In this document: one piece after another, positions 1 through 64,000 of the stretch | How the letters are laid out: each line of letters opens with the position of its first letter | How positions within the stretch are numbered: position 1 is the first letter of the stretch | Assembly (NCBI GenBank): GCA_019240115.1 | Contig: JAFAYV010000009.1 | Location: forward strand, 62,001-126,000 | DNA: 64,000 nucleotides | Direction: 5' to 3' | Origin: Solirubrobacterales bacterium | GTDB taxonomy: Bacteria > Actinomycetota > Thermoleophilia > Solirubrobacterales > Solirubrobacteraceae | Made by a program: the position numbers and the translations under genes | The notes under the pieces: model-generated | The model's database searches: none | Seen by the model: only the letters and a program-made list of their open reading frames with translations | What the model was told of the DNA's origin: nothing

Positions 1-770
1 CCGACCTCCTCATAGCCGGGCAGCGCCTCATAGAAGAAGTCGAACACGTCGTCGTTCATCGCCACGGCCTTCTTGATGAAGTCCAGGCAGCGCAGCAGCC
101 GGCTGAGGTAGTCGGTGAACAGCGTCGGTGTCGGGATCGTCCCGACCCCACCCGGATACACCGTCGAGGGATGCACGTGGCGTCCCTCCATCAGGCAGAT
201 CATCTCCCGTCCGATCCGGCTCATCAGCAGCGCTTCCTTATAGGTCTCGCCGGTGAACGGGTTGTAGGAGCGCATGATGTCAGCGACCGTGCGGTAGCCG
301 TGCAGCTCCGCGTGCGGAGCGTCGGCGCTCTGGGCCTTGGCCCACACCTTGGGGTTGGTCTCCTTGACCATCTGCTCGCAGAAATCCACGAACACCAGGT
401 TGTCCTGGAAGATGATGTGGTCGAAGATGTACTCCGCCGCCTCGCCCAGGTTGACGATCCACTCGCCCAGCGGCGGGGGCTTGACGCCGTAGGCCATCTG
501 CTGGGCGTAACAGGAGCAGACCGCGTGGTTGTCGCCGCAGATCCCGCAGATGCGGCTGGTGATGAAGTGCGCGTCGCGCGGATCCTTGCCCTTCATGAAC
601 ACGCTGTAGCCGCGAAACAGCGACGAGGTGCTCTTGCAGGAGACGACCTCGCGATTGTCGAAGTCGATCTTGGTGTAGATGCCCAGGTTGCCGACGATCC
701 GGGTGATCGGGTCCCAGGCCATGTCCACGAGCTTGCCGGCCTCCGGCTGGACTCTCTCCCTCACTGCCAT
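1..770 (-). CDS. hhyL: [NiFe]-hydrogenase large subunit, group 1h type (3' end cut by window)
   Basis: Catalytic subunit that carries the Ni-Fe centre and oxidises H2. Only the first 256 residues are present; the C-terminal nickel motif lies beyond the left edge. ATG at 768-770 follows a GAGGAGAC ribosome site. The N-terminal nickel motif at residues 73-85 reads RICGICGDNHAVC, with C75 and C78 as the ligand pair. The CGDNH form followed by CSCYAQ is what group 1h (former group 5) actinobacterial high-affinity hydrogenases carry. It lies 37 bp downstream of the small subunit in the same leftward operon. A role in scavenging atmospheric H2 is inferred from the family. Confidence 0.93.
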   Translation of the reverse strand, partial: MAVRERVQPEAGKLVDMAWDPITRIVGNLGIYTKIDFDNREVVSCKSTSSLFRGYSVFMKGKDPRDAHFITSRICGICGDNHAVCSCYAQQMAYGVKPPPLGEWIVNLGEAAEYIFDHIIFQDNLVFVDFCEQMVKETNPKVWAKAQSADAPHAELHGYRTVADIMRSYNPFTGETYKEALLMSRIGREMICLMEGRHVHPSTVYPGGVGTIPTPTLFTDYLSRLLRCLDFIKKAVAMNDDVFDFFYEALPGYEEV

Positions 771-807
771 ATCGGTCTCCTCTCGGTGCCTGACGTCTGC
801 CTATGGG

Positions 808-1860
808 TCACTGGTTGCCCCAGCGGGGCGTGTAACCGGTGGTCAGCTCGGCCCGGTTGTGGCGCCACTTGGTCTCTTTGTTCATCGTGGTGTTGGTGAT
901 GCCGCGCAGCTTGCGGATCATCGGGCCATAGACGCCGGTCACCGCCGAGGAGATGCCACCCCCCGGAGGCGCGTCCATGAACGGCATGAACTTGTCGGGG
1001 AAGCCCGGCATCGTGCACCCGATGCAGATTCCGCCGACGTTCGGGCAGCCGCCGATTCCCGCCATCCACCCGCGCTTGGGCACGTTGCAGTTGACCACCG
1101 GGCCCCAGCAGCCGATCTTGACCTGGCACTTGGGGGAGTTGTAGTCCTTGGCAAAGTCGCCCTGCTCGTAATAGCCGGCGCGGTCACAGCCCTCATGGAC
1201 GGTCTTGCCGAAGATCCACTGCGGTCGCAGAGCCTCGTCGAGCGGGATCGTCGGCGCCAGCCCCGCCGCCTGGTAGAGCAGCCAGGTCAGCGTCTCCATG
1301 AAGTTCTCCGGCTGCACCGGGCAGCCCGGCACGTTGACGATCGGCAGCCCTCCGGCCGAGCGAAAGTCCCAGCCCAGGTAGTCGGCCAGGCCCATGCAGC
1401 CGGTGGGGTTGCCGGCCATGGCATGGATCCCGCCGTAGGTCGCGCAGGTCCCGATCGCCACCACGCCCCACGCCTTGGGCGCCAGCCGGTCGATCCACCA
1501 GTTCAGCGTCAGCGGCTCCCCGGTGGTCTCGTCGTTGCCAAACGAGGTCCAGTAGCCCTCGCCGTTGATCTTCTCGTTGGGGATCGAGCCCTCGATCACC
1601 AGCACGAACGGCTTGTCCAGCTCGTCGCGGACCGCCTGGCGAAACGGCGCCAGGAACTCCTCTCCACCCAGCGTGGGCGACAGCACCTTGTTGTGGAGGT
1701 TGACCTTCGGCAGCCCCGGAATCGCGCCCAGCAGCACATCCTCGATCCCCGGCTGGCCGGCCGCGGTGATCGACACCGAGTCTCCGTCGCAGCTCATGCC
1801 CTCCGAGATCCAGAGGATGTGCACCTCGTCGACGCCCACCGGCTTGTCTTCAACGGCCAT
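808..1860 (-). CDS. hhyS: [NiFe]-hydrogenase small subunit, group 1h type
   Basis: Iron-sulfur subunit (350 aa) passing electrons from the Ni-Fe site. The proximal-cluster motif is C24-D-G-D27, so an aspartate replaces the usual second cysteine of CxxC; this substitution is known from group 1h oxygen-tolerant enzymes. Further cluster ligands are visible in GTCATYGG, VPGCPVQP, the HEGC distal motif and a cysteine-rich stretch around residues 245-295. No Tat signal or C-terminal membrane anchor is seen, unlike classical group 1 uptake enzymes. The ATG at 1858-1860 overlaps the end of hypA by 11 bp, so the two are probably translationally coupled. Confidence 0.95.
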   Translation of the reverse strand: MAVEDKPVGVDEVHILWISEGMSCDGDSVSITAAGQPGIEDVLLGAIPGLPKVNLHNKVLSPTLGGEEFLAPFRQAVRDELDKPFVLVIEGSIPNEKINGEGYWTSFGNDETTGEPLTLNWWIDRLAPKAWGVVAIGTCATYGGIHAMAGNPTGCMGLADYLGWDFRSAGGLPIVNVPGCPVQPENFMETLTWLLYQAAGLAPTIPLDEALRPQWIFGKTVHEGCDRAGYYEQGDFAKDYNSPKCQVKIGCWGPVVNCNVPKRGWMAGIGGCPNVGGICIGCTMPGFPDKFMPFMDAPPGGGISSAVTGVYGPMIRKLRGITNTTMNKETKWRHNRAELTTGYTPRWGNQ

Positions 1861-2218
1861 GGCATATCCCTTCGGTCGTCATCTGTTCCTCGAGCTCGAG
1901 CGCGTCGACCAGGAGCTCCTGCCCGGCCGCGATCTCCACATCCAGCCCGCCGCAGCCTTCGCACTGCAACGGAAACGCCGTCATCAACGTCTCGCTCCCG
2001 CAGGTCCGGCACCGTCCTCGCGCCGGCACCTCCTCGATCACCAACTCGGCACCCTCCAGCTCGGTCCCGTCGCAGAGCAGCGCAAACGCGAACTGCAGCG
2101 CCGAGGGCACCACCTGGCGCAGGTGGCCCACCCGGCACTCCACCCGGCACACCGAGCGTCCGGCCGCGTGGCGCGTGGCGATCTCCACGATGGCCTGCGC
2201 TAGCGACAGCTCGTGCAC
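1850..2218 (-). CDS. hypA: Hydrogenase nickel-insertion protein HypA
   Basis: Nickel chaperone (122 aa) that delivers Ni to the hydrogenase large subunit, normally with HypB. The start is GTG at 2216-2218, chosen because it gives the family N-terminus (M/V)HELSLAQ in which the histidine binds nickel. The C-terminal half carries two CxxC zinc knuckles, CRTC and CEGC. It sits 5 bp after hypE and overlaps the small-subunit start. HypB and HypF are not in the window and may lie beyond the left edge or elsewhere. Confidence 0.93.
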   Translation of the reverse strand: MHELSLAQAIVEIATRHAAGRSVCRVECRVGHLRQVVPSALQFAFALLCDGTELEGAELVIEEVPARGRCRTCGSETLMTAFPLQCEGCGGLDVEIAAGQELLVDALELEEQMTTEGICHGR

Positions 2219-2223
2219 GGTCT

Positions 2224-3326
2224 TCAGCAGATCCTGGGCAGCGGGTCGCCGACGAGCTGGTCCATCACGCGTCGTCCGCCGAAGGCGGTCTGCACCATCA
2301 CCATCCCGGGCGGCTCGGGGCGCACCTCGCCGATCGCCGCCGCCTCCTCGCACCCGGCCACCCGTCGGAGCGCGGCGAGCGCGCCGTCCGCCGCCTCGCG
2401 CGCGACGAACGCCACCAGGCGGCCCTCGTTGGCGATGTACATCGGATCGATCCCGAGCAGCTCGGCGGCCGCGGCGACCACCGGCGCGATCGGCACGTCG
2501 GCCTCGCGCACGACGAGCCCGACGCCGGAGGCGCGCGCGAGCTCGTTGAGCACCGAGGCCACGCCGCCGCGGGTGGCATCGCGCAGGCAGTGCAGCGCCT
2601 CGCCCGCGCACCCGAGCAGGGCGTCGGCCGCGGGCCACAGCGAGCAGGTGTCGGACTCCACCTCGGCGTCGAGGTCGAACTGGTCGCGCGCGAGCATGAT
2701 CGCGGTCCCGTGCTCCCCGATCGGGCCCGAGACGAGGATCTGATCGCCGGACCGCAGACCGGCGGTGCTCAGCCGGGCCCGGGGATCGACGGCGCCAACC
2801 CCGGTGGTGCTGAGGTACATGCCGTCGGCGAGACCGCGGGGGACGACCTTGGTGTCGCCGCCGACGATCTCGACCTCGGCCGCCTGCGCCGCGCGGGCGA
2901 TCGCCTCCACCTCGGCGCGCAGCACGTCGGAGGGCAGCCCCTCCTCGAGGATCATCGCCACGGTCAGCGCGGTCGCCTTGGCGCCAGCCATCGCCAGGTC
3001 GTTGACCGTCCCGTTGACCGCGAGCTCGCCGATCGAGCCGCCGGGGAAGCGCAGCGGGGACACGACGAAGCTGTCGGCGGTCATCGCCAGCCGCGCGCCG
3101 CCGATCGTCACCCCGCCGGCGTCGCCGAGCGCCTGAAGCGTCTCTGAGCCGAAGGCGGGCACGAGCAGGCCCTCGATCAGCGTCTGGGTCGCCTTGCCGC
3201 CCGCGCCGTGGGCGAGCGTGATCTGATCGTCGCGGAACCGCGCCCGCTTCGCGCGCGCGGTCTCGATGATCTGCAGGACCCGCTGCTCGCGGTCGGTGGG
3301 CGGCGGACGGGTGGGAGCCGATTCGC

Positions 3327-3330
<4 letters not shown>
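2224..3330 (-). CDS. hypE: Hydrogenase maturation protein HypE
   Basis: HypE (368 aa) dehydrates a carbamoylated C-terminal cysteine to the thiocyanate that supplies the CN ligands of the active-site iron. The protein ends in PRIC, the conserved tail whose last cysteine is modified. N-terminal HGAGGK and GGDTKVVP match the AIR-synthase/PurM-like ATP fold, and CLRDATRGG is a family motif. The ATG at 3328-3330 overlaps the hypD stop in an ATGA arrangement, which fixes the start. HypF, which supplies the carbamoyl group, is not in the window. Confidence 0.95.
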
Positions 3331-4438
<1,108 letters not shown>

Positions 4439-4442
<4 letters not shown>

Positions 4443-4663
4443 GAGGCCGCCTCCAACGTCGCGATCGCCACGCCCGCGTGGACGAGCAGGTGGTCGCCGG
4501 CGCCGACCGGCCCGACGAGGTCGATCGCGACCTCGTGGGTGTCACCGGCGGCGTCGCGACACACGGCGGTCACCGCGTCGGCGGCGGTGACGCGCATCGG
4601 CACGCCCTCGTCGCCGCACGTGATGCAGTGCGGATCGTCGACGCGGCATGCCTGCGCGGTCAT
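4439..4663 (-). CDS. HypC/HupF-family paralogue lacking the N-terminal cysteine
   Basis: A 74-residue protein of the HypC/HupF fold encoded between hypC and hypD. It has CITCGDEGVPMRV near residues 13-25, a form found in actinobacterial hyp clusters. Instead of the N-terminal Met-Cys of HypC it begins MTAQACRV, so the residue by which HypC holds iron and the large subunit is missing or displaced to C6. The VGDHLLVHAGVAI-like end matches the beta-barrel of HypC. It overlaps hypC and hypD by 4 bp each. A partner or specificity role beside HypC is inferred. Confidence 0.8.
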
Positions 4664-4938
4664 TCGATCACGCTCGCCTTGAGCTCCTCGAGCTCCTGCT
4701 CATAGTCCGCGCCCATCCGCTGGAGCAGGTCGAGGGTGGCGTGCGCCTCCTCCTCGTCGACCTTGGACAGCGCGAAGCCGACGTGGATGAGCACCCAGTC
4801 TCCGGGCCGGGCGCGATCGCCGTCGGTGGTCAGAAGACTGACATTGATGTTGCGCCGCACGCCCACGACGTCGACCTTGGCGATCTGGTTGGCCTCGTCG
4901 ACCAGCTCGATCACCTGTCCGGGAATCGCCAGGCACAT
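4660..4938 (-). CDS. hypC: Hydrogenase assembly chaperone HypC
   Basis: Small chaperone (92 aa) that carries the iron unit to the apo large subunit with HypD. The start at 4936-4938 gives MCLAIPGQV, whose Cys2 is the essential residue, and is preceded by GAGGAGG with good spacing; an upstream in-frame start would bury this motif. GDWVLIHVGFAL is the family's C-terminal beta-strand motif. This is the first gene of the leftward hydrogenase operon, so the promoter should lie in 4939-5148. Confidence 0.94.
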   Translation of the reverse strand: MCLAIPGQVIELVDEANQIAKVDVVGVRRNINVSLLTTDGDRARPGDWVLIHVGFALSKVDEEEAHATLDLLQRMGADYEQELEELKASVIE

Positions 4939-5041
4939 CGCTCTCGGCCTCCTCTCTCGACTCCGGCAGCGTTCGGTGACCACGTCGCCGAGCGCCGGTC
5001 AAGGTGTTGTACCAGTCTCAGGGGCGTCGGCCATGCCGCGT

Positions 5042-5071
5042 GTAATTCGGGTGACGGTAATCCGCGTTACG
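5042..5071. promoter_or_regulatory. Tandem 15-bp direct repeat between hypC and crp-like gene
   Basis: Two adjacent copies, GTAATTCGGGTGACG (5042-5056) and GTAATCCGCGTTACG (5057-5071), agree at 12 of 15 positions. The second copy contains GTAA-N6-TTAC dyad symmetry. They lie in the only divergent gap of the hydrogenase locus, about 104 bp upstream of hypC and 78 bp upstream of the Crp-like gene. A regulator binding site is the natural guess. Binding by the neighbouring Crp-like protein is inference. Confidence 0.5.
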
Positions 5072-5148
5072 CTCGCGTCGATGCGAGCCGACGCACGCGC
5101 GGGCGTATGCTCGGTGCCGGCAGATCGCGAGGCGGAGGCGGCGAGGGT

Positions 5149-6000
5149 GTGAGCGAGCGTTCGGGAGAGCGCCATGGCGATGATGGAGTGCAGCCGGCGC
5201 TGCACTCCCCCTGGGCCGCGGCGCCCCGTGAGCGCAGGCCGCGCTCGGTCGCCTACCGCTCTCTGCTCGACCTCGATCTCGATCTCGCCGAGTCGCTCGA
5301 CCGGCGGATGCGCCCCGCGGCGCGTGCGGCCGCGACGGCGCTGACCTTCGAGGCCGAGGCCGGCGACGTCGCGCTCGGCGACCGGCTCGCCGCCTGCGCG
5401 CCCGGACCGGGGGTCCTCGTGCTCGACGGCGTGCTCGCGCTCAACGTCCGGGTCGGGGATCGCATCGCCGCCGAGCTCCTCGGCCCCGGCGATCTCGTCG
5501 AGCCCGGCGCGACCGAGGGCGACGATCTGTTGGCCGTCGCCACCGAGTGGCGCGGCCTGCAGGCGACGCGCTACGCGATGCTCGACGGCGACTTCGCGCA
5601 GCGCGTGCTGGCGTGGCCGCAGTTGACGCAGGCGCTGCTGCGACGCGGGCAGCGGCGGGCGCGCAACCTGAACATCCAGCGGGCGATCGCCTGCCAGCCC
5701 CGCCTCGAGGTGCGCCTGGCCCTGCTGCTGTGGCACCTCGCCGCGCGTTGGGGACGGGTCGAGCCGAGCGGGATCCGCCTGGCGCTGCCGCTCACCCATC
5801 AGCTGCTCGGCCGGCTGATCGGGGCCGAGCGCCCGTCGGTCTCCCACGCCCTGGGGCGCCTCGCGCGCGCGGGAATGGTCACCGGCCACGGGGATGAGTG
5901 GCACCTGCACGGCGCCCAGGATCAGCTCGCGGGCATACTCGACCCAGCCGGCCGCGTACGCTCGTTCACGGGCACCGCCGCGGCGCCCGGTCGGGCTTGA
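5149..6000 (+). CDS. Crp/Fnr-family transcriptional regulator
   Basis: A 283-residue regulator: an N-terminal beta-roll sensor region (about 50-140) with no obvious cAMP or Fe-S cysteine signature, and a C-terminal winged helix (about 205-265). LPLTHQLLGRLIGAERPSVSHALGRL corresponds to the Crp helix-turn-helix, where the usual 'T-R-E-T-V-S-R' becomes 'A-E-R-P-S-V-S-H'; it is split here as LPLTHQLLGRLIG and AERPSVSHALGRL. GTG at 5149 is preferred because GGAGG lies 10 bp upstream. The reading frame is open further upstream, but that would overlap hypC antisense. Divergence from the hydrogenase operon suggests it controls that operon. Confidence 0.82.
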   Translation: MSERSGERHGDDGVQPALHSPWAAAPRERRPRSVAYRSLLDLDLDLAESLDRRMRPAARAAATALTFEAEAGDVALGDRLAACAPGPGVLVLDGVLALNVRVGDRIAAELLGPGDLVEPGATEGDDLLAVATEWRGLQATRYAMLDGDFAQRVLAWPQLTQALLRRGQRRARNLNIQRAIACQPRLEVRLALLLWHLAARWGRVEPSGIRLALPLTHQLLGRLIGAERPSVSHALGRLARAGMVTGHGDEWHLHGAQDQLAGILDPAGRVRSFTGTAAAPGRA

Positions 6001-6332
6001 CCAAGGCCGGGGCATCGTCGCGTGGGAATCCAACAGAGCCATCCGCGTCGGCGGGAGCCTGCCGGACCCGCTGACCGCGCTCGAGCGAGGTCTGCGCGAG
6101 CGTGCCTTCGGCCGTTACCTCGACGTCTCACCCGGTCAGCGCGCCGCACCCGGTGATAGGCATCGTCGGTTCCGGCCGCTGTCAAGCAGCAGCGCGACGA
6201 GCGCGGAGGCGTCCCAGACGACGCGCCCACGGCTGCAATCCAGCAGCGAAGCCACCAGGTTGCAGGCACAAGCTGCTCGCCGATGACCGCAGCTCTGTCA
6301 TCGGCCGCCGAGCGGCGGAGTCGGTTGCGCGC
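6001..6332. other. Intergenic stretch with no supported gene
   Basis: About 330 bp between the Crp-like gene and a small zinc-ribbon gene. Reading frames here have poor initiation sites and no recognisable motif. I see no clear terminator or promoter. Confidence 0.5.
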
Positions 6333-6422
6333 CTACCAGGCCTGGGCGCCACCGCAGTGAGGGCAATCGACCGACGTCGAGACCAGGGCCTTGAACACGA
6401 AGCCGCAGGGGCAGGTGTACAT
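6333..6422 (-). CDS. Very small zinc-ribbon protein
   Basis: A 29-residue protein with CPCG and CPHCGG, i.e. two cysteine knuckles 14 residues apart, as in short rubredoxin-like/zinc-ribbon proteins. ATG at 6420-6422 has a weak AGGA 8 bases upstream. The frame is open much further upstream on the minus strand, so a longer protein is possible, but the upstream residues are compositionally poor. Function unknown; the metal-binding call rests only on the cysteine spacing. Confidence 0.45.
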   Translation of the reverse strand: MYTCPCGFVFKALVSTSVDCPHCGGAQAW

Positions 6423-6753
6423 GGCCGCATCCTGCGACGCGCCGAGCTCGCGGCGGCGGCGCGCGGAGGCCTGAGTCGTCGACGGGGTCGATGACGAGGC
6501 GGTCGAGGCGGCAGCTGGGCGGTTCCCCGCTCGCCCCGAGCGCTCCTCCCGGTGGCGCCGCAGCCTTGCGGCGCCGGTTTTGCTTCTGGAAAGCACGTCT
6601 ATCCCGAGTAACGGCGACATCGCAGAATGGTTTCGCGCCCGAGGCGATTTTCCCGTTCGCGCTAACACGACGCTAATCTGACGGATTGCGCCGGTCGCGC
6701 CGCGCCGGCAGCGGCGATGCCCGGGCGGGCGGGCGTGCGACAATCCGGGCGGC
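6423..6753. other. Intergenic stretch upstream of ccmE
   Basis: About 330 bp with no supported coding region. It contains a locally less GC-rich patch around 6595-6690 (for example GCTAACACGACGCTAATC at 6660-6677), which may hold the ccm promoter. No convincing -35/-10 pair was identified. Confidence 0.4.
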
Positions 6754-7167
6754 ATGGATCCGAGTCGCAAGCGGGCGATACGCCTGTCGGTCGCCCTCAC
6801 CGTGGCTCTCCTGCTCGCGGGCGCCCTCGTCTACACGAGCTTCTCCGCGGGCCGGGAGGAGCTGACCGCGGCGCAGCTGCTGCGTCAGGCCCGGCCGGGG
6901 CAATCCTACGTGCTGGCGGGCACGGTGCTCAACGGCTCGGTCCACCGCACCGGCGACGCCCTGCTGTTCAGCGTCCGCGACCCCAAGCAGCACGTCGCGG
7001 TCCCGGTCAGCTACACGGGCGAGATCCCCGATCCGTTCGCGCAGGGTCGGGCAGTGCTCGTCACGGTGCGCAGGGGGTCCGGCGCCGGCTCGGGGTTCAT
7101 CGGGCAGCAGAACTCGCTGACGACCAAGTGCCCGTCGAAGTACAAGGCCGCGGCGGCCTCGTACTGA
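6754..7167 (+). CDS. ccmE: Cytochrome c maturation haem chaperone CcmE, CxxxY type
   Basis: Membrane-anchored periplasmic haem chaperone (137 aa). One N-terminal membrane segment (about 10-30) is followed by an OB-fold with VLAGTVLNGSV near residues 53-63. The haem-binding site is C126-P-S-K-Y130, where most proteobacterial proteins have HxxxY; CxxxY forms are known from Desulfovibrio, archaea and some actinobacteria. It lies 25 bp upstream of ccmF. CcmA, B, C, G and H genes are not in the window. Confidence 0.9.
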   Translation: MDPSRKRAIRLSVALTVALLLAGALVYTSFSAGREELTAAQLLRQARPGQSYVLAGTVLNGSVHRTGDALLFSVRDPKQHVAVPVSYTGEIPDPFAQGRAVLVTVRRGSGAGSGFIGQQNSLTTKCPSKYKAAAASY

Positions 7168-7192
7168 TGATGCGCGGCGCCGGGGCGAGCTG

Positions 7193-9418
<2,226 letters not shown>

Positions 9419-9425
9419 GCCGGCG

Positions 9426-9797
9426 ATGGACCTCGTGATCATCTTCGTCGTGCTCGCGGTGGCGATCTACGCCATCTCGGGGCCGCTGCTGGCGGCGCGT
9501 GGCCCGGCGGCCGAGGCCGACGATCCGGTCGCGGGCGATCCGGCGACGGTCATCGAGCCCGGCGATCCGATGTCGGCGTCCGACGGTCCGGAGCTGGATC
9601 TCATCGCCGAGCTCGAGGCCGCCCGCGATGCCAAGTATCAGGAGATCCGGGACGCCGAGCTCGACCTGCGGACCGGCAAGCTCTCCGACGAGGACTATCA
9701 GGCGATCGACCAGACGCTGCGTGCCGAGGCGGTCGGGATCCTGCACGAGCTCGACCGCGCGCGCGAATCCGAGCGCGAGCTACCATCCGCATCATGA
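9426..9797 (+). CDS. Small CcmI-like membrane protein
   Basis: A 123-residue protein with one N-terminal membrane helix (about 3-25), an acidic linker, and a short helical segment containing ELEAARDAKYQEIRDAELDLRTGKLSDEDY (split: ELEAARDAKYQEIRDAE, LDLRTGKLSDEDY). The latter is the pattern of the N-terminal part of CcmI/CcmH-like proteins in cytochrome c maturation loci. No TPR region follows, so it is only the membrane-anchored front half of CcmI. It sits 7 bp after ccmF and overlaps secG by 4 bp. ATG at 9426 is chosen over an upstream frame position because it begins the membrane segment. Confidence 0.7.
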   Translation: MDLVIIFVVLAVAIYAISGPLLAARGPAAEADDPVAGDPATVIEPGDPMSASDGPELDLIAELEAARDAKYQEIRDAELDLRTGKLSDEDYQAIDQTLRAEAVGILHELDRARESERELPSAS

Positions 9798-10021
9798 CGG
9801 CGATCCTCGACTTCGTCCAGATCGTGCTCTGCGTGGGGTTGATCTTCCTGATCCTCATGCACTCGGGCAAGGACTCCGGGCTCTCGGGCGCGTTCGGGGT
9901 CGGCACCGGCGCCGGACCCCTCGGCGGCGGCTCGCTCGTGGAGCGCAACCTGAACCGCTGGACGATCGCCTTCGCGATCCTGTTCGTGGTCAACACGATC
10001 GTGTTGATCAAGATCAGCTAG
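9794..10021 (+). CDS. secG: Preprotein translocase subunit SecG
   Basis: Small SecYEG subunit (75 aa) with two membrane helices (about 4-22 and 54-73). The loop contains the family-type HSGKDSGLSGAFG and a glycine-rich LGGGS stretch. It overlaps the CcmI-like gene in an ATGA arrangement, so it is probably the last gene of the ccm transcript. Length matches the family. Confidence 0.93.
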   Translation: MTAILDFVQIVLCVGLIFLILMHSGKDSGLSGAFGVGTGAGPLGGGSLVERNLNRWTIAFAILFVVNTIVLIKIS

Positions 10022-10155
10022 CGTCGCGCGCCCGACTGGTGGCGCTCGCCGCCCGATGGCGAGGTTCCCAAGACCTCATCAACTTTGTTGCACATCGGTC
10101 CTTAATGCAGTAAGTGTTCCAGGCAACGGGAATCGTCGGACCGGGAGAGATGACG

Positions 10156-12027
10156 ATGCGGGGATCGGGACGATCTGCGGCTGCGCGCCGTGGGAAGGTG
10201 TGGCGGGGCGCGGTCGTCGGCCTCGCGTTGTCGCTCGCGGGGCTGGGCGCGACGCGCGTCGCCGCCGGGTCGTCGACGGCGCGCGCCGATGCGACGCTCG
10301 CGCCCGGCGCGCTGGATCCGAGCTTCGGCAGCGGAGGCATGCTGACGACCACCTTCGCGGGCGCGGACGCCCGAGCGGGGGCGATCGCGATCGACACCAG
10401 CGGCCGGATCGTGGTCGGCGGGTTCTCCAGCAGCCACTCCGGGGACTTCGCGGTCGCTCGCTACACGTCGAGCGGGGCGTTGGACTCGAGCTTCGGCAGC
10501 GGCAACGGGACGGCGAGCTTTGACTTCTCTGGCGACGACGACGTCGAGCAGGCGCTGGCCGTCGATCCGCACGACGGGCGGATCGCCCTGGCCGGCGAGA
10601 CCTTCACGACGAACACCGCACCGCACTTCGCGCTGCAGGTCGTCAACGCCAACGGCACGCCGGACACGGCGTTTGGGACCGCGCACAACGGTCAGGTGAC
10701 GACCAGCCTCGGTACCGACAGCACCATCTTCGGCGTCGCATTCGACTCCCAGGGGCGCATCGTCGTCGCGGGCTACGCCTACAACGGAACCCAGGACGTG
10801 TTCGCCCTGGCCCGCTACAACCCCGACGGGTCGCTCGACACGACGTTCGGACCCGGCGGGACCGGAACCGTCCTGACGCCGATCGCCGCGCACGCGATCG
10901 GCTCCGCGATCGCGATCGACTCCCAGGGGCGGATCGTGGTCGCGGGCACCGCGAACGCCACCGGGGGCGCAGACGAGGTCGCGATCGCCCGGTACGGCGC
11001 GAACGGCACGCTCGACTCGAGCTTCGCCGGCGGCGGCACGCTGACGTTCGGGATCGGCACCACGGGCAGCGGCGTCAACGCGATGGCAGTCGATACGCAA
11101 GGGCGCGTCGTGCTCGGGGGCTTCAGCGAGCAACCCGGCGGCACCGACGACCTTGCCGTCATGCGCGTGACCGCGAGCGGGAGTCTCGACCGGTCGTTCG
11201 GTCAGGGCGGGAGCGGAAGCGTGACGGCGGCGCCCGGCCAGGACGAGGACCCCTCGCGCTCGATCGGGATCGACGCCCACGGCCGGATCGTGTACGGCGC
11301 CACCGGCTCCGACGGCAACTTCGACCTCGTCCGCTACAACACCGACGGCAGCCCGGACACGACATTCAACGGCACCGGCGAGGTCACGGCCAAGCTCGGC
11401 GCCGGCGCCGGCGCCGGCTTGAAGGCTCCCCCCGCCGCCCTGGCGGTCGACCCCCAGGACCGGATCGTCCTCGCCGGCACGACCGGGTCGGGATCGACGA
11501 GCGCCTTCGCCCTCGCGCGCTACATCGGCGATGCCGGCAGCTCGGGCGGCGGCGGGTCCGGCGGCGGCGGATCCGGTGGTAGCGGTTCCGGCAGTGGTGG
11601 CGGCGGCGCGGCGACGCGCACGGTGACGGCGCCGATCGGCAACCGGAAGTTCACCCTCTCGACCGCGGTTCCCCGGGGATGCCTGGCCAGGTCGGCGAGG
11701 CTGAGCACGTCACTGACCGCCACGACGATCGCCGGCTCGGGCACGGGGAAGCTGCGCTTGGTCAAGGCGCGCTTCTTCATCGACCGCGGCATCCGCCGCG
11801 TCTACCATCGGACCCGGCACCGACACGGCAAGACGATCCGTCAGACGATCGTCACCTACTCCCCAAACCGCACCGCCACCGCGTTGCCGGCCGACGTGTC
11901 GTTCGCGCTGCGCGGGTTGAGGTCGGGATCGCACGCGCTGAGCGTCAAGCTGACGTTCGACGGGACGGTCGCCCACCGCACCGTGTCGGTGACCCGGACG
12001 CTGCATCAGACCTTCAGGGTCTGCTAG
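10156..12027 (+). CDS. Secreted delta-60 repeat protein
   Basis: A 623-residue exported protein. The N-terminus has basic residues, a hydrophobic stretch (GAVVGLALSLAGLG) and an Ala-rich signal-peptidase-like region. Then follow about seven to eight repeats of the delta-60 type, each with LDxSFG and a downstream D-x-x-GRIVV(A/G)G strand; these are predicted beta-propeller-like blades. A Gly/Ser linker (about 460-490) leads to a C-terminal beta-rich domain ending in cysteine. ATG at 10156 has GGGAG 8 bases upstream; ATG at 10150 would be too close to it. A cell-surface or extracellular role is inferred. Confidence 0.82.
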   Translation: MRGSGRSAAARRGKVWRGAVVGLALSLAGLGATRVAAGSSTARADATLAPGALDPSFGSGGMLTTTFAGADARAGAIAIDTSGRIVVGGFSSSHSGDFAVARYTSSGALDSSFGSGNGTASFDFSGDDDVEQALAVDPHDGRIALAGETFTTNTAPHFALQVVNANGTPDTAFGTAHNGQVTTSLGTDSTIFGVAFDSQGRIVVAGYAYNGTQDVFALARYNPDGSLDTTFGPGGTGTVLTPIAAHAIGSAIAIDSQGRIVVAGTANATGGADEVAIARYGANGTLDSSFAGGGTLTFGIGTTGSGVNAMAVDTQGRVVLGGFSEQPGGTDDLAVMRVTASGSLDRSFGQGGSGSVTAAPGQDEDPSRSIGIDAHGRIVYGATGSDGNFDLVRYNTDGSPDTTFNGTGEVTAKLGAGAGAGLKAPPAALAVDPQDRIVLAGTTGSGSTSAFALARYIGDAGSSGGGGSGGGGSGGSGSGSGGGGAATRTVTAPIGNRKFTLSTAVPRGCLARSARLSTSLTATTIAGSGTGKLRLVKARFFIDRGIRRVYHRTRHRHGKTIRQTIVTYSPNRTATALPADVSFALRGLRSGSHALSVKLTFDGTVAHRTVSVTRTLHQTFRVC

Positions 12028-12169
12028 CGCCGCGTTGGTCTTACCGCCAGGAGACGTTCAAGCCGTCGGTCCGATCTGCGTCACCGCGCGATCGAGTTTT
12101 CGCAAGTTCCTGAAGGCGCCCGTTCCCCGGCGCCCGCGAGCCGATCACATCCAGGCATCGTAGATCCGT

Positions 12170-12199
12170 TCGCAGAGCGAATGACTGGTCGCTCTGCGA
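12170..12199. promoter_or_regulatory. Perfect 11-bp inverted repeat at the head of the pob/pca operon
   Basis: TCGCAGAGCGA (12170-12180) and its exact reverse complement TCGCTCTGCGA (12189-12199) are separated by 8 bp. Each arm is itself a small dyad (TCGC-N3-GCGA). The second arm ends 7 bp before the pobA ATG, just upstream of GGAG. As DNA it looks like a two-site operator; as RNA it would form a stem next to the ribosome site. No regulator gene for this operon is in the window. Confidence 0.72.
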
Positions 12200-12206
12200 C
12201 CGGAGT

Positions 12207-13439
12207 ATGGTCCGCTCGGTGGCCACCACCGAGCGAACCCAGGTTGCGATCGTCGGCGCCGGGCCGGCGGGCCTGCTGCTCGGTCAGCTGCTGCACCGCC
12301 ACGGCATCGACTCGGTCATCCTCGAGGCGCGCAGCCGCGAGTACGTCGAGGCCCGGATCCGCGCCGGCGTGCTCGAGCAGGGGACGATCGAGGTGCTGCG
12401 CGAGGCCGGCGTCGGCGAGCGCATGGATCGCGAGGGCTTGGCGCACGGCGGGATCTACCTCAACGCCGACGGCCGGCGCCATCACATCCCGATGAGCGAG
12501 CTGACCGACGGGCGGCAGGTGATGATCTACGGCCAGACCGAGGTGGTCAAGGATCTCGTCGCCGCGCGCGTCCAGGCCGACGCGCCGCTGCGGTTCGAGT
12601 GCAAGGCCGTCGCGGTGAGCGGCCTGGACGCCGGCGAGCCGGTCGTCCGCTACGTGTACGAGGACGGCGAGCGCGAGCTTCGCTGCGAGCTGATCGCCGG
12701 CTGCGACGGCTCCCATGGGGTCTGCCGGGGCGCGATCCCCGCCGAGCTGCTGCACACCTACGAGCGCGAGTATCCGTTCGCCTGGCTGGGCATCCTCGCC
12801 GACGTCGCGCCCTCGACCGATGAGCTCATCTACGCCCGCCACGAGCGGGGCTTCGCGCTGCACAGCATGCGCTCGCGCAGCGTCAGCCGGCTGTATGTCC
12901 AGGTCGAACCCGACGATGTCGTCGAGAACTGGTCCGACGACCGCGTGTGGTCCGAGCTGCACGCGCGCCTGGCCACCGACGGCTGGGAGCTGACCGAGGG
13001 CCCGGTGACCGAGAAGTCGATCACGCCGATGCGCAGCTTCGTCGCCGAGCCGATGCGCTACGGGCCGCTGCTGCTCGCGGGCGACGCGGCCCACATCGTC
13101 CCGCCCACAGGCGCCAAGGGCCTCAACCTCGCCGTCGCCGACGTCACCGTGCTCGCCGCCGCCCTCGTCGCGCACTTCCGAGACGACGACGATACGGGGC
13201 TTGACACCTACTCGGAGCGCTGCCTGCGCCGGGTGTGGCGCGCTCAGCACTTCTCGTGGTGGATGACGACGATGCTCCATATCGATCCCGGGGCCACCGA
13301 GTACGAGCGCCGGCTGCAGGACTCGCAGCTGCGCTACGTGTGCGGCTCGCGCGCGGCGGCGGCGTCGCTGGCCGAGAACTACGTCGGGCTGCCGCTGGAG
13401 CGGACCGCCGACCGCGCGGAGGTGGGGGCCCATGGCTGA
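12207..13439 (+). CDS. pobA: 4-Hydroxybenzoate 3-monooxygenase
   Basis: FAD- and NAD(P)H-dependent aromatic hydroxylase (410 aa) converting 4-hydroxybenzoate to protocatechuate. Motifs in order: GAGPAG near residues 16-21 (ADP-binding), RAGVLEQGT near 49, CDGSHG near 168 (DG motif), and LLLAGDAAHIVPPTGAKGLN near 289-308 (GD motif and active-site P-P-T-G-A-K-G-L-N). Length fits the family (about 390-400). ATG at 12207 has GGAG very close; GTG at 12219 is an alternative start. First gene of the operon that degrades its product. Confidence 0.95.
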   Translation: MVRSVATTERTQVAIVGAGPAGLLLGQLLHRHGIDSVILEARSREYVEARIRAGVLEQGTIEVLREAGVGERMDREGLAHGGIYLNADGRRHHIPMSELTDGRQVMIYGQTEVVKDLVAARVQADAPLRFECKAVAVSGLDAGEPVVRYVYEDGERELRCELIAGCDGSHGVCRGAIPAELLHTYEREYPFAWLGILADVAPSTDELIYARHERGFALHSMRSRSVSRLYVQVEPDDVVENWSDDRVWSELHARLATDGWELTEGPVTEKSITPMRSFVAEPMRYGPLLLAGDAAHIVPPTGAKGLNLAVADVTVLAAALVAHFRDDDDTGLDTYSERCLRRVWRAQHFSWWMTTMLHIDPGATEYERRLQDSQLRYVCGSRAAAASLAENYVGLPLERTADRAEVGAHG

Positions 13440-14250
13440 GCTGACGAGCCTGCCCGAGGCGGTCGCTGCGCTCGTGCGCGACGGCGACGCGGTGGCGATG
13501 GAGGGGTTCACCCACCTCATCCCGTTCGCCGCCGGCCACGAGATCCTGCGCCAGGGCCGCGGCGACCTCGAGCTCATCCGGATGACGCCGGACATCCTCT
13601 ATGACCAGATGATCGGCCTCGGCGCCGCGCGCAAGCTCGTCTTCTCCTACGGGGGCAACCCGGGCGTCGGCGGGCTGCACCGCTTCCGCGACGCCGTCGA
13701 GCACGACTGGCCGCGTCCGATCGAGCTCGAGGAGCACAGCCACGCCGGCATGGCCAACCGCTACGCCGCCGGCGCGGCCCGGATGCCGTGCGCGATCATG
13801 CGCGGCTACCTGGGGACCGATCTGGCGGCGATCGCGCCGGTGGCGCCGATGACCTGCCCGTTCACCGGCGAACAGCTGATCGCCGTGCCCGCGCTGCGCC
13901 CCGCGGTGTCGGTCGTGCACGCGCAGGAGGCCGACCGCGCGGGCAACGTGCAGCTGTGGGGGATCCCCGGGGTGCAGAAGGAGGCGGTGCTCGCCGCCGA
14001 CCGGGCGCTCGTCACCGTCGAGCGGATCGTCGACGAGCTCACGCCCCGGCCCGGCGGGGTGGTCATCCCCGGCTGGGTGATCGACGCCGTCGCGGAGGCG
14101 CCCGGCGGCTCGCGGCCGTCCTACAGCCTCGGGATCACCGACCGCGACAACGAGTTCTACCGCTTCTGGGACAAGCTCAGCCGCGACCGCGACGAGTTCA
14201 CCGCGTGGATGCGCGAGCACGTGCTCGACCGCGCCCGGGACGCCGTATGA
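13432..14250 (+). CDS. pcaI: 3-Oxoadipate CoA-transferase subunit A
   Basis: Alpha subunit (272 aa) of a class I CoA-transferase that activates 3-oxoadipate with succinyl-CoA. It has the N-terminal DGDAVAMEGFTHLIPFAAGHE region and SYGGNPGVGG typical of the glutaconate/CatI-like branch rather than the shorter classical PcaI. It overlaps pobA by 8 bp and pcaJ by 4 bp. Substrate is inferred from the surrounding complete protocatechuate pathway. Confidence 0.88.
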   Translation: MAELTSLPEAVAALVRDGDAVAMEGFTHLIPFAAGHEILRQGRGDLELIRMTPDILYDQMIGLGAARKLVFSYGGNPGVGGLHRFRDAVEHDWPRPIELEEHSHAGMANRYAAGAARMPCAIMRGYLGTDLAAIAPVAPMTCPFTGEQLIAVPALRPAVSVVHAQEADRAGNVQLWGIPGVQKEAVLAADRALVTVERIVDELTPRPGGVVIPGWVIDAVAEAPGGSRPSYSLGITDRDNEFYRFWDKLSRDRDEFTAWMREHVLDRARDAV

Positions 14251-15011
14251 GCGCGGCATCGGCGAACGGCGCGGCGACGGCCGGGGAGGTGCAGACGGTA
14301 GTGGCGGCCCGGCGGCTGCGCGACGCGACCTCGGTGTTCATCGGCGTCGGGCGCCCGAGCACGGCGGCGATCCTCGCCCGGATGGTGCACAACCCCGGGC
14401 TCGTGCTCGTGTACGAGTCGGGGACGATCGGCGCCAAGCCCTATCACGTGCCGCTCTCGATCGGGGACGGCGAGCTGGCGCAGACCGCCGACGCGATCGT
14501 CTCGGTGCCGGAGATGTTCAACTACTGGATCGGTACCGGACGGGTGCAGGTCGCATTCCTCGGCGCCGCCCAGGTCGACCGGCATGCCAACCTGAACTCG
14601 ACCGTGATCGGCGACTATGAGCATCCGAGGACGCGGCTGCCCGGCGCCGGCGGCGCGCCCGAGATCGCGGGCTTCTGCCGCGAGGTCGTCGTCATCGCCA
14701 CCCATAGCACGCGGACCTTCGTGTCAAAGCTCGACTTCCGCACCACCGTTGGCCACGGCGACGACCCCGCGGACCGCACCCGCCTGGGCCTCCGCGGGTT
14801 GGGCCCGACCGCGGTCATCACCGACCTCGCGGTGCTCGAGCCCGACCCCGACACGTGCGAGCTGACGCTGACCGCGCTGCACCCCGGCGTCGGCGTGGGG
14901 GAGGTGCGCGAGGCCACCGGCTGGGACCTCGCGGTCGCGTCCACGGTGGCGCACACGCCGCCACCCACCGACGAGGAGCTGACCGCGCTCCGGGAGCTCC
15001 TCAACCGATGA
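14247..15011 (+). CDS. pcaJ: 3-Oxoadipate CoA-transferase subunit B
   Basis: Beta subunit (254 aa) of the CoA-transferase. VYESGTIGAKP near residues 60-70 holds the E-S-G motif with the glutamate expected to form the covalent CoA intermediate. The ATG at 14247 overlaps the pcaI stop, and the TGA overlaps the pcaH ATG. CatJ/glutaconate-type length. Confidence 0.88.
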   Translation: MSAASANGAATAGEVQTVVAARRLRDATSVFIGVGRPSTAAILARMVHNPGLVLVYESGTIGAKPYHVPLSIGDGELAQTADAIVSVPEMFNYWIGTGRVQVAFLGAAQVDRHANLNSTVIGDYEHPRTRLPGAGGAPEIAGFCREVVVIATHSTRTFVSKLDFRTTVGHGDDPADRTRLGLRGLGPTAVITDLAVLEPDPDTCELTLTALHPGVGVGEVREATGWDLAVASTVAHTPPPTDEELTALRELLNR

Positions 15012-15772
15012 CCGACACGCACCAGACCGTGAGCCAGGAGCGCATCTACGCGCCGGTCGCCGACACGCCCGCCGGCTACGTGCGCGAGGACCCCGCGGCG
15101 CATCCGCCGCTGCACTACCCCGGGTACAAGTCGACCGCGCTGCGCCACCCGCGCGAGCCGCTCGTGTACCTGCCGAACACGATCTCCGAGGTCACCGGCC
15201 CGGCGCTCGGCGAGGTCCTGCCGGTCACCGCGCGAGACGCCGATCTGCTCGCCCAGCACGGCGGGGATCCGATCGGCGAGCGGATCACGGTCTCCGGGCG
15301 CGTATTCGACACCGAGGGCAAGCCGCTGCGCAACACCCTCGTCGAGGTCTGGCAGGCCAATGCCGCCGGTCGCTATCGCCACCGGATGGACCGCTGGCCG
15401 GCGCCGCTGGACCCGAACTTCTCGGGCGCCGGTCGCTGCCTGACCGACGACGAGGGCCGCTACCGGTTCCTGACGCTGAAGCCCGGCCCCTATCCGTGGG
15501 GCAACCACTACAACGCCTGGCGTCCCGCGCACATCCACTTCTCGCTGCTCGGCCGCGCGTTCGCGCAGCGCCTCGTGACCCAGATGTACTTCCCCGGCGA
15601 CCCCTTCTTCCCCTATGACCCGATCTTCAACTCGGTCGCCGACGAGCGGGCGCGCGAGCGGATGATCGCGCGCTTCTCCATCCACGACACCGAGCCCGAC
15701 TGGGCGGCGGCCTACGCGTTCGACATCGTCCTGCGCGGGCCCGCGGCGACGATCTTCGAGCAGCCGCGATGA
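15008..15772 (+). CDS. pcaH: Protocatechuate 3,4-dioxygenase beta subunit
   Basis: Catalytic, Fe(III)-binding subunit (254 aa) of the intradiol dioxygenase that opens protocatechuate to 3-carboxy-cis,cis-muconate. LVEVWQANAAGRYRH near residues 112-126 and NHYNAWRPAHIHFSL near 164-178 contain the expected Tyr, Tyr, His, His ligands (Y in GRYRH, Y in HYNAW, H-x-H in HIH). The start overlaps the pcaJ stop (ATGA), and the stop overlaps pcaG. Confidence 0.95.
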   Translation: MTDTHQTVSQERIYAPVADTPAGYVREDPAAHPPLHYPGYKSTALRHPREPLVYLPNTISEVTGPALGEVLPVTARDADLLAQHGGDPIGERITVSGRVFDTEGKPLRNTLVEVWQANAAGRYRHRMDRWPAPLDPNFSGAGRCLTDDEGRYRFLTLKPGPYPWGNHYNAWRPAHIHFSLLGRAFAQRLVTQMYFPGDPFFPYDPIFNSVADERARERMIARFSIHDTEPDWAAAYAFDIVLRGPAATIFEQPR

Positions 15773-16335
15773 TCTTCGCACCGACGCCGTCGCAGACCGT
15801 CGGGCCCTACTTCGCGATCGGCCTGCCGTGGCCCGAGGGCCCGCGCGTCGTGCCCGAGGGGACGCCGGGGGCGATCACGATCGCCGGGACCGTCTACGAC
15901 GGCGCCGGGGAGCCTGTTCCCGACCACCTGATCGAGACCTGGCAGGCCGATCCCGAAGGCCGCTTCGCCGATCTCCACGGCCACGGCGGCCGCTCGAGCC
16001 TGCCCGGGTTCCGCGGCTTCGCGCGGTGCGGCGCCGAGTACGGCGACGGCGGGTTTGCGATCTTCACCGTCAAGCCCGGGCCCGTCCCCGATCCCGCGGG
16101 CGGGCTGCAGGCGCCGCACGTCGCGGTCACGGTCATGGCCCGCGGGATGCTCAATCGCTGCGTCACCCGCATCTACTTCGCCGACGAGCCGGTGGCCAAC
16201 GACAACGATGCGGCGCTGCACCGGGTGCCCGCGCATCGCCGGCACACCCTGCTCGCCGAACCCGACGGCGACGGCGCATACCGGTTCGACATCCGCCTGC
16301 AGGGCGACGACGAGACCGTCTTCTTCTCGATCTAG
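15769..16335 (+). CDS. pcaG: Protocatechuate 3,4-dioxygenase alpha subunit
   Basis: Non-iron-binding partner subunit (188 aa) of the dioxygenase. It begins TPSQTVGPYF, a hallmark of PcaG, and carries HLIETWQADPEGRF and the family NRCVTRIYFADEP stretch near residues 127-139. Start overlaps the pcaH stop. Six bases separate it from pcaB. Confidence 0.94.
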   Translation: MIFAPTPSQTVGPYFAIGLPWPEGPRVVPEGTPGAITIAGTVYDGAGEPVPDHLIETWQADPEGRFADLHGHGGRSSLPGFRGFARCGAEYGDGGFAIFTVKPGPVPDPAGGLQAPHVAVTVMARGMLNRCVTRIYFADEPVANDNDAALHRVPAHRRHTLLAEPDGDGAYRFDIRLQGDDETVFFSI

Positions 16336-16341
16336 AGACTC

Positions 16342-17478
16342 GTGCTCGACACCCTCTACGCGCGCGGCGAGGCGGCGGCGCAGGTGACCGGGTCCCGCCT
16401 GCTGCAGGCGATGCTCGACGTCGAGGCCGCCCTGGCGCGCGCGCTCGCCGCCGAGGGCGAGATCCCGGCCGCGGCCGCCGAGGCGATCGCGGGGGTCTGC
16501 CGGGCGCAGCGCTTCGACCTCGACGCGCTCGCGCGCGAGACCGCCCGGCACGCGACCCCGGTCGTGGGGCTCGTGCGGGCGCTGCGCGACGCGGTCGGAG
16601 CCGACGCGCGCGACCACGTGCACGTCGGCGCGACCAGTCAGGACATCGTCGACTCCGCGCTCATGCTCGTCGCCCGGCGCGCGCTGGCACCGCTGCTCGG
16701 CGACGCGCGCCGCGCCGCCGACGCCGCCGCCCGGCTCGCCGAGGAGCATCGCACGACGCCGATGGTCGGGCGCACGCTGCTCCAGCAGGCGCTGCCAATC
16801 ACCTTCGGCCTCCGCGCCGCCGGCTGGCTGACCGGGATCGGCGCCGCGGAGGCTCGCCTCGACGCGGTCCGGGCCCGCGAGCTGGCGGTGCAGATGGGCG
16901 GCCCCGTCGGCGGCCGCTCGCCGCGGGTCGCGGCGCGCGTCGCCGCCGAGCTGCAACTCGCCGAGCCGGTCATGCCCTGGGGGGCGATTCGCGTCGCGCC
17001 GGCGGCGCTGGCGAGCGCGCTCGGGACCCTCGCCGGCGTGCTGGGCAAGGTCGCCCGCGATGTCACCCTGCTCGCGCAGGACGAGGTCGGCGAGGTCCGC
17101 GAGGGCGGCGACCCCGCGGCCGGGGGCTCGAGCGCGATGGCCCACAAGCGCAACCCGATCGCCGCCGTCTCGGCGCTCGCCTGCGTCAAGCGCGTGCCGG
17201 GCGCGGTGGCCACCGTGCTCGCCGCGATGGAGGCCGAGCATGAGCGGGCCGCCGGCGCCTGGCAGGCGGAGTGGGGCGTCCACGCCGAGATCCTGCGCCT
17301 GACCGGCTCGGCGGCCGCCTGGGTCGGCGAGCTGCTGTGCCACCTCGAGGTCGACGCCGCGCGGATGGCCGCCAACCTCGCCGCTGCGGCGACCGGGGGC
17401 GCCGGTGACCGGCCGCTCCCCGACGGGACCGACGAGCTGATCGACCGCGCGCTTGCGGCGTACCCTTCCGGGCGATGA
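16342..17478 (+). CDS. pcaB: 3-Carboxy-cis,cis-muconate cycloisomerase
   Basis: Fumarase/aspartase-superfamily enzyme (378 aa) lactonising the ring-fission product. The family signature is GGSSAMAHKRNP near residues 257-268, and HVGATSQDIVDSALML near 94-109 holds the second conserved block. Start is GTG at 16342, 6 bp after the pcaG stop. It is shorter than the classical proteobacterial enzyme (about 450 aa) and lacks the usual C-terminal extension. Confidence 0.93.
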   Translation: MLDTLYARGEAAAQVTGSRLLQAMLDVEAALARALAAEGEIPAAAAEAIAGVCRAQRFDLDALARETARHATPVVGLVRALRDAVGADARDHVHVGATSQDIVDSALMLVARRALAPLLGDARRAADAAARLAEEHRTTPMVGRTLLQQALPITFGLRAAGWLTGIGAAEARLDAVRARELAVQMGGPVGGRSPRVAARVAAELQLAEPVMPWGAIRVAPAALASALGTLAGVLGKVARDVTLLAQDEVGEVREGGDPAAGGSSAMAHKRNPIAAVSALACVKRVPGAVATVLAAMEAEHERAAGAWQAEWGVHAEILRLTGSAAAWVGELLCHLEVDAARMAANLAAAATGGAGDRPLPDGTDELIDRALAAYPSGR

Positions 17479-18254
17479 CCGCCGTCGCGCTGCACCACCG
17501 GATCGACGGGCCCGACGACGCCCCGCCGCTCCTGCTCGGCGGGTCGCTCGGCACCGACCTGTCGATGTGGGAGCCGCAGCTGTCCGCGCTCGTCGGCCCG
17601 CGGCGCGTCATCCGCCTGGACACGCGCGGCCACGGCGGGTCGCCGGTCCCCGCCGGCCCGTACTCGATCGCCGACCTCGGCGGCGACGTGCTCGCGCTCA
17701 TGGACCGGCTCGAGCTCTCCCGGGCCGCCTACTGCGGACTGTCGATCGGAGGCATGGTCGGCCAGTGGTTGGGCATCAACGCGCCGGACCGGATCACCGA
17801 GCTGATCCTGCTGTGCACGGGCGCGCACGTCCCCCCGCGCCAGCAATGGCTCGACCGCGCCGCGGCGGTCCGCGAGGCCGGCAGCCCCGAGCCGATCGCC
17901 GACGCGGTGGTGGCGCGCTGGTTCACGCCGCAGTTCGCGAGCGCGCACCCCGACGTCGTTGGCCGCCACCGGCGGATGCTCGTCGACGCCCCGGCGGAGG
18001 GATACGCCGGATGCTGCGAGGCGATCGGCGGGCTCGACGCGCGCGCGGACCTGCCGAGCATCGCCGCGCCGACGCTGGTCGTCTCGGGCGCGCAGGATCC
18101 CTCGATCCCGGCCGATCACGGGCGGGCGATCGCCGCCGCGGTCCCCGGGGCGCGGCTGGAGGTCCTCGATCCCGCCGCCCACCTCGCCAGCGTCGAGCGC
18201 GCCGACGCGGTCAGCGGGCTGATCCGCGAGCACCTCGGGATCCGAGCCGGATGA
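17475..18254 (+). CDS. pcaD: 3-Oxoadipate enol-lactonase
   Basis: Alpha/beta hydrolase (259 aa) hydrolysing 3-oxoadipate enol-lactone. The nucleophile elbow G-L-S-I-G-G near residues 91-96 gives Ser93; RLDTRGHGGSP is the family strand-helix motif, and the catalytic His lies in AAHLASVE near the C-terminus. ATGA overlap with pcaB. PcaD and PcaC are separate proteins here, unlike fused PcaL of many actinobacteria. Confidence 0.92.
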   Translation: MTAVALHHRIDGPDDAPPLLLGGSLGTDLSMWEPQLSALVGPRRVIRLDTRGHGGSPVPAGPYSIADLGGDVLALMDRLELSRAAYCGLSIGGMVGQWLGINAPDRITELILLCTGAHVPPRQQWLDRAAAVREAGSPEPIADAVVARWFTPQFASAHPDVVGRHRRMLVDAPAEGYAGCCEAIGGLDARADLPSIAAPTLVVSGAQDPSIPADHGRAIAAAVPGARLEVLDPAAHLASVERADAVSGLIREHLGIRAG

Positions 18255-18366
18255 CTCACGCCGCCGACTTACAGGCGAGCCAGCCGGATGACGCCGGCGC
18301 TGCCCGATCAGGCGAGGCTAGATGCCGAGCGGGCAGCGGGCCGGCGGGCGAGCGGAGGCGATCAGC

Positions 18367-18867
18367 GTGAGCGACGAGGCCGGGGCAAGGGGTCGCCGCG
18401 AGGTCTCCGGCGAGGGGGAGAGGGTCCGCCGCGAGGTTCTCGGCGAGGGGGAGGTTCGCCGCGAGGTTCTCGGCGAGGGGGAGAGGGTTCGCCGCGAGGT
18501 TCTCGGCGACGCCCACGTCGACCGCGCTCAGGCCGACACGACCGAGCTGACCGCGCCGTTCCAGGATTTCATCACCCGCTACGCGTGGGGGGAGGTGTGG
18601 GCGCGGCCGGGCCTCGACCGCCGCACCCGCTCGGCGATCACGCTGACCGCGCTGACCGCGCTCGGGCGCGAGAACGAGCTCGCAATGCACGTGCGCGGCG
18701 CCCTGCGCAACGGTCTGAGCCCCGAGGAGATCGGCGAGGTGCTGCTGCACACCGCGGTCTACGCGGGCGTGCCGGCGGCCAACGCCGCCTTCGCGATCGC
18801 GCGGAGCACGATCGAGGCCGAAACGACGTCGGGCGGATCCGGAGATCCGCCCGACGATCGACCTTGA
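18367..18867 (+). CDS. pcaC: 4-Carboxymuconolactone decarboxylase with repeat-expanded N-terminus
   Basis: AhpD-like decarboxylase (166 aa) making the enol-lactone used by PcaD. The core matches PcaC: RREVLGDAHVDRA, FQDFITRYAWGEVW, ENELAMHVRGALRNGLS and TAVYAGVPAAN with the catalytic E/H residues. GTG at 18367 is chosen because GGAGG lies 8 bp upstream. Before the core, RREV(S/L)GEGE(R)V is present three extra times, an in-frame tandem expansion of the first core motif. The rest of the protein looks intact. Confidence 0.9.
   Translation: MSDEAGARGRREVSGEGERVRREVLGEGEVRREVLGEGERVRREVLGDAHVDRAQADTTELTAPFQDFITRYAWGEVWARPGLDRRTRSAITLTALTALGRENELAMHVRGALRNGLSPEEIGEVLLHTAVYAGVPAANAAFAIARSTIEAETTSGGSGDPPDDRP
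18394..18510 (+). repeat. Tandem 30/33-bp repeats inside pcaC
   Basis: Four consecutive units start at 18394, 18427, 18457 and 18490, each opening CGCCGCGAGGT. Units 1 and 3 are 33 bp, unit 2 is 30 bp, and the last runs into the normal gene. All length changes are multiples of three, so the frame is kept. They encode RREV(S/L)GEGE(R)V. Confidence 0.9.
18827..18856. terminator. Perfect 13-bp stem-loop terminator between convergent genes
   Basis: CGTCGGGCGGATC (18827-18839) pairs with GATCCGCCCGACG (18844-18856) around a CGGA tetraloop. It overlaps the last codons of pcaC and lies 47 bp before the end of the convergent ferritin-like gene. No long T-tract follows, which is common in high-GC actinobacteria. 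It could serve both directions. Confidence 0.75.
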
Positions 18868-18902
18868 CGGAGCGCGTCTCAGCGCCCCTGATGGCGGTTT
18901 GG

Positions 18903-19595
18903 TCAGCCGACGATGAAACCGGTCTTCTTGACCGCGGCCAGGATCGCGGAAGCGGGAAGGCCGGTGTCGAGCGGCCCGCTGGGCGCGATCGGCTTACCGA
19001 GATACAGGCCGATGGCGCCCGAGTGGCGCGCCTCGACGGTGACGATCGAGGCCGCGACGAGGAGGACCTTGGCCGCCTTGATGTTCGGCGCCTGCCCGAG
19101 GTAGGCGTGGACGCCCGTGTTCTCGAGCACGAACGTCGTCGCGGCGAACGTCGTCTTGTCCTTGACGGCCGCGCCGAAGTCGAACTTCGGCTTCTTGATC
19201 GCCTTCTTGCCAAGCGCGGTCTTGAGCAGCTTGACGTGGAAGGCCTCGTCGGCGGTCACCGTCTTGAGCAGCTGGCCGAGCTGCTTGTCGCCGGCGGCGA
19301 CGTTGTTGGCGGTGGCCTCGGTGTAGAACGTGCTCTCGAGGTACTCGAGCGTCAGCGCGTAGTTCAGGATGCCGACGTCGTCCTTACCGAACTTCGCGGG
19401 CGGAGCGCCTCCCGAGGTCTTCGCGGACGCGGCGCCGGGGAGCAGCGCGCTCAGGATGGCGCCCCCGCTCAGCGCGGCGCCGCCGGTCAGCGCGCCCTTG
19501 CGCAGGAAGTCGAGCCGGGTGTCACCGGCAACCTCCTCGGCAGCTTCGCGGAGAGCGCCGTCGGTGTCGACGGCTTCCAGGTTGAGATGGGCCAT
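18903..19595 (-). CDS. Exported ferritin-like domain protein
   Basis: A 230-residue protein of the Ferritin_2 type. A signal-like segment, TRLDFLRKGALTGGAALSGG, near residues 29-48 resembles a Tat signal but with a single arginine rather than RR. The four-helix body carries metal-ligand candidates in TLEYLESTFY, ADEAFHVKLLK and VTVEARHSGAIG (E, E, H, E, H). ATG at 19593-19595 follows GGAG; upstream in-frame residues do not look coding. It is last in a leftward run of stress genes. Function as oxidant or iron handling is inferred. Confidence 0.82.
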   Translation of the reverse strand: MAHLNLEAVDTDGALREAAEEVAGDTRLDFLRKGALTGGAALSGGAILSALLPGAASAKTSGGAPPAKFGKDDVGILNYALTLEYLESTFYTEATANNVAAGDKQLGQLLKTVTADEAFHVKLLKTALGKKAIKKPKFDFGAAVKDKTTFAATTFVLENTGVHAYLGQAPNIKAAKVLLVAASIVTVEARHSGAIGLYLGKPIAPSGPLDTGLPASAILAAVKKTGFIVG

Positions 19596-19690
19596 GAAGG
19601 TACTGCTCCTTTCACAACGGGACGGGACACGTCCGTGAAACCAGGACGCACTGTGCGTAGAACGCAATCCCTACCTATTCGGACCATCGG

Positions 19691-19710
19691 GATGTCAGAA
19701 ATATGACATC
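19691..19710. promoter_or_regulatory. 7-bp inverted repeat upstream of the ferritin-like gene
   Basis: GATGTCA (19691-19697) and TGACATC (19704-19710) flank a 6-bp A/T-rich spacer. The element lies about 96 bp upstream of the ferritin-like start and immediately after the CFA-synthase-like stop. It looks like an operator for a separate promoter of the ferritin-like gene. The regulator is unknown. Confidence 0.5.
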
Positions 19711-19713
19711 GAC

Positions 19714-20967
19714 TCAGGCTTGGCTCGCGCCGGCGGCGAGCTGCGCCGTGTCGACGGCGGCCGGGCGCTGGCGTCCGGCCGCCCACCGCGGCTTGGCGAG
19801 CAGCAGCTGCACGTCGCAGATCCGCCGCTCGGCGAACCCGCCCTCGCAGTAGGCGAGGTAGAGCGTCCACAGTCGCTGGAAGCGCTCGTCGTAGCCGAGG
19901 CGCGTCAGCTCCTGCGCGTGCGCGGCGAAGTTCTCGCGCCACCGCCGCAGCGTCTCGACGTAGCTGGCGGTGATGTCCTGCAGGCCGATCGTCTGCAGGT
20001 TCGTCCGCCGCGCCAGCTCGCGGCTGATGACCTCCATCGAGGGCAGCGCGCCGCCGGGGAAGATGTACTCCTTGATGAACGACTTCGACGCCTTCTCGAC
20101 CTCGTAGGCGCGATCGTCGATGGTGATCGCCTGCAGGAGCATCGCCCCGCGCTCGGTCAGGAGCTCCGAGCAGCGCTGAAAGAAGGTGCCGATGTGCTGC
20201 CAGCCGACCGCCTCGATCATCTCGATCGAGACGAGCTTGTCGTAGCGGCCGCCGAGGTCGCGGTAGTCGGAGGTCAGCACCGTCACGTGGTCGGCCAGTC
20301 CCGCCTCGGCGACCCGCGCCACCGCGAAGTCGTGCTGCTCGCGCGAGATCGTCGTCGTCGTCACCCGGCAGCCGCGCGTGGCCGCGGCGTGGATCGCGAA
20401 CCCGCCCCAGCCGGTGCCGATCTCGAGCACGTGGTCATCGGGGCGCAGCTCGAGCTGCTCGCAGACGCGCTCGAGCTTGGCGATCGAGGCCTCCTGCAGG
20501 GTCATCCCATCGCGCTCGAACAGCGCGCACGAATACATCATCGTCGGGTCCAGCATCCGCGCGAACAGCGCGTTGCCGAGGTCGTAGTGAAACGCGATGT
20601 CCTTGCGCCGCTGGCGCCGGGTGCCGCGCCGCAGCAGCGCGCGGGCCTGCTGGCGCGGCGCCCACACCGGCGCGCTCGCGGCGCGCACCCGGTCGATGAT
20701 GACCGCGTTGCGCGCGGCGAGGCGGATGACAGCGACGAGGTCGGGCGAGTCCCACATCCCGCGGGCGTAGGACTCGGCGAGGCCGCGGCTCCCCCGCATC
20801 AGCATCCGCCAGAAGCGCTCGTCGTGCAGCTCCACCGTCGCCGTCGGAGCGCCGCGGCCGAAGACCCGGCGCCGCCCGCCGTCGACGACGGTCAGGCTGC
20901 CGACGCGGATCGTGCGCAGCAGCCCGGAAGCGAGCGTCCGCCAGGCGGCCACCTCGGAGGGGCTCAT
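19714..20967 (-). CDS. Cyclopropane-fatty-acid-synthase-like SAM methyltransferase
   Basis: CFA-synthase-family protein (417 aa) that transfers a methyl or methylene group to unsaturated phospholipid acyl chains. The SAM site VLEIGTGWGGFAIHAA lies near residues 191-206; FHYDLGNALFARMLDPTMMYSCA near 136-158 (two parts: FHYDLGNALF, ARMLDPTMMYSCA) and SIEMIEAVGWQH are family motifs. ATGA overlap with the DUF1365 gene fixes the start. The linked flavoprotein and DUF1365 suggest a multi-step fatty-acid modification rather than plain cyclopropanation. Confidence 0.9.
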   Translation of the reverse strand: MSPSEVAAWRTLASGLLRTIRVGSLTVVDGGRRRVFGRGAPTATVELHDERFWRMLMRGSRGLAESYARGMWDSPDLVAVIRLAARNAVIIDRVRAASAPVWAPRQQARALLRRGTRRQRRKDIAFHYDLGNALFARMLDPTMMYSCALFERDGMTLQEASIAKLERVCEQLELRPDDHVLEIGTGWGGFAIHAAATRGCRVTTTTISREQHDFAVARVAEAGLADHVTVLTSDYRDLGGRYDKLVSIEMIEAVGWQHIGTFFQRCSELLTERGAMLLQAITIDDRAYEVEKASKSFIKEYIFPGGALPSMEVISRELARRTNLQTIGLQDITASYVETLRRWRENFAAHAQELTRLGYDERFQRLWTLYLAYCEGGFAERRICDVQLLLAKPRWAAGRQRPAAVDTAQLAAGASQA

Positions 20968-21734
20968 CGCGTTGCCGTCCCGGGGTGGGGGAAGTACCGG
21001 GCCCCGGCGAGCCGTAGCCCGACCGCGTGGCCGTAGATGAGCGCCAGCGTGCGCGCCGCGGCGGCCGGATAGCGCAGGCCGAGTCGGGCGACGGCGCTCG
21101 GCGTCAGCGCGCGGCGGCGCATCGAGAGGGTGGCCTCGAAGGTCGTCTGGGTGCCGCGACGGCTCTCGATGCGGACCGCCAGGGAGTCGCCGGGCGCGGT
21201 CGCGCGCGCCTCGTAGCGATGGTCCATGCCGATGAACGGCGAGACGTGCAGCTGCTTGGCAAAGCTGCCGCGGACCGCGCCGGACGCGCCGTCGACGTCT
21301 GACAGCAGATAGGCGTGGCGCTCCCCCCACGGAGTGTTAGTGACCTCGGCGAGCACGCCGCACAGCCGTTCGTCGCGGTCGAAGCAGTAGTAGAAGCTGA
21401 CCGGGTTAAAGCACAGTCCGAGCGAGCGCAGCTGGGTCAGCAGGCGGATCGGCCCCTCGGGCCGCACGCCGCCCAGCTGCGCGACGCGATCGCGGACCGC
21501 GGCGTCCAGCGGCACGCCCGGGTCCCCGAGATAGTCGCCGCGGCGGTAGCGCAGCAGCCCCGGCCCCCGCGCGAGCAGTCGTCCGTCGAGCAGCGTCGGG
21601 AGCTCGGCGAGGTCGACGTACTGCAGCGCGATCCGATGGCGAAAGCCCGTCGCCGGGGCGGCCCGGCGATGATCGATCGTCCCCTCGTACAGGCAGCTCG
21701 CCGGCGCGGTCGGTGGCGTGCTCGCCCGCGTCAC
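20964..21734 (-). CDS. DUF1365 family protein
   Basis: A 256-residue DUF1365 protein. Family motifs visible are CLYEGTIDHRR near the start, FRHRIALQYVDL, LGLCFNPVSFYYCFD near the middle and EVTNTPWGERHAYLL. GTG at 21732-21734 overlaps the stop of the upstream flavoprotein gene (GTGA). The family nearly always travels with an amine-oxidase-like gene and a CFA-synthase-like gene, as here; its biochemical role is not settled. Confidence 0.9.
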   Translation of the reverse strand: MTRASTPPTAPASCLYEGTIDHRRAAPATGFRHRIALQYVDLAELPTLLDGRLLARGPGLLRYRRGDYLGDPGVPLDAAVRDRVAQLGGVRPEGPIRLLTQLRSLGLCFNPVSFYYCFDRDERLCGVLAEVTNTPWGERHAYLLSDVDGASGAVRGSFAKQLHVSPFIGMDHRYEARATAPGDSLAVRIESRRGTQTTFEATLSMRRRALTPSAVARLGLRYPAAAARTLALIYGHAVGLRLAGARYFPHPGTATR

Positions 21735-22984
21735 AGCCGCGCTCCGAAGCGCTCGGCCACCCGGAGCGCGGACAGAACCCCGTCCTCGTGAAAGCCCCAC
21801 CCCCAGTAGGCGCCGCAGAAGTGGACCCGGTCGCGGCCGTTGATCTCGGCGTGCCGCCGCTGGGCGCGCGCGCCGGCGGCGGTGTAGACCGGGTGGGCGT
21901 ACTGGATCGTGCGGATCACCCGGGCCGGATCGATCTCCGCGGTGCGGTTGAGCGTCACGCAGAAGTCCCGTTCGGCGTCCAGGGACTGCAGGCGGTTCAT
22001 GTGGTAGGTGACGGTCGTCCGGTCGCCGGGGACGTCCATCAGGTGGTAGTTCCAGCTCGCCCACGCCCGCCGCCGCCGGGGCAGCATGCGCACGTCGGTG
22101 TGGAGCACCGCCTCGTTGGTCTGATAGGGGATCGCGCTCAGCAGCTCGCCCTCGGCGCTCGACGGGTCTTGCAGCATCGCCAGCGCCTGGTCTGAGTGGG
22201 TGGCGAGGACGACCTCGTCGAAGCGCTGGGCCTCGCCATCGGCCGGGGTGACGACGATCCCGTCGCGGTCGCGCGCGACGGCACGGACCGGCGTCCGGAG
22301 CAGGACCCGTCCCGAGAACCGCTGCAGCAGCGCCTCGACGTATCGAGCCGAGCCGCCGCGCACGGTGCGCCAGCGCGGGCGCCCGCGGAACGAGAGCATG
22401 CCGTGGTTGTCGAAGAACTCGGCGAGGAAGCGCGCGGGGAAGCTCCACAGCTGGTGCGGGTCCGCCGACCACACCGCGGAGGCCTGGGGGACGATGAGGC
22501 GATCGATGAACGGACGGCTGAAGCGCTGCTGCTCGAGCCAGTGACCGAGCGACGGGCGGGTGGAGTCGGGGGCCTCGGTGGACAGCAGGGCCCGAGCGGC
22601 GCGGTTGAAGCGCGTCATGTCGACGATCATCCGGTGAAACCACGGGGTGACGAGATGCGCGCGCTTGGCGAACAGCCCGTTCGGCGAGCCGCCGCTGTAC
22701 TCGAAGTCGCCGTGGCCGTCGGAGACCGAGAACGTCATCGTCGAGGGCTGCGAGGCGACGCCGAGACGGACCAGCAGCCGCTCGAAGTTCGGATAGTTGC
22801 GATCGTTGAAGACGATGAAGCCGGTGTCGACGTGATGGGTCTCGTGCGGCGTGTCGACCCGGATCGTGTTCGTGTGCCCGCCGGCGTGGGCGCCGGCCTC
22901 GAACACCGTCACCTCGTGGGCCGCGTCGAGCAGATGGGCGGCGACCAGGCCCGACACCCCTGCCCCGATGATCGCGATCCGCAT
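21731..22984 (-). CDS. FAD-dependent amine-oxidase-like oxidoreductase
   Basis: Flavoprotein (417 aa) with the N-terminal dinucleotide motif IIGAGVSGLVAAHLL near residues 4-18, followed by VTVFEAGAHAGGHT. The C-terminal FAD segment includes RVHFCGAYWGWGFHEDGV near residues 380-397. It resembles the dehydrogenase/desaturase member of CFA-linked trios, for example those that make furan or branched fatty acids. First of three translationally coupled genes; substrate inferred only from context. Confidence 0.87.
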   Translation of the reverse strand: MRIAIIGAGVSGLVAAHLLDAAHEVTVFEAGAHAGGHTNTIRVDTPHETHHVDTGFIVFNDRNYPNFERLLVRLGVASQPSTMTFSVSDGHGDFEYSGGSPNGLFAKRAHLVTPWFHRMIVDMTRFNRAARALLSTEAPDSTRPSLGHWLEQQRFSRPFIDRLIVPQASAVWSADPHQLWSFPARFLAEFFDNHGMLSFRGRPRWRTVRGGSARYVEALLQRFSGRVLLRTPVRAVARDRDGIVVTPADGEAQRFDEVVLATHSDQALAMLQDPSSAEGELLSAIPYQTNEAVLHTDVRMLPRRRRAWASWNYHLMDVPGDRTTVTYHMNRLQSLDAERDFCVTLNRTAEIDPARVIRTIQYAHPVYTAAGARAQRRHAEINGRDRVHFCGAYWGWGFHEDGVLSALRVAERFGARL

Positions 22985-23042
22985 GACGGTCAGCTCGTAG
23001 CGGAACGGCCCGGCGCCCCGGTGGCGCCGGCGACCGCCGGGA

Positions 23043-23246
23043 CTAGGCGGTCGGGGTGTGCTCCGGCTGCTCGCGCGCGGTGTCGGACTCGAGCAGCGTC
23101 GGCGCGTCGCCGCTTATCGAGTCCTTGAAGCCGCGGATGCCCTCGCCCAGGGACTTGCCCATGTCGGGGAGGCGCTTAGCGCCGAACACCAGCAGCAGGA
23201 CGACGAGCAGCATGGCGATGTGAAGGGGATTGTCGAGTCCGACCAT
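23043..23246 (-). CDS. tatA: Twin-arginine translocase subunit TatA
   Basis: Small Tat pore subunit (67 aa). N-terminal membrane helix (about 8-22) ending in FGAKRLPDMGKSLGEGIRGFKD, the classic TatA hinge and amphipathic helix, followed by an acidic tail. Located 58 bp after rskA and 58 bp before the flavoprotein gene on the same strand. TatC is not in the window. Neighbouring and distant exported proteins with Tat-like signals could use it. Confidence 0.92.
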   Translation of the reverse strand: MVGLDNPLHIAMLLVVLLLVFGAKRLPDMGKSLGEGIRGFKDSISGDAPTLLESDTAREQPEHTPTA

Positions 23247-23269
23247 CGGGTGGTTCTCCGATCAGTTGC

Positions 23270-23281
23270 TTGCAATTGCAA
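23270..23281. promoter_or_regulatory. 12-bp palindrome upstream of tatA
   Basis: TTGCAATTGCAA is a perfect palindrome 24 bp upstream of the tatA start, in the short gap after rskA. It is AT-rich against a very GC-rich background, so it may mark an operator or promoter element. Nothing else supports it. Confidence 0.3.
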
Positions 23282-23304
23282 TACGCGCCGGAGCGCCGCT
23301 CGGA

Positions 23305-24027
23305 TCAGCTCAGCGGGGCCACGATCACCGGCGCATGCGTCGGCGCGCTCGTGCCCCCAGCGGGCTCGCGGGTGACGAGCACGTGGGTGACCCCGTGCAG
23401 GTCGCCGGGCACGTCGACGGAGGCCTGCCCGCTCCCGGTCACCCCAAACAGCGCGGTCGTCGGCGCGGGCACGCCCGTGCTCCTCTGCAGCCACACCTCA
23501 TATATCTGGCCGGCAGGCGGCGCAGCGAAGCGGTTGACGACGAGCTCGGCATGCCCGCCGTAGAGGCGCAGGCTCGCGGTCCCCTGGCCCGTGACCTTGG
23601 CGTCGATGACGCGCGTCGACGGTGAGGAGCCGCCGCCGACCGCGAGCACGACGACCACCGCCGCGATCGCCAGCGCGAGGGCCGCCGCGCCGAAGCTCAG
23701 CGCCGGACGCGGGAGGCGCAGGGCGCGCAAGCGCGACCGCGACGCGGGCGCGAAGCGAACCTCGGGGGTCATCCGCGACTCCGCCGCGACCGTGTGGACG
23801 ACCCGCCGGCGCAGACTCTCGGGCGCCCGATACTGCGGCGCGCTCATCGGCAGGACGTTGACGATCTGCTCGAAGGAGGCAAGCTCGTCGCGGCATACCG
23901 CGCAGTCCGCGAGATGACGACGGAAACCGTCGACCTCGCCGGGGTCCAGCGCTCCGAGCGCGTACGCGGCGACGTTGACGCCGCACCCATGCCGTCCGTG
24001 GTCTATCACCGACTCGCCTCCCGTCAT
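23305..24027 (-). CDS. Anti-sigma factor, RskA-like
   Basis: Membrane anti-sigma factor (240 aa). The N-terminal zinc-type domain has HLADCAVC near residues 38-45 (HxxxCxxC). A single membrane helix lies about 110-133, followed by an extracytoplasmic RskA domain with AGQIYEVWLQ and a beta-rich end. ATGA overlap with the upstream sigma-factor gene. By family it holds that sigma factor inactive until an external, often redox, signal triggers release. Confidence 0.9.
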   Translation of the reverse strand: MTGGESVIDHGRHGCGVNVAAYALGALDPGEVDGFRRHLADCAVCRDELASFEQIVNVLPMSAPQYRAPESLRRRVVHTVAAESRMTPEVRFAPASRSRLRALRLPRPALSFGAAALALAIAAVVVVLAVGGGSSPSTRVIDAKVTGQGTASLRLYGGHAELVVNRFAAPPAGQIYEVWLQRSTGVPAPTTALFGVTGSGQASVDVPGDLHGVTHVLVTREPAGGTSAPTHAPVIVAPLS

Positions 24028-24629
24028 GACATCGCCTCCGAGGGATCCCCCAGGGAGAGCTTGAGTTTGGTCAGGCCCAGCCGCATCCGGCCCTTCACCG
24101 TCCCGGCCGGCAGATGCAGCTGCTCGGCGATCTGGGTGTGCGTGAAGCCGCCGAAGTACGCGAGCTCGATCACCTGTCGCTGATCGTCGGGCAGCTGTTG
24201 CAGCGCGCCACGAACCTGCGTGGCGTCGTCGCGCCGCAGCGCCTCGGCTTCGGTCCCCTCGGGCGCCTGGAGGCGCTCGACGGCGGCGTCATCGGACACG
24301 TCCTTGCCGGCGCGCACCGTGTCGCGACGGAACAGGTCGATCGCCCGGTTGTGGACGACCCCGAGGACCCACGAGCGGACGCTGCCCCGCGTGCGGTCGT
24401 AGCGCGCGCCGCTGCGCCACAGCGACAGGAAGGCCTCCTGGACGACGTCCTCGGCCATCGCGCGACGCCCGCACATCCGATAGGCGAGCGAGAACGCGGC
24501 GTCGGCGTGACGCTCGAACACGACCTCAAAGGCGCGGGCGTCGCCGTCCCGGACGCGCTCCATCAGGTCCTCGTCGGCGAGGGCCAGCGGATCGGGGCGG
24601 GGGCGGAGGTTCACGTGCCGGTTGAACAA
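24024..24629 (-). CDS. ECF RNA polymerase sigma factor, SigK-like
   Basis: Sigma-70 family ECF factor (201 aa). Region 2 includes LAYRMCGRRAMAEDVVQEAF near residues 48-67 (split: LAYRMCGRRA, MAEDVVQEAFLSLW), and region 4 includes LPDDQRQVIELAYFGG and THTQIAEQLHLPAGTVKGR near 155-180. Its stop overlaps the anti-sigma start. It heads the leftward run tatA, flavoprotein, DUF1365, CFA-like, ferritin-like, which is its most likely regulon. Confidence 0.92.
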   Translation of the reverse strand: MFNRHVNLRPRPDPLALADEDLMERVRDGDARAFEVVFERHADAAFSLAYRMCGRRAMAEDVVQEAFLSLWRSGARYDRTRGSVRSWVLGVVHNRAIDLFRRDTVRAGKDVSDDAAVERLQAPEGTEAEALRRDDATQVRGALQQLPDDQRQVIELAYFGGFTHTQIAEQLHLPAGTVKGRMRLGLTKLKLSLGDPSEAMS

Positions 24630-24854
24630 TGAGGCCTGACTGGGTCGGAGGTTACGGGCGTGCCAGACTTCCCCGCTGCACCCGTTTCTACGAATTCGGG
24701 GTGGCGGCGGATCACCGGCAGCGCGGAATTTCGCGACGGGCCGCCCGCACGGCGTCGTTCGCTGAGAAATCGCGGAGGCCCTACAGTCCGCTCGCGTCGG
24801 CGCCGATGGAGGAGCACCCGTCGTCCTCGTCGCAGGCGCGGCGGCAAGCTCCTC

Positions 24855-26855
24855 GTGTTACGCGCCGCCCGTCACCCCGTCCTCGCCGTCGCGCTCGCCC
24901 TGGCGCTCGCCGGTCTCCTGTTCGAGGCCGGCACCGCGATCGTCGCGAGCCCCGGCGCGGCCGTCGACCGGTTCGCCGACAGCTGGGTGTACACCGCCGT
25001 GGAGCTGATGGCGGTCGTCATGTGCGCCACGCGCACGGTGCGTCGGCGGGCCGACCGGACCGCCTGGGCGCTCATCACGCTGTCGCTCGCCTTCTGGACG
25101 GCGGGGGACCTCATCTGGACGCTGTGGCTCGACCAGCTCGCCCACCCGCCGTCGCCGTCGGCCGCCGACGTCGCCTACCTGCTCAGCTATCCGGCGCTCT
25201 ACGCCGGGCTCGTGCTCCTGGTGCGCGCGCGGCTGCGCAGCACCTCGGCCGCCGAATGGCTCGACGGCGCGGTCGTCGGGCTCACCGTCGCCGCGGTCGC
25301 CGCGGCGCTCGTGCTCTCGACCGTCCTCGCCAACCGCAGCGGGCGCTTCTGGCCCGACGTCGTCAACCTCGCCTATCCGTGCGGCGACTTCATCGTCCTG
25401 TCGCTCGTCGCCGCCGGCTGCATGTGGGCGCGGCGGCCGAGCCGCGTCTGGCTGCTGCTGAGCGGCGCCGTGATCACGACCGCGATCGCCGACATCGTCT
25501 CGGTCTACGAGGTCGCCACCTCCAGCTACGTCGCCGGGACGCTGCTCGACGTGTTCTGGCCGGCCGCGATGACGCTGGTGGCGTTCGCCGCCTGGGCGTC
25601 CGAGCCTCGCCGCCCGCGCCACCGGCTCGCGGTCCGCCACACGATCGTCATCACCCTGCTCGCCGCGGCGGTCGCGCTCGGGCTCCTCGTCGTCGCCGCG
25701 TTCGCGCGCCTGACCCCGCTCGCGGTCGGCCTCGCCGCCGCCGCGCTCGTGGTCGCCACCGTGCGCGCCGGCCTGACCTACCTAGAGAACGTCTCGATGC
25801 TGCGGCGCCGCGACCGCGACGCGATGACCGACGCGCTCAGCGGTCTGGGCAACCGGCGCGCGCTCATGGCCGACCTCGACCACGCGATCGCCGAGTGCGC
25901 GCAGGACGGGGCGGTCCACACGCTCGCGTTCTTCGATCTCAACGGCTTCAAGCGCTACAACGACACCTTCGGCCACGGCGCGGGCGACGCGCTCCTGTCC
26001 CGCCTCGGGCGTGCGCTCGCCGCCGGGGTACAGGACGCCGGGCGCGCCTATCGGCTCGGCGGCGACGAGTTCTGCGCGCTGCTGCACGGCCGGCTCGCCC
26101 CGGGTGCGCGGGCGATCGCCGCCGCCCGGTCGGCGCTGCACGAGGACGGGACCGTGGTCACGGTCAGCACCGCCGTCGGGCTGGCGGTGATCCCCGACGA
26201 CGCGACCACCGCCTCGGCGGCGCTTCGGCTCGCGGACGAGCGGATGTACGCCGACAAGGCCCACGCGAGCCGCGCCGAGGCGCGCGCCGTGCTGATCCAG
26301 GTCCTCAACGAGCGCACTCCCGGACTGCTCGCCCATGTGGCCGGCGTCACCGAGCTCGTGAGCGCCGTCGCCCGCGGCCTTGCGCTCGACCCCGAAGCCG
26401 TCGACGAGGTGCTCCGCGCCGCCGAGATGCACGACATCGGCAAGCTCGCGATCCCCGACGAGATCCTCGACAAGCCGGGGCCGCTCGACGAGGCCGAGCG
26501 GGAGTTCATGCGCCAGCACCCGGTCATCGGCGAGCGGATCCTCGGCGCGGCGCCCGCGCTCGGCCCGGTAGCCAAGCTCGTCCGTTCCAGCCACGAGCGC
26601 TGGGACGGCGGGGGATACCCCGACGGCCTCGCCGGCGAGGCGATCCCGCTCGGCGCCCGGATCGTCGCCGTCTGCGACGCCTACGAGGCGATGATCTCCG
26701 AGCGCTGCTACCAGCGCGCCCGCTCCCGGGAGGACGCCGTCGAGGAGCTGCGCCGCAACGCCGGGACCCAATTCGACCCCCGCGTCGTCGACGCCCTGTG
26801 TCGCTGCCTGCCGGAGCTGCCGGCGTCCGCGGTGGTTGGAGCGGCGCGCGGCTGA
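24855..26855 (+). CDS. Membrane GGDEF and HD-GYP c-di-GMP protein
   Basis: N-terminal region with about eight membrane helices, a GGDEF domain and an HD-GYP domain (666 aa from GTG 24855). The cyclase motif is an intact GGDEF in RLGGDEFCAL, after DALSGLGNRRAL. The phosphodiesterase carries HDIGK, HPVIGERIL and GGGYPDGL. Both opposing activities therefore look functional. The frame is open back to 24660, but that extension is arginine-rich and lacks a good ribosome site; the true start is uncertain. Divergent from the sigma-factor gene. Confidence 0.88.
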   Translation: MLRAARHPVLAVALALALAGLLFEAGTAIVASPGAAVDRFADSWVYTAVELMAVVMCATRTVRRRADRTAWALITLSLAFWTAGDLIWTLWLDQLAHPPSPSAADVAYLLSYPALYAGLVLLVRARLRSTSAAEWLDGAVVGLTVAAVAAALVLSTVLANRSGRFWPDVVNLAYPCGDFIVLSLVAAGCMWARRPSRVWLLLSGAVITTAIADIVSVYEVATSSYVAGTLLDVFWPAAMTLVAFAAWASEPRRPRHRLAVRHTIVITLLAAAVALGLLVVAAFARLTPLAVGLAAAALVVATVRAGLTYLENVSMLRRRDRDAMTDALSGLGNRRALMADLDHAIAECAQDGAVHTLAFFDLNGFKRYNDTFGHGAGDALLSRLGRALAAGVQDAGRAYRLGGDEFCALLHGRLAPGARAIAAARSALHEDGTVVTVSTAVGLAVIPDDATTASAALRLADERMYADKAHASRAEARAVLIQVLNERTPGLLAHVAGVTELVSAVARGLALDPEAVDEVLRAAEMHDIGKLAIPDEILDKPGPLDEAEREFMRQHPVIGERILGAAPALGPVAKLVRSSHERWDGGGYPDGLAGEAIPLGARIVAVCDAYEAMISERCYQRARSREDAVEELRRNAGTQFDPRVVDALCRCLPELPASAVVGAARG

Positions 26856-26912
26856 CCGCCTTGCCGGCGGCCGTATCATCGGGGCGAGTCAGAGCGACCG
26901 AGGGAGAGGGCG

Positions 26913-28553
26913 ATGGCAGAGGCATATTCGCGCGGCGCCGACGACGCGCCGCTGCTCGAGGAGACGATCGGCGCCAACCTCGATCGGACCGTGGCCGAGC
27001 ACGGCGAGCGCGACGCGCTCATCTCCTGCCAACAGGACCTCCATTACACCTGGTCAGAGCTCGTCGCGGAGGTCGATCGCGTCGCGCGGGGACTGATCGC
27101 CGCCGGTCTGCGGCAGGGTGACCGCGTCGGGATCTGGAGTCCGAACTGCGCCGAGTGGACCCTCGTGCAGTACGCGACCGCGCGGCTCGGGGTGATCCTC
27201 GTCAACATCAATCCCGCGTACCGCACCTCCGAGCTGGAGTACGCGGTGCGCCAGTCGGGATGCCGGATGCTCATCGCCGCCCCGGCGTTCAAGACCTCGG
27301 ACTACCGGGGGATGGTCGCCGAGGTCCGCGACCGGCTCCCCGCTCTGGAGCAGGTCGTGTTCCTCGAGGGCGAGGACTGGGACGCCCTGCTGGCCGGCGG
27401 CGAGTCGGTCGACCCCGCGCAGGTCGGCGAGCGCCAGGCGACCCTGACGCCTCAGGACCCGATCAACATCCAGTACACGAGCGGCACCACCGGCTACCCG
27501 AAGGGCGCGACCCTCACCCACCGCAACATCCTGAACAACGGCTTCTTCGTCGGCGAGGGCGTGCGCTACACCGCCGAGGATCGGGTGTGCATCCCGGTGC
27601 CCTTCTACCACTGCTTCGGCATGGTCATGGGCAACCTCGCCTGCTCCTCTCACGGCGCCGCGATGGTCATCCCCGCGCCCGCGTTCGAACCCGAGGCGAC
27701 GCTCGAAGCGGTCGCGGGCACGCGCTGCACCTCGCTCTACGGGGTCCCGACGATGTTCATCGCCGAGCTCGACCATCCCCGCTTCGACGAGTTCGACCTC
27801 ACCTCGCTGCGGACGGGGATCATGGCCGGATCGCCGTGCCCGGTCGAGGTGATGAAGCGCGTCATCGACCGCATGCACATGAGCGAGGTCGGCATCTGCT
27901 ACGGGATGACCGAGACCTCGCCGGTCTCCACACAGACCGCCGTCGACGATCCGATCGCCAAGCGCGTCGGCACCGTCGGGCGCGTCGGCCAGCACCTCGA
28001 GGTCAAGGTCGCCGACCCCGAGAGCGGCGAGACGGTGCAGCGCGGAGAGCCCGGGGAGCTGTGCACGCGCGGGTACAGCGTGATGACGGGCTATTGGGAG
28101 GATCCCGAGCGCACCGACGAGGCGATCGACGTCGATCACTGGATGCACACCGGCGACCTGGCGACGATGGACGACGACGGGTACCTCAACATCGTCGGGC
28201 GGATCAAGGACCTCGTCATCCGCGGCGGCGAGAACGTCTACCCGCGCGAGGTCGAGGAGTTCCTCTACACGCACCCCGAGATCGCCGACGTCCAGGTCAT
28301 CGGGGTGCCCGACGAACGCTACGGCGAGGAGCTCATGGCGTGGATCATCCCGCGCGGGCGGACCGAACTGACCGAGGCGGGGGTGCGCGAGTACTGCCAG
28401 GGCAAGATCGCCCACTACAAGGTCCCGCGGTACGTCAAGTTCGTCGACGCGTTCCCGATGACGGTCACCGGCAAGGTTCAGAAGTTCAAGATGCGCGAGA
28501 CCGCGGTGCAGGAGCTCGACCTCGGCGTCGCCGCCTCGGCCGAAACCGCCTAG
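26913..28553 (+). CDS. Acyl-CoA synthetase (AMP-forming)
   Basis: AMP-binding ligase (546 aa) activating a fatty or other carboxylic acid to its CoA ester. [18 protein letters not shown] near residues 190-207 is the P-loop motif; [23 protein letters not shown] and a C-terminal [12 protein letters not shown] with the catalytic lysine follow. GGAGAGG precedes the ATG. The sequence style fits medium/long-chain FadD-like enzymes of actinobacteria. It stands alone between the c-di-GMP gene and the NRPS locus; substrate unknown. Confidence 0.9.
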
Positions 28554-28653
28554 CGACGATCGAAAAATCTGCACATTGCTCGCAGAAAGCTTGACATAAC
28601 CTGCTCAAGTCCCTAAACGTTCTCGACCGACGGTTGGAAAACCATGGCCGAGG

Positions 28654-30639
28654 ATGGAACTGATGGCACTCATGCAGCGTCCGGGGAGCGGCGTCACGCG
28701 GCGTCCGGGGAGCAGCGTCGTTGTGGGGGCGTACGCCCAGGTCTCGCAGCGGCCGCAGACGCCCGCCGTGCGGGCGGTCGACGGAACGCTCACCTATAGC
28801 CGGCTCGGCGAACGCGCGACGCGTCTGGCCGCGCGCCTGCGCGCGCTCGGGGTCGCGCGCGGCGATCCGGTCGCCCTCTGCCTGCCGCGGTCGGCGGCGC
28901 TCGTCGTGGGCGCGCTCGGCATCGTGCGCGCGGGCGGCGCCTACGTCGCGCTCGATCCCGACCAGCCCGAGGAACGGCTCGCCTTCCAGGTGCGCGACTG
29001 CGGAGCCCGGGTCGTGGTCGGCGACACCGCCGGCTTCGGGCTCGAGCTCGTCGCGCCCGGGCCCGCCGGCGCGGCGCTGACCGCCGACGCCACCCTGACC
29101 GCCGATGCCACCCTGACCGCCGACGCCACCCTGACCGCCGACGCCACCCTGACCGCAGGCGCGGCGCTGGCCGCCGACGCCGCGCTGGCCGCCGACGCCG
29201 CGCTGGCCGCCGACGCGGCGCCCGGGCTCGATCCCGAGCTCGCTCCGGCGCCCGACGACCTCGCCTACCTCATCTACACCTCGGGCTCGACCGGTGCCCC
29301 GAAGGCCGTGCTGCTCGAGCATCGGGGGCTCGAGAACCTCGTCGCGTGGCATCGGGCAACGTTTTCGCTGCGCGCCTCAGACCGGGTCTCGCTCATCGCC
29401 AGCCCCGGCTTCGACGCGTCGGTGTGGGAGCTGTGGCCGGCCCTGACCGCGGGCGCCTGCCTGCACGTCCCCTCCGACGACGCGCGCTCGGACCCGGCGG
29501 CGCTGCGCGACTGGCTCGTCGCCGAGCAGATCACGGTGGCGTTCCTGCCCACGCCACTCGCCGAGGCGGTCATGGCGCTGGACTGGCCTGCGCGCCCGGC
29601 GCTGCGCTTCCTGCTGACCGGGGGCGACGCGCTGCACCATCGTCCGCCGGCGTCGCTGCCGTTCACCGTGGTCAACAACTACGGGCCCACCGAGGGCACG
29701 GTGGTGGCGACCTCGGGCATCGTCTCACCCGGAGTGCGGGCGTCGAGGCCGCCGTCGATCGGACGGCCGATCGACGGGGTCCGCGTCGACGTCGTCGACG
29801 AGCGACTCGCCCGCGTGCCCGTCGGGACCGTGGGCGAGCTGCTGATCGGCGGGCCCGGGATCGCGCGCGGCTACCTGAAGCGGCCCGAGCTGACCGCCGA
29901 GAAGTTCATCCGCGACCCGTTCGGCTCCGCCGCCACGCTGTATCGCACCGGCGATCTCGTCCGCGACCTCGGCGACGGCGAGCTCGAGTTCTCGGGGCGA
30001 CGCGACGACCAGGTCCAGATCCGCGGCACGCGCGTCGAGCCCGGCGAGATCGCCGCCGCGCTCCGCACCCACCCGGCGGTGCGCGCGGCCGCGGTCGGGC
30101 TCGATCCGCAGGCCGCCGAACCGCGTCTGATCGCCCACGTCGTGGCCGCGGCGACGCCGGGGCCCGATCGCGAGGAGCTGCGCGCGCACCTGGGCCGCAC
30201 GCTGCCGAGTCACATGGTTCCCGCCGCCTTCGTGTTCCTCGACGCGATGCCGCTGACCGCGAGCGGCAAGGTCGATCGCGACCGGCTCCCGCCGCCGAGC
30301 GCCGCGGGTGCCCCCGAGGGCGCGGCGCCGGCGACCGAGCTCGAGCAGACGCTCGAGGCGATCGTCGCCGAGCTGCTCGAGGTCGATCGGGTCGGCGTCG
30401 ACGAGAATTTCTTCATGCTCGGCGGCCACTCGCTGCTCGGCGCGCAGCTGATCGCGCGCATCGGCGAGCGCTTCGGCGTGGAGATGAGCCTCCGCGGGCT
30501 GTTCGACAATCCGACGGTCGCCGAGATGGCCGCCGAGGTGGAGCGGCTGCTGATCGCCGAGCTCGAGGCGATGAGCGACGAGGACGCCGCGCGCCAGCTG
30601 GCGGCCGCCTCGCAGGCGCAGGACGCGCGCCGGCCATGA
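28654..30639 (+). CDS. NRPS adenylation-carrier didomain, leucine-type pocket
   Basis: Stand-alone A-T didomain (661 aa) that activates an amino acid and loads it on its own carrier domain. Motifs: LIYTSGSTGAPKAV (A3), FDASVWELW (A4), NNYGPTE (A5), YRTGDL (A7), TASGKVDRD (A10 lysine) and LGGHSL with the phosphopantetheine Ser593. Read by eye against PheA, the pocket is D-A-W-F-L-G-N-V-V-K, which is one of the published leucine codes. No condensation or thioesterase domain is attached. An 18-bp minisatellite inserts Ala/Thr/Asp-rich repeats between A2 and A3. ATGs at 28654, 28663 and 28672 are possible starts. The P450 follows directly. Confidence 0.92.
   Translation: MELMALMQRPGSGVTRRPGSSVVVGAYAQVSQRPQTPAVRAVDGTLTYSRLGERATRLAARLRALGVARGDPVALCLPRSAALVVGALGIVRAGGAYVALDPDQPEERLAFQVRDCGARVVVGDTAGFGLELVAPGPAGAALTADATLTADATLTADATLTADATLTAGAALAADAALAADAALAADAAPGLDPELAPAPDDLAYLIYTSGSTGAPKAVLLEHRGLENLVAWHRATFSLRASDRVSLIASPGFDASVWELWPALTAGACLHVPSDDARSDPAALRDWLVAEQITVAFLPTPLAEAVMALDWPARPALRFLLTGGDALHHRPPASLPFTVVNNYGPTEGTVVATSGIVSPGVRASRPPSIGRPIDGVRVDVVDERLARVPVGTVGELLIGGPGIARGYLKRPELTAEKFIRDPFGSAATLYRTGDLVRDLGDGELEFSGRRDDQVQIRGTRVEPGEIAAALRTHPAVRAAAVGLDPQAAEPRLIAHVVAAATPGPDREELRAHLGRTLPSHMVPAAFVFLDAMPLTASGKVDRDRLPPPSAAGAPEGAAPATELEQTLEAIVAELLEVDRVGVDENFFMLGGHSLLGAQLIARIGERFGVEMSLRGLFDNPTVAEMAAEVERLLIAELEAMSDEDAARQLAAASQAQDARRP
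29077..29220 (+). repeat. Eight tandem 18-bp units inside the adenylation domain
   Basis: Five units of the CTGACCGCCGACGCCACC type are followed by three of the CTGGCCGCCGACGCCGCG type. They encode L-T-A-D-A-T and L-A-A-D-A-A repeats. All units are in frame. They fall in a loop between core motifs A2 and A3, where length change should be tolerated. Confidence 0.95.
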
Positions 30640-30702
30640 CGACGACGAGCGAGTCCCCGCTCAGGCGCCGGCCATGACGACGACGAGCGAGTCCCCGCTC
30701 AG
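30627..30702 (+). repeat. 38-bp tandem duplication across the A-T/P450 junction
   Basis: The block 30627-30664 is repeated exactly at 30665-30702. It contains the first 29 bp of the P450 gene with its ATG. The upstream copy (ATG at 30636) therefore encodes only a 13-residue dead-end peptide that stops at 30675-30677, overlapping the real ATG at 30674. The period is not a multiple of three. Confidence 0.95.
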
Positions 30703-31891
30703 CCTCTACCAGCTGCTCGACCCCGAGGTCCTCGCCGATCCCTATCCGCTGTACCGCGGCCTGCGCGAGGCCGACCCGGTCCACTGGGATCCCTATCTGC
30801 ACGCGTGGGTGGTCACGAGCTATCCCGAGGCGGTGACGGTGCTACGCCGCTTCTCGGCGCAGCGCACCCCGACCCCGGAGAAGCTCGCCGAGCTCGGCAT
30901 GCCGGCGCTGGGCTCGATCGCGGCGGTCATGGTCCGCCAGATGCTGTTCCTCGATCCGCCGGCGCACACGCGGGTGCGCCGGCTGGCCTCGGTGGCCTTC
31001 ACGCCGCGGCGGGTGCAGCGCCTGCGCGCGCACATCGAGCAGATCGTCGATGCGCTCATCGACGAGGTCATCGATCGGGGCGAGATGGAGGTGATGGAGG
31101 ACCTCGCCAACCCCCTGCCGGCGATCGTCACCGCCGAGATGCTCGGCGTGCCGACCGAGGACCACCGCCGCCTGAAGGACTGGTCGCAGGCGTTCGCCGA
31201 GATGCTCGGCAACTTCCAGCACAACCCGGGCCGCGCGGCGCGGGTCGCCGACAGCCTGCAGGAGATGACCGTCTACTTCCAGGAGGCGGTGCGCCGCCAG
31301 GCCACCGAGCCGACGGAAGGCCTCGTCAACGCGCTGGCCACCGCCGAGGTCGACGGCGACCGGCTCTCCGAGGACGAGGTGGTCGCCAACATCATCGTCA
31401 CCCTCGTCGGTGGACAGGAGACGACGACGAACCTGATCGGCAACGGCCTGCTGACGCTGCTGCGCCATCCCGAGTCGATCGCGCGGCTGCGTCGAGAGCC
31501 CGGGCTCATGCCCGACGCGGTCGAGGAGCTGTTGCGCTACGAGAGCCCGAGCCAGCACACCGCGCGCCTGGCTCCAGAGGACGTCGAGCTCGGCGGGCGG
31601 CGGATCGCCCGCGGCCAGGCGGTGATCGCGGTCATGGGCGCTGCCAACCGCGACCCCGCACGCTTCCCCGATCCCGATCGCCTCGACCTCGGGCGCGCCG
31701 ACAACCGCCATCTCGCCTTCGGCTGGGCGAGCCACTTCTGCTTCGGGGCGCCGCTGGCCCGGATCGAGGGCCAGCTCGCGTTCTCGGCCCTGCTGCGCCG
31801 GCTGCCGCGGCTTGCCCTGGCCACCGACGCGCTGACGTGGCGCGCCAACCTCGGTCTCCGGGGGCTGACCGCCCTGCCGGTCACCTTCTAG
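30674..31891 (+). CDS. Cytochrome P450
   Basis: Soluble bacterial P450 (405 aa). The I-helix motif VGGQETTTN near residues 238-246 has the acid-threonine pair (E-T), the K-helix ExxR is in EELLRYESP, and the haem loop FGWASHFCFG places the ligand cysteine at residue 356. It directly follows the A-T didomain. P450s in this position commonly hydroxylate carrier-bound amino acids, so beta-hydroxylation of the loaded residue is a reasonable inference. Redox partners are not adjacent. The start is duplicated by the 38-bp repeat. Confidence 0.93.
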   Translation: MTTTSESPLSLYQLLDPEVLADPYPLYRGLREADPVHWDPYLHAWVVTSYPEAVTVLRRFSAQRTPTPEKLAELGMPALGSIAAVMVRQMLFLDPPAHTRVRRLASVAFTPRRVQRLRAHIEQIVDALIDEVIDRGEMEVMEDLANPLPAIVTAEMLGVPTEDHRRLKDWSQAFAEMLGNFQHNPGRAARVADSLQEMTVYFQEAVRRQATEPTEGLVNALATAEVDGDRLSEDEVVANIIVTLVGGQETTTNLIGNGLLTLLRHPESIARLRREPGLMPDAVEELLRYESPSQHTARLAPEDVELGGRRIARGQAVIAVMGAANRDPARFPDPDRLDLGRADNRHLAFGWASHFCFGAPLARIEGQLAFSALLRRLPRLALATDALTWRANLGLRGLTALPVTF

Positions 31892-31901
31892 GGCCGCGGC
31901 G

Positions 31902-32342
31902 GTGGCCACCCCGGACCTCGAGCGGCTCTCGGCGCCGGAGCGAGCGCTGCTCGCCGAGCGGCTGCGCGAGGCCGCGGGCGCGGGCGGGACGGTTTCACCC
32001 GCGCGCCTTCCGGACGGCGTTCAACGAGATCCTCGCCGCCGCGAGATCTGGCGCTCGACGTTCGAGCTCGCCGACGGTGAGCCGGTGCAGGTCGTGCACC
32101 CGGTGCCGACGCTCGAGCTCCCTCGTCGACGTCAGCGGGCGGCCGCTCGCCGAGCGCGACGCGGTGACGGGGAGAGGCTGCTCCGGATCGTGCTCCCCGA
32201 GCTCGTGACCCTCGACGAGGCGGCGGTGCGGGAGGACCGGGCGTCGCTGCCGGCGCCGATGATGTACGCCGACTACGCGATCGCCGATCGCCGGGTCAGC
32301 GCCGGCATCCGGGAGGCGCGCGATGCCCTCGGCCGACCGTGA
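31902..32342 (+). pseudogene. Decayed NRPS condensation domain
   Basis: Pieces of a condensation domain appear in shifting frames. LSAPERALLAERLREAAG is followed in another frame by FHPRAFRTAFNEIL, then STFELADGEPVQVVHPVP, then in a third frame LVDVSGRPLAERDAV, and finally MMYADYAIADRR (cf. 'YADYAxWQR' of C domains). The HHxxxDG catalytic stretch is absent, lost with an internal deletion of the middle of the domain. A single open frame of 146 codons crosses the region but mixes these pieces. It most likely is a relic of a peptide-bond-forming module that once followed the P450. It overlaps the PPTase start by 20 bp. Confidence 0.65.
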
Positions 32343-33045
32343 GGTGCAGCTCTGGCGGGCGGATCTCGACGTCTCTCCGGCCCAGCTGCGCCGGCTGATC
32401 GGCTACCTGTCGGCCGAGGAGCTGACGCGCGCCGCGCGCCTGCGCCGCGAGCGCGATCGCCGGCGCTGGACGGCCGCCCGCGGATGGCTGCGCCGCCTGC
32501 TCGGCGCCGAGCTCGGCGTTCCCGCCGCCACGGTAGCGCTGCGCGTCGCCGCCTCGGGCAAGCCGTCGGTGCCGGGCCTGTGCTTCAGCCTGTCGCACTC
32601 GGGAACGCTGGCGCTGATCGCGGTCAGCCATGAGCACGAGGTCGGGGTCGACGTCGAGGCGGTGACGGCGGACCGTCCGGTCCCCGAACGCTTCCTGTGC
32701 GCGGCCGAGCGAACCGCGGTCGACGGCGCGGCGGATCGGTCGCGCGCGGCGCTGCAGTGCTGGGTGGGCAAGGAGGCCTACGTCAAGGGGACGGGGGAGG
32801 GCATCGACGATCGCATCCGCGAGCTCGACATGTCGCCGCTCGTCGCGAGCCGGCCGGCGACGCTGCCGGACGGCTGGTCGGTGTGGCCGATCGAGGTGGG
32901 GCCGGGGTACATGGGCGCGCTCGCCGTCGGCTGGCGGGGGTCAGGCGACATCCGCCCCCCTCGCGTGCGGCCGGTGTCGTCTCACCCCCGGCTGGCGGGG
33001 GCGACGCGACGCGCGACCGTGGCTCGTGCGGTCGGCGGCGTCTGA
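32323..33045 (+). CDS. 4'-Phosphopantetheinyl transferase, Sfp type
   Basis: Transfers phosphopantetheine from CoA to carrier-domain serines (240 aa). Family motifs: CFSLSHSGTLALIAVS near residues 87-102, VGVDVE near 107-112 (Mg-binding Asp/Glu) and WVGKEAYVKGTGEG near 146-159. It would activate the nearby A-T didomain and possibly the Pls-like synthetase at 56-60 kb. The C-terminal tail after about 205 is not typical of the family. Confidence 0.92.
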   Translation: MPSADREVQLWRADLDVSPAQLRRLIGYLSAEELTRAARLRRERDRRRWTAARGWLRRLLGAELGVPAATVALRVAASGKPSVPGLCFSLSHSGTLALIAVSHEHEVGVDVEAVTADRPVPERFLCAAERTAVDGAADRSRAALQCWVGKEAYVKGTGEGIDDRIRELDMSPLVASRPATLPDGWSVWPIEVGPGYMGALAVGWRGSGDIRPPRVRPVSSHPRLAGATRRATVARAVGGV

Positions 33046-33092
33046 CCCCTGCCGGATCTGGACCGCGCGGACCGCGAGCGGCATAGGCCGAG

Positions 33093-33272
33093 ATGGAGCG
33101 GACCGCGAGCGGGCCGGGCCTTGGAGACGCGGTGGTCACCTGGCGCCAGCGGGGCTCGCTGCCCGCGACGGTGCGCGCCGGGCCGGCCAGCGCGCTCTGC
33201 GTCGCGCCGGCGCTCGCCGCCGAGGACTTCGGCAAGGTCATGGGCGCGCTCGCCGCGCGCCTGCACGTCTGA
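33093..33272 (+). CDS. Hypothetical 59-residue protein
   Basis: Open frame from ATG 33093 to TGA 33270-33272. Ends EDFGKVMGALAARLHV, predicted helical. No family recognised and no good ribosome site. It fills most of the gap between the PPTase and the next small gene; it may be a fragment of something larger. Confidence 0.3.
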   Translation: MERTASGPGLGDAVVTWRQRGSLPATVRAGPASALCVAPALAAEDFGKVMGALAARLHV

Positions 33273-33347
33273 TCCCATGCCCCAGGACTCCGGGTCACCG
33301 CCGCGAACACGGTCGCGATGCGGCTCGCGGCGCGCGGTGGCTGACCG

Positions 33348-33539
33348 ATGGTCGAGCTGGTGCTCGCGATCGTCGGCGCCTGGTTTCTGCTGGCGGTGCT
33401 CGTCCTCGGCATCCTCGTGCTCCTCGTCGATCGCGCGCGGGGCCGCGGCTCGGGCCGGCGCCAGCGGGTGATCGTCCGCATGCCGGTCGTCATCGTCGAC
33501 CGTCGACGGCGCGCCTCGGGCGAGTCGCGGCGTCGCTGA
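33348..33539 (+). CDS. Small single-span membrane protein
   Basis: A 63-residue protein: one strong N-terminal membrane helix (about 3-28) and a very basic C-terminal tail with an IVRMPVVIV hydrophobic patch. No family recognised. Its 3' end overlaps a convergent zinc-ribbon gene by about 50 bp, so one of the two calls may be wrong or too long. Confidence 0.4.
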   Translation: MVELVLAIVGAWFLLAVLVLGILVLLVDRARGRGSGRRQRVIVRMPVVIVDRRRRASGESRRR

Positions 33540-33687
33540 CGGCTCGGGCGGCGGCACGTTCTGCGGGGTTGTCAGTCATCCGCATCTGGGAAACGATCCG
33601 CCTGCGTCCCAAGCATCGAGGACAGAGCTCCACGGTCAACCAGGAGGCCCGCAGTCGCAGGCTCAATCCGCAGGACGGACAGTACAT
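33490..33687 (-). CDS. Small zinc-ribbon protein
   Basis: A 65-residue protein starting at ATG 33685-33687. MYCPSCGLSLRLRASWL and ELCPRCLGRRRIV give two CPxC knuckles, a pattern of short actinobacterial zinc-ribbon proteins. The basic tail after residue 40 has no motif. Function unknown; nucleic-acid binding is a guess from the basic charge. Confidence 0.55.
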   Translation of the reverse strand: MYCPSCGLSLRLRASWLTVELCPRCLGRRRIVSQMRMTDNPAERAAARAVSDAATRPRRAVDGRR

Positions 33688-33846
33688 ATAGGACGCGAGA
33701 GCGCGCCGAGGGCGGCTGCCGGGTCGGGTCATCGGTCGGCGCGCTGGGTTCGGGCGAGTCGCTCGGCGCCCTCGCTGATCGTCCTGACCGCGGCCGCGGG
33801 CAAGCCGAAGATCCACCCACCGATCGAGCCGTCGATCAGGACTCCG

Positions 33847-34050
33847 TCAGCGAGCCTCCCGCGAGGGTCGGGACGCACCGCCGACGCAAGCGGCGGGGGC
33901 GTCTGGCGCGGGAGCATGTCGGGAACTGAACTCGTCGAGCCGCCGAGACGCGGTCTCCATCCCGGCGACGATCTGCGCGTGGCGTTCATGTCCGGCCTTG
34001 GCTCCCAGCACACATGCGGCTGCGACGAGGGTGATCGTGGTGAGCTTCAC
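33847..34050 (-). CDS. Small membrane-anchored protein, YtxH-like start
   Basis: A 67-residue protein beginning MKLTTITLVAAACVLGAKAGHERHAQIVAGME. This resembles the 'VLGxxAGRERYxQI' opening of many actinobacterial single-span proteins (split here: VLGAKAGHERHAQIVAGM). It overlaps the upstream small gene by 4 bp (ATGA). The C-terminal third is low in motif content, and another frame downstream (33729-33846) also looks weakly coding, so a frameshift near 33850-33900 is possible. Confidence 0.5.
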   Translation of the reverse strand: MKLTTITLVAAACVLGAKAGHERHAQIVAGMETASRRLDEFSSRHAPAPDAPAACVGGASRPSREAR

Positions 34051-34304
34051 GAATCGCCGTCCGGCTCCTCTCGATGTCGCCGATAGGAGGAGATGGCGGC
34101 GCTGCCCGCGGTGAGGCCGGCCACCCCGCCGACGATCAACCCCGCCGTGCGCGCGCCGTCGGGGAGCGTCCCCTTGAGCTGCTTGCGGGTCGGCACGGTG
34201 CCCAGGGTTCGTTTGATCAGCCCGGTGCCGTCAAGCGAATCCTCGACCGCCTCGATCAGTCGCTGCAGCTTGCTCTTCCTGCCGGGAAGTTCGGGAAGTT
34301 TCAT
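34047..34304 (-). CDS. Hypothetical small membrane protein
   Basis: An 85-residue protein with a basic, amphipathic N-terminal half and a glycine-rich membrane segment GLIVGGVAGLTAGSAAI near residues 55-71. No family recognised. Coupled by ATGA overlap to the YtxH-like gene and 14 bp after the Rho_N-type gene, so the three probably form an operon. Confidence 0.55.
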   Translation of the reverse strand: MKLPELPGRKSKLQRLIEAVEDSLDGTGLIKRTLGTVPTRKQLKGTLPDGARTAGLIVGGVAGLTAGSAAISSYRRHREEPDGDS

Positions 34305-34318
34305 CTGGGTGCCTCCGA

Positions 34319-34933
34319 TCAGCCCTCGCCGTGCGCGGCCTTGCCGATCGCATCGACGAGTTGGTTCTTGGTCATCGTGGTGGGCTTGTCGATTCCGATG
34401 CCCTCGGCGAGCTTGCCCAGCTCCGGCTTGTTGTAGGTGGTCAATTCGCCGTTGGCGTCCTCGCGGTGCAGCTCATGTGCGGTGTGCGTCGCGGTCGCTT
34501 CCGATCGCTCGCGCAGTTGCTCGGCCGTCCGGACCTGATCGTCGGCCTCGCTGGCCTGCTGCTGCGCCTCACTGGCCAGCTGCTCGGCTTGGTGGTGCGC
34601 CGCCTCGGCCACACGCCCGCGCTCGGCAACCTCCCGGCCGCGCTCGGAGCAGACCCTGGACTCCTGTGCGGCAGCGACGGCCATGTCCTCGGCCTCGCCG
34701 GCCCGGACGCCGGCCTCCTGGGCGCGCCGCATGCGAATCTCGACCGAGTCGCCCACCGGGGCCGCCTCGACGGCCGCCGCGCTCAGCGGGCGGCCCAGAT
34801 CGCGGGCACCGGTCGTCGCCGACTCCGCCGTGTCGCCGGCGCTCGCGACCGGCTTGAGCATCCGCGAGAGGAGCCATGCGGCGTTGGATGGCATCTCCTG
34901 CAAACCATCCTGGGTTCGTGTCGCCAAAGACAT
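34319..34933 (-). CDS. Helical protein with C-terminal Rho_N/SAP-like domain
   Basis: A 204-residue protein. The centre (about 65-150) is a long Ala/Glu/Arg/Gln-rich helix, probably coiled coil. The end, TYNKPELGKLAEGIGI and MTKNQLVDAIGKA, matches the Rho N-terminal/SAP-like helix-extended-loop-helix fold that binds nucleic acid or protein. ATG at 34933 has GGAGG about 12 bp upstream; an in-frame GTG at 34951 is less likely. Biological role unknown. Confidence 0.6.
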   Translation of the reverse strand: MSLATRTQDGLQEMPSNAAWLLSRMLKPVASAGDTAESATTGARDLGRPLSAAAVEAAPVGDSVEIRMRRAQEAGVRAGEAEDMAVAAAQESRVCSERGREVAERGRVAEAAHHQAEQLASEAQQQASEADDQVRTAEQLRERSEATATHTAHELHREDANGELTTYNKPELGKLAEGIGIDKPTTMTKNQLVDAIGKAAHGEG

Positions 34934-35016
34934 AGCGTGAATCGCCTCCACCCATAGACGACAGTGACTAAGCCTGAGACAATATCATCTCACAACAAGA
35001 TTTTGTAGACTCTTCG

Positions 35017-35601
35017 GTGGATATGATGTCTCCAGAGGCTCCCCGTCCGGCGCTGCAGCAGCGCGTCACCGCCGCGATCCTCGACGGCGCGGCGCAGGTC
35101 TTCGTGCTGGCGGGCGAGCAGGCGAGCATGAATCAGGTCGCTTCGGTGGCCGGCGTCGCCCGGGCGACGGTGTATCGGTACTTCCCCAACCGTGAGGCGC
35201 TGCTCGCCGAGCTGCTCCGGGCAGCGATCGAGGACGTCGATGCCCGGCTCGCGTCGGCGCGGATCGACGAGGTCGCCCCGGAGGAGGCAATCGCGCGAGT
35301 GGTGCGGGCGCTGGTCGAGATCGGCGACAGGTTCGTGCTGCTGGCCCGGGAGCGTCCGCGATCTGACCAGGAGCAGTACGAGCGCAAGCTGGTCGTGCCG
35401 GTGCGGCGTCTGTTCGAGCGAGCTCAGGCCAGCGGGGAGATCCGCGCGGACATGCCGGGCCATCGGCTGGTCGAGTCACTCGTCGGCCTGATCGTCGGCA
35501 TGCTCACATCCGCCGCCCCGCTGGGCCGCGATGACCTCAGCGCCACGATCACCAGTCTGTTCCTCGACGGAGCGCGCGCACGCGGACCTCGGCTGCCATG
35601 A
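35017..35601 (+). CDS. TetR-family transcriptional regulator
   Basis: A 194-residue repressor-type protein. N-terminal helix-turn-helix MNQVASVAGVARATVYRYFPNREALL near residues 38-63 (two parts: MNQVASVAGVARATVYRYF, PNREALL). The C-terminal ligand domain is unassigned. GTG at 35017 or ATGs at 35023/35026 may initiate. An AT-rich leader (34975-35016) precedes it and probably holds the promoter. It lies just upstream of the stressosome genes, which start 68 bp after it. Confidence 0.88.
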   Translation: MDMMSPEAPRPALQQRVTAAILDGAAQVFVLAGEQASMNQVASVAGVARATVYRYFPNREALLAELLRAAIEDVDARLASARIDEVAPEEAIARVVRALVEIGDRFVLLARERPRSDQEQYERKLVVPVRRLFERAQASGEIRADMPGHRLVESLVGLIVGMLTSAAPLGRDDLSATITSLFLDGARARGPRLP

Positions 35602-35669
35602 TCGATCACGAGTTCGTCATCCCCGTGCGAGTGTTGCCACGTCGAGTTCGGGAACCGGAGGAGAACCAG

Positions 35670-36692
35670 ATGAACGACAGATCTGACAGGCCGGCCGAGC
35701 GGGGCGACGCGCCATCGGACAAGCAGCGAGCGCGGCCGGGCAGTCCGCCGATGCAGGCCGTCCCGTCATCCGGCAACGAGGGGCACGATCCGTCGGCGGA
35801 GGCCGACCGATCGCCGGCACCGGAGGCTCGGGAACGACGGACATCCGACCCCGTTCTGGAAGAGCTGGTCGCCCACCTGCGGGACTCCCGGACGCAGATG
35901 CGCGAGGAGTGGGCTCGCCGGATCAGCGACGCCGAGCTTCTCGGCGTCATGTCCGACGATGAGATCTTCTCCGAAGCCACGGAGGTCTATGACAACTACG
36001 TCGACGCGTTGGAGACCGGCAGCGTCGAGACCCTCGAGACCTACGCCCGCGAGCTGTCGGAGCGGATCATCCCGCGTGGCGTCGAGACCGACGAGGTGCT
36101 CGGCGTCGTGCTGCTCCTGCGCGATGTGCTGGCGCGGGCGCTGTTCACGAGGTACGAGGGGGATCCGGCTCAGCTCAACCGCGTGCTGGATGCCTACGAG
36201 CCCGCGGCGAATCGCATCGCGGTGGTCGTCGGCGTCAGCTTCGTCGAGGAGCGCGAGCGCGTCATCCAGGAGCAGCAGCAGGCGCTGCGAGAGCTGTCGA
36301 CGCCGGTGCTGCAGCTTCGCGAGCGGCTCCTCATCCTCCCCATCATCGGCGCGCTGGACTCCGCGCGCGCCCGCCAGCTCACCGAGCAGCTCCTCGGTGC
36401 GATCCGGGAGCGCCGGGCGCAGGTGGTCGTCATCGACATCACCGGTGTCGCGACCATCGACCGGTCGGTGGCCAACCATCTCGTGCAGACCGTCGAGGCC
36501 TCGCGTCTGATGGGCGCCCGGACGATCCTGACCGGTCTCTCCTCGGAGATCGCGCAGACGCTGGTGGACCTCGGCGTGGATCTGAGCATGATGAGGACCG
36601 TGGGCGACCTGCAGGGGGGACTGGTGGAGGCTGAGCGGCTCGCCGGTTACCGGAGCGGCGAGATCGAGGACTCGACCCGCATCGAGACCTAG
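35670..36692 (+). CDS. rsbR: RsbR-like stressosome protein
   Basis: Stressosome sensor/scaffold (340 aa). An unstructured N-terminus is followed by an RsbRD_N-like helical region (about 65-210) and a C-terminal STAS domain (about 215-330) with VVIDITGVATIDRSVANHL and GARTILTGLSSEIAQTL. The threonines in those two stretches correspond to the sites RsbT phosphorylates in Bacillus RsbR. ATG at 35670 is chosen because GGAGGAG lies just upstream. First of five linked rsb genes. Confidence 0.88.
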   Translation: MNDRSDRPAERGDAPSDKQRARPGSPPMQAVPSSGNEGHDPSAEADRSPAPEARERRTSDPVLEELVAHLRDSRTQMREEWARRISDAELLGVMSDDEIFSEATEVYDNYVDALETGSVETLETYARELSERIIPRGVETDEVLGVVLLLRDVLARALFTRYEGDPAQLNRVLDAYEPAANRIAVVVGVSFVEERERVIQEQQQALRELSTPVLQLRERLLILPIIGALDSARARQLTEQLLGAIRERRAQVVVIDITGVATIDRSVANHLVQTVEASRLMGARTILTGLSSEIAQTLVDLGVDLSMMRTVGDLQGGLVEAERLAGYRSGEIEDSTRIET

Positions 36693-36706
36693 GCCGGAGT
36701 TCGCCG

Positions 36707-37081
36707 ATGTCGGTGGCGATCCTCAAGCAGGGGGATTACCTGATCGCCTCGATCCAGTCCGATCTCTCCGATACGGAGGTCAACGCGCTCCGGCACGAGC
36801 TCGCCGAGCTCGTGGGAGTGCATCGGTCGCGCGGGATCGTGATCGACGTCGCCGCGCTCGATGTCATCGACTCGTTCGTCACCCGAGCTCTGCGCGCGAT
36901 CGTGCTCACCGCCCGTCTGCGCGGGGCGCACACGGTGATCGCCGGCATCTCCCCCGACGTGGCGATCGCCATGGTCCAGTTTCGCCTGAACCTGGAGCCA
37001 CTGCGGGTGGCGCTCGATCTCGACGAGGCTGTGGTGGCGCTCGATCGCCTGACCCGGGGGGATCACGAGGATGAAGGGTGA
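36707..37081 (+). CDS. rsbS: RsbS-like stressosome STAS protein
   Basis: Single STAS-domain protein (124 aa) that with RsbR forms the stressosome core and sequesters RsbT. The conserved phosphorylation serine is S56 in DVIDSFVTRAL, followed by GAHTVIAGISPDVAIAMVQF. Starts 14 bp after rsbR and overlaps rsbT by 11 bp. Confidence 0.92.
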   Translation: MSVAILKQGDYLIASIQSDLSDTEVNALRHELAELVGVHRSRGIVIDVAALDVIDSFVTRALRAIVLTARLRGAHTVIAGISPDVAIAMVQFRLNLEPLRVALDLDEAVVALDRLTRGDHEDEG

Positions 37082-37514
37082 GGTCCGCTTGGCGATCAGC
37101 ACCGACGCCGACCTCGTCGCCGCTCGTGCGCAAGGGCGGGCGATGGCGCAGCAGCTCGGATTTCCCCGGCCCGATCCCACGTTGATCGCCACGGCGATCT
37201 CCGAGATCGCGCGCAACATCGTGATGCATGCCGGGACCGGCGAGATCGTGCTGAGGCCGTTCGAGGAGCACGATCGCTACGGCCTCGAGGTGGTCGCGAT
37301 CGACGCCGGACCGGGGATTCGCGACGTCGAGGCGGCGTTGCGAGACGACTACAGCGCCCGTGGCGGGCTGGGCCTCGGGCTGCCGGGAGCGAGACGGCTG
37401 ATGGACGGCTTCCAGCTGCACTCGGACGCCGCGGGGACCACGGTGACCATGACCAAGTGGCGCTACCGCGACGAGCTCGCCCGTGCGCGTGCGGAGCGCC
37501 GGCGTCGTGCCTGA
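37071..37514 (+). CDS. rsbT: RsbT-like serine/threonine kinase
   Basis: GHKL-fold kinase (147 aa) that phosphorylates RsbR and RsbS and, when released, activates its target phosphatase. ATP-binding boxes: EIARNIVMHAG (N box), DAGPGI (G1) and GGLGLGLPGARRLMD (G2). Overlaps rsbS and rsbX, indicating a single transcript. Confidence 0.92.
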   Translation: MKGEVRLAISTDADLVAARAQGRAMAQQLGFPRPDPTLIATAISEIARNIVMHAGTGEIVLRPFEEHDRYGLEVVAIDAGPGIRDVEAALRDDYSARGGLGLGLPGARRLMDGFQLHSDAAGTTVTMTKWRYRDELARARAERRRRA

Positions 37515-38127
37515 TCAGGCCACCGACGTCTCCGCGGAATGGAGCGTGGCGACCCGCTGTCGACCCGGTGAGCTGACCAACGGCGACCTCGGGGTCGTCG
37601 AGCTGTGCCACGATGGGGTGCTGCTCGCCGGGATCGATGGCGTGGGTCACGGCGCGGACGCTGCGCGCGCGGCCAGGCGCGCGGGGGACATCGTGCGATC
37701 TGAGTCCGGTGAGGACCTGGCGGCGCTCGCCATGTTGTGTCATGCGGCCCTTCGCGACACGCGAGGAGCGGCCCTGACCCTGGCCCGCCTGTCCACCGCC
37801 AAGGGCGAGGTGACGTGGCTGGGGATCGGAAACGTCGAAGGCCGAGTCATCAGCGGCGAAGCGCCGGCGGCAGGGCCGAAGGGCTCGCTCGCCCTCGCCG
37901 CGGGCGTCCCCGGGCACGAACTGCCGCGGATCAGACCAGAGACGCTGACGGTGCGGCCCGGAGACGTCCTGATCCTGGCCACCGATGGGATCCGAGCCAC
38001 GTTCGCGGACGCGCTTGATGTTTCCGGCTCGACGGCGGCGATCGCCGCACGGATCATGAGGACCGACTACAGGCGTGTCGACGATGCCGTCGTCGTCGCC
38101 GCGCGCTACCTGGGGCGACGCGCGTGA
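37507..38127 (+). CDS. rsbX: RsbX-like PP2C phosphatase
   Basis: Small PP2C/SpoIIE-type phosphatase (206 aa from GTG 37507; GTG 37483 is an alternative). LAGIDGVGHGADAA holds the first metal-binding Asp, and RPGDVLILATDGIRATFAD the second. In Bacillus the equivalent enzyme resets the stressosome by dephosphorylating RsbR and RsbS. Overlaps rsbT and the next gene. Confidence 0.87.
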   Translation: MPDQATDVSAEWSVATRCRPGELTNGDLGVVELCHDGVLLAGIDGVGHGADAARAARRAGDIVRSESGEDLAALAMLCHAALRDTRGAALTLARLSTAKGEVTWLGIGNVEGRVISGEAPAAGPKGSLALAAGVPGHELPRIRPETLTVRPGDVLILATDGIRATFADALDVSGSTAAIAARIMRTDYRRVDDAVVVAARYLGRRA

Positions 38128-38978
38128 GCGGGCGTGACGAGACGCGCCTGGCCGCGTTCCGGAGCAGGTATGCCGCGGCGCTCGGCGAGTACCTGCGCGA
38201 CCCCTCGGAAGGATCTCTGACGATCGCCTATGAGCTCGGCCGAGCGGCGGTCAAGGACCAGTTGACGGTGCTCGAGCTCACGGTTGCCTATCAGGAAGCT
38301 CTGGCGAACGTACTGTCGGTCACGGCTCGCCCGGCTGAAGTACGGACGATCACGCGTTTCGCCGGCGAGTTCCTTCTGGAGAGCATGTCCAGCTTCGAGA
38401 TGCTCCACCGCGGCGCCGCCGAGGCCCGCGGCTCGGTGCAGGAGTACCGCCGCCGGGTGCAGCTCTCGCGTCAGCTGTCGACGTTCCTCGCCGACTCCTC
38501 CCTGGCGCTGCAGTCATCCGTCTCACTGGGCGAGGTGCTCCACCTGGCCGTTGACCAAGGCCGAGAGATCCTCGACGCCGACTGCTGTCTGGCCACCGTG
38601 GCCGAGCATGGCTCACCCCGGGCCGTCGAGGCGGTCTCCCATCCCGAGCCCAGCGCCGACTGGCAGTTCACCCGGTGGTTGGACCTCTCGGAGATCTACC
38701 GCCTGCTGGAGCAGGGCGAGGGCGTGCTCGCGCTCGCGGGAGACGAGGCGGCGCAGCTTGCCATGTCGGGGGCGATGAGAATCCGCCGCCCGATTCGCGG
38801 CTGGCTCGCGGTCTCGCTGACCGCGCTCGATGGCACCCAGATCGGGGCCCTGCAGGCGTTCGACACTCAGACCGAGGAGTTCAGCGACGAGGATCAGGCT
38901 GCGCTGGTGCACCTCGCGCAGATGGTCTCCGGGACGGTGGAGCGGGTGCGCCTCTATCAGCAGGACCCGCCCTGGTGA
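38124..38978 (+). CDS. RsbU_N-GAF protein without an output domain
   Basis: A 284-residue protein with an N-terminal RsbU-type kinase-binding domain (about 10-85, with YAAALGEYLRDPSEGSLTIAYELGR split as YAAALGEYLRDP and SLTIAYELGR) and a GAF sensor domain (about 135-275). The PP2C catalytic domain found in RsbU is absent; the protein ends after the GAF domain. ATGA overlap with rsbX. It probably binds RsbT, so it may be an alternative receiver of the switch or an adaptor. Confidence 0.78.
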   Translation: MSGRDETRLAAFRSRYAAALGEYLRDPSEGSLTIAYELGRAAVKDQLTVLELTVAYQEALANVLSVTARPAEVRTITRFAGEFLLESMSSFEMLHRGAAEARGSVQEYRRRVQLSRQLSTFLADSSLALQSSVSLGEVLHLAVDQGREILDADCCLATVAEHGSPRAVEAVSHPEPSADWQFTRWLDLSEIYRLLEQGEGVLALAGDEAAQLAMSGAMRIRRPIRGWLAVSLTALDGTQIGALQAFDTQTEEFSDEDQAALVHLAQMVSGTVERVRLYQQDPPW

Positions 38979-39023
38979 ACCACCGCTTCCGGGGTCGCGT
39001 CGCCGCTCGCGCCGCGGCGACGA

Positions 39024-40649
39024 TCATCCGCCCCCGCGAGCCCCGAGCTCCTGCAGCGGCCGTGTGTTCAGCACGTCGACGGCGGTCGCCCAGCCGCGGC
39101 GCGCCGTGGCCACCGCCAGCGACATGTTGGTCAGCCCGCGCGTGGAATGGGCGTCGGTCGAGCAGACGATCCGCGCCCCGGCCGCGATCGCCTCGCGGAC
39201 GTGCTCGCCGCTGAGATCGAGGCGCGGCGCCAGGCCGTTGACCTCCAGCGCGATCCCGCGGCGGGCGGCGACCTCGAACGCACGGTCGAGATCGAGCGCG
39301 TTCTCGGGGCGCCGGCCGAGCATCCGGCCCGTCGGATGGCTGAGGCAGCTGACGCTCGGGTGCTCGAGCGCGGTCAGGACCCGCGCGGTCATCTCGCCCG
39401 CGGGCATCCGCTGTCCGCCGTGCACGCTGACCTGGACCCAGTCGAGCTCGGCGAGCACGTCGTCGGGCAGGTCGAGGCGGCCGTCGGGCAGGATGTCGCA
39501 CTCGATCCCGCGCAGGATCCGCAGCGGGGCCAGCGTCGCGTTGGCCGCCGCGATCTCCTCGCCCTGGCGGCGGACGTCGTCGGCGGTCAACCCCCGGACC
39601 GCGCCGACGGCCGGGGTGTGATCGCAGATCGCCAGGTATTCATAGCCCCGCTCGCGGGCGGCGCGGCCCATCTCCTGCACGCTCGCGCGCCCGTCGGACC
39701 AGGTCGTGTGGCAGTGCAGGTCGCCGCGGATCTCCCCGATCGCGAGCAGCGACGGCGGCGCTGCGCGAAACGGCCGTTCACGCAGCTCGGGCGGACACCA
39801 CGGCACCCCGAGCGCCGCGTAGACCGCCATCTCCTCGCGCCCCTCGGGCAGCGGCTCGAGCGCCTCGACGTACGCCCGCGATCCGGTCGCACGGATCAGC
39901 TCGGTCCCGAAGCGTGCGGGCTCGGCGACGACCAGGCCGACTGCAACGCCGTCCACCGTGATCCCGGTCGCTCGGCGCTCGGCGTGATCGAGCAGCGCGA
40001 CGATCTGCGGCAGTCCGATGAACCGCTGCAGCGTGTCGCTCGGCTCGGCGGCCGCACAGACGACGGCGAGCTGTTCGCACTCGTCGCGCCGTCGCCGGAC
40101 GTCGCCGGCCGCCTCGCCGCCGAGCGCGGTCGCGATCGACTCCACCAGCTCCAGCGCGCGGGTGAGCAGCAATCCCCGGCGCGGGCGCGGCTCGGACTCG
40201 GCCTCGCGCGCGAGCGCCTCGCGCAGCCGCGCCTCGGTCTTGGCCCCGACGCCCGGCACGCTGCGCAGCCGCCCGGCCGCCGCCGCGGCGCGAAGCTCGT
40301 CCGCGGTGTGGACGTCGAGCGCCCGCGCCAGCTGCAGCGCGCGCGGTGCGCTGAGGCCGAGATACCGGCCGAGGCCGATCAGGTCGGGCGAGAGCTCGCG
40401 TTCGAGCTCGGCCAGCTCGGCGATCCCCCCGGTCTGAACGAGCTCGACGAGCCGCGCCTCGATCCCGCGCCCGATCCCGCGCAGCTCGCGGACCCGCCCG
40501 GCCCGCACGAGCTCGGCGATCGGCACCGCCGCGTCGCGGATCGACTCCGCGGCCCGGCCGTAGGCCCGCGCGGTGTACGGGTTGGCGTCGTTGAGCTCGA
40601 GCAGCATCGCGAAGGACTGCAGCCGGTCGGCGATCTGCGCGTTGTCCAT
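39024..40649 (-). CDS. PolX-like protein with intact PHP domain and disabled polymerase site
   Basis: A 541-residue protein with the PolX architecture: N-terminal helix-hairpin-helix region (about 1-145), Pol-beta palm/fingers (about 150-300) and C-terminal PHP phosphoesterase (about 305-541). The palm motif that should hold two catalytic Asp (GDxD after R-R-x-x-E) reads RRRRDECEQLAV near residues 185-196, and the third Asp is replaced by G238. The PHP domain keeps HCHTTWSDG, CDHTP, GIECDI, SHPTGR and STDAHS metal ligands. The protein is therefore probably a nuclease or phosphoesterase rather than a polymerase. Confidence 0.85.
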   Translation of the reverse strand: MDNAQIADRLQSFAMLLELNDANPYTARAYGRAAESIRDAAVPIAELVRAGRVRELRGIGRGIEARLVELVQTGGIAELAELERELSPDLIGLGRYLGLSAPRALQLARALDVHTADELRAAAAAGRLRSVPGVGAKTEARLREALAREAESEPRPRRGLLLTRALELVESIATALGGEAAGDVRRRRDECEQLAVVCAAAEPSDTLQRFIGLPQIVALLDHAERRATGITVDGVAVGLVVAEPARFGTELIRATGSRAYVEALEPLPEGREEMAVYAALGVPWCPPELRERPFRAAPPSLLAIGEIRGDLHCHTTWSDGRASVQEMGRAARERGYEYLAICDHTPAVGAVRGLTADDVRRQGEEIAAANATLAPLRILRGIECDILPDGRLDLPDDVLAELDWVQVSVHGGQRMPAGEMTARVLTALEHPSVSCLSHPTGRMLGRRPENALDLDRAFEVAARRGIALEVNGLAPRLDLSGEHVREAIAAGARIVCSTDAHSTRGLTNMSLAVATARRGWATAVDVLNTRPLQELGARGGG

Positions 40650-40743
40650 GCGTCGCAGTCTTCCGCACGCGGGGGGCGTGGCGCGGGGCGTGGCGCGGGC
40701 GACCGGGCGTCTCGGCGCCGCCGGCGCGCAGTACGCTCGCTGC

Positions 40744-41217
40744 GTGGCCGACGCGCACGAGACCGACACCCGCCCGGTCATCGTCGGGATCGACGGCTCG
40801 CCGACGTCGGTCGCCGCACTGGCGTGCGCCGCGGAGCTCGCGCACGCCGCGGAGCTCGCGCACGCCGCCGGCGCCCCGATCATCGTCGTCCACGTCCGCC
40901 ACGTCGCGACCCTCGCCGCGCTGCAGCCCGGCGCCGGCGCGCAGATGCCCGGCGTGCTCGACGAGATCGAGAACGACTCGCGCCGGGCCGCCGAGGACGC
41001 GCTCGCCGACGCCGGCGTGACCTGGAGCTTCGAGGTCCGCGACGGGCTACCCGCCCAGCAGCTGGTCGCCGCGGCCACCGAGCACGATGCCCGCGTCATC
41101 GTCGTCGGCAGCCTCGGGCACACCGCCGTGACCAGCGCGCTGCTCGGCTCGGTCGCCGCCGAACTGCTGCGTCACGCTCCGCAGTCGATGTTCATCGTGC
41201 GCCCCTCCCGGACGTAG
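40744..41217 (+). CDS. Universal stress protein
   Basis: UspA-fold protein (157 aa). VIVGIDGSPTSVAALACA near residues 12-29 and the ATP-binding GSLGHTAVTSALLGSVAAELL (split: GSLGHTAV, TSALLGSVAAELL) near 122-142 match ATP-binding members (G-2x-G-9x-G-S). A 15-bp in-frame duplication encodes ELAHAAELAHAA. Start is GTG at 40744. Divergent from the PolX-like gene. Confidence 0.88.
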   Translation: MADAHETDTRPVIVGIDGSPTSVAALACAAELAHAAELAHAAGAPIIVVHVRHVATLAALQPGAGAQMPGVLDEIENDSRRAAEDALADAGVTWSFEVRDGLPAQQLVAAATEHDARVIVVGSLGHTAVTSALLGSVAAELLRHAPQSMFIVRPSRT

Positions 41218-41218
41218 T

Positions 41219-41244
41219 CGCCCGCCGGCGCACTCTCGCGGGCG
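41219..41244. terminator. Stem-loop between convergent usp and LLM genes
   Basis: CGCCCGC (41219-41225) can pair with GCGGGCG (41238-41244) around a 12-nt loop. It begins 2 bp after the usp stop and lies 25 bp before the end of the convergent gene. No T-tract. Confidence 0.5.
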
Positions 41245-41268
41245 GCCGTCCCGCCCAGCACCGCCGAC

Positions 41269-42213
41269 TCACAGGCGCGGTAAGACCTCGTCGCGGTAGG
41301 CGGCGAAGAAGGCCTCGTGCTCGCCGCCGACCTGTTGGACGAAGACCTCGTCGACGCCCGCGTCGGCGTACTCGTGCAGGAGCGCGAGGTGCCGGTCGAG
41401 GTCGGGGCCGCAGACGACGCTGTCGGCGACCATCTCCTCGGTGACGAGCTCGGCGGCCTGCTCGAAGTGCGCCGGGGTGGGGAGGATCATCGGCAGCTCG
41501 CCGGGGATCGCCTCGTTGGGCCACAGCTTGCGCGCGGTGGCTCGGCACGCCGCCTCGTCGCGTCCGAAGCAGACCTTGGCTCCCGCCTGCACCACGCCGG
41601 TCCCGCCCGCCTCGCGGAACCGTCGTACGGCGCCGGGGTCCGGGGTCACCAGGCAGTAGCCGTCGCCGATCCGCGCCGCCAGGTCGATCGACTTGGCGCC
41701 GAAGCCCGACACGTACACCGGCGGCGGCGCCTCGGGCGCGGTGTAGAGTCGAGCGTTCTCCACCGTGTAGTGGGGGCCGCGATGGGATACCTGCTTCCCG
41801 GTCCACAGCCGCCGGATCACGCCGATCGCCTCCTCGAGCATCTCGAGGCGCACGGCGGCGGACGGCCACCTGTCCCCGAAGATGTGCTCGTTGAGCGCCT
41901 CACCGGTCCCGACGCCGAGGGCGAACCGGCCTTCGAGCTGCACGGCGGCGGTGGCCGCCGCCTGCGCGACCACCGCCGGATGGATCCTCCGCGTCGGACA
42001 GGTCACCGCCGTGGTGACCGGCAGCGACGTCGCCTCCGAGAGCGCCCCGATGACGCCCCACACGAACGGGCTGTTGCCCTGCGCGCCGGTCCACGGGTGA
42101 TAGTGATCGGAGATCCACAGGCCCGAGAACCCGGCGGCTTGCGCCCCGCGCGCCTGCGCCACCAGCTCGCGGGGCCCGAACTCCTCGCAGGAGAGGAAGT
42201 AGCCGACCTTCAC
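41269..42213 (-). CDS. LLM-class F420-dependent oxidoreductase, G6PDH-like family
   Basis: Luciferase-like TIM-barrel enzyme (314 aa) expected to use coenzyme F420. The sequence follows the F420-dependent glucose-6-phosphate-dehydrogenase-like family: YFLSCEEFGP start, WISDHYHPW, SPFVWGVIGAL, VTCPTRRIHPA and LGVGTGEALNEHI. GTG at 42211-42213 overlaps the stop of the upstream PfpI gene. Exact substrate unknown. Confidence 0.87.
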   Translation of the reverse strand: MKVGYFLSCEEFGPRELVAQARGAQAAGFSGLWISDHYHPWTGAQGNSPFVWGVIGALSEATSLPVTTAVTCPTRRIHPAVVAQAAATAAVQLEGRFALGVGTGEALNEHIFGDRWPSAAVRLEMLEEAIGVIRRLWTGKQVSHRGPHYTVENARLYTAPEAPPPVYVSGFGAKSIDLAARIGDGYCLVTPDPGAVRRFREAGGTGVVQAGAKVCFGRDEAACRATARKLWPNEAIPGELPMILPTPAHFEQAAELVTEEMVADSVVCGPDLDRHLALLHEYADAGVDEVFVQQVGGEHEAFFAAYRDEVLPRL

Positions 42214-42797
42214 GCAGCGCCGCGGGTGGCGCCGGCCTCGGCAACGTCGTGCGCTCCCTCGGCGAACTCCTCGACGATCTTGGCGCAGAACGCCGGCAGG
42301 TCGTCGGGGTTGCGCGAGGTCACCAGACCCTCGTCGGTCACGACCTCCTCGTCGACGGCGGTGCCGCCGGCGTTGCGGATGTCGGTGCGCAGGCTCGGGT
42401 ACGAGGTGAGGGTGCGGTTCCTGACCAGGTCGGCCTCGACCAGCGTCCACGGCGCGTGGCAGATCGCCCCGACCGGTTTGCCGGTCTTGAAGTAGTCCTG
42501 CACGAAGCTGATCACCCCGGAGTCGAGACGCAGCTTGTCGGCGTTGACGGTGCCGCCCGGCAGGATGAGGCCGTCGTAGTCGTCGACCGACGCGTCGGAG
42601 ACGAGCTTGTCGGCCGTGAACGTGTCGGCGGGCTCGATGTCGCTGTTCATCGCCTGGATCGAGAGGTCGGCGATCGAGAGCAGGTCGACCCGGGCGCCCG
42701 CGGACTCCACCGCCTCGCGCGGTCGGACCAGCTCGACCTCCTCGACGCCATCGGTGGCGATGATCGCCACTCGCCGTCCCTTCAACTCATCGGACAT
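42210..42797 (-). CDS. DJ-1/PfpI-family glutamine amidotransferase-like protein
   Basis: A 195-residue PfpI/YhbO-type protein, usually a deglycase/peptidase-like stress protein. The nucleophile elbow is AICHAPW near residues 110-116 (Cys-His pair), with the conserved glutamate in DGVEEVEL near 16-23. Good Shine-Dalgarno (GAAAGGAGCACCC) before the ATG. Overlaps the LLM gene by 4 bp. Confidence 0.9.
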   Translation of the reverse strand: MSDELKGRRVAIIATDGVEEVELVRPREAVESAGARVDLLSIADLSIQAMNSDIEPADTFTADKLVSDASVDDYDGLILPGGTVNADKLRLDSGVISFVQDYFKTGKPVGAICHAPWTLVEADLVRNRTLTSYPSLRTDIRNAGGTAVDEEVVTDEGLVTSRNPDDLPAFCAKIVEEFAEGAHDVAEAGATRGAA

Positions 42798-42839
42798 GGG
42801 TGCTCCTTTCGTTCTCGCGGTGGCGCGGACCGGCGCGGC

Positions 42840-42992
42840 TCAGCCGCCGCCGGGCGTCGTGGACTCATCATCCTTGTTCTCGACGACCTCGGCGGCGTTG
42901 GCGCCGGACTCGAGCTCCTCCTGCTCCTCCTCGGTCGCCGCCTCGCCGGCCCGCGGCTCGTCGTCGCCCTGCTGCCTGGTCTCGTCGGACAC
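42840..42992 (-). CDS. Small acidic protein
   Basis: A 50-residue, very acidic, probably disordered protein with EEEQEELESGANAAEVVE in the middle and a TTPGGG end. GTG at 42990-42992 is preceded by GAGGGAGGG. No family recognised. It precedes the PfpI and LLM genes on the same strand. Confidence 0.5.
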   Translation of the reverse strand: MSDETRQQGDDEPRAGEAATEEEQEELESGANAAEVVENKDDESTTPGGG

Positions 42993-43066
42993 GGCCTGTC
43001 CCTCCCTCGGTTCTCCGTCGCCCGCAGGCTGCCCGGCTCCGGGGGAGCGCAACCAATACCCGCCGG

Positions 43067-44062
43067 TCAGGCCACGACCCCGACGAAGCGCCAATCGAGC
43101 ACCTCGCCGGACCAGCCGTCGCGCTCGGCGCACACGACGCTGCGCAGGTGGGCGAGCGCGCCGCCTGAAGCCAGCGGCGTCAGGTCCTCGACGGTGAGAC
43201 GGCTGGTCAGGAGGTCCTCCTCGCGCACCGGGGCGGTGTGGTCGCAGCCGTGCCAGGCGATGACCGCGCACAGGGCCGGGATCGCCTTCGCGGCCTGATG
43301 GGCGGCCAGGCCGATCGCATGCCCGCCGTAGACGAGGCGCTCGTCGGCGCCGGTGGCGCGCCGGTCGTAGTGGACCGCGGCGAGGTTGAGCGTCAGCCGC
43401 GCGAGCTCGGTGGCCGCGGTCACCGGATCGGCCTCCTCCATCTGCCAGCCGTCGCCGACCGCCAGCTCGTCGGCGAACGGCCCGTCGACGGCGGCGCGCA
43501 CCGGCGCCAGGTCCCAGCCCTGCGCCAGCGCGGTCGCGCCAGCGAGGTCGATTTCGGCTCGTCCGGCCTCGACGTCGTCGGCGTGCCCGGTCCGCAGCTC
43601 CTGATCGCGCAGCGGAAGCATGGCGCAGCGCTCGAAGTCGAGGATCCGGCGACCGCGATCGTCCTCGGTGCGGATGCGCAGGACCGCCAGGCCGGTGGCC
43701 GCCCGGCCGGCACGCGGCCGGTTCTGACGCAGTGCCACGACCTCGGTCTCGGTGCGCAGGGTGTCGCCGAGCGCGGGCAGAGCGCGCAGCTGCAGCCCGC
43801 GGTAGAACAGGTTGGCCGTCACGCGGCGCGTGAACACGCTCGACTGGCCGATTGCGAGGTCGACGACGAGACCGGGTGGCGCGGGCACCGCGCCCGCGAA
43901 CACCGCGCGGCCGAGCCGCGCGTCGAGCTGGACGGCGATCCGGTCGCCGAGGATCGCCTGGTGCGCCGCGGCGTGACCGGAGGTCACGGTCAGCGCCGGA
44001 GCCCGGAGCGCGTCGCCGATCGACAGGTCCTCGAAGTAGGGGCCCTCGACGTGGCGGGTCAT
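43067..44062 (-). CDS. MaoC-like acyl dehydratase (double hotdog)
   Basis: A 331-residue protein with two hotdog folds. YFEDLSIGDALRAPALTVT and DARLGRAVFAGAVPAPPGLVV form the N-terminal MaoC half, and the second half contains VHYDRRAT and LVYGGHAIGLAAHQA, typical of dehydratases. It resembles mesaconyl-CoA/acyl-CoA hydratases. Divergent by 37 bp from a CaiB-type gene and near an acyl-CoA dehydrogenase, so a dicarboxylic or branched acyl-CoA route is plausible. Confidence 0.78.
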   Translation of the reverse strand: MTRHVEGPYFEDLSIGDALRAPALTVTSGHAAAHQAILGDRIAVQLDARLGRAVFAGAVPAPPGLVVDLAIGQSSVFTRRVTANLFYRGLQLRALPALGDTLRTETEVVALRQNRPRAGRAATGLAVLRIRTEDDRGRRILDFERCAMLPLRDQELRTGHADDVEAGRAEIDLAGATALAQGWDLAPVRAAVDGPFADELAVGDGWQMEEADPVTAATELARLTLNLAAVHYDRRATGADERLVYGGHAIGLAAHQAAKAIPALCAVIAWHGCDHTAPVREEDLLTSRLTVEDLTPLASGGALAHLRSVVCAERDGWSGEVLDWRFVGVVA

Positions 44063-44099
44063 CGCCTGCAGGGTGCGGCCCGCAGCCGTCTACGTCAAG

Positions 44100-45154
44100 A
44101 TGCCGACGATGAGCGACGCGCCGCTGGGCGATGTTGTGGTCCTGGCGATCGAGCAGTTCGGGGCCGGCCCGTGGGCGACGCAGCAGCTCGCCGACCTCGG
44201 CGCCCGCGTGATCAAGATCGAGGATCCCGGCGTCGGGGGCGACGTCGGGCGCACGGTACCGCCCTATCAGGATGGCGAGGACTCGCTGTTCTTCGAGACC
44301 TTCAACCGCGGGAAGGAGAGCGTCTCGCTCGACCTGCGCGAGCGGAGCAGGGCGCCTACGACTACGTCCTGCAGGCGATGACCGGCTGGATGAGCATCAC
44401 CGGCGAGCCCGAGGGCCCGCCGACGAAGTCCGGGCTGTCACTCGTCGACTACTCCGGCGGCTACGTCGCCGGTCTCGCGCTGCTCGCCGGCCTGTGGCGA
44501 GCGCGGCGCGACGGGGTGGGATGCGACTGCGATACCTCGCTGTTCGAGACCGCGCTGTCGCTGCTGACCTACGTCGGGACCTGGGTCGCCTCGCGTGACC
44601 ACGAGGCGACGCGGATCCCGGGCTCGGGGCATCCCTCGATCGTCCCCTTCCAGATCTTCCCCACCGCCGACGGATGGGTGGCGGTCGCCTGCGCCAAGCA
44701 GAGGCTCTGGCAGGCGCTGTGCGACGCGCTCGATCGCCCCGATCTCGCGCGCGACGAGCGCTTTGCCGACTTCGCCGGGCGCCTCGAGCACCGCGAGGAG
44801 CTCGTGCGGCTGCTGTCGGACGAGCTCGCGGGCTCGAGCACCGACGAGCTGGTGCAACGGCTCTCCGCGGCCGGGGTGCCGTGCGGGCCGGTCAACGACG
44901 TGCGCGCCGCGCTGCGCGATCCCCAGGTCGCGGCTCGCGACGGGCTCCTGCGCTACGAGCACCCGACCCTCGGGGAGGTGACCCAGCTCGCCTCGCCGCT
45001 CCGCGTCGACGGCGCGCCGCGCCTTGCCGTCCCCGGGCCGCGTCGCGGCGCCGATACCGAGGCGGTGCTCTCCGAGCTCGGCGGGCTGTCCGCCGAGGAG
45101 ATCGAGCGCCTGGCCGCCGAGGGCGCGTTCGGCGAGGACCATGCCGACGGCTGA
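44100..45154 (+). pseudogene. CaiB/BaiF CoA-transferase gene with internal deletion and frameshift
   Basis: The N-terminal part, from ATG 44100 or 44109, reads VVVLAIEQFGAGPWATQQLADLG and FNRGKESVSLDL (first split as VVVLAIEQFGAGPWA, TQQLADLG), clearly class III CoA-transferase. After about 44340 the frame changes, and from about 44354 it continues in another frame with AYDYVLQAMTGWM to GPRRGADTEAVLSELGGLS at the end. About 50-60 residues between DLR and AYDYV are missing. The rest, including the LVDYSGGYVAG block, is intact and open. Probably inactive unless this is a sequencing or assembly error. Its 3' end overlaps the acyl-CoA dehydrogenase start by 14 bp. Confidence 0.8.
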
Positions 45155-46301
45155 CGATCCCCACGCCGGATTGCGCGAGGGGGTCCGCGCCGTCTGTCGC
45201 CGGTTCCCCGAGGGCTATTGGCGCGAGCTCGATGCCCAGGGCGCCTACCCCGCGGCGTTCGTGGAGGCGATGACCGAAGCGGGCTACCTCGCCGCGCTCA
45301 TCCCGCGGGAGTACGGCGGCCTCGGGCTCGGCATCGACGAGGCCTCGGTCGTGCTCGAGGAGATCAACCGCGCGGGCGGCAACGCGCAGCCGGCGCATGC
45401 CCAGGTCTACACGATGGGCACCCTGCTGCGCCACGGCTCCGAGGCGCAGAAGGAGCGCTGGCTGCCGCGGATCGCCTCCGGGGACATCCGCCTGCAGGCG
45501 TTCGCGGTGACCGAGCCCGAGGCGGGCACCGACACGACCTCGCTGTCGACGATGGCGCGCCACGACGGCGACGGATATCTCATCGACGGTCGCAAGATCT
45601 ACATCTCCCGGGTCCTGCAGTCCGACTTCATGATCCTGCTCGCCCGCACGACGCCGCGCGCCGAGGTGCAGCGTCGCTCCGACGGCCTATCGGTCTTCTT
45701 CGTCGACCTGCAGGCGGCGATCGGGCACGGACTCGACGTGCGCCCGCTGCGCGTGATGATCAACAACGCGACCAACGAGCTCGTGTTCGACGGTCTCCGC
45801 GTCGACGCCGACTGCCTGATCGGGACCGAGGGAGAGGGCTTTCGCTACATCCTCGACGGCATGAACGCCGAGCGCATCCTCATCGCCGCCGAGTGCGTCG
45901 GCAACGGGCGCTGGTTCACCGAGCACGCGACGCAGCGGGCCCGCGAGCGCGAGGTGTTCGGCCGGCCGATCGGCGCCAATCAGGGGGTCCAGTTCCCGAT
46001 CGCGCGGGCCCATATCGACATCGAGGCGGCCGACCTGATGCGCGCCGAGGCGGCCCGCCGGTTCGACGCTGGCCTGCCCTGCGGCGCGCAGGCGAACATG
46101 GCGCTGCTGCTCGCGGCCGACGCCGCTTGGCAGGCGGCGAACACGGCGATCCAGACCTTCGGCGGCTACGGCTACGACGCCGAGTACGACGTCGAGCGCA
46201 AGTTTCGCGAGACGCGGCTGTTCCAGATCGCGCCGGTCTCCACCAACCTCATCCTCGCCCACGTCGCCCAGCACGTGCTCGGGCTTCCACGGTCGTTCTA
46301 G
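45141..46301 (+). CDS. Acyl-CoA dehydrogenase
   Basis: Flavoprotein (386 aa) introducing a double bond into an acyl-CoA. AFAVTEPEAGTDTTSL near residues 117-132 and QTFGGYGYDAEYDVERKFRE near 338-357 are the FAD/substrate and C-terminal signatures; the catalytic base region lies near the latter. ATG at 45141 overlaps the CaiB reading frame. With MaoC and CaiB it forms a small acyl-CoA degradation locus whose CoA-transferase is broken. Confidence 0.92.
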   Translation: MPTADDPHAGLREGVRAVCRRFPEGYWRELDAQGAYPAAFVEAMTEAGYLAALIPREYGGLGLGIDEASVVLEEINRAGGNAQPAHAQVYTMGTLLRHGSEAQKERWLPRIASGDIRLQAFAVTEPEAGTDTTSLSTMARHDGDGYLIDGRKIYISRVLQSDFMILLARTTPRAEVQRRSDGLSVFFVDLQAAIGHGLDVRPLRVMINNATNELVFDGLRVDADCLIGTEGEGFRYILDGMNAERILIAAECVGNGRWFTEHATQRAREREVFGRPIGANQGVQFPIARAHIDIEAADLMRAEAARRFDAGLPCGAQANMALLLAADAAWQAANTAIQTFGGYGYDAEYDVERKFRETRLFQIAPVSTNLILAHVAQHVLGLPRSF

Positions 46302-46344
46302 TGGTCGGCCGGGCGAGCAGTTCTACCTGCTGCGGCTGATGACG

Positions 46345-46986
46345 TCACGAGCGTGAGCGCTCGAGCACATGGCGTCGCGGGGCCGCCAGTGGCGCGTTCA
46401 CCGGCGCGCGGGAGCAGGGTTCGCCCGGAGCACGAGCCCGGGCGAGCTCGACGTCGCGGTACGTCAGCCGGTCGGGAGGGTGGCCGCTGATCGCCCGGCG
46501 CTCGAGGTCGAGCAGCGCCTCTTGGCGGTCGGTCCCGCCGGCGCCGTCGGTCAGCTCGCGCTCGGTAGCGATGACGCGGTGCCGGGGGATGAGGATCGGC
46601 ACCGGCGTGCGGTCGACCGCCGTGGCGACCGCTCGTAGAGCGGCGGGCCGTCCGACGATGATCGCCAGCTCGGCGTCGGTGAGCGTCGTTCCGTAGGGGA
46701 CGCGCTTGATCGCCTCCCAGACGCGGCGCTCGAACGGGCTGCCGGCGCTGAGGTCGAGCAGGATGTCGAAGCGCTCCCGGTCGCCGGCGAAGTACTGCTT
46801 GAGCTGCAGAGTCGCCATCGCGAATGCGGCAGGCCAGCGATCGGCCTCATCGAGCGTCGAGCGAGGCTCGGAGAACTGCAGGCCGGTCAGGCCTGTCGGG
46901 CCGCCGAGGAGCGTGAGCGGCCCGAGCGGGGTGTCGTGGACGGTCCAGAAGATGACGAGGCGCGGGTCGTAGCGGTCGTGGTGTCA
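46345..46986 (-). pseudogene. Degenerate O6-alkylguanine-DNA alkyltransferase (Ogt-type) gene
   Basis: Protein similarity covers a full Ogt: VHDTPLGPLTLLGGPTGLTG near the beginning, FERRVWEAIKRVPYGTT, then PILIPRHRVIATERELTDG. The acceptor-cysteine motif PCHRV reads PRHRV, so the alkyl-accepting Cys is Arg. The N-terminal homology starts just after an in-frame TGA and has no ATG, GTG or TTG before ATG 46818, so the first third cannot be translated normally. A shortened protein from 46818 (157 aa) is possible. A functional alkyltransferase-like (cysteine-less) protein is an alternative but the lost start argues against it. Confidence 0.7.
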
Positions 46987-47099
46987 GAGCAGCCGGGTGC
47001 CGTCGGACAGACTCTCACGGTAGCCGCCGAGGCCGACCGCCACTCGACGGCCACCTTCGCGACGGAGGATGACCCGCGGGTTGGCGGGCGCCGGCGGGC

Positions 47100-47141
47100 T
47101 TGACTTTGGGCGGCAAAGCCCAGTAGAGTTTGTGTCACAAA
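47100..47141 (+). promoter_or_regulatory. Promoter with a perfect palindromic operator
   Basis: TTGACT (47100-47105) and TAGAGT (47124-47129) with an 18-bp spacer resemble a housekeeping promoter. Directly after, TTTGTGTCACAAA (47129-47141) is a perfect 6-bp inverted repeat around one base. It lies 17 bp upstream of the membrane-protein ATG, whose GGAGG is at 47147-47151. The downstream winged-helix gene is the obvious candidate binder, giving autorepression. Confidence 0.72.
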
Positions 47142-47158
47142 CTATCGGAGGCTGAGAG

Positions 47159-47833
47159 ATGAGCGACATCTCCGGGACGGGCAACGCCGCGAACGAGGCC
47201 GACGAGGGTCGGCTGGATCCTCGGGAAGCCGCGCGTCTGTTGGCGCAGACGCGGTGGCGGGCGCAGCGCGGGCTGGACTTCCGCTCGCCGTGGCTGTCGC
47301 TGCTCGCGGCAGCAGCGATGCTGGTGGGGTTCGGTGCAATCTGGCTGTCGGTCCGCGGCCAGCATCCCTATGAGGGTCCGACCCCCGTGGGTCTGGTGGG
47401 CCTGTATGCGGCAGTGCTGGTTCGGATCGCCTCGGTCATCTACGCCCATCGCCGAGCCACCGAGGGCGTCACCGGGCGCTCCGTGCAGCGGCGCCAGGCG
47501 GAGGGAGCGGCGCTGGCGGTGGCGCTGATCGTGGTGTATGTGGTCATGGCCGCCCTGGCGCACGCCGGGGCGAGCGATGGAGTCGTCTACGGCGTCTACG
47601 TCAGCTCGGCGACGCTGATCGTGCTCGGCACCTTCGGGGCCGCCCGCGCGGCCGCCCGGGAGGATTGGCCGAGCCTCGGCCTGTCCACCGCGGTCATGCT
47701 CGTCGCCTCGGGCAGCGCGTTCGCCGGACCGCGCGGGGTGTGGCTCAGCGACGGCGTGGGGCTGTGCGTCGTCCTGCTGGGCTACGGGACCCTCCAGGCG
47801 TGGCGGCGGCACGCATCCGGATCAGACGCATGA
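47159..47833 (+). CDS. Multi-pass membrane protein
   Basis: A 224-residue protein with a charged N-terminal 40 residues and about five or six membrane helices (about 45-65, 78-95, 118-140, 145-165, 172-190, 195-212). LDPREAARLLAQTRWRAQRG near the start is common in actinobacterial membrane proteins paired with winged-helix regulators. Substrate or function unknown. Stop overlaps the regulator's ATG. Confidence 0.75.
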   Translation: MSDISGTGNAANEADEGRLDPREAARLLAQTRWRAQRGLDFRSPWLSLLAAAAMLVGFGAIWLSVRGQHPYEGPTPVGLVGLYAAVLVRIASVIYAHRRATEGVTGRSVQRRQAEGAALAVALIVVYVVMAALAHAGASDGVVYGVYVSSATLIVLGTFGAARAAAREDWPSLGLSTAVMLVASGSAFAGPRGVWLSDGVGLCVVLLGYGTLQAWRRHASGSDA

Positions 47834-48129
47834 GCGCTGCCGGGATCGACCCGGTGATCCACGTCCCCGCCCGGCTGCAGATCGTCGCCACGCTGGCCGC
47901 CCTGCCCGAAGGGGACGCGCTGTCGTTCACCCGTCTGCAGAACATGATCGGACTCACTCCCGGCAACCTCATCACACACCTCCGCAAGCTCGAGGACGTC
48001 GACTACGTCACGATCGAGAAGACCGGCAGCGGGCCGGCATCGCGCACCGCGGTGGCGCTGACCCACCGGGGGCACGCGGCCCTGGACCTCTACACCGAAA
48101 CGCTCCGCGGCCTGCTCAACGGCCTCTAG
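47830..48129 (+). CDS. Winged-helix transcriptional regulator (ArsR/MarR-like)
   Basis: A 99-residue single-domain regulator. DALSFTRLQNMIGLTPGNLITHLRKLEDVDYV (in parts: FTRLQNMIGLTPGN, LITHLRKLEDVDYV) is the helix-turn-helix and GSGPASRTAVALTHRG the wing. No metal-binding cysteines of ArsR sensors are present. ATGA overlap with the membrane-protein gene. Probably controls its own operon through the upstream palindrome. Confidence 0.85.
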   Translation: MSAAGIDPVIHVPARLQIVATLAALPEGDALSFTRLQNMIGLTPGNLITHLRKLEDVDYVTIEKTGSGPASRTAVALTHRGHAALDLYTETLRGLLNGL

Positions 48130-48246
48130 TAGTAGTGCTTCACATTGGAGGGCAGGACTCGAGTGAGCCGGCGATGAGGAGCGTGGCGAGCACGCGGGTC
48201 AGGTAGGAGTTCCCGCCGACACCGTGGCTTGGCGGGTCGGTTCGGG

Positions 48247-49554
48247 CTAGACCAGGCTAGGGAGGCTGGTCGCGAGCGCGCCGGCGGCCATGACGGCGAC
48301 GATGATCACGCTGATCGTCGCGACCACGCGGAAGATGGGGCCGTTTGCGGCGGGGCCGAGGACGCTGGGGCGGTTGGCGAGCGCGAGGATGAACGCGAGC
48401 AGGATTGGGGTGATGATCCCGTTGAGGATCTGGGCGTTGACCAGGAGCGAGATGAGGTTGCCGGGGACGAGTGCGAGGCCGGCGCCGATGATGATCTCGA
48501 TCGTGAACAGGCCAAGGAATAGGCGGGCTTCGCTGAAGCGCCGCGAGACGCTGGACTCGGTGCCGATCGCCTCGCCGACGGCGTAGGCGGTCGAGAGGGG
48601 GACCACGGCGGCGGCGAGGGCGCTGGCGCCGATCAGACCGATCGCGAAGAGCTCGGAGGCGAAGCGGCCGGCGACGGGTTTGAGTGCGTGCGCGGCTTGG
48701 GCGGCGGAGTTCAGCGGCGCGCGGTGGTGGATCGCGGCCGCAGTGGCGATGATGATGAAGATGCTGACGATGTCGGCGAAGATCGCGCCGCTGACGGTGT
48801 CCAGCCGGGTGGCTGGGTACTCGCTGGGGCCGGCGCCCTTGTCGGCGACGGCGGCGGCGACGTAGAACTGCATGTAGGGGGTGATAGTCGTGCCGATCAG
48901 AGCGACCGCCAGCAGCAGGAAACTCTTGTTGGCCAGCAGGTGGGGCAGGATCAGGTTGCTGGTGGCGGTGCCCCAGTCGGGGTGGGCGAGGATCGCGGCG
49001 ATCGGGTAGGTGATGAACACCAGGCTGAGCAGCAGGAAGATCCGTTCGGCGTAGCGGTAGCTGCCGAGCGTGACCAGCGCCCAGATCGCGAGCGCGGCGA
49101 CCGGGACGCTGAGGTAGCGGCTGACATGCAGGAGCTGCATCGCGGCGGCGATCCCGGCGAACTCGCTGACGACCAGCCCGGTGTTCGCGATCACGAGCAG
49201 CACGAGCGCGAACGCGGCGATCCGCAGGCTGAATTGCTCGCGGATGAGCGCGCCGAGGCCTTGGCCGGTGTAGGCGCCCAGGCGGGCGCACATCTCCTGC
49301 ACGACCACGAGCCCGACGGTGACCAGGAGCATCACGAACAGGGTGCGGTAGCCGAACTGCGCGCCGGCGGAGGCGTAGGTGACGATCCCGCCGGCGTCGT
49401 TGCCGGCGTTGGCCGCGATCAGCCCCGGTCCGAGGATCGCCAGCACCAGGATCAGCCTTCGCCGCAGCGCCGGCCGTCCCGGTGGCACCCGCTCGCCTTG
49501 AGTCGGGTCGCCGGTGGTCGGCGGCGACGTGGTCGTGGGCTCGGGGGCGCTCAT
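48247..49554 (-). CDS. NRAMP-related divalent metal transporter
   Basis: Membrane transporter (435 aa, about 11 helices). In helix 1 the usual DPGN is NDAGG (ANAGNDAGGIVTYASAG), and helix 6, normally with a metal-binding Met in 'MPHN', reads GTTITPYMQFYVAAA. These changes match the NRAMP-related Mg2+ transporter (NRMT) type rather than classical Mn/Fe NRAMP. Last gene of a three-gene operon with an MgtE_N/CBS protein and a second transporter. Magnesium as substrate is inferred. Confidence 0.83.
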   Translation of the reverse strand: MSAPEPTTTSPPTTGDPTQGERVPPGRPALRRRLILVLAILGPGLIAANAGNDAGGIVTYASAGAQFGYRTLFVMLLVTVGLVVVQEMCARLGAYTGQGLGALIREQFSLRIAAFALVLLVIANTGLVVSEFAGIAAAMQLLHVSRYLSVPVAALAIWALVTLGSYRYAERIFLLLSLVFITYPIAAILAHPDWGTATSNLILPHLLANKSFLLLAVALIGTTITPYMQFYVAAAVADKGAGPSEYPATRLDTVSGAIFADIVSIFIIIATAAAIHHRAPLNSAAQAAHALKPVAGRFASELFAIGLIGASALAAAVVPLSTAYAVGEAIGTESSVSRRFSEARLFLGLFTIEIIIGAGLALVPGNLISLLVNAQILNGIITPILLAFILALANRPSVLGPAANGPIFRVVATISVIIVAVMAAGALATSLPSLV

Positions 49555-50939
49555 GCGGGCGCGTGGCGGAACAGCTGAAAGCGGGTCTTGTCAGAGACCA
49601 GCGCGTCGACGATGTCATCGGCCAGGATCCGCCCCAGCGGCCGTCCGTCCTCGTCGACGACCAGGATCGAGGCCGAGCGGTTCGCGATCAGGGCAACCGC
49701 GACCTCGCTGACCGGGGTGTCGGGGCTGACGGTCACCGGCCACGGCGGCCCGATCAGCTCTGAGAGCCGCCGGTCGCGGTCGGCGAGCAGCAGCTCGAGG
49801 ACCGTGACGTCGTCCAGCAGCCGTCCCTGCGGGTCGACCACGACGATCGCGGACAGGTCAACGGCATGAGCGGCCAGGTCGCGCAACCGTTCGGTGACCT
49901 GCGCGACGGTGTCGTGTTCGGCGCACTGCACCAGCGTGCTCGTCATCACGCCGCCGGCGCGGTCCTCGTCATAGCCCAGCAGCCGCGCGAGCCGAGCCGA
50001 GACGTCCGTGGGCATCGCGTCGAGCAGTCGGGCGCGCTCGGCGGCGGTCATGTCGCGTAGCGCGTCGACGGCCTCGTCGGGCTCCATCTGGGCCAGCAGC
50101 TCCGCAGCGGTCTCGGGGGGCGCGTCACGGAGCAGGCGGTGGACATCGTCGTCGTGCATCTCCTCGACCGCGTCGGCGGCGGCCTCGGGATCGAGCGTGT
50201 CGAGCAGGTGCTGGCGCTCTGAGCGGCCGAGCTCTTCGAGCAGGTCGGCGAGCTCCCCGGGCCGCAACGCTGACAGCGCGCGCCCGGAGGTCCGCAGCCG
50301 AACCCCGCCGATGCGGTCGGCGTCGGCGAGCGGCTGGATCGCGGCCCAGTCGATCACCCGCTCCGGGGTGGGACGGACCCGCAGCCGCGCCGGCCCCAAC
50401 CGTCGCAGCAGACTGGTCGTGCTGACGTCCACGCCGACGAGGCGAAGCTCGCCGCGCAGCTGGGCGAGCACGAGGTCGGCGGCGCGGATCACACGGCGGC
50501 CATCCACATCGATCAGCTGGTGGTCCAGGACGCTCGCGGCCAGCTGCATCTCTCCGTCCCGCGGTTCGAACTCGCGTAGATCGACTCGCGCGCTGGCGAG
50601 CCGCACTTCGCCGTGCGCGACGTGCGCGATCTGGGAGGCGGGCACCCAGCTGCGACGGCGACCGACCCGGATGATCAGTCCGGTCGCCGGCGGGTAGGGC
50701 TCAAGCTCGGTGTCCGGGGAGAAGTTCACCACGACGTCGACCACGCGGCCGACCTCATCGCCGGCCTGGTTGCTCACCGGTCGGCCGATCAGCCCGGCGA
50801 GGCTGACCAGCGCCTCGCGGACCGACCGCAGCGCCAACGCCCGTCCTGAGCGCAGCCCGCGATCGCGCAGCGACCGCAGCCGCCCCCACCGCGGGTGCGC
50901 GTAGGTCCGCTCGGTCATCGGCGCTGACGCGTCACCCAC
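49551..50939 (-). CDS. Soluble PRC-barrel, MgtE_N and CBS domain protein
   Basis: A 462-residue cytoplasmic protein. A PRC-barrel-like part (about 45-200, with GLIGRPVSNQAGDEVGRVVDVVV split as GLIGRPVSNQAGDEVG, RVVDVVV) precedes an MgtE N domain of helical repeats (about 235-335: ALRPGELADLLEEL, LLDTLDPEAAADAV, LLAQMEPDEAVDAL, LLDAMPTDVSARL), then a CBS pair (about 345-455). It has the complete cytosolic Mg2+-sensing part of the MgtE channel but no channel domain. GTG 50939 lies 3 bp after the upstream transporter; ATG 50918 is an alternative. Likely a metal-responsive gate or regulator for the flanking transporters. Confidence 0.85.
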   Translation of the reverse strand: MGDASAPMTERTYAHPRWGRLRSLRDRGLRSGRALALRSVREALVSLAGLIGRPVSNQAGDEVGRVVDVVVNFSPDTELEPYPPATGLIIRVGRRRSWVPASQIAHVAHGEVRLASARVDLREFEPRDGEMQLAASVLDHQLIDVDGRRVIRAADLVLAQLRGELRLVGVDVSTTSLLRRLGPARLRVRPTPERVIDWAAIQPLADADRIGGVRLRTSGRALSALRPGELADLLEELGRSERQHLLDTLDPEAAADAVEEMHDDDVHRLLRDAPPETAAELLAQMEPDEAVDALRDMTAAERARLLDAMPTDVSARLARLLGYDEDRAGGVMTSTLVQCAEHDTVAQVTERLRDLAAHAVDLSAIVVVDPQGRLLDDVTVLELLLADRDRRLSELIGPPWPVTVSPDTPVSEVAVALIANRSASILVVDEDGRPLGRILADDIVDALVSDKTRFQLFRHAPA

Positions 50940-50942
50940 AGC

Positions 50943-52634
50943 TCACCCCACGCTGATCGAGACGAGCTTGACGAGAACCAGCGCCACCGCGAGCGCGAGA
51001 TACCCGCGAAGCGTCAGCAACCCGACCTTCCGCCGGACCGACAGCATCGGTGGCGCGAGCGCTGCCAACGGTGGCATTCGCCACTGCGCGCGCTCCTCTG
51101 AGGCCACCCGCGGCCGGGATGGGAGCTCAAGGCGCCCGCCGCGGGGCACGCTGAGCATCCGCTCCGCCAGCGCCTCGCGGCGGAACAACCACCCGCGCAG
51201 CAGCAAATAGACACCGATCACGACTCCGATCACCAGCCCGCCGGCCAGGACCGCCACGATCGCCGCGAACCGGATGTGCGGGAACAGGATGCTGGCGGTC
51301 AACAGGACCGACAGCATCACCAGGCTCCACACGACGATGCTCGTGAACACGTTGCGCCACCGGCCGTTGACCCACGGGCCGAGCACGTCACGGTCGTTGC
51401 ACAGCAGCAACAGGAACACGGTCGCGCTGGGCAGCAGCACCCCCGCCAGGCTTTGCACCCCCTCGGTCAGCGTCCCCAACGGCACCCCCGGGATGAGCAC
51501 CAAGACGACCGCGAGCACCATGAGCGCTCCGTAGCACCCGTAGAACGCCTTGGCCTGTCCGACGGAGCGGTGCAGCGAGTGGTTGACCCCCAGCACGTCG
51601 CTCGTCGCATATGCGCTCGCCAGGCCGACCGCGGCCGCACCGATGATGCTCGCGTCCAACAACCCGATCGCGAACAGCGTCCCGGCCAATGGCGCGCCGG
51701 CGTGTGCCAGTCCTGCGCTGACGCCGGCGGCGTCGGTGAAATGTCCGAACCCTGGGCGGCCGGTGAACGCGGCCGCGGAGAAGCCGATCATCGCGGCGGC
51801 GCCGGCGATCACGAGCACGATCCCGATCCACAGATCGGCTTTCTCATATCGGATGAACCGGGGGGTGATCCGCTTGTCGATCACATAGGACTCCTGAAAG
51901 AACAGCTGCCACGGCGCGATCGTCGTGCCCACGATCGCGATCACCAACAACAACGCCGCCGAAGCGTTCGCGCCCGCCGGGAAGCCAGGCACCAGCACGC
52001 CGTGCACCATCGCCGCGGCGGGCGGGTGCACGAGTGCGTAGACCGCGATCAGCACCAACGAACCGGCCACCAACCCCAGGCACAACCGCTCAAATCGGCG
52101 CAGGCTGCCGGTGCTCGCCGCGCCAACCACAATCACGGCGCCGAGCACGACCGTCGGTCCCTTCGGCAGATCCAGCGCACGGCCCGCGAGCGTGATCCCG
52201 ATGAACTCGGTGATCACCGTCAGCGCGTTGAGCACGAACAGATCAATCACGCTAAACGCGCCCCAGAAACGACCGAACCGCTCCAGGATCAGCCGAGCGT
52301 GACCCACCCCGGTCACCGCGCCTAGGCGCACGACCATCTCCTGGTTGACGTAGAGCACCGGGACCAGCAGCACCAGCGTCCACAACAGCCGCGTCCCGTA
52401 GTTCTGACCCGCCTGCGTATAGGTCCCAAACGCGCCCGCGTCGTTATCGCCGACCATCACGATCAACCCCGGACCCAGGATCGCCAACAACGTCGCTGCC
52501 CACGGCGACGGCCTGCGGCGCACCGCCGAGCGTTCCCCCAGCCGGATCGTGCCCAGCGCGCCGTGAATGTCACCGATATGCGCGTCGTCTGACACCGCGC
52601 GATCTCCCGACCGGGCCAGGGGTGCCGCGTTCAT
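50943..52634 (-). CDS. NRAMP-related divalent metal transporter with C-terminal extension
   Basis: A 563-residue transporter of the same family as the one at the end of the operon. Helix 1 carries GDNDAGAFGTY in place of DPGN and helix 6 carries GTTIAPWQLFFQE. It has a longer soluble N-terminus (about 45 residues) and about 90 extra residues at the C-terminus with one more membrane helix. ATG 52632-52634 follows GGAGG. First structural gene after the leader peptide and hairpin. Confidence 0.83.
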   Translation of the reverse strand: MNAAPLARSGDRAVSDDAHIGDIHGALGTIRLGERSAVRRRPSPWAATLLAILGPGLIVMVGDNDAGAFGTYTQAGQNYGTRLLWTLVLLVPVLYVNQEMVVRLGAVTGVGHARLILERFGRFWGAFSVIDLFVLNALTVITEFIGITLAGRALDLPKGPTVVLGAVIVVGAASTGSLRRFERLCLGLVAGSLVLIAVYALVHPPAAAMVHGVLVPGFPAGANASAALLLVIAIVGTTIAPWQLFFQESYVIDKRITPRFIRYEKADLWIGIVLVIAGAAAMIGFSAAAFTGRPGFGHFTDAAGVSAGLAHAGAPLAGTLFAIGLLDASIIGAAAVGLASAYATSDVLGVNHSLHRSVGQAKAFYGCYGALMVLAVVLVLIPGVPLGTLTEGVQSLAGVLLPSATVFLLLLCNDRDVLGPWVNGRWRNVFTSIVVWSLVMLSVLLTASILFPHIRFAAIVAVLAGGLVIGVVIGVYLLLRGWLFRREALAERMLSVPRGGRLELPSRPRVASEERAQWRMPPLAALAPPMLSVRRKVGLLTLRGYLALAVALVLVKLVSISVG

Positions 52635-52651
52635 GACGACCTCCAAGCACA

Positions 52652-52668
52652 GCCCGACTCGGGCTGCG
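52652..52668. promoter_or_regulatory. 17-bp palindrome before the first NRAMP-like gene
   Basis: CAGCCCGACTCGGGCTG is a perfect 8-bp inverted repeat around one base, only 18 bp upstream of the ATG and just before the GGAGG. In RNA it could form a hairpin adjacent to the ribosome site after opening the innermost pairs. It is the second such element in this leader region. Confidence 0.5.
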
Positions 52669-52719
52669 AGCAGGAAGAGCGCACGCCCGACCCGCTGGTC
52701 CTGTGGCCGAGCCGGCGGG

Positions 52720-52851
52720 TCAGGCGCGGCCCGCCGAGCAGGATCGGGGGCACGGACACGGCCCGCCGTCCAGCTCAGACACAGCGTCCTCGGCGCGGCC
52801 CGGCGGGCCGGAGGCTCGGTCACGCACGACCGAAGCGACAACAATTCTCAT
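52720..52851 (-). CDS. Candidate leader peptide of the metal-transport operon
   Basis: A 43-codon frame starting at ATG 52849-52851 with GAAGGAG 7 bp upstream and ending 85 bp before the first transporter gene. It begins MRIVVASVVRDRASG and has an acidic centre and a PCPCPRSC stretch. Acid- and proline-rich leader peptides regulate mgtA-type genes by translation stalling in other bacteria; a similar role here is speculation. It could also be a non-functional frame. Confidence 0.4.
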   Translation of the reverse strand: MRIVVASVVRDRASGPPGRAEDAVSELDGGPCPCPRSCSAGRA

Positions 52852-52852
52852 A

Positions 52853-52889
52853 GCGGGCTCCTTCGGGTTTCTCTCCCCGAACGGCCCGC
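52853..52889 (-). promoter_or_regulatory. Nested stem-loop sequestering the leader-peptide ribosome site
   Basis: In the leftward transcript, outer arms GCGGGC (52889-52884) and GCCCGC (52858-52853) enclose inner arms TTCGGG (52881-52876) and CCCGAA (52867-52862) with a GAGAGAAA-type loop. The GGAG ribosome site lies between the inner and outer right-hand arms, so the fold would mask it. The first ATG begins one base after the structure. This is the arrangement expected of a translational switch or attenuator. No known riboswitch consensus was recognised. Confidence 0.5.
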
Positions 52890-53147
52890 CAACCGCGACC
52901 CTCAGCTCAGAGAACGCGCGCGCGCCGACAGGGAGATGTGAAGACTTCGAGGTTGGTCTTCGTCCATAGCGTCAGATCAGATCTCCTTGCCGCGCGATAA
53001 GCGGGCGTAGGCGGTGCGCGGGACACGCTATCACCCAATCCGCGTGCCGGCCACCGCACCGGAGCGGCTTCACGCCGCGCAAACGCGGGCGGTGGGTGAC
53101 CATTTTTCGCCTCCGCCCGTCGTAGCGCGGCTCCATCCGATTCACCG

Positions 53148-53393
53148 ATGCCGAGCGCGAGAATCGCCGCACTGCCGACCCGCGAACGCCTCCACGACGC
53201 CGCGCAGCAGCTGCTCAGCTCAGACGGCTGGCAGCGATGGGTTCGCGTGCGCGCAAGGGGCGGCCTCGCGCGACTGTCGCTCAACAACCAGCTGCTGGTC
53301 GCGCTCTCCTGCCCGGACGCGACGGTCGTCGCGGGGTTCGCGCAGGAGCCAGGTTCTTCAAGCTGGTCTCTCGCTCGAACTCCTGATCGGTAG
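53148..53393 (+). pseudogene. Fragment of an ArdC-type antirestriction/ssDNA-binding domain
   Basis: An 81-residue frame with AAQQLLSSDGWQRWV, LARLSLNNQLLVAL and DATVVAGF, which follow the N-terminal ssDNA-binding domain of ArdC-like plasmid proteins ('...YSLNNxLLIxxQxPxATxVAGF'). It ends abruptly in unrelated residues (PGSSSWSLARTPDR), and no peptidase or remaining domain follows. Probably the stump of a protein from a mobile element. Confidence 0.6.
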
Positions 53394-53497
53394 CGCGGCA
53401 ACGCCCGATTAGCGGGCGTTTGGGCTCCGGTGGCGGGTGATCGGGCGTCGGTTGGGCGGGTGCTGGATCGATCGAGGACGCTTGTACCATCACCGCG

Positions 53498-54439
53498 ATG
53501 GCGCGCGACATGGCGTCGCTGCAGGCGCGGCGGCTCGAGGCAAGGCGTCGTCGGCGGCGCCGCCTGGAGAGGGGCCTGGCGTTGTTGGCGGTCGGGTTCG
53601 CGGTGGCCGCGGGAATCGTCTGGACCACCTGGTCGACCGGATCGAGCACCCACTCGACCGGTGGGGTGATCCCGAGGAGTGCTCCGATCAAGGTCGGGCC
53701 CGCGCCCGCACTTGCGATCAAGCCCCACTCGGCGCTGGCCGCGGAGCTCGCCCCGGTGCGACGGCTCGCCTCCCACGGGCTGCCGCTGTGGTGCGGTGGC
53801 CGGCAGAGGCGGATGGTCGCGCTGACCTTCGACGACGGTCCGGGCGTGTACACGCACTACGCGATCAAGAAGCTCCGCGAGGCGCACCTGCCCGCGACGT
53901 TCTTCCTCGTCGGCAAGTCGATCGCCGCCTGGCCCGGGCTCGCCCAGCGCGAAAAATCCGTCGCGACATTCGGCGATCACACGATGACCCACCCGTTCCT
54001 GCCGGGGCTCCCCTACTCGGAGGCGGTGCAGGAGATCGCCGCCGATCAGCGGCTGGTCGAGCGAACGGTGCATGAGCCGGTGCTGCTGTTCAGGCCCCCG
54101 TACGGGAGTCGCACGCCGGCGATCGACGCCGAGGTCAAGCGGCTCGGCATGGTCGAGGTGCTCTGGAACGTCGATAGCGCCGACTCCCTCGGCGCGAACT
54201 ACCTCGGCATCGAACACAACGTGATCGCGGGGCTTCGACCGGGCTCGATCATCCTCATGCACGAGAACCGGGGGCAGACGATCCGCGCGCTGGACGTGAT
54301 CTTCGCCGCTCTTCGCCGGCGCCATCTCGACGCCGTCACCGTGCCACAGCTGATCGCTCAGGACCCGCCGTCGCTCGCGCAGCTACGCGAGGGCTACTAC
54401 GGATGTCCGGTCAGGCTCAGCAACGGCAGCGGCAGCTGA
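53498..54439 (+). CDS. Membrane-anchored polysaccharide deacetylase (NodB/CE4)
   Basis: Exported or surface deacetylase (313 aa). An arginine-rich N-terminus (about 10-24) precedes one membrane helix (about 26-45). The CE4 domain has TFDDGPG (motif 1), HTMTHP (motif 2, metal His), RPPYGSR (motif 3), WNVDSADS and ILMHEN (motif 5). All metal and catalytic residues look present. Likely acts on peptidoglycan or another cell-wall glycan. ATG at 53498 and 53510 are possible. It lies end-to-end with ectB. Confidence 0.92.
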   Translation: MARDMASLQARRLEARRRRRRRLERGLALLAVGFAVAAGIVWTTWSTGSSTHSTGGVIPRSAPIKVGPAPALAIKPHSALAAELAPVRRLASHGLPLWCGGRQRRMVALTFDDGPGVYTHYAIKKLREAHLPATFFLVGKSIAAWPGLAQREKSVATFGDHTMTHPFLPGLPYSEAVQEIAADQRLVERTVHEPVLLFRPPYGSRTPAIDAEVKRLGMVEVLWNVDSADSLGANYLGIEHNVIAGLRPGSIILMHENRGQTIRALDVIFAALRRRHLDAVTVPQLIAQDPPSLAQLREGYYGCPVRLSNGSGS

Positions 54440-54501
54440 GGCGCCGGCCCGCCGTCCGCTCAGCCCGCCGGAGGTCGCGTGCCCGCGGTGGCGAGGCCGC
54501 G

Positions 54502-55845
54502 TCAGTCGGCCCGGCTGCGCTCGCAGCCCTGCAGTGCGCGACGAGCGCCGCCCGACGGGGAGCGTGACGCGGCGATCCGCGAGCCCGCGCCCTTGCCGCC
54601 GGCTGCGCTGAGCACGGCATCGGCGAGCCTCCCCAGGCCGGTCTCGAGGTCGTCGTCGGTGATCGTCAAGGGCGGCAGCAGCTTGACGACCCCATCGTCG
54701 GGCCCGCACGTCTCCACCAGCAGCCGCATCTCGAACGCGGCACGGCTGACCGCGTGGGCGATCTCGGGGCGCTCGAACGCCAGCCCATGGGCCAGCCCGC
54801 GTCCCCGGCTGGCGATTCCGGTGCCGTCGACGGCGCCGCGCAGCGCAGCGAGCATCTCGGCGACATGCTGGCCACGCTCGAGCGTGCTGCGCTGCAGTCG
54901 GTCGTCGGCCCAGTAGTGGCGCAGCGCGGCGGTGCCGGCGACGAGCCCGAGGGTGACGCCGCGGAACGTGCCGGTGTGTTCGCCCGGCTCCCACACGTCG
55001 AGCTCGTCGCGAATGAGGGTGAGCGCGACGGGCAGGCCGTAGCCGCCGATCGACTTGGAGAGGCACACGATGTCAGGCCGGATCCCGGCCTCCTCGAAGC
55101 TGAAGAACGCGCCCGTGCGGCCGCAGCCCATCTGCACGTCGTCGAGGATGAGCGGCACGTCGTGATCGCGGCAACGCACCGCCAGCCCGCGCAGCCAGTC
55201 AGTGCGCGCGACGTTGATGCCTCCGTCACCTTGGACCGCCTCGACGATCACGGCGGCGGGCGGCTCGCCGGTGCCGAGCTCGCCGGCGAGCGCCCGGTCG
55301 AGCTCGGCGAACTCCGCTGCCAGATCGGGAGTGCCCTGGTCAAACGCCAGGCAGTGCGCAAGGGTGACCCGCCCGGCGCAGGCGGCCCGGCGCTGCGGGT
55401 TGCCGGACACCGACATGCTGCCGAGCGTCATCCCGTGAAAGCCGTCGCGGAAGCACACGTAGTCGTTTCGGCCGGTCGCCTTGTGCGCGAGCCGGAGCGC
55501 CGCCTCGACGGCGTTGGCGCCGCCCGGTCCGGGGAACTGGACGCGGTAGCGCAGATCGCGCGGGCGCAGGACGAGCTCGTCGAAGGCGGCCAGGAACTCA
55601 CGCTTGGCGACCGTGAACATGTCCAGCGACTGGATCACCCGATCGTCGGCGAGGTAGCGCAGCACCGGCTCCTTGAGCGCGGGGTTGTTATGGCCATAGT
55701 TGAGCGCGCCCGCGCCGGCGAAGAAGTCCAGGTAGGACCGCCCGTCCTCGTCGTGCAGCCAGCTTCCGCGCGCGCGATCGAACACGACGGGCCAGGCCCG
55801 GCAGTAGTAGCGAACCTCGGACTCGAGGGTCTCGAAGATCTTCAT
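54502..55845 (-). CDS. ectB: Diaminobutyrate-2-oxoglutarate aminotransferase (EctB type)
   Basis: PLP enzyme (447 aa) converting aspartate semialdehyde to L-2,4-diaminobutyrate with glutamate. It starts MKIFETLESEVRYYCRAWPVVFD and has FFAGAGALNYGHNNP (start split: MKIFETLESEVRYYC, RAWPVVFD), both EctB hallmarks, plus GGANAVEAALRLA, ILDDVQMGCGRTG and the PLP lysine in CLSKSIGGYGLP near residue 261. No ectA or ectC is adjacent, so it is not an ectoine operon. Its ATG overlaps the stop of the Pls-like NRPS by one base, which ties diaminobutyrate supply to that synthetase. About 20 extra residues at the C-terminus. Confidence 0.93.
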   Translation of the reverse strand: MKIFETLESEVRYYCRAWPVVFDRARGSWLHDEDGRSYLDFFAGAGALNYGHNNPALKEPVLRYLADDRVIQSLDMFTVAKREFLAAFDELVLRPRDLRYRVQFPGPGGANAVEAALRLAHKATGRNDYVCFRDGFHGMTLGSMSVSGNPQRRAACAGRVTLAHCLAFDQGTPDLAAEFAELDRALAGELGTGEPPAAVIVEAVQGDGGINVARTDWLRGLAVRCRDHDVPLILDDVQMGCGRTGAFFSFEEAGIRPDIVCLSKSIGGYGLPVALTLIRDELDVWEPGEHTGTFRGVTLGLVAGTAALRHYWADDRLQRSTLERGQHVAEMLAALRGAVDGTGIASRGRGLAHGLAFERPEIAHAVSRAAFEMRLLVETCGPDDGVVKLLPPLTITDDDLETGLGRLADAVLSAAGGKGAGSRIAASRSPSGGARRALQGCERSRAD

Positions 55846-58800
55846 CAGTCGTCTCCAGGGGGGTGGGCTGCGCATGCAGCGGTTTCGAGAGCCGGGTTTC
55901 CGGCCCAGGCGGTGGCCGCGGCGACCCGCGTGCCCTTCATCAGAAACGCGTCGGTCTCGAGCACCGCGCCGTCGCCGATGACGACGTCGTAGTGCGCGAA
56001 CGCGCCGGTCCCGAGACAGACCTCGTCGCCGACCACGATCGGTCCGGACTTGAACGCGCCGTCCTCCAGGGAGTGACTCTGGAGCGAGGTGCCGGTGTTG
56101 AGCACGCAGTCGTCGCCGATTGAAACGAGCCTGCGCTCGGTCATCGAGCAGCCGTCGTCGAACAGTCGGCGGCCGACGCGGGCGCCGAGCGTGCGCCAGG
56201 CGACGCCCTTCAGCGGGGTGCCGTCGAGGATGCGCAGATAGCCGGGCGCCGGAACCTTCCAGAACCGTTCGTGGCGCCAGAAGGCACGGTCGTAGATGGA
56301 GCAGATCGCCGGCGGCCGGTCGCGGCGAGCGATGAGCAGACGCTCGGCGGCGACGAAGACGGCGAGCGGCATCGCGACGTCGAGCAGGATGGTCGCCAGG
56401 GACGCCGGCCATGCCGCCAGCCCGGGCGCGCGGTCGTCGATCGCCGCCGACGCCAGCAGCGCGGCGATGACGACGAACCGCACGGCGGCGAACAGCGCGA
56501 TCGTGACGAGGTTGTGGCGCAGCTTGGCGGCCAGCGGCGGGCTGCCGGCGAGCGCGTTCATGTCGGCGTCGCGGCGCACGCTGCGCGGGATCTCGAAGCA
56601 CGGCGAGCCGAGCAGGCCCGTGTTCTCCCGCAGCGGACCGTCGAGCGGCACCATCACCTTCGTTCCCAGCAGGCAGTTGTCGCCGACGCGCGCCCCCGCC
56701 GGGAACACGATCGCGTTACCCAGGAAGTTGTCCGCCCCGATCGTCGCCGGCGACACGCAGAACGAGGTGCTCGAGATCTCGGCATTGGCCAGGGAGAGTC
56801 CGTCGGAGACCATCGTGCCGGAGGAGACCGTGCACAGCGCGGGGACGTCGTGCTTGACCTGCAGGCCGAAGTTCGAGCCCGTCTGGCGCACGGCGCCGAG
56901 CCGATAGCCGAGCACCCGCAGGTAGGAGACGATCAGCGAGCTGTCACCACAGAGGGTCGTCAGCAGGGGGATGTTCGAGGTGCGGACGACGATGCGCAGG
57001 ATGGCCCAGTGCGCGCCGTACAGGGGATACACGCGGCCGGGCCGCAGGCTCCGCGTCAACAGCCGGGGAACGGTTGCCGCCACGAGCGCAGCGACCAGCG
57101 GCACGGTGAGCGTGACGATCGCCGCCAACGCCAGGATCCCCGACACGGGCAGCCCGCGCAGCCAGCTCACGTGGCCGACGAGGACGGTCGCCACCACCGC
57201 CTCCAGCGGGCTGACCGCCGCGAGCGTCAGGAGCAGCCGCGCGGCGCCGTACAGGTAGCGCCGGCGCGCGCGCAAGGTCAGGGGCGGCACCCGCACGAAG
57301 TCGGCGCCTGCGGGCGCGGGACGCGCGGGCGAGCCGTGCCAGCGTTCCCCCGCGGGGACATGCTGGCCGGCGTGCAGCGCGGAGGCGTGGCCGATCTGGG
57401 CGCCGTCGCCGATCGACGTGGCGATGTCGAACATCACGTGCTCGGAGACGACGCAGTCGCGGCCCAGACTGACCGGGCCGAACTCGATCGCGCCCGCCCG
57501 GGCCCGATAACCGTTGAGCCGCCCGTCCTTGCGCACGAGGCATCCGTCGCCGATCCTGATCAAGTCGGCGGCGACCGGCATGTGCGTGGTCAGGATCGTC
57601 GTGCCGCGACCGATGCGGGCACCGAGCGCGCGCAGATATGAGCCGTACAGCGGCGTGCCGACGATCAGGCGCACCGTCGGGTTGGCGACGAGCAGCGTCT
57701 TGACGATCCAGAAGCGCACGTAGGCGACGCTCCAGAGGCGGATCGGTCGTTCGGTGAAGCGGCCGATCAGCGTCCACTTCGCAAGGATCGGCACAAGCCC
57801 GGCGACGAGCAGGGTGCCGGTCCCGACCGCGACCGCGCGCGCGTACAGCGCCAGCGCGCCGTGCGCCGCCGTCAGCCAGCCCGCGCCGAGATCGAAGGCG
57901 GCGGCCGCGGCGCCCGCGTACAGGAGGAACGCCAGTGCCTGCAGCGCAGCGCAGAGGGCGACGCGCGGCCGACCCACCGGGGCGACGAGCCGCGTGCCGG
58001 CCGGCCGACCGACGGGGCCCTCGGACGCGGTCCGCCGCGGATCGGCCAGCGCCCGCGCCAGCTCGCGGACCGTGGAGTGGGCGTACACGTCGCGCATCGA
58101 CACCGTCCGCACGTCCGGCTGGTCGTGCAGGCGCGCGCAGAACATCGCCATCGTCAGCGAGTCCCCGCCGAGATCGGCGAAGAAGTCGGCCGTGGCGCTG
58201 GGCTGATCGAGCTCCAGCGCGACCGCGAGCGCGGCGGCCAGTGCCGTCTCGAGGCCCGGACGGGGCGCGGCCTGCGCGTCGATCGGGGCGGCGGGCCGCC
58301 CCCGGGCGCGCGGCGCCGGCAGCAGCCGGCGGTCGACCTTGCCGCTCGGCATCGTCGGGATGCTGGCCAGCCGCTCGAGCTGGGCGGGGACCATGTACGG
58401 CGGCAGGTGGGTGCGCAGGTGGTCGAGGATCGCCGTCTCGTCGATGTCGCCCTCGATGTCGCCTTCGCCGCTCCGCGCCGACGTGTAGTAGCCGACGAGC
58501 TCGATGGCGCCGGGTGCGCGCTCCCAGGTGCGCACGACGGCCTGGCCGATCGACGGCATGCAACGCAGCAGCACCTCGATCTCGCCGAGCTCGATCCGGT
58601 AGCCGCGCAGCTTGATCTGCTCGTCGATGCGTCCGCGATGCTCGAGTTGACCGTCGGCGTTGACGGCGCCGAGGTCGCCGGTGCGGTAGAGGCGCCCCGA
58701 CGGGTTGTCCGGCAGCGCGAGGAAGTCGGGCACGAACGACCGCGCGGTGCGCTCGGGCAGGCCGAGGTACCCGTCGGCGAGGCCGATTCCGGCGATCGCG

Positions 58801-59933
58801 ATCTCTCCCTCCTCGTGCAGCGGGAGCGCCCGGTCGGCGTCTGGATCGAGGATCACGATGGAGTACGTCGGCAGCGGCACGCCGATCGTGACCGGACGGC
58901 CGGGCTCGAGCGTCGACCACGTCGCGCTGACGGTCGTCTCGGTCGGACCGTAGACGTTGAGCATCCGTCGCCCGGGTCGTTGCCAGCGTGCCGCCAGGTC
59001 CGGCGGGCACGCCTCGCCCGAGACGAGCAGGAAGCGCAGCTCGGGGAGGTCGGCGTCCAGCGTGGCCAGCAGCGTCGGGACGCAGACGAGCGCCGTCACG
59101 TGCCGGTCCAACAGGAAGGCGTGCAGATCAGAGCCGAGCAGCGCCGCGCCGGCGGGCCTGGGCACGAGCGTGGCGCCGGCCATCCACGCGATCCAGATCT
59201 CCTCGATCGCGAAGTCGAACGCGATCGTGAGCCCCTGATAGACGCGGTCGTCCGCGCGCATCCCGTACGCGCCGGCGGCGACGCGCACGAAGTTGCAGAT
59301 ACTCGAATGCGCGATCGCGACGCCCTTCGGACGACCGGTCGTCCCCGACGTGTAGATCACGTAGGCGAGCTCGTCGGCGACCCGCAGGCCCGTCGGCCGC
59401 TCGCAGGACTCGGCCGCGATCGCGTCCGCTGCCACGTCGAGACAGACGACCCCGGCGTTGTTGCGGCGGCGCAGGCCGGGCGCCAGCCGCGAGATCGTCA
59501 GCACGGTTTCGGCGCCGGCGTCACCGACGATGAACGCGAGGCGCTCGGGCGGAAACGCGACGTCCAGCGGCACGTATGCGGCATGCAGCTTGAGCACGGC
59601 GAGCATCGCGACGTAGCCGTCGACCGGCGTGTCGAACAGGAGCCCGACGCGATCGCCGGGGGTGACGCGGCCGGTCCGCGCGAGGTGGTGGGCGAGGCGG
59701 TTGGCGCGGTGGTCGAGCTCGACGTAGGTGAGCGTCGCGTCGGGTCCGTCGACGGCCAGCCGGTCGCCCTCGCCATCGCGCGCGAGCGCGTCGCAGCGGG
59801 CCTCGAACAGGTGGTGTAGCCGCTCGCCTTCGGTCCAGCGCACGCTCGCGTCGCCGGAGGCCGTCAGCACGAGGCCGTCCGCGCTGATGCGGCCGACGGG
59901 CCGGCCGGGAGCGATCAGCGATGCGCCGGACAT
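55845..59933 (-). CDS. Poly-lysine-synthetase-like NRPS (adenylation, carrier, membrane/hexapeptide region)
   Basis: A 1362-residue synthetase with the layout of streptomycete epsilon-poly-lysine synthetase (about 1320 aa). Adenylation domain (about 30-545): YVIYTSGTTGRPKG, AFDFAIEEIW, NVYGPTETT, YRTGDLG, MPSGKVDRR. Carrier domain (about 555-640) with LGGDSL, Ser592. Then membrane helices (about 657-740, 885-975, 1145-1225) alternating with three soluble left-handed-beta-helix-like segments (about 755-870, 1050-1140, 1255-1350). Pocket read by eye is D-F-E-V-L-S-V-V-S-K, not one I can assign; the Glu could meet an amine side chain. Coupled to ectB, so diaminobutyrate is the favoured monomer. 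Confidence 0.9.
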   Translation of the reverse strand: MSGASLIAPGRPVGRISADGLVLTASGDASVRWTEGERLHHLFEARCDALARDGEGDRLAVDGPDATLTYVELDHRANRLAHHLARTGRVTPGDRVGLLFDTPVDGYVAMLAVLKLHAAYVPLDVAFPPERLAFIVGDAGAETVLTISRLAPGLRRRNNAGVVCLDVAADAIAAESCERPTGLRVADELAYVIYTSGTTGRPKGVAIAHSSICNFVRVAAGAYGMRADDRVYQGLTIAFDFAIEEIWIAWMAGATLVPRPAGAALLGSDLHAFLLDRHVTALVCVPTLLATLDADLPELRFLLVSGEACPPDLAARWQRPGRRMLNVYGPTETTVSATWSTLEPGRPVTIGVPLPTYSIVILDPDADRALPLHEEGEIAIAGIGLADGYLGLPERTARSFVPDFLALPDNPSGRLYRTGDLGAVNADGQLEHRGRIDEQIKLRGYRIELGEIEVLLRCMPSIGQAVVRTWERAPGAIELVGYYTSARSGEGDIEGDIDETAILDHLRTHLPPYMVPAQLERLASIPTMPSGKVDRRLLPAPRARGRPAAPIDAQAAPRPGLETALAAALAVALELDQPSATADFFADLGGDSLTMAMFCARLHDQPDVRTVSMRDVYAHSTVRELARALADPRRTASEGPVGRPAGTRLVAPVGRPRVALCAALQALAFLLYAGAAAAAFDLGAGWLTAAHGALALYARAVAVGTGTLLVAGLVPILAKWTLIGRFTERPIRLWSVAYVRFWIVKTLLVANPTVRLIVGTPLYGSYLRALGARIGRGTTILTTHMPVAADLIRIGDGCLVRKDGRLNGYRARAGAIEFGPVSLGRDCVVSEHVMFDIATSIGDGAQIGHASALHAGQHVPAGERWHGSPARPAPAGADFVRVPPLTLRARRRYLYGAARLLLTLAAVSPLEAVVATVLVGHVSWLRGLPVSGILALAAIVTLTVPLVAALVAATVPRLLTRSLRPGRVYPLYGAHWAILRIVVRTSNIPLLTTLCGDSSLIVSYLRVLGYRLGAVRQTGSNFGLQVKHDVPALCTVSSGTMVSDGLSLANAEISSTSFCVSPATIGADNFLGNAIVFPAGARVGDNCLLGTKVMVPLDGPLRENTGLLGSPCFEIPRSVRRDADMNALAGSPPLAAKLRHNLVTIALFAAVRFVVIAALLASAAIDDRAPGLAAWPASLATILLDVAMPLAVFVAAERLLIARRDRPPAICSIYDRAFWRHERFWKVPAPGYLRILDGTPLKGVAWRTLGARVGRRLFDDGCSMTERRLVSIGDDCVLNTGTSLQSHSLEDGAFKSGPIVVGDEVCLGTGAFAHYDVVIGDGAVLETDAFLMKGTRVAAATAWAGNPALETAACAAHPPGDD

Positions 59934-60145
59934 CAGGCGGGCTGTTCGGACACGGGCGCCGCGCCGGCGGCGTAGCGGCGCGCCGCCGCCTCAGAGACGA
60001 CGGCCGGCGCCATCGCGATCAACTGCACGTGGCCGAGCCCGGGCAGCGGTCTGACATCGGCCACGACGCTAGAGAGCTGGCCCCGTGCCTCGGGGCGGAG
60101 GTCGACATGTCCCAGATTGTCGGAAGGATTGGCGCCACCGCCCAT
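59933..60145 (-). CDS. 70-residue protein translationally coupled to the Pls-like synthetase
   Basis: Starts at ATG 60143-60145 with TAGGAG about 9 bases upstream and ends in TGATG, sharing one base with the synthetase start. It begins MGGGANPSDNLGHVDLRPEA and contains VQLIAMAPAVVSEAAARRYA (Ala-rich, helical). It is not MbtH-like (no W-P-x-W residues) and has no signal peptide. Function unknown; a helper of the synthetase or merely a coupling cistron. Confidence 0.6.
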   Translation of the reverse strand: MGGGANPSDNLGHVDLRPEARGQLSSVVADVRPLPGLGHVQLIAMAPAVVSEAAARRYAAGAAPVSEQPA

Positions 60146-60177
60146 CGGTCGAGGCTCCTATCTCGCGGGGTGACGCC

Positions 60178-60197
60178 GCTCAGCCGATCGGCTGAGC
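60178..60197. promoter_or_regulatory. 20-bp perfect palindrome upstream of the Pls-like operon
   Basis: GCTCAGCCGATCGGCTGAGC is an uninterrupted perfect palindrome 32 bp upstream of the 70-residue gene. It is the only strong symmetric element in the 200-bp gap 60146-60345. It fits a dimeric repressor site; in RNA it would make a short hairpin. The gap also separates this operon from the iron-related genes on the same strand, so it probably holds the operon promoter. Confidence 0.6.
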
Positions 60198-60345
60198 ACG
60201 GCTATGACGATCGGCGCATCCCCCGGCCGGGCTGGTGGCCGGCGATCGCGGTCGCGCTGGTGGCGATCGCCGAGCCGTGGACGGTCAGTCTGCGAGTTCG
60301 TCATGGTGGACCTGGACATCGTCTGCTCGGGCGCGGCGAGAGGAC

Positions 60346-61623
60346 CTAGGCCGGCGGTGCAGCGGCCAGCAGCGGGAAGGAGCGCGCGGCCCGGGCCGGA
60401 ACAATGTAGTTGCCTCGTCGCAGGACGAAGATGAACTCGTTGATGCCGTTGTTCACCGTGTCGGTGATGGCGGGGTTCTGCAGCTGCGCCGAGCTGGCGT
60501 TCATCGCCGTGCGGGTGGTCACGAAGTCCGCGATGGTCCGTTGCAGGGCGACGAAATGCAACCCCGCCTGGCCGCCGTCGATGGTGTTGAAGTCGCGGCG
60601 CAGGATGAGTGGCTTGCCGTGCCGACGCGCGCGGGCGGAGGTCTGGGAGTGGCCGAGGACCCCGTAGCGGTTGATCGCCTGTCCGGTCAGCTGGGGGTCG
60701 CTCTCCGCGTCGGTACGGATCTCCCGCACCTGTTGCGGGGTCACCTGAGGCGCATACATGCGCGCCACCCGCTCCTGATAGTTGAGGTCCTGATACCAGC
60801 TGTCCAGTCGCAGCCGCATGTAGCTGATGTGCATCGTCGTGCCCTGCGCGAAGGGGCCCGCAGGGATCGTCACGGCGTCCTCGGTCGCCTGGTTGCGCTT
60901 CAGGTTGGACTTGAAGCCCATGAACAGCGGCGAGGTGGGCGGGACCGGGCGACCGCTGGGGATCCCGCCGACGTCCTGATGGCGGGCGGGCAGCCCGGCG
61001 CCGGTGAATCCGGTGCGGGTCTCGCGCCAGGTCAGCGCAGAGGAAAGGTCGAGGATTCCGTCGGCGCCGTCGAGCTCGGCGCCGTGGATGAGGGCGTTCT
61101 CGATCTCCAGCAGGCGTCGTTCGTCGTCGCTGGCCAGATGCAGAACCAGGTCGTGATCGTCGATCGTCGGCAGCTCGAAGTCCGACAGCGCGGTGGCCAC
61201 CGGAACCGGTGACGGCGTGCGCGGGAGCCGCTCGAAGTACGACGGACCCCAGCCGACGGTGAACAGCAGGCCGCGCGGCCCCCAGGCGAAGCGCCGCTCC
61301 AGGGTACGAAGCGCCGCCTCCAACACGGTTGCGTGGCCCGTGTCCGGCGTGCCCCTGACGTCGAAGAACACCAGCCGGTCATAGCGCGGCGCCACCGGAT
61401 TGCCCTCGGCGTCGGGCGCGAGCGTCTGCTGCCAGGCGTGCTGGCGGGCCGGCAGCGCTCGGGGCTGTGCCCCGAGCGCCACCGGCGCCAGCGATCTGTC
61501 GGTCGAGCCGCCGCTGACCTCGACCACCGCGGCCGCGGTGCCGCCGGCGGCCAGGGCGGCACCGCCGATCAGGAACCGTCGGCGGCTCAGTGCGGTCCCG
61601 GCGGCACGTTCCGGACTGCTCAT
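60346..61623 (-). CDS. Tat-exported DyP-like peroxidase family protein
   Basis: A 425-residue protein with a clear twin-arginine signal (LSRRRFLIGGAALAAGG near residues 12-28). The body resembles the DyP/chlorite-dismutase superfamily: GPRGLLFTVGWGPSYFERL, YGVLGHSQTSARARRHG with a candidate proximal His, and LRRDFNTIDGGQAGLHFVALQ (split: LRRDFNTIDG, GQAGLHFVALQ). The canonical DyP GxxDG motif is not seen, so catalysis is uncertain. ATG 61621-61623 overlaps the lipoprotein stop. Its place beside a P19-type lipoprotein parallels EfeB in iron-uptake systems. Confidence 0.8.
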   Translation of the reverse strand: MSSPERAAGTALSRRRFLIGGAALAAGGTAAAVVEVSGGSTDRSLAPVALGAQPRALPARQHAWQQTLAPDAEGNPVAPRYDRLVFFDVRGTPDTGHATVLEAALRTLERRFAWGPRGLLFTVGWGPSYFERLPRTPSPVPVATALSDFELPTIDDHDLVLHLASDDERRLLEIENALIHGAELDGADGILDLSSALTWRETRTGFTGAGLPARHQDVGGIPSGRPVPPTSPLFMGFKSNLKRNQATEDAVTIPAGPFAQGTTMHISYMRLRLDSWYQDLNYQERVARMYAPQVTPQQVREIRTDAESDPQLTGQAINRYGVLGHSQTSARARRHGKPLILRRDFNTIDGGQAGLHFVALQRTIADFVTTRTAMNASSAQLQNPAITDTVNNGINEFIFVLRRGNYIVPARAARSFPLLAAAPPA

Positions 61624-62267
61624 GCCGTCGGCTGCCAATGGAAGCTGACGTTGACGCGGTGGGGCTTGAGCCAGACGTCCTGGTACTCGAGATGGCGCGC
61701 GGCAACCGGTGGGCTGATCAGCAGGCTCAGCGAGTATGTGCCGGCTCCGGGCAATGCGACGTTGTTGCCGTAGTGCGGTCCCATGTACTCCGAGAGCATC
61801 GGCCACTGGCGTTCGTCATAGATGACCTTGCCGCCCTTGCTGATCGTCGCCCAGACCGAGGCGTAGGGGATCGGCACGTCGCTGCGCGCGTCGTTGAGCA
61901 TCACCATGAGGTGGAAGCTGACGTGCTTGGGCGGCTTGACCATCCTCGCCTCGGTGCCGTCGAAGATCACGAACGGGACCGCGGTCATCGCGCGCGCCGA
62001 GATCTTCATGTCCTGCCAGCTGGCCGTGGCGAGCGTCTGGGTCGGGATCGGCTTGATGCCGTCGACGGACATGCCCTTGCCGCTCATCCCCGACATGCTC
62101 GAGCCCATCGAGGAGCCCGTGCTGGTGTGCATCGCGGCCATGCCGTTGGACTGAGAGCTCGACGAGCTCAGCCCGGCGGAGCTTCCGCAGGCCGCGACGG
62201 CCAGCGACATCACCCCGGCCGCCGCGATCAACCGCGCGCATCGCGCGCGGGAACTGACTCTTGTCAT
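61620..62267 (-). CDS. P19/Tp34-type iron-transport lipoprotein
   Basis: A 215-residue lipoprotein: signal ending VAACGSS (lipobox cysteine), a Ser/Met-rich linker, then an Iron_transport (P19) domain. Metal ligands are expected among PKHVSFHLMVML, WPMLSEYMGPHYGNN and EYQDVWLKPHRVNVSFHW. Family members bind Fe/Cu in the periplasm and feed FTR1-like permeases. ATG 62265-62267 has GGAG 8 bases upstream; ATG 62273 is too close to it. Confidence 0.87.
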   Translation of the reverse strand: MTRVSSRARCARLIAAAGVMSLAVAACGSSAGLSSSSSQSNGMAAMHTSTGSSMGSSMSGMSGKGMSVDGIKPIPTQTLATASWQDMKISARAMTAVPFVIFDGTEARMVKPPKHVSFHLMVMLNDARSDVPIPYASVWATISKGGKVIYDERQWPMLSEYMGPHYGNNVALPGAGTYSLSLLISPPVAARHLEYQDVWLKPHRVNVSFHWQPTA

Positions 62268-62359
62268 CCGCATTTCTCCTTTGGGTTCTGCATCACGTCG
62301 AGACGGCTGTGGGGTCCGCCGGCCGTGGCCGGCGGACCCGCCTCTGATCAACGCCGACC

Positions 62360-63361
62360 TCAACTCGGTGTGGCCGCCGGCGCAAGCGCGACTGGCTCGG
62401 GCTCGGGCTCGAAGCCGCGGACCCTCCTCGGCGCGCGCCACGCCACCAGCGGGTACATCGCGCAGGCCAGCAGCACGAACAGCGGACCGGAGTTGGGGTC
62501 GGTGGCCCCGCCGCCGAGGATCCCGCCCAGCCCCTGGGGGATCACCCAGTAGACGAGGTTGAGCGCGATGGCCAAGCCGAGGAACAACCGCGGACGCCAG
62601 TCGGCCGCGACCGCCACGCCGATCGCCGCCGACAGTCCCGCCAGCACGAGGGCGATGATCAGGCCGCTACCCCTCGAATCGCCGGCGAGGCTGCTCTGCA
62701 AGCTGTTCAGCCAGCCCATGCCGCTGTCGACCTTGGTCAGCGCGCCGCTGGTGGCGTTGGCGCTGGCGCTGGGCGCCTGCAGCCACAACCACGCCATGAC
62801 CAGCCACAGCGCCGCCCACATGGTCTTGGCGCCGCGCGCCCCGAGCAACCCTCCAGGGCGCTCGCGGGGCCAGACGACCAGACCGATCAGCGCGTACATG
62901 AGCACGCCGCCGGGGGCGCCGGTCAGCGGCTGGGCCATGTCCATGAACATCATCCCGAACGCCTCGCCGAACCACCAGACGATCAGCACCCAGGCAAACG
63001 ACGCCGCCAGGGCGGGCCTGACCAGCGGCCGATAGAGCAGGCCGAGTCCGAGCAGGACCTGGGTGGCCGCGAACAGCGTGTTGAAGACGCTCAGGTCGCC
63101 GTTGGCCAGCCGCGCGCCCCACATGACGCTGTCGTGCACCCAGCCCGGCTGCCCGGCCGCGTTGCCGGCGAGCATCCGCGCGAAGCCGTGCGAGTACATG
63201 AATGACTGAAACTGCAGGCCGCCGTCCAGCAGCCAGATGAGGCCCAGCACCGTTTGCACCCGCCGGGCATTGTCAGACCAGAAGTAGGCACGCAGCGAAG
63301 CCGGGGCGAGCGATCCGCGCGTGCGCTCGTCGGCCCAGCGGCCGACCGCATCTGCACTCAT
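62360..63361 (-). CDS. Multi-pass membrane protein of the iron-linked locus
   Basis: A 333-residue protein with about eight membrane helices; hydrophobic blocks near residues 35-55, 85-110, 115-140, 150-170, 185-205, 235-260, 262-285 and 295-315. WFGEAFGMMFMDMAQPL in the centre is rich in Met and acidic residues, which could bind metal. No family assigned; I do not see the RExxE motif of FTR1. Located 92 bp upstream of the P19 lipoprotein on the same strand. Confidence 0.7.
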   Translation of the reverse strand: MSADAVGRWADERTRGSLAPASLRAYFWSDNARRVQTVLGLIWLLDGGLQFQSFMYSHGFARMLAGNAAGQPGWVHDSVMWGARLANGDLSVFNTLFAATQVLLGLGLLYRPLVRPALAASFAWVLIVWWFGEAFGMMFMDMAQPLTGAPGGVLMYALIGLVVWPRERPGGLLGARGAKTMWAALWLVMAWLWLQAPSASANATSGALTKVDSGMGWLNSLQSSLAGDSRGSGLIIALVLAGLSAAIGVAVAADWRPRLFLGLAIALNLVYWVIPQGLGGILGGGATDPNSGPLFVLLACAMYPLVAWRAPRRVRGFEPEPEPVALAPAATPS

Positions 63362-63538
63362 ATGAATCTCCTTAAACGTCGAATCGAAGGCGATGTCCGG
63401 GGGACCGCGGCCACGTGCGACCGCCGCGTGGCTCCCGTGCTCCCCGGGCGGACGCTCACCTCTATGGGCGTCCACCCGCTGCGCGGGCGCTCTCTCGGGC
63501 ATCGAGGCGCGTGCCGACGTCCGGGGTCCTCCCGGACG

Positions 63539-63997
63539 TCAGCGAGCCGGCGCCGGCGGTCCCCGGTTCGACCAGCCCGACAGCAGCGGCGCCGGGACGG
63601 GACGGACGGGGTCCCTGAGACGGCGGACCAGGGCGAGCGCCGCGGCCCGAGGGGCGGCCCCAGCGCGCCGGCGGCGTGCCACCTCGCGAACCACCCATCT
63701 GGCGCCGTGGAAGATCGCGGCCAGCACGAGCCCGACGCACACCGCAGCCGGGATCGCCCACCAGCCGCCGTATCCGAACACCGCGGCCCAGCCACCGGGG
63801 TGACCGGTGGCGAACAGTCCCTCCAACGTCTCCTGACAGGCGAAGATCGCAATCAGGGCGCCCGCGCACAGCGCCCAGAGCGCCGTGAACGAGATCCCGA
63901 ACGACCGCGGCGAGGTATGCCGCGAGAAGGCGCGGCCCACGGCGCACAAGAAGCTGCCCGACGCCAGGCCGATCAACACCACCAGCCACGGCACCAC
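63539..63997 (-). CDS. Membrane protein, probably truncated by the window edge
   Basis: At least 152 residues with four predicted membrane helices (about 2-22, 32-52, 70-95 and a shorter one) and an arginine-rich C-terminus. The visible start (GTG 63995-63997) is at the edge, and the gene may begin beyond it. FACQETLEGLFATGH resembles the acidic helix of iron permease-like proteins, but the match is weak. Same strand as the iron-linked genes. Confidence 0.55.
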   Translation of the reverse strand: MVPWLVVLIGLASGSFLCAVGRAFSRHTSPRSFGISFTALWALCAGALIAIFACQETLEGLFATGHPGGWAAVFGYGGWWAIPAAVCVGLVLAAIFHGARWVVREVARRRRAGAAPRAAALALVRRLRDPVRPVPAPLLSGWSNRGPPAPAR

Positions 63998-64000
63998 CGA

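Follow-up and report, generated by a model that had tools for sequence, protein, structure and literature searches.

A free-standing MgtE-type sensor gene between two NRAMP-related transporter genes in a Solirubrobacterales bacterium, a candidate unit for regulated magnesium uptake

In the magnesium channel MgtE, the interface between the cytosolic N and CBS domains closes the pore by way of the plug helix. A related arrangement was described by Shin et al. (2014, PMC4072509): in the available portions of that paper, a gene for an MgtE cytosolic domain lies beside most NrmT genes, and feedback regulation from the cytoplasm is proposed. By the same partial account, NrmT proteins worked in heterologous hosts without the MgtE-like fragment, and the fragment of Acidobacterium capsulatum gave no better rescue by its NrmT. 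The latter transporter behaved as a manganese transporter, rescuing a Mn defect, and Mg only at low millimolar Mg (PMC4072509, same portions). The signature of the magnesium-type NRAMPs (NRMTs), DxxG-TxxA/T, was defined by Ramanadane et al. (2022, PMC8806188), and the available parts of their report describe EleNRMT as a carrier of both Mg2+ and Mn2+. For the roles of individual magnesium sites in MgtE we rely on excerpts of PMC5882242 and PMC5529423.

Here we analyze a locus in a 64,000-nucleotide stretch of Solirubrobacterales DNA (the window; contig JAFAYV010000009.1, positions 62,001 to 126,000) in which an MgtE-type sensor gene, S, lies between two genes for NRAMP-fold transporters, T2 and T1. 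A preliminary description, made from the sequence, had reported these three genes, and all are present at the coordinates it gave, in the order T2-S-T1 and all on the minus strand (Table 1). They form a tight operon: T2 runs from an ATG at 52634 to a stop at 50943, S starts with a GTG at 50939 after a gap of 3 bases, and the stop of S overlaps the start of T1 within an ATGA. A search of the window for sigma-70 promoters returned 0, and an Rfam scan of window positions 46000-56000 (E<=1) returned no M-box and no other match. We consider it somewhat better than an even bet that T2-S-T1 is one divalent-metal uptake unit, most likely for Mg2+, with S as the cytosolic regulatory subunit of T1. The gene order, the family placement, the retained ligands, the conserved linkage and the riboswitch upstream of orthologs are all read from sequence.

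Table 1. Genes, domains and motifs of the T2-S-T1 locus (window coordinates)
Feature	Coordinates	Strand	Basis
T2, NRMT-like NRAMP-fold transporter, 563 aa, first gene of the operon	50943..52634	-	Pfam Nramp, tree, AlphaFold
T2 helix-1 motif DAGA, residues 65-68, variant of NRMT DAGG	52431..52442	-	Alignment columns
T2 helix-6 motif TTIA, residues 237-240	51915..51926	-	Alignment columns
S, free-standing sensor, 462 aa, PRC-PRC-MgtE_N-CBS-CBS, without channel or plug helix	49551..50939	-	Pfam, NCBIfam, fold match
PRC-barrel pair of S, about residues 40-205, proposed dock	50325..50822	-	Pfam PRC; model strands 44-171; PRC-only relatives
MgtE_N of S, residues 225-326	49962..50267	-	Pfam, alignment to TtMgtE
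CBS pair of S, about residues 327-450	49590..49961	-	Pfam, alignment to TtMgtE
T1, NRMT, 435 aa, putative cognate partner of S	48247..49554	-	Pfam Nramp, EleNRMT match, tree
T1 helix-1 motif DAGG, residues 53-56	49387..49398	-	Alignment columns
T1 helix-6 motif TTIT, residues 222-225	48880..48891	-	Alignment columns

Both transporters match Pfam Nramp (T1 with 273 bits, T2 with 247) and score far under the cut-off of 430 for the NCBIfam MntH model (121 and 89 bits). EleNRMT is the best solved relative of each, at E=1e-102 for T1 (MntH reaches only 2e-19) and at E=5e-43 for T2 (next, 7e-18). In a tree of 124 NRAMP rows, a quick build with support by SH-aLRT only, 111 rows form an NRMT superclade (fork 89) that leaves DraNramp and E. 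coli MntH outside; T1 falls on the EleNRMT side of that fork, and T2 in a sister branch (99) of the superclade. The canonical MntH/NRAMP motifs (DPGN; A/CxxM) are absent from both proteins. As the preliminary description had claimed, helices 1 and 6 are both altered, reading DAGG/TTIT in T1 and DAGA/TTIA in T2 against DPGN/ATVM in DraNramp and DPGN/ATIM in E. coli MntH. A refinement concerns the NRMT signature: T1 conforms to DxxG-TxxA/T, but T2 reads DxxA/TxxA. By its grouping, then, T1 is clearly classed with the magnesium NRAMPs, and we call T2 NRMT-like rather than NRMT because DxxA breaks the DxxG signature. This variant is confined to T2 and three close orthologs (G516, G444 and G435) in an alignment of 180 NRAMP rows, in which a truncated T2 copy makes a further row. 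Of the 141 rows in that alignment that adjoin a sensor, 134 have DG-T(A/T/S); DN-AM rows never adjoin a sensor there. The AlphaFold model of T2 (pLDDT 85.9) matches NRAMP-family structures with Z 29-41; its helices 1 and 6 are interrupted at NDAGA and TTIAP, respectively, and two additional helices are predicted at the C-terminus. Since EleNRMT is the best solved relative, and tree placement and motifs are also against it, we rejected an assignment of T1 or T2 to the Mn/Fe NRAMPs; neither clusters with them in the 124-row tree or in the matches to solved relatives.

Pfam detects MgtE_N (81.6 bits), CBS (47.5) and, at the borderline, PRC (21.3 against a cut-off of 21.2) in S, and the same scan found no MgtE channel domain (PF01769), which bears out the early characterization of the middle gene as PRC, MgtE_N and CBS parts without a channel. 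The NCBIfam mgtE model gives 91 bits, under its cut-off of 232.75. S thus has two PRC-like domains followed by MgtE_N and a CBS pair. Its predicted fold (pLDDT 83.8) divides into a PRC half rich in beta strands and a second half similar to the cytosolic domains of solved MgtE structures (Z 20-22), in a fold search that covers the MgtE_N-CBS half and barely probes the PRC half. Relative to Thermus thermophilus MgtE (TtMgtE, numbering confirmed at ten residues), MgtE_N of S keeps D257, D288 and D292 at the positions of E59, D91 and D95, and the CBS pair keeps D442 and D445 at those of D247 and D250. Mapped onto the magnesium sites, S has acids for Mg4 (D91, D247), Mg6 (D95), Mg7 (E59) and one half of Mg5 (D250). 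In 137 NRMT-linked sensors, TtMgtE positions 59/91/95/247/250 are acidic in 93-98%, and these five are among the seven most acidic of 52 positions compared. Two losses count against our preferred reading. At D226, the remaining half of Mg5, S is non-acidic (arginine by MAFFT alignment, serine by phmmer alignment), and the acid is gone from all 17 examined sensors of the S clade as well; the ATP-site residues are also lost. The plug helix is missing too: S ends at the point where that helix would start, 17 residues past D445, the D250 equivalent, and the median tail in the 137 NRMT-linked sensors is likewise 17.

We propose that T1 imports Mg2+ as an NRAMP-related magnesium transporter, with S as a detached subunit that regulates it. 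Docking would be by the PRC pair, on the cytosolic side of the transporter, while the MgtE_N and CBS halves would bind cytosolic Mg2+ at their acidic N-CBS interface; at high Mg2+ these halves would close together and uptake would be throttled. Because S lacks a plug helix, the signal would have to pass to T1 through protein-protein contact. T2 would be a divergent, NRMT-like addition to the operon, on which S may or may not act. We infer, for this locus, that S binds Mg2+, that the PRC pair is the docking part and that the control is inhibitory. That S controls both transporters is an assumption, because S and T1 are co-inherited and the nearest orthologs of T2 have no adjacent sensor.

The association between sensor and transporter is widespread. 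In a sample of 149 genomes of the phylum, full-length sensors (query start <=95, end >=436) occur at 56 places, 30 of which adjoin an NRMT: downstream on the same strand in 26 cases, upstream on the same strand in 3 and downstream on the opposite strand in 1. Another 6 have a C-terminal membrane extension and no adjacent NRMT, but their genomes encode one at another place; DUF1003 comes next after the sensor in 20; and none of the 56 has neither NRMT nor DUF1003. All 36 non-DUF1003 sensors in this sample are in NRMT-bearing genomes, so that the co-occurrence proposed as a check in the preliminary description is found, and the sensor is not mostly without such transporters. Conversely, 39 genomes are NRMT-class by a T2 search at E<1e-35, a line set post hoc in the gap from 5e-39 to 1e-28 that classifies per genome, not per gene; a full sensor is present in 36 of these, a truncated sensor lies beside the NRMT in G038, and G058 and G121 have none. 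A scan of genome contigs for the best 80 of 545 relatives found an adjacent NRAMP at 68 loci, a contig end at 4 and neither at 8 (L062, L069, L082, L083, L095, L102, L103 and L113), and the titles of these 80 span Actinomycetota, Chloroflexota, Nitrospirota, Bacteroidota, Bacillota and others. In a set of 177 sensors, which mixes sensor-driven, T2-driven and hand-picked loci, 137 are NRMT-adjacent, 21 are linked to DUF1003, 12 have no such neighbor, 6 lie at a contig end and 1 has an opposite-strand NRMT.

The part of the sensor that stays with the transporter most consistently appears to be the PRC pair. A PRC-pair protein is next to the NRMT in 37 of the 39 NRMT-class genomes, as a full sensor in 30, a PRC-only protein in 6 and a truncated sensor in 1. 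In all six genomes where the full sensor is unlinked, a PRC-PRC-only protein of ~200 aa (model positions 38-207) follows the NRMT. At two further loci, L140 and L264, the gene next to the NRMT encodes a truncated sensor, of 305 and 251 aa respectively. To judge from these gene arrangements, the PRC pair is the transporter's most constant companion and MgtE_N-CBS the separable part. The pair is likely to be the dock to the transporter, since a PRC-only relative still follows the NRMT where the full sensor has become unlinked.

S and T1 are each sister to the same Streptomyces monashensis pair (96 and 99) and therefore travelled together, within a clade found mainly in Acidimicrobiia and Streptomycetaceae. 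Same-genus genomes that were searched and have a sensor carry one of a different clade, with a T2-type transporter wherever the neighbor is readable, and for this reason the S-T1 pair was probably acquired and joined by T2. This history bears on the strongest competing explanation, which we place just short of even: S acts on T1 only, and T2 shares the promoter as a passenger outside its control. The co-inheritance of S and T1 favors such an arrangement, as does the finding that the three nearest orthologs of T2, 68-70% identical, have no adjacent sensor (the closest, in G516 and G444, sit in a sensor-free T2-MgtC-ArsR-T2' cluster) and that T2-type transporters at other loci are paired with sensors of another clade. 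However, T2 and S are just 3 bases apart, and sharing of one sensor is not unique to the window because one-sensor/two-NRMT loci also exist in the orders T-S-T (L209) and S-T-T (L052). Moreover, partner exchange is apparent in the sensor tree, where the clade of T2-partner sensors also includes three (L145, L146 and L148) whose neighbor is T1-type. The bracketing of a sensor by a transporter pair, a central element of the preliminary description, is present in the window but mostly local, the nearest orthologs of T2 being sensor-free. We rejected it as a conserved three-gene unit, since few other such loci occur among 265 with any match, a mixed and partly hand-picked set with many short flanks: L209, L052 and, as two divergent pairs, L043.

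It is also possible, though unlikely, that S is a chaperone, an assembly factor or a decayed relic rather than a regulator of transport. The missing plug helix and ATP site would fit such a role, as would heterologous transport without the fragment, as reported in the available portions of PMC4072509. However, few acidic positions of the protein are better conserved than those of the metal ligands, and a relic would hardly be expected given linkage that persists across many phyla among the best 80 of 545 relatives.

Evidence on the transported metal comes mainly from orthologous loci. In Kitasatospora phosalacinea (L038, 131 bits) and Streptomyces violascens (L045, 127 bits), two of 13 loci scanned together, an M-box riboswitch (RF00380) lies upstream of the S-T1 ortholog; no M-box was found in 34 other loci, linked and unlinked, or in 18 DUF1003-type loci. 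Together with the retained MgtE ligands, these riboswitches fit a Mg-sensing partner. The source genome has one CorA, one MgtC-family gene and a third NRAMP, and no MgtE channel was found in it; given the CorA, T2-S-T1 is not its sole Mg2+ route. ArsR-type regulators belong to a family used mostly for transition-metal sensing, and the one beside the T2 orthologs would suit a transition metal as well. A transition-metal system, in which Mn2+ or another such metal is transported and sensed by S in place of Mg2+, seems to us slightly more improbable still than a non-regulatory S. In its favor are the regulator adjoining the nearest T2 orthologs, the A. capsulatum NrmT, which lies beside an MgtE-like fragment and rescued Mn but Mg only at low millimolar levels (PMC4072509, available portions), and EleNRMT, which moves Mn2+ as well as Mg2+ (PMC8806188, available parts). 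Against it stand the M-box upstream of two orthologous pairs that are 53-54% (S) and 58-63% (T1) identical to those of the window, the DxxG-TxxT signature of T1, and MgtC beside the orthologs of T2. Chance adjacency of the sensor was rejected, as 30 of 56 sensors in the phylum and 68 of the best 80 of 545 scan loci adjoin an NRMT.

The sensor is not restricted to NRAMP-fold partners. DUF1003-linked sensors form one clade (13 rows, 100) beside the NRMT-linked ones, which implies one change of partner and makes DUF1003 a candidate new partner family. No literature linking DUF1003 to magnesium or MgtE was found, and in the available texts it is named only in work on streptococci. At six loci (L015, L020, L022, L026, L028 and L062) the sensor is fused to a weak MgtE-like membrane domain (27-48 bits) and has no adjacent NRMT, and L031/L032 have both. 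An hhalign comparison of the C-terminal extension of Coriobacteriia sensors with the MgtE channel gave a probability of 97 with L031/L032 included and 90 (E=1.4e-6) without L031/L032 and L069, and the reversed alignment gave no match line. This is moderate evidence that the extension is a decayed MgtE channel. The six fused loci and L031/L032 suggest that the ancestor of S had a channel and that a transporter in trans took the channel's place, or that the change ran the other way, the tree being unrooted. A bolder and rather doubtful extension is that PRC-PRC-MgtE_N-CBS is a transferable Mg-responsive cassette, with PRC as dock and MgtE_N-CBS as sensor, used on three unrelated membrane families and serving both transporters of the window. 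If so, the families would be an MgtE-like channel in cis and NRMTs and the uncharacterized DUF1003 membrane proteins in trans, T1 and T2 would be under one cassette in spite of their unlike binding-site chemistry, and DUF1003 would be an unrecognized player in Mg2+ homeostasis.

With respect to known systems, the locus is closest to the NrmT operons with an MgtE-like fragment (PMC4072509, available portions), in which likewise an NRMT gene adjoins a homolog of the MgtE cytosolic domain. The window differs in having two unlike NRAMP-fold genes around one sensor and in lacking the M-box found upstream in some members of that group, and S has PRC-barrels, a domain absent from the text of PMC4072509. 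Nor did we find, among the matches listed, literature that joins a PRC-barrel with MgtE_N, Nramp or a magnesium transporter. The preliminary description regarded a magnesium sensor acting in trans as a distinct design. The evidence is consistent with a partner that senses Mg, yet such a design is no novelty, since Shin et al. had already described the linkage and proposed feedback. The sensor-NRMT association is on record, then, and the two-transporter form is what is unusual here; new are the pointers to docking, to magnesium specificity and to a second partner family in DUF1003. EleNRMT (Eggerthella lenta, PDB 7QIA) shares DxxG-TxxA/T with T1 and was studied alone, the terms "operon", "accessory" and "cytoplasmic domain" being absent from the text of PMC8806188. 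In its Eggerthella/Slackia relatives a sensor gene is directly upstream of the NRMT; the one solved NRMT was thus studied without a partner that its close relatives carry. The matter at stake is how Mg2+ importers of the NRAMP type keep from overloading the cell. With the loci listed here, feedback in trans as proposed in 2014 can be put directly to the test, and they include a natural case of one sensor with two transporters. T. thermophilus MgtE (PDB 2YVX, 2ZY9) has the N and CBS domains and the Mg4, Mg6 and Mg7 acids in common with S, which has no transmembrane domain or plug helix and carries two PRC-barrels in front. Also related are the PRC-MgtE_N-CBS-membrane proteins of the six fused loci, which have the same sensor as S, but in cis.

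In the phylum sample of 149 genomes, the sensors of a clade sister to that of the window's sensor are followed by a gene for a DUF1003 membrane protein in every case (20/20), and one such sensor is the second of the window's own genome. DUF1003 may be a new partner in Mg homeostasis.

Sensors of the Coriobacteriia type carry a C-terminal membrane extension of about 200 aa, which may be a decayed MgtE channel; no Pfam match to this channel was found in the five extension-bearing sensors scanned (L019, L027, L054, L065 and L098). For the Clostridium sensors at L095, L102 and L103, NRAMP genes are absent within the fetched locus, and a T-box leader and a gene for a PALP-family enzyme come after the sensor. 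Elsewhere, NRMT genes, which encode magnesium-type NRAMP-fold transporters, are directly followed by PRC-PRC-only proteins of about 200 aa that are related to the N-terminal half of the sensor.

Orthologs of T2, the NRMT-like transporter of the window, lie at L206 and L207. Each shares its cluster with another gene of the NRMT-like kind and with genes for a regulator of the ArsR type and for an MgtC/SapB protein; neither cluster has a sensor gene. At L038 (Kitasatospora phosalacinea) and L045 (Streptomyces violascens), an M-box riboswitch lies upstream of the sensor gene, and inspection by eye places between them a short ORF, similar in the two loci, that starts MDSS and perhaps encodes a leader peptide.

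Within the window, a weak DUF2157-like membrane gene precedes the HTH_34 regulator gene. Inspected by eye, the translation of the long minus-strand gene resembles an adenylation protein of the NRPS type whose C-terminal region has membrane and hexapeptide-repeat parts.

Features and loci (L, fetched locus; G000, the window's own genome)
Feature	Location	Strand	Remark
T2-ortholog cluster	L206:5067-9579		
T2-ortholog cluster	L207:979-5430		
M-box riboswitch	L038:5144-5317		
M-box riboswitch	L045:5501-5674		
Extension-bearing Coriobacteriia-type sensors	L019, L023, L027, L029, L030, L033, L034, L054, L065, L098, L107, L112, L114		
Sister-clade sensors with DUF1003	L157, L226-L241, L172-L174, L113		
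Second sensor, DUF1003-linked type	G000:C12:4907-6094		L157
PRC-PRC-only protein 3′ of NRMT	L123, L124, L129, L130, L131, L133, L244, L245		
Winged-helix HTH_34 regulator gene	window 47836-48129	+	faces the end of T1 (NRMT)
Long gene	window 55845-59933	-	translation judged by eye

Follow-up and report, generated by a model that had tools for sequence, protein, structure and literature searches.

A Pls/PosA-family synthetase gene coupled to an EctB-type transaminase gene and its predicted role in gamma-poly-L-2,4-diaminobutyrate synthesis

Polymers of 2,4-diaminobutyrate (Dab) are reported to have antifungal and antiviral activities, and few producers of them are known. Two gene clusters for their synthesis have been published: pldA-dat-ask of Streptomyces for gamma-poly-L-Dab (PMC8117764, legend to Fig. 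1C) and pddA, with dat and ask, for gamma-poly-D-Dab (PMC8225329). A synthetase gene in the context of a transaminase gene is therefore already established from pldA and pddA. We analyzed a 64-kb stretch of DNA (here called the window) that contains a related locus on its minus strand, at 54502-60145, transcribed in the order 70-aa open reading frame (ORF), 1362-aa synthetase, and 447-aa EctB-type transaminase. In common with pldA-dat-ask, a Pls-type synthetase stands beside a diaminobutyrate-2-oxoglutarate transaminase; the window locus differs in having no linked aspartate kinase among the neighboring genes scanned, in a transaminase gene that lies downstream and is coupled through TGATG, in a transaminase of the EctB type and not of the distant dat type found at Streptomyces locus L047, and in a host that probably, by inference, belongs to another actinobacterial class. 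The pddABCD cluster of Streptoalloteichus hindustanus likewise combines a synthetase with a Dab transaminase (PMC8225329), but in the window neither a DapF-like racemase gene nor an aspartate kinase gene is adjacent and the transaminase is the coupled partner. Both comparisons are of published gene context.

Two further members of the family make polymers of other diamino acids. PosA, the delta-poly-L-ornithine synthetase of Acinetobacter baumannii (PMC10522769), has the same adenylation-carrier-membrane layout as the window protein, the same Asp and Glu at positions 1 and 3 of the adenylation code, and a C-terminal fold that is predicted to be alike, with hairpins and beta-helix repeats; it differs in having Met where the window protein has Phe at position 2, and posA is solitary, whereas a precursor gene lies beside the window synthetase. 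Pls, the epsilon-poly-L-lysine synthetase of Streptomyces albulus (PDB 7WEW), is alike in family and architecture but has the code DAESIGTVVK in place of DFEVLSVVSK.

The synthetase and its adenylation pocket

The initial annotation of this DNA, made from the letters alone, had likened the long protein to poly-lysine synthetase, and the profile search upheld that family for its C terminus: the match to TIGR02353 ("Pls/PosA family NRPS") scored 599.3 bits (E 9.8e-180) against a curated cut-off of 423.1 bits, and no other protein of the window genome lies above that cut-off. The architecture is A-PCP-NRPS_term_dom, with a single adenylation domain and a single carrier; AMP-binding, PP-binding, and hexapeptide-repeat families were the only Pfam matches, and neither a condensation nor a thioesterase domain was found among them. 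The alternation of membrane and hexapeptide-type segments that had been described was also seen, as six hydrophobic segments in three pairs (residues 657-686 and 693-728, 896-926 and 922-963, and 1138-1170 and 1172-1203), each pair followed by a hexapeptide-type stretch; six transmembrane segments in three pairs have been reported for both Pls and PosA (PMC10522769, PMC8117764). An AlphaFold2 model (25 relatives; pTM 0.84, mean pLDDT 80) renders the C-terminal domain as three copies of a unit in which a left-handed beta-helix follows a helix hairpin. Compared with solved structures, the modeled domain gave local matches to hexapeptide acyltransferases, with a query TM-score of at most 0.18 among the matches listed, which is consistent with the published statement that this terminal domain has no solved structure.

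The adenylation code was read by alignment as D240, F241, E244, V283, L303, S305, V327, V335, S336, and K532; as a check on the method, the solved poly-lysine synthetase was read from its alignment as DAESIGTVVK. In the study of PosA (PMC10522769), the two amines are bound by Asp at position 1 and Glu at position 3, and chain length depends on position 2 (Phe for 2,3-diaminopropionate [Dap] or Dab, Met for ornithine, and Ala for lysine); the study also notes that Dap synthetases are not easily distinguished from Dab synthetases by sequence. In the window synthetase the conserved Asp and Glu are present, and Phe at position 2 is the mark of poly-Dap and poly-Dab synthetases, in keeping with the substrate that had been proposed; the poly-lysine code, with Ala at that position, is not found in this protein. 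Two positions depart from the usual code, which weighs against the assignment: Val stands in place of Cys at position 4 and Ser in place of Thr at position 9. No paper turned up in a literature search for either exact code, DFECLSVVTK or DIWQSTADDK.

Gene arrangement and linkage to diaminobutyrate supply

Features of the locus are listed in the table. Both junctions of the three-ORF unit are TGATG, with one base in common, and the single base that the synthetase and transaminase genes had been said to share was confirmed (stop codon at 55847-55845, ATG at 55845-55843). The bounds first given for the locus, 55845-60197, do enclose the synthetase, the short ORF, and the palindrome, but they leave out the transaminase gene itself.

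Features of the locus, in window coordinates
Feature	Position	Strand	Remarks
EctB-type diaminobutyrate--2-oxoglutarate transaminase, 447 aa	54502..55845	-	NF006733; last gene of unit
Pls/PosA-family homopolymer synthetase, 1362 aa	55845..59933	-	TIGR02353; TGATG-coupled to EctB
C-terminal membrane polymerization domain (predicted)	55890..57953	-	Residues 661-1348; TIGR02353, three-repeat model
Peptidyl carrier domain	58047..58241	-	Residues 565-629, LGGDSL pantetheine site; PF00550 (PP-binding), above Pfam cut-off
Adenylation domain	58314..59771	-	Residues ~55-540; PF00501 (AMP-binding), above Pfam cut-off
70-aa ORF	59933..60145	-	5' of synthetase, one-base overlap; doubtful gene or short leader
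Perfect 20-bp palindrome	60178..60197		GCTCAGCCGATCGGCTGAGC; 32 bp upstream of 70-aa ORF

The transaminase scored 574.5 bits against NF006733, the general Dab transaminase family (cut-off, 438), and can be aligned over its full length with the solved EctB structures 9S1Q and 6RL5. It keeps the active-site lysine that is replaced in 9S1P, a residue whose role in EctB has been described (PMC6915088), and it is the only Dab-type transaminase in the window genome.

The 70-aa ORF was present as announced, with a plausible ribosome site (AGGAG at 60155-60159) 9 nt 5' of it, but its standing as the first gene of the system has been weakened. Its coding score is 0.07 per codon, whereas no 210-nt stretch of the synthetase gene scores below 0.21; profile searches matched it to no family, and no convincing homologue was found across 28 same-genus genomes, nor any homologue 5' of or beside related synthetases. 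Since the coding signal is weak and homologues are absent at other loci, we rejected it as a conserved accessory protein, and it probably lies outside the conserved system. The palindrome reported upstream of the unit is indeed perfect; the window has one other perfect palindrome of 20 bp. The notion of a palindrome regulon was rejected, as the site is single in the genome even when up to three mismatches are allowed; it may possibly serve as a local operator. A scan for sigma-70 promoters gave no match. On the same strand and 5' of the unit, at 60349-63502, lie genes for a DUF7405 protein, an Fe2+-transport-like protein, and an unassigned membrane protein, probably a separate operon, and at 48247-52844, also on the minus strand, two Nramp-like transporter genes flank a 462-aa MgtE N-domain/CBS-like gene, the profile check in this region covering the gene at 50943-52844 only.

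The association of the adenylation code with Dab supply was examined in 84,980 species genomes, with the C-terminal domains of the synthetases of the window and of the G005 genome as queries, and 80 loci were recovered. Not all of these can be regarded as encoding poly-Dab synthetases, a reading that we rejected because most lack an N-terminal adenylation domain. A Dab transaminase gene lies within about 5 kb of every one of the seven testable synthetases with the code DFE[C/V]LSVV[T/S]K, namely, those of the window, a peat metagenome-assembled genome (MAG) (L046), Streptomyces niphimycinicus (L047), an Amycolatopsis strain (L049), Pseudonocardia xinjiangensis (L062), and Arthrobacter (L108 and L118), and near none of 13 with other codes, some of which lie on contigs with little sequence to one side. 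Fisher's test, which ignores relatedness, gives 1.3e-5. The G005 locus (L026) was left out of the count, as its contig ends inside the synthetase. On a tree of their own, the linked transaminases fall into at least three lineages of separate origin, namely, a group of the window (on a long branch), L046, and L049, an Arthrobacter group, and the distant dat type of L047 and L062, and gene order differs among the linked loci. A gene for aspartate kinase, which acts earlier in the supply of the precursor, adjoins the synthetase gene in Streptomyces L047 and Arthrobacter L108, and our reading of the ORFs suggests a like layout at L118 and no such gene beside L046 or L049; the reduced two-gene form seen in the window recurs at these last two loci. 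That genes for Dab supply have gathered repeatedly around a single code argues strongly, if indirectly, for Dab as the monomer. The Arthrobacter clusters also contain a phosphopantetheinyl transferase-like gene between the transaminase and aspartate kinase genes (L108:5664-6389), and the Arthrobacter synthetase gene at L118 is followed by one for a protein that by eye resembles M28-type peptidases (L118:12371-13213) and recalls the self-protection peptidase PldII.

Proposed pathway and alternative readings

We consider it likely that the locus specifies a two-gene pathway to gamma-poly-L-2,4-diaminobutyrate. By analogy with the known families, EctB would form L-Dab by transamination from aspartate semialdehyde and glutamate, and the adenylation domain would convert Dab to its AMP ester, in a pocket made shorter by Phe241, with Asp240 on the alpha-amine and Glu244 on the side-chain amine. 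Dab would then be loaded on the carrier domain, and the membrane-embedded, three-fold C-terminal domain would link the units through the side-chain amine to give a polycationic isopeptide that would exit the cell. The L form is the most likely one, as no DapF-like racemase was detected among the neighboring proteins scanned. The central idea of the initial annotation, polymerization by a Pls-type enzyme of L-Dab supplied by EctB, is well supported by the adenylation code, by the domain profile, and by a linkage that recurs and was assembled independently, while its side claims have lost ground.

It is unlikely that the product is instead beta-poly-L-2,3-diaminopropionate or a mixed Dap/Dab chain, with EctB otherwise used or supplying part of the monomers. 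Dap and Dab synthetases have Phe at code position 2 in common and form one group (PMC10522769), and an SbnA-type Dap enzyme is encoded near the transaminase-linked locus L062; against this, no SbnA-like Dap gene occurs among the neighboring window proteins scanned, the transaminase accompanies the window-type code at seven of seven loci, and SbnA genes occur with other loci, that of L062 sitting between two different synthetase genes. A product of the D configuration, as in S. hindustanus, with the D monomer furnished by an unlinked racemase, appears slightly less probable again: the family and the transaminase partner do match pddA-pddC, but the racemase gene described for that cluster, pddB, is in translational coupling with pddA, as it is in the three homologous loci as well (PMC8225329), whereas in the window the gene coupled to the synthetase is that of EctB and nothing DapF-like lies next to it. 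That the synthetase hands Dab units on to an acceptor, a lipid or the cell wall, and makes no free polymer would accord with a C-terminal domain that is membrane bound and, in the model, locally like hexapeptide acyltransferases, yet the characterized members named in PMC10522769, PMC4668381, and PMC8117764 all make a soluble homopolymer, and we regard such a transfer as very unlikely. The weakest reading, under which EctB serves ectoine synthesis or some other use of Dab and stands beside the synthetase by accident, draws on a score of 542.7 bits against the ectoine-EctB equivalog TIGR02407, slightly below its cut-off of 552.2, and is highly improbable and largely refuted by the one-base coupling, the recurrent linkage at other loci, and the lack of any genome-wide match to ectoine synthase EctC in a genome that is 95.6% complete, when the same search was positive in four control genomes.

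The absence of ectC remarked on at the outset therefore extends to the genome as a whole, and we rejected an assignment of this EctB as an ectoine gene; in one ectC-positive control genome of the same class, ectC adjoins ectB. EctB-type genes at L137 (G006) and L139 (G335) likewise occur with no ectoine synthase match and no linked Dab-type synthetase, and they possibly reflect another use of Dab.

Related synthetases and biological significance

Within the genus of the window genome, nine loci (L027-L033, L035, and L036) encode synthetases with the exact code DAESIGTVVK and have no linked transaminase. These proteins have about 31% identity to the window synthetase, and because they match the code of 7WEW exactly and cluster with it, they are predicted to be poly-lysine synthetases. 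Across 399 genomes of the class, a close C-terminal domain was found in the window genome and G308 only. In G308, a single 1565-aa protein (L136:9564-14258) has the order carrier, membrane domain, and adenylation domain (DIWQSTADDK), and 1 kb downstream there is a gene of the SbnA type for diaminopropionate. A large and conserved split group, represented in Streptomyces, Pseudonocardia, Geodermatophilus, and others (L050-L056, L058-L061, L063-L078, L081-L096, and others), consists of Pls-like proteins in which a carrier and a membrane domain are present and an adenylation domain is missing from the N terminus; some 0.7 to 0.9 kb downstream lies the coding region of a free-standing adenylation domain, whose code is, for example, DIWQSTADDK.

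The expectation that such a locus would be unusual outside the streptomycetes was not borne out, since the Pls/PosA family is present in bacteria, archaea, and fungi (PMC10522769) and the code and transaminase together also occur in Amycolatopsis, Pseudonocardia, Arthrobacter, and the peat MAG. What is new is the host lineage, by inference one that belongs to the same phylum as the streptomycete-like genomes but to another class, together with the reduced two-gene form and the presence of two kinds of synthetase within one genus.

A minimal two-gene cassette would be convenient for expression, and the pairing of one adenylation code with Dab transaminases, which came about at least three times separately, provides a practical sequence rule for recognizing poly-Dab producers. 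It is a tentative and rather doubtful suggestion that in this one genus, probably outside the streptomycete class, polycationic isopeptides are routine and the synthetase has been exchanged between lineages, with poly-lysine made by most carriers, poly-Dab made by the window genome and G005, and the monomer enzyme recruited alongside; if that were so, it would suggest a shared, selected function of the polycation itself, for instance in surface or competition chemistry, whatever its monomer. A genus with two predicted kinds of polymer would in any event offer a comparison through which the natural role of such polymers could be approached.
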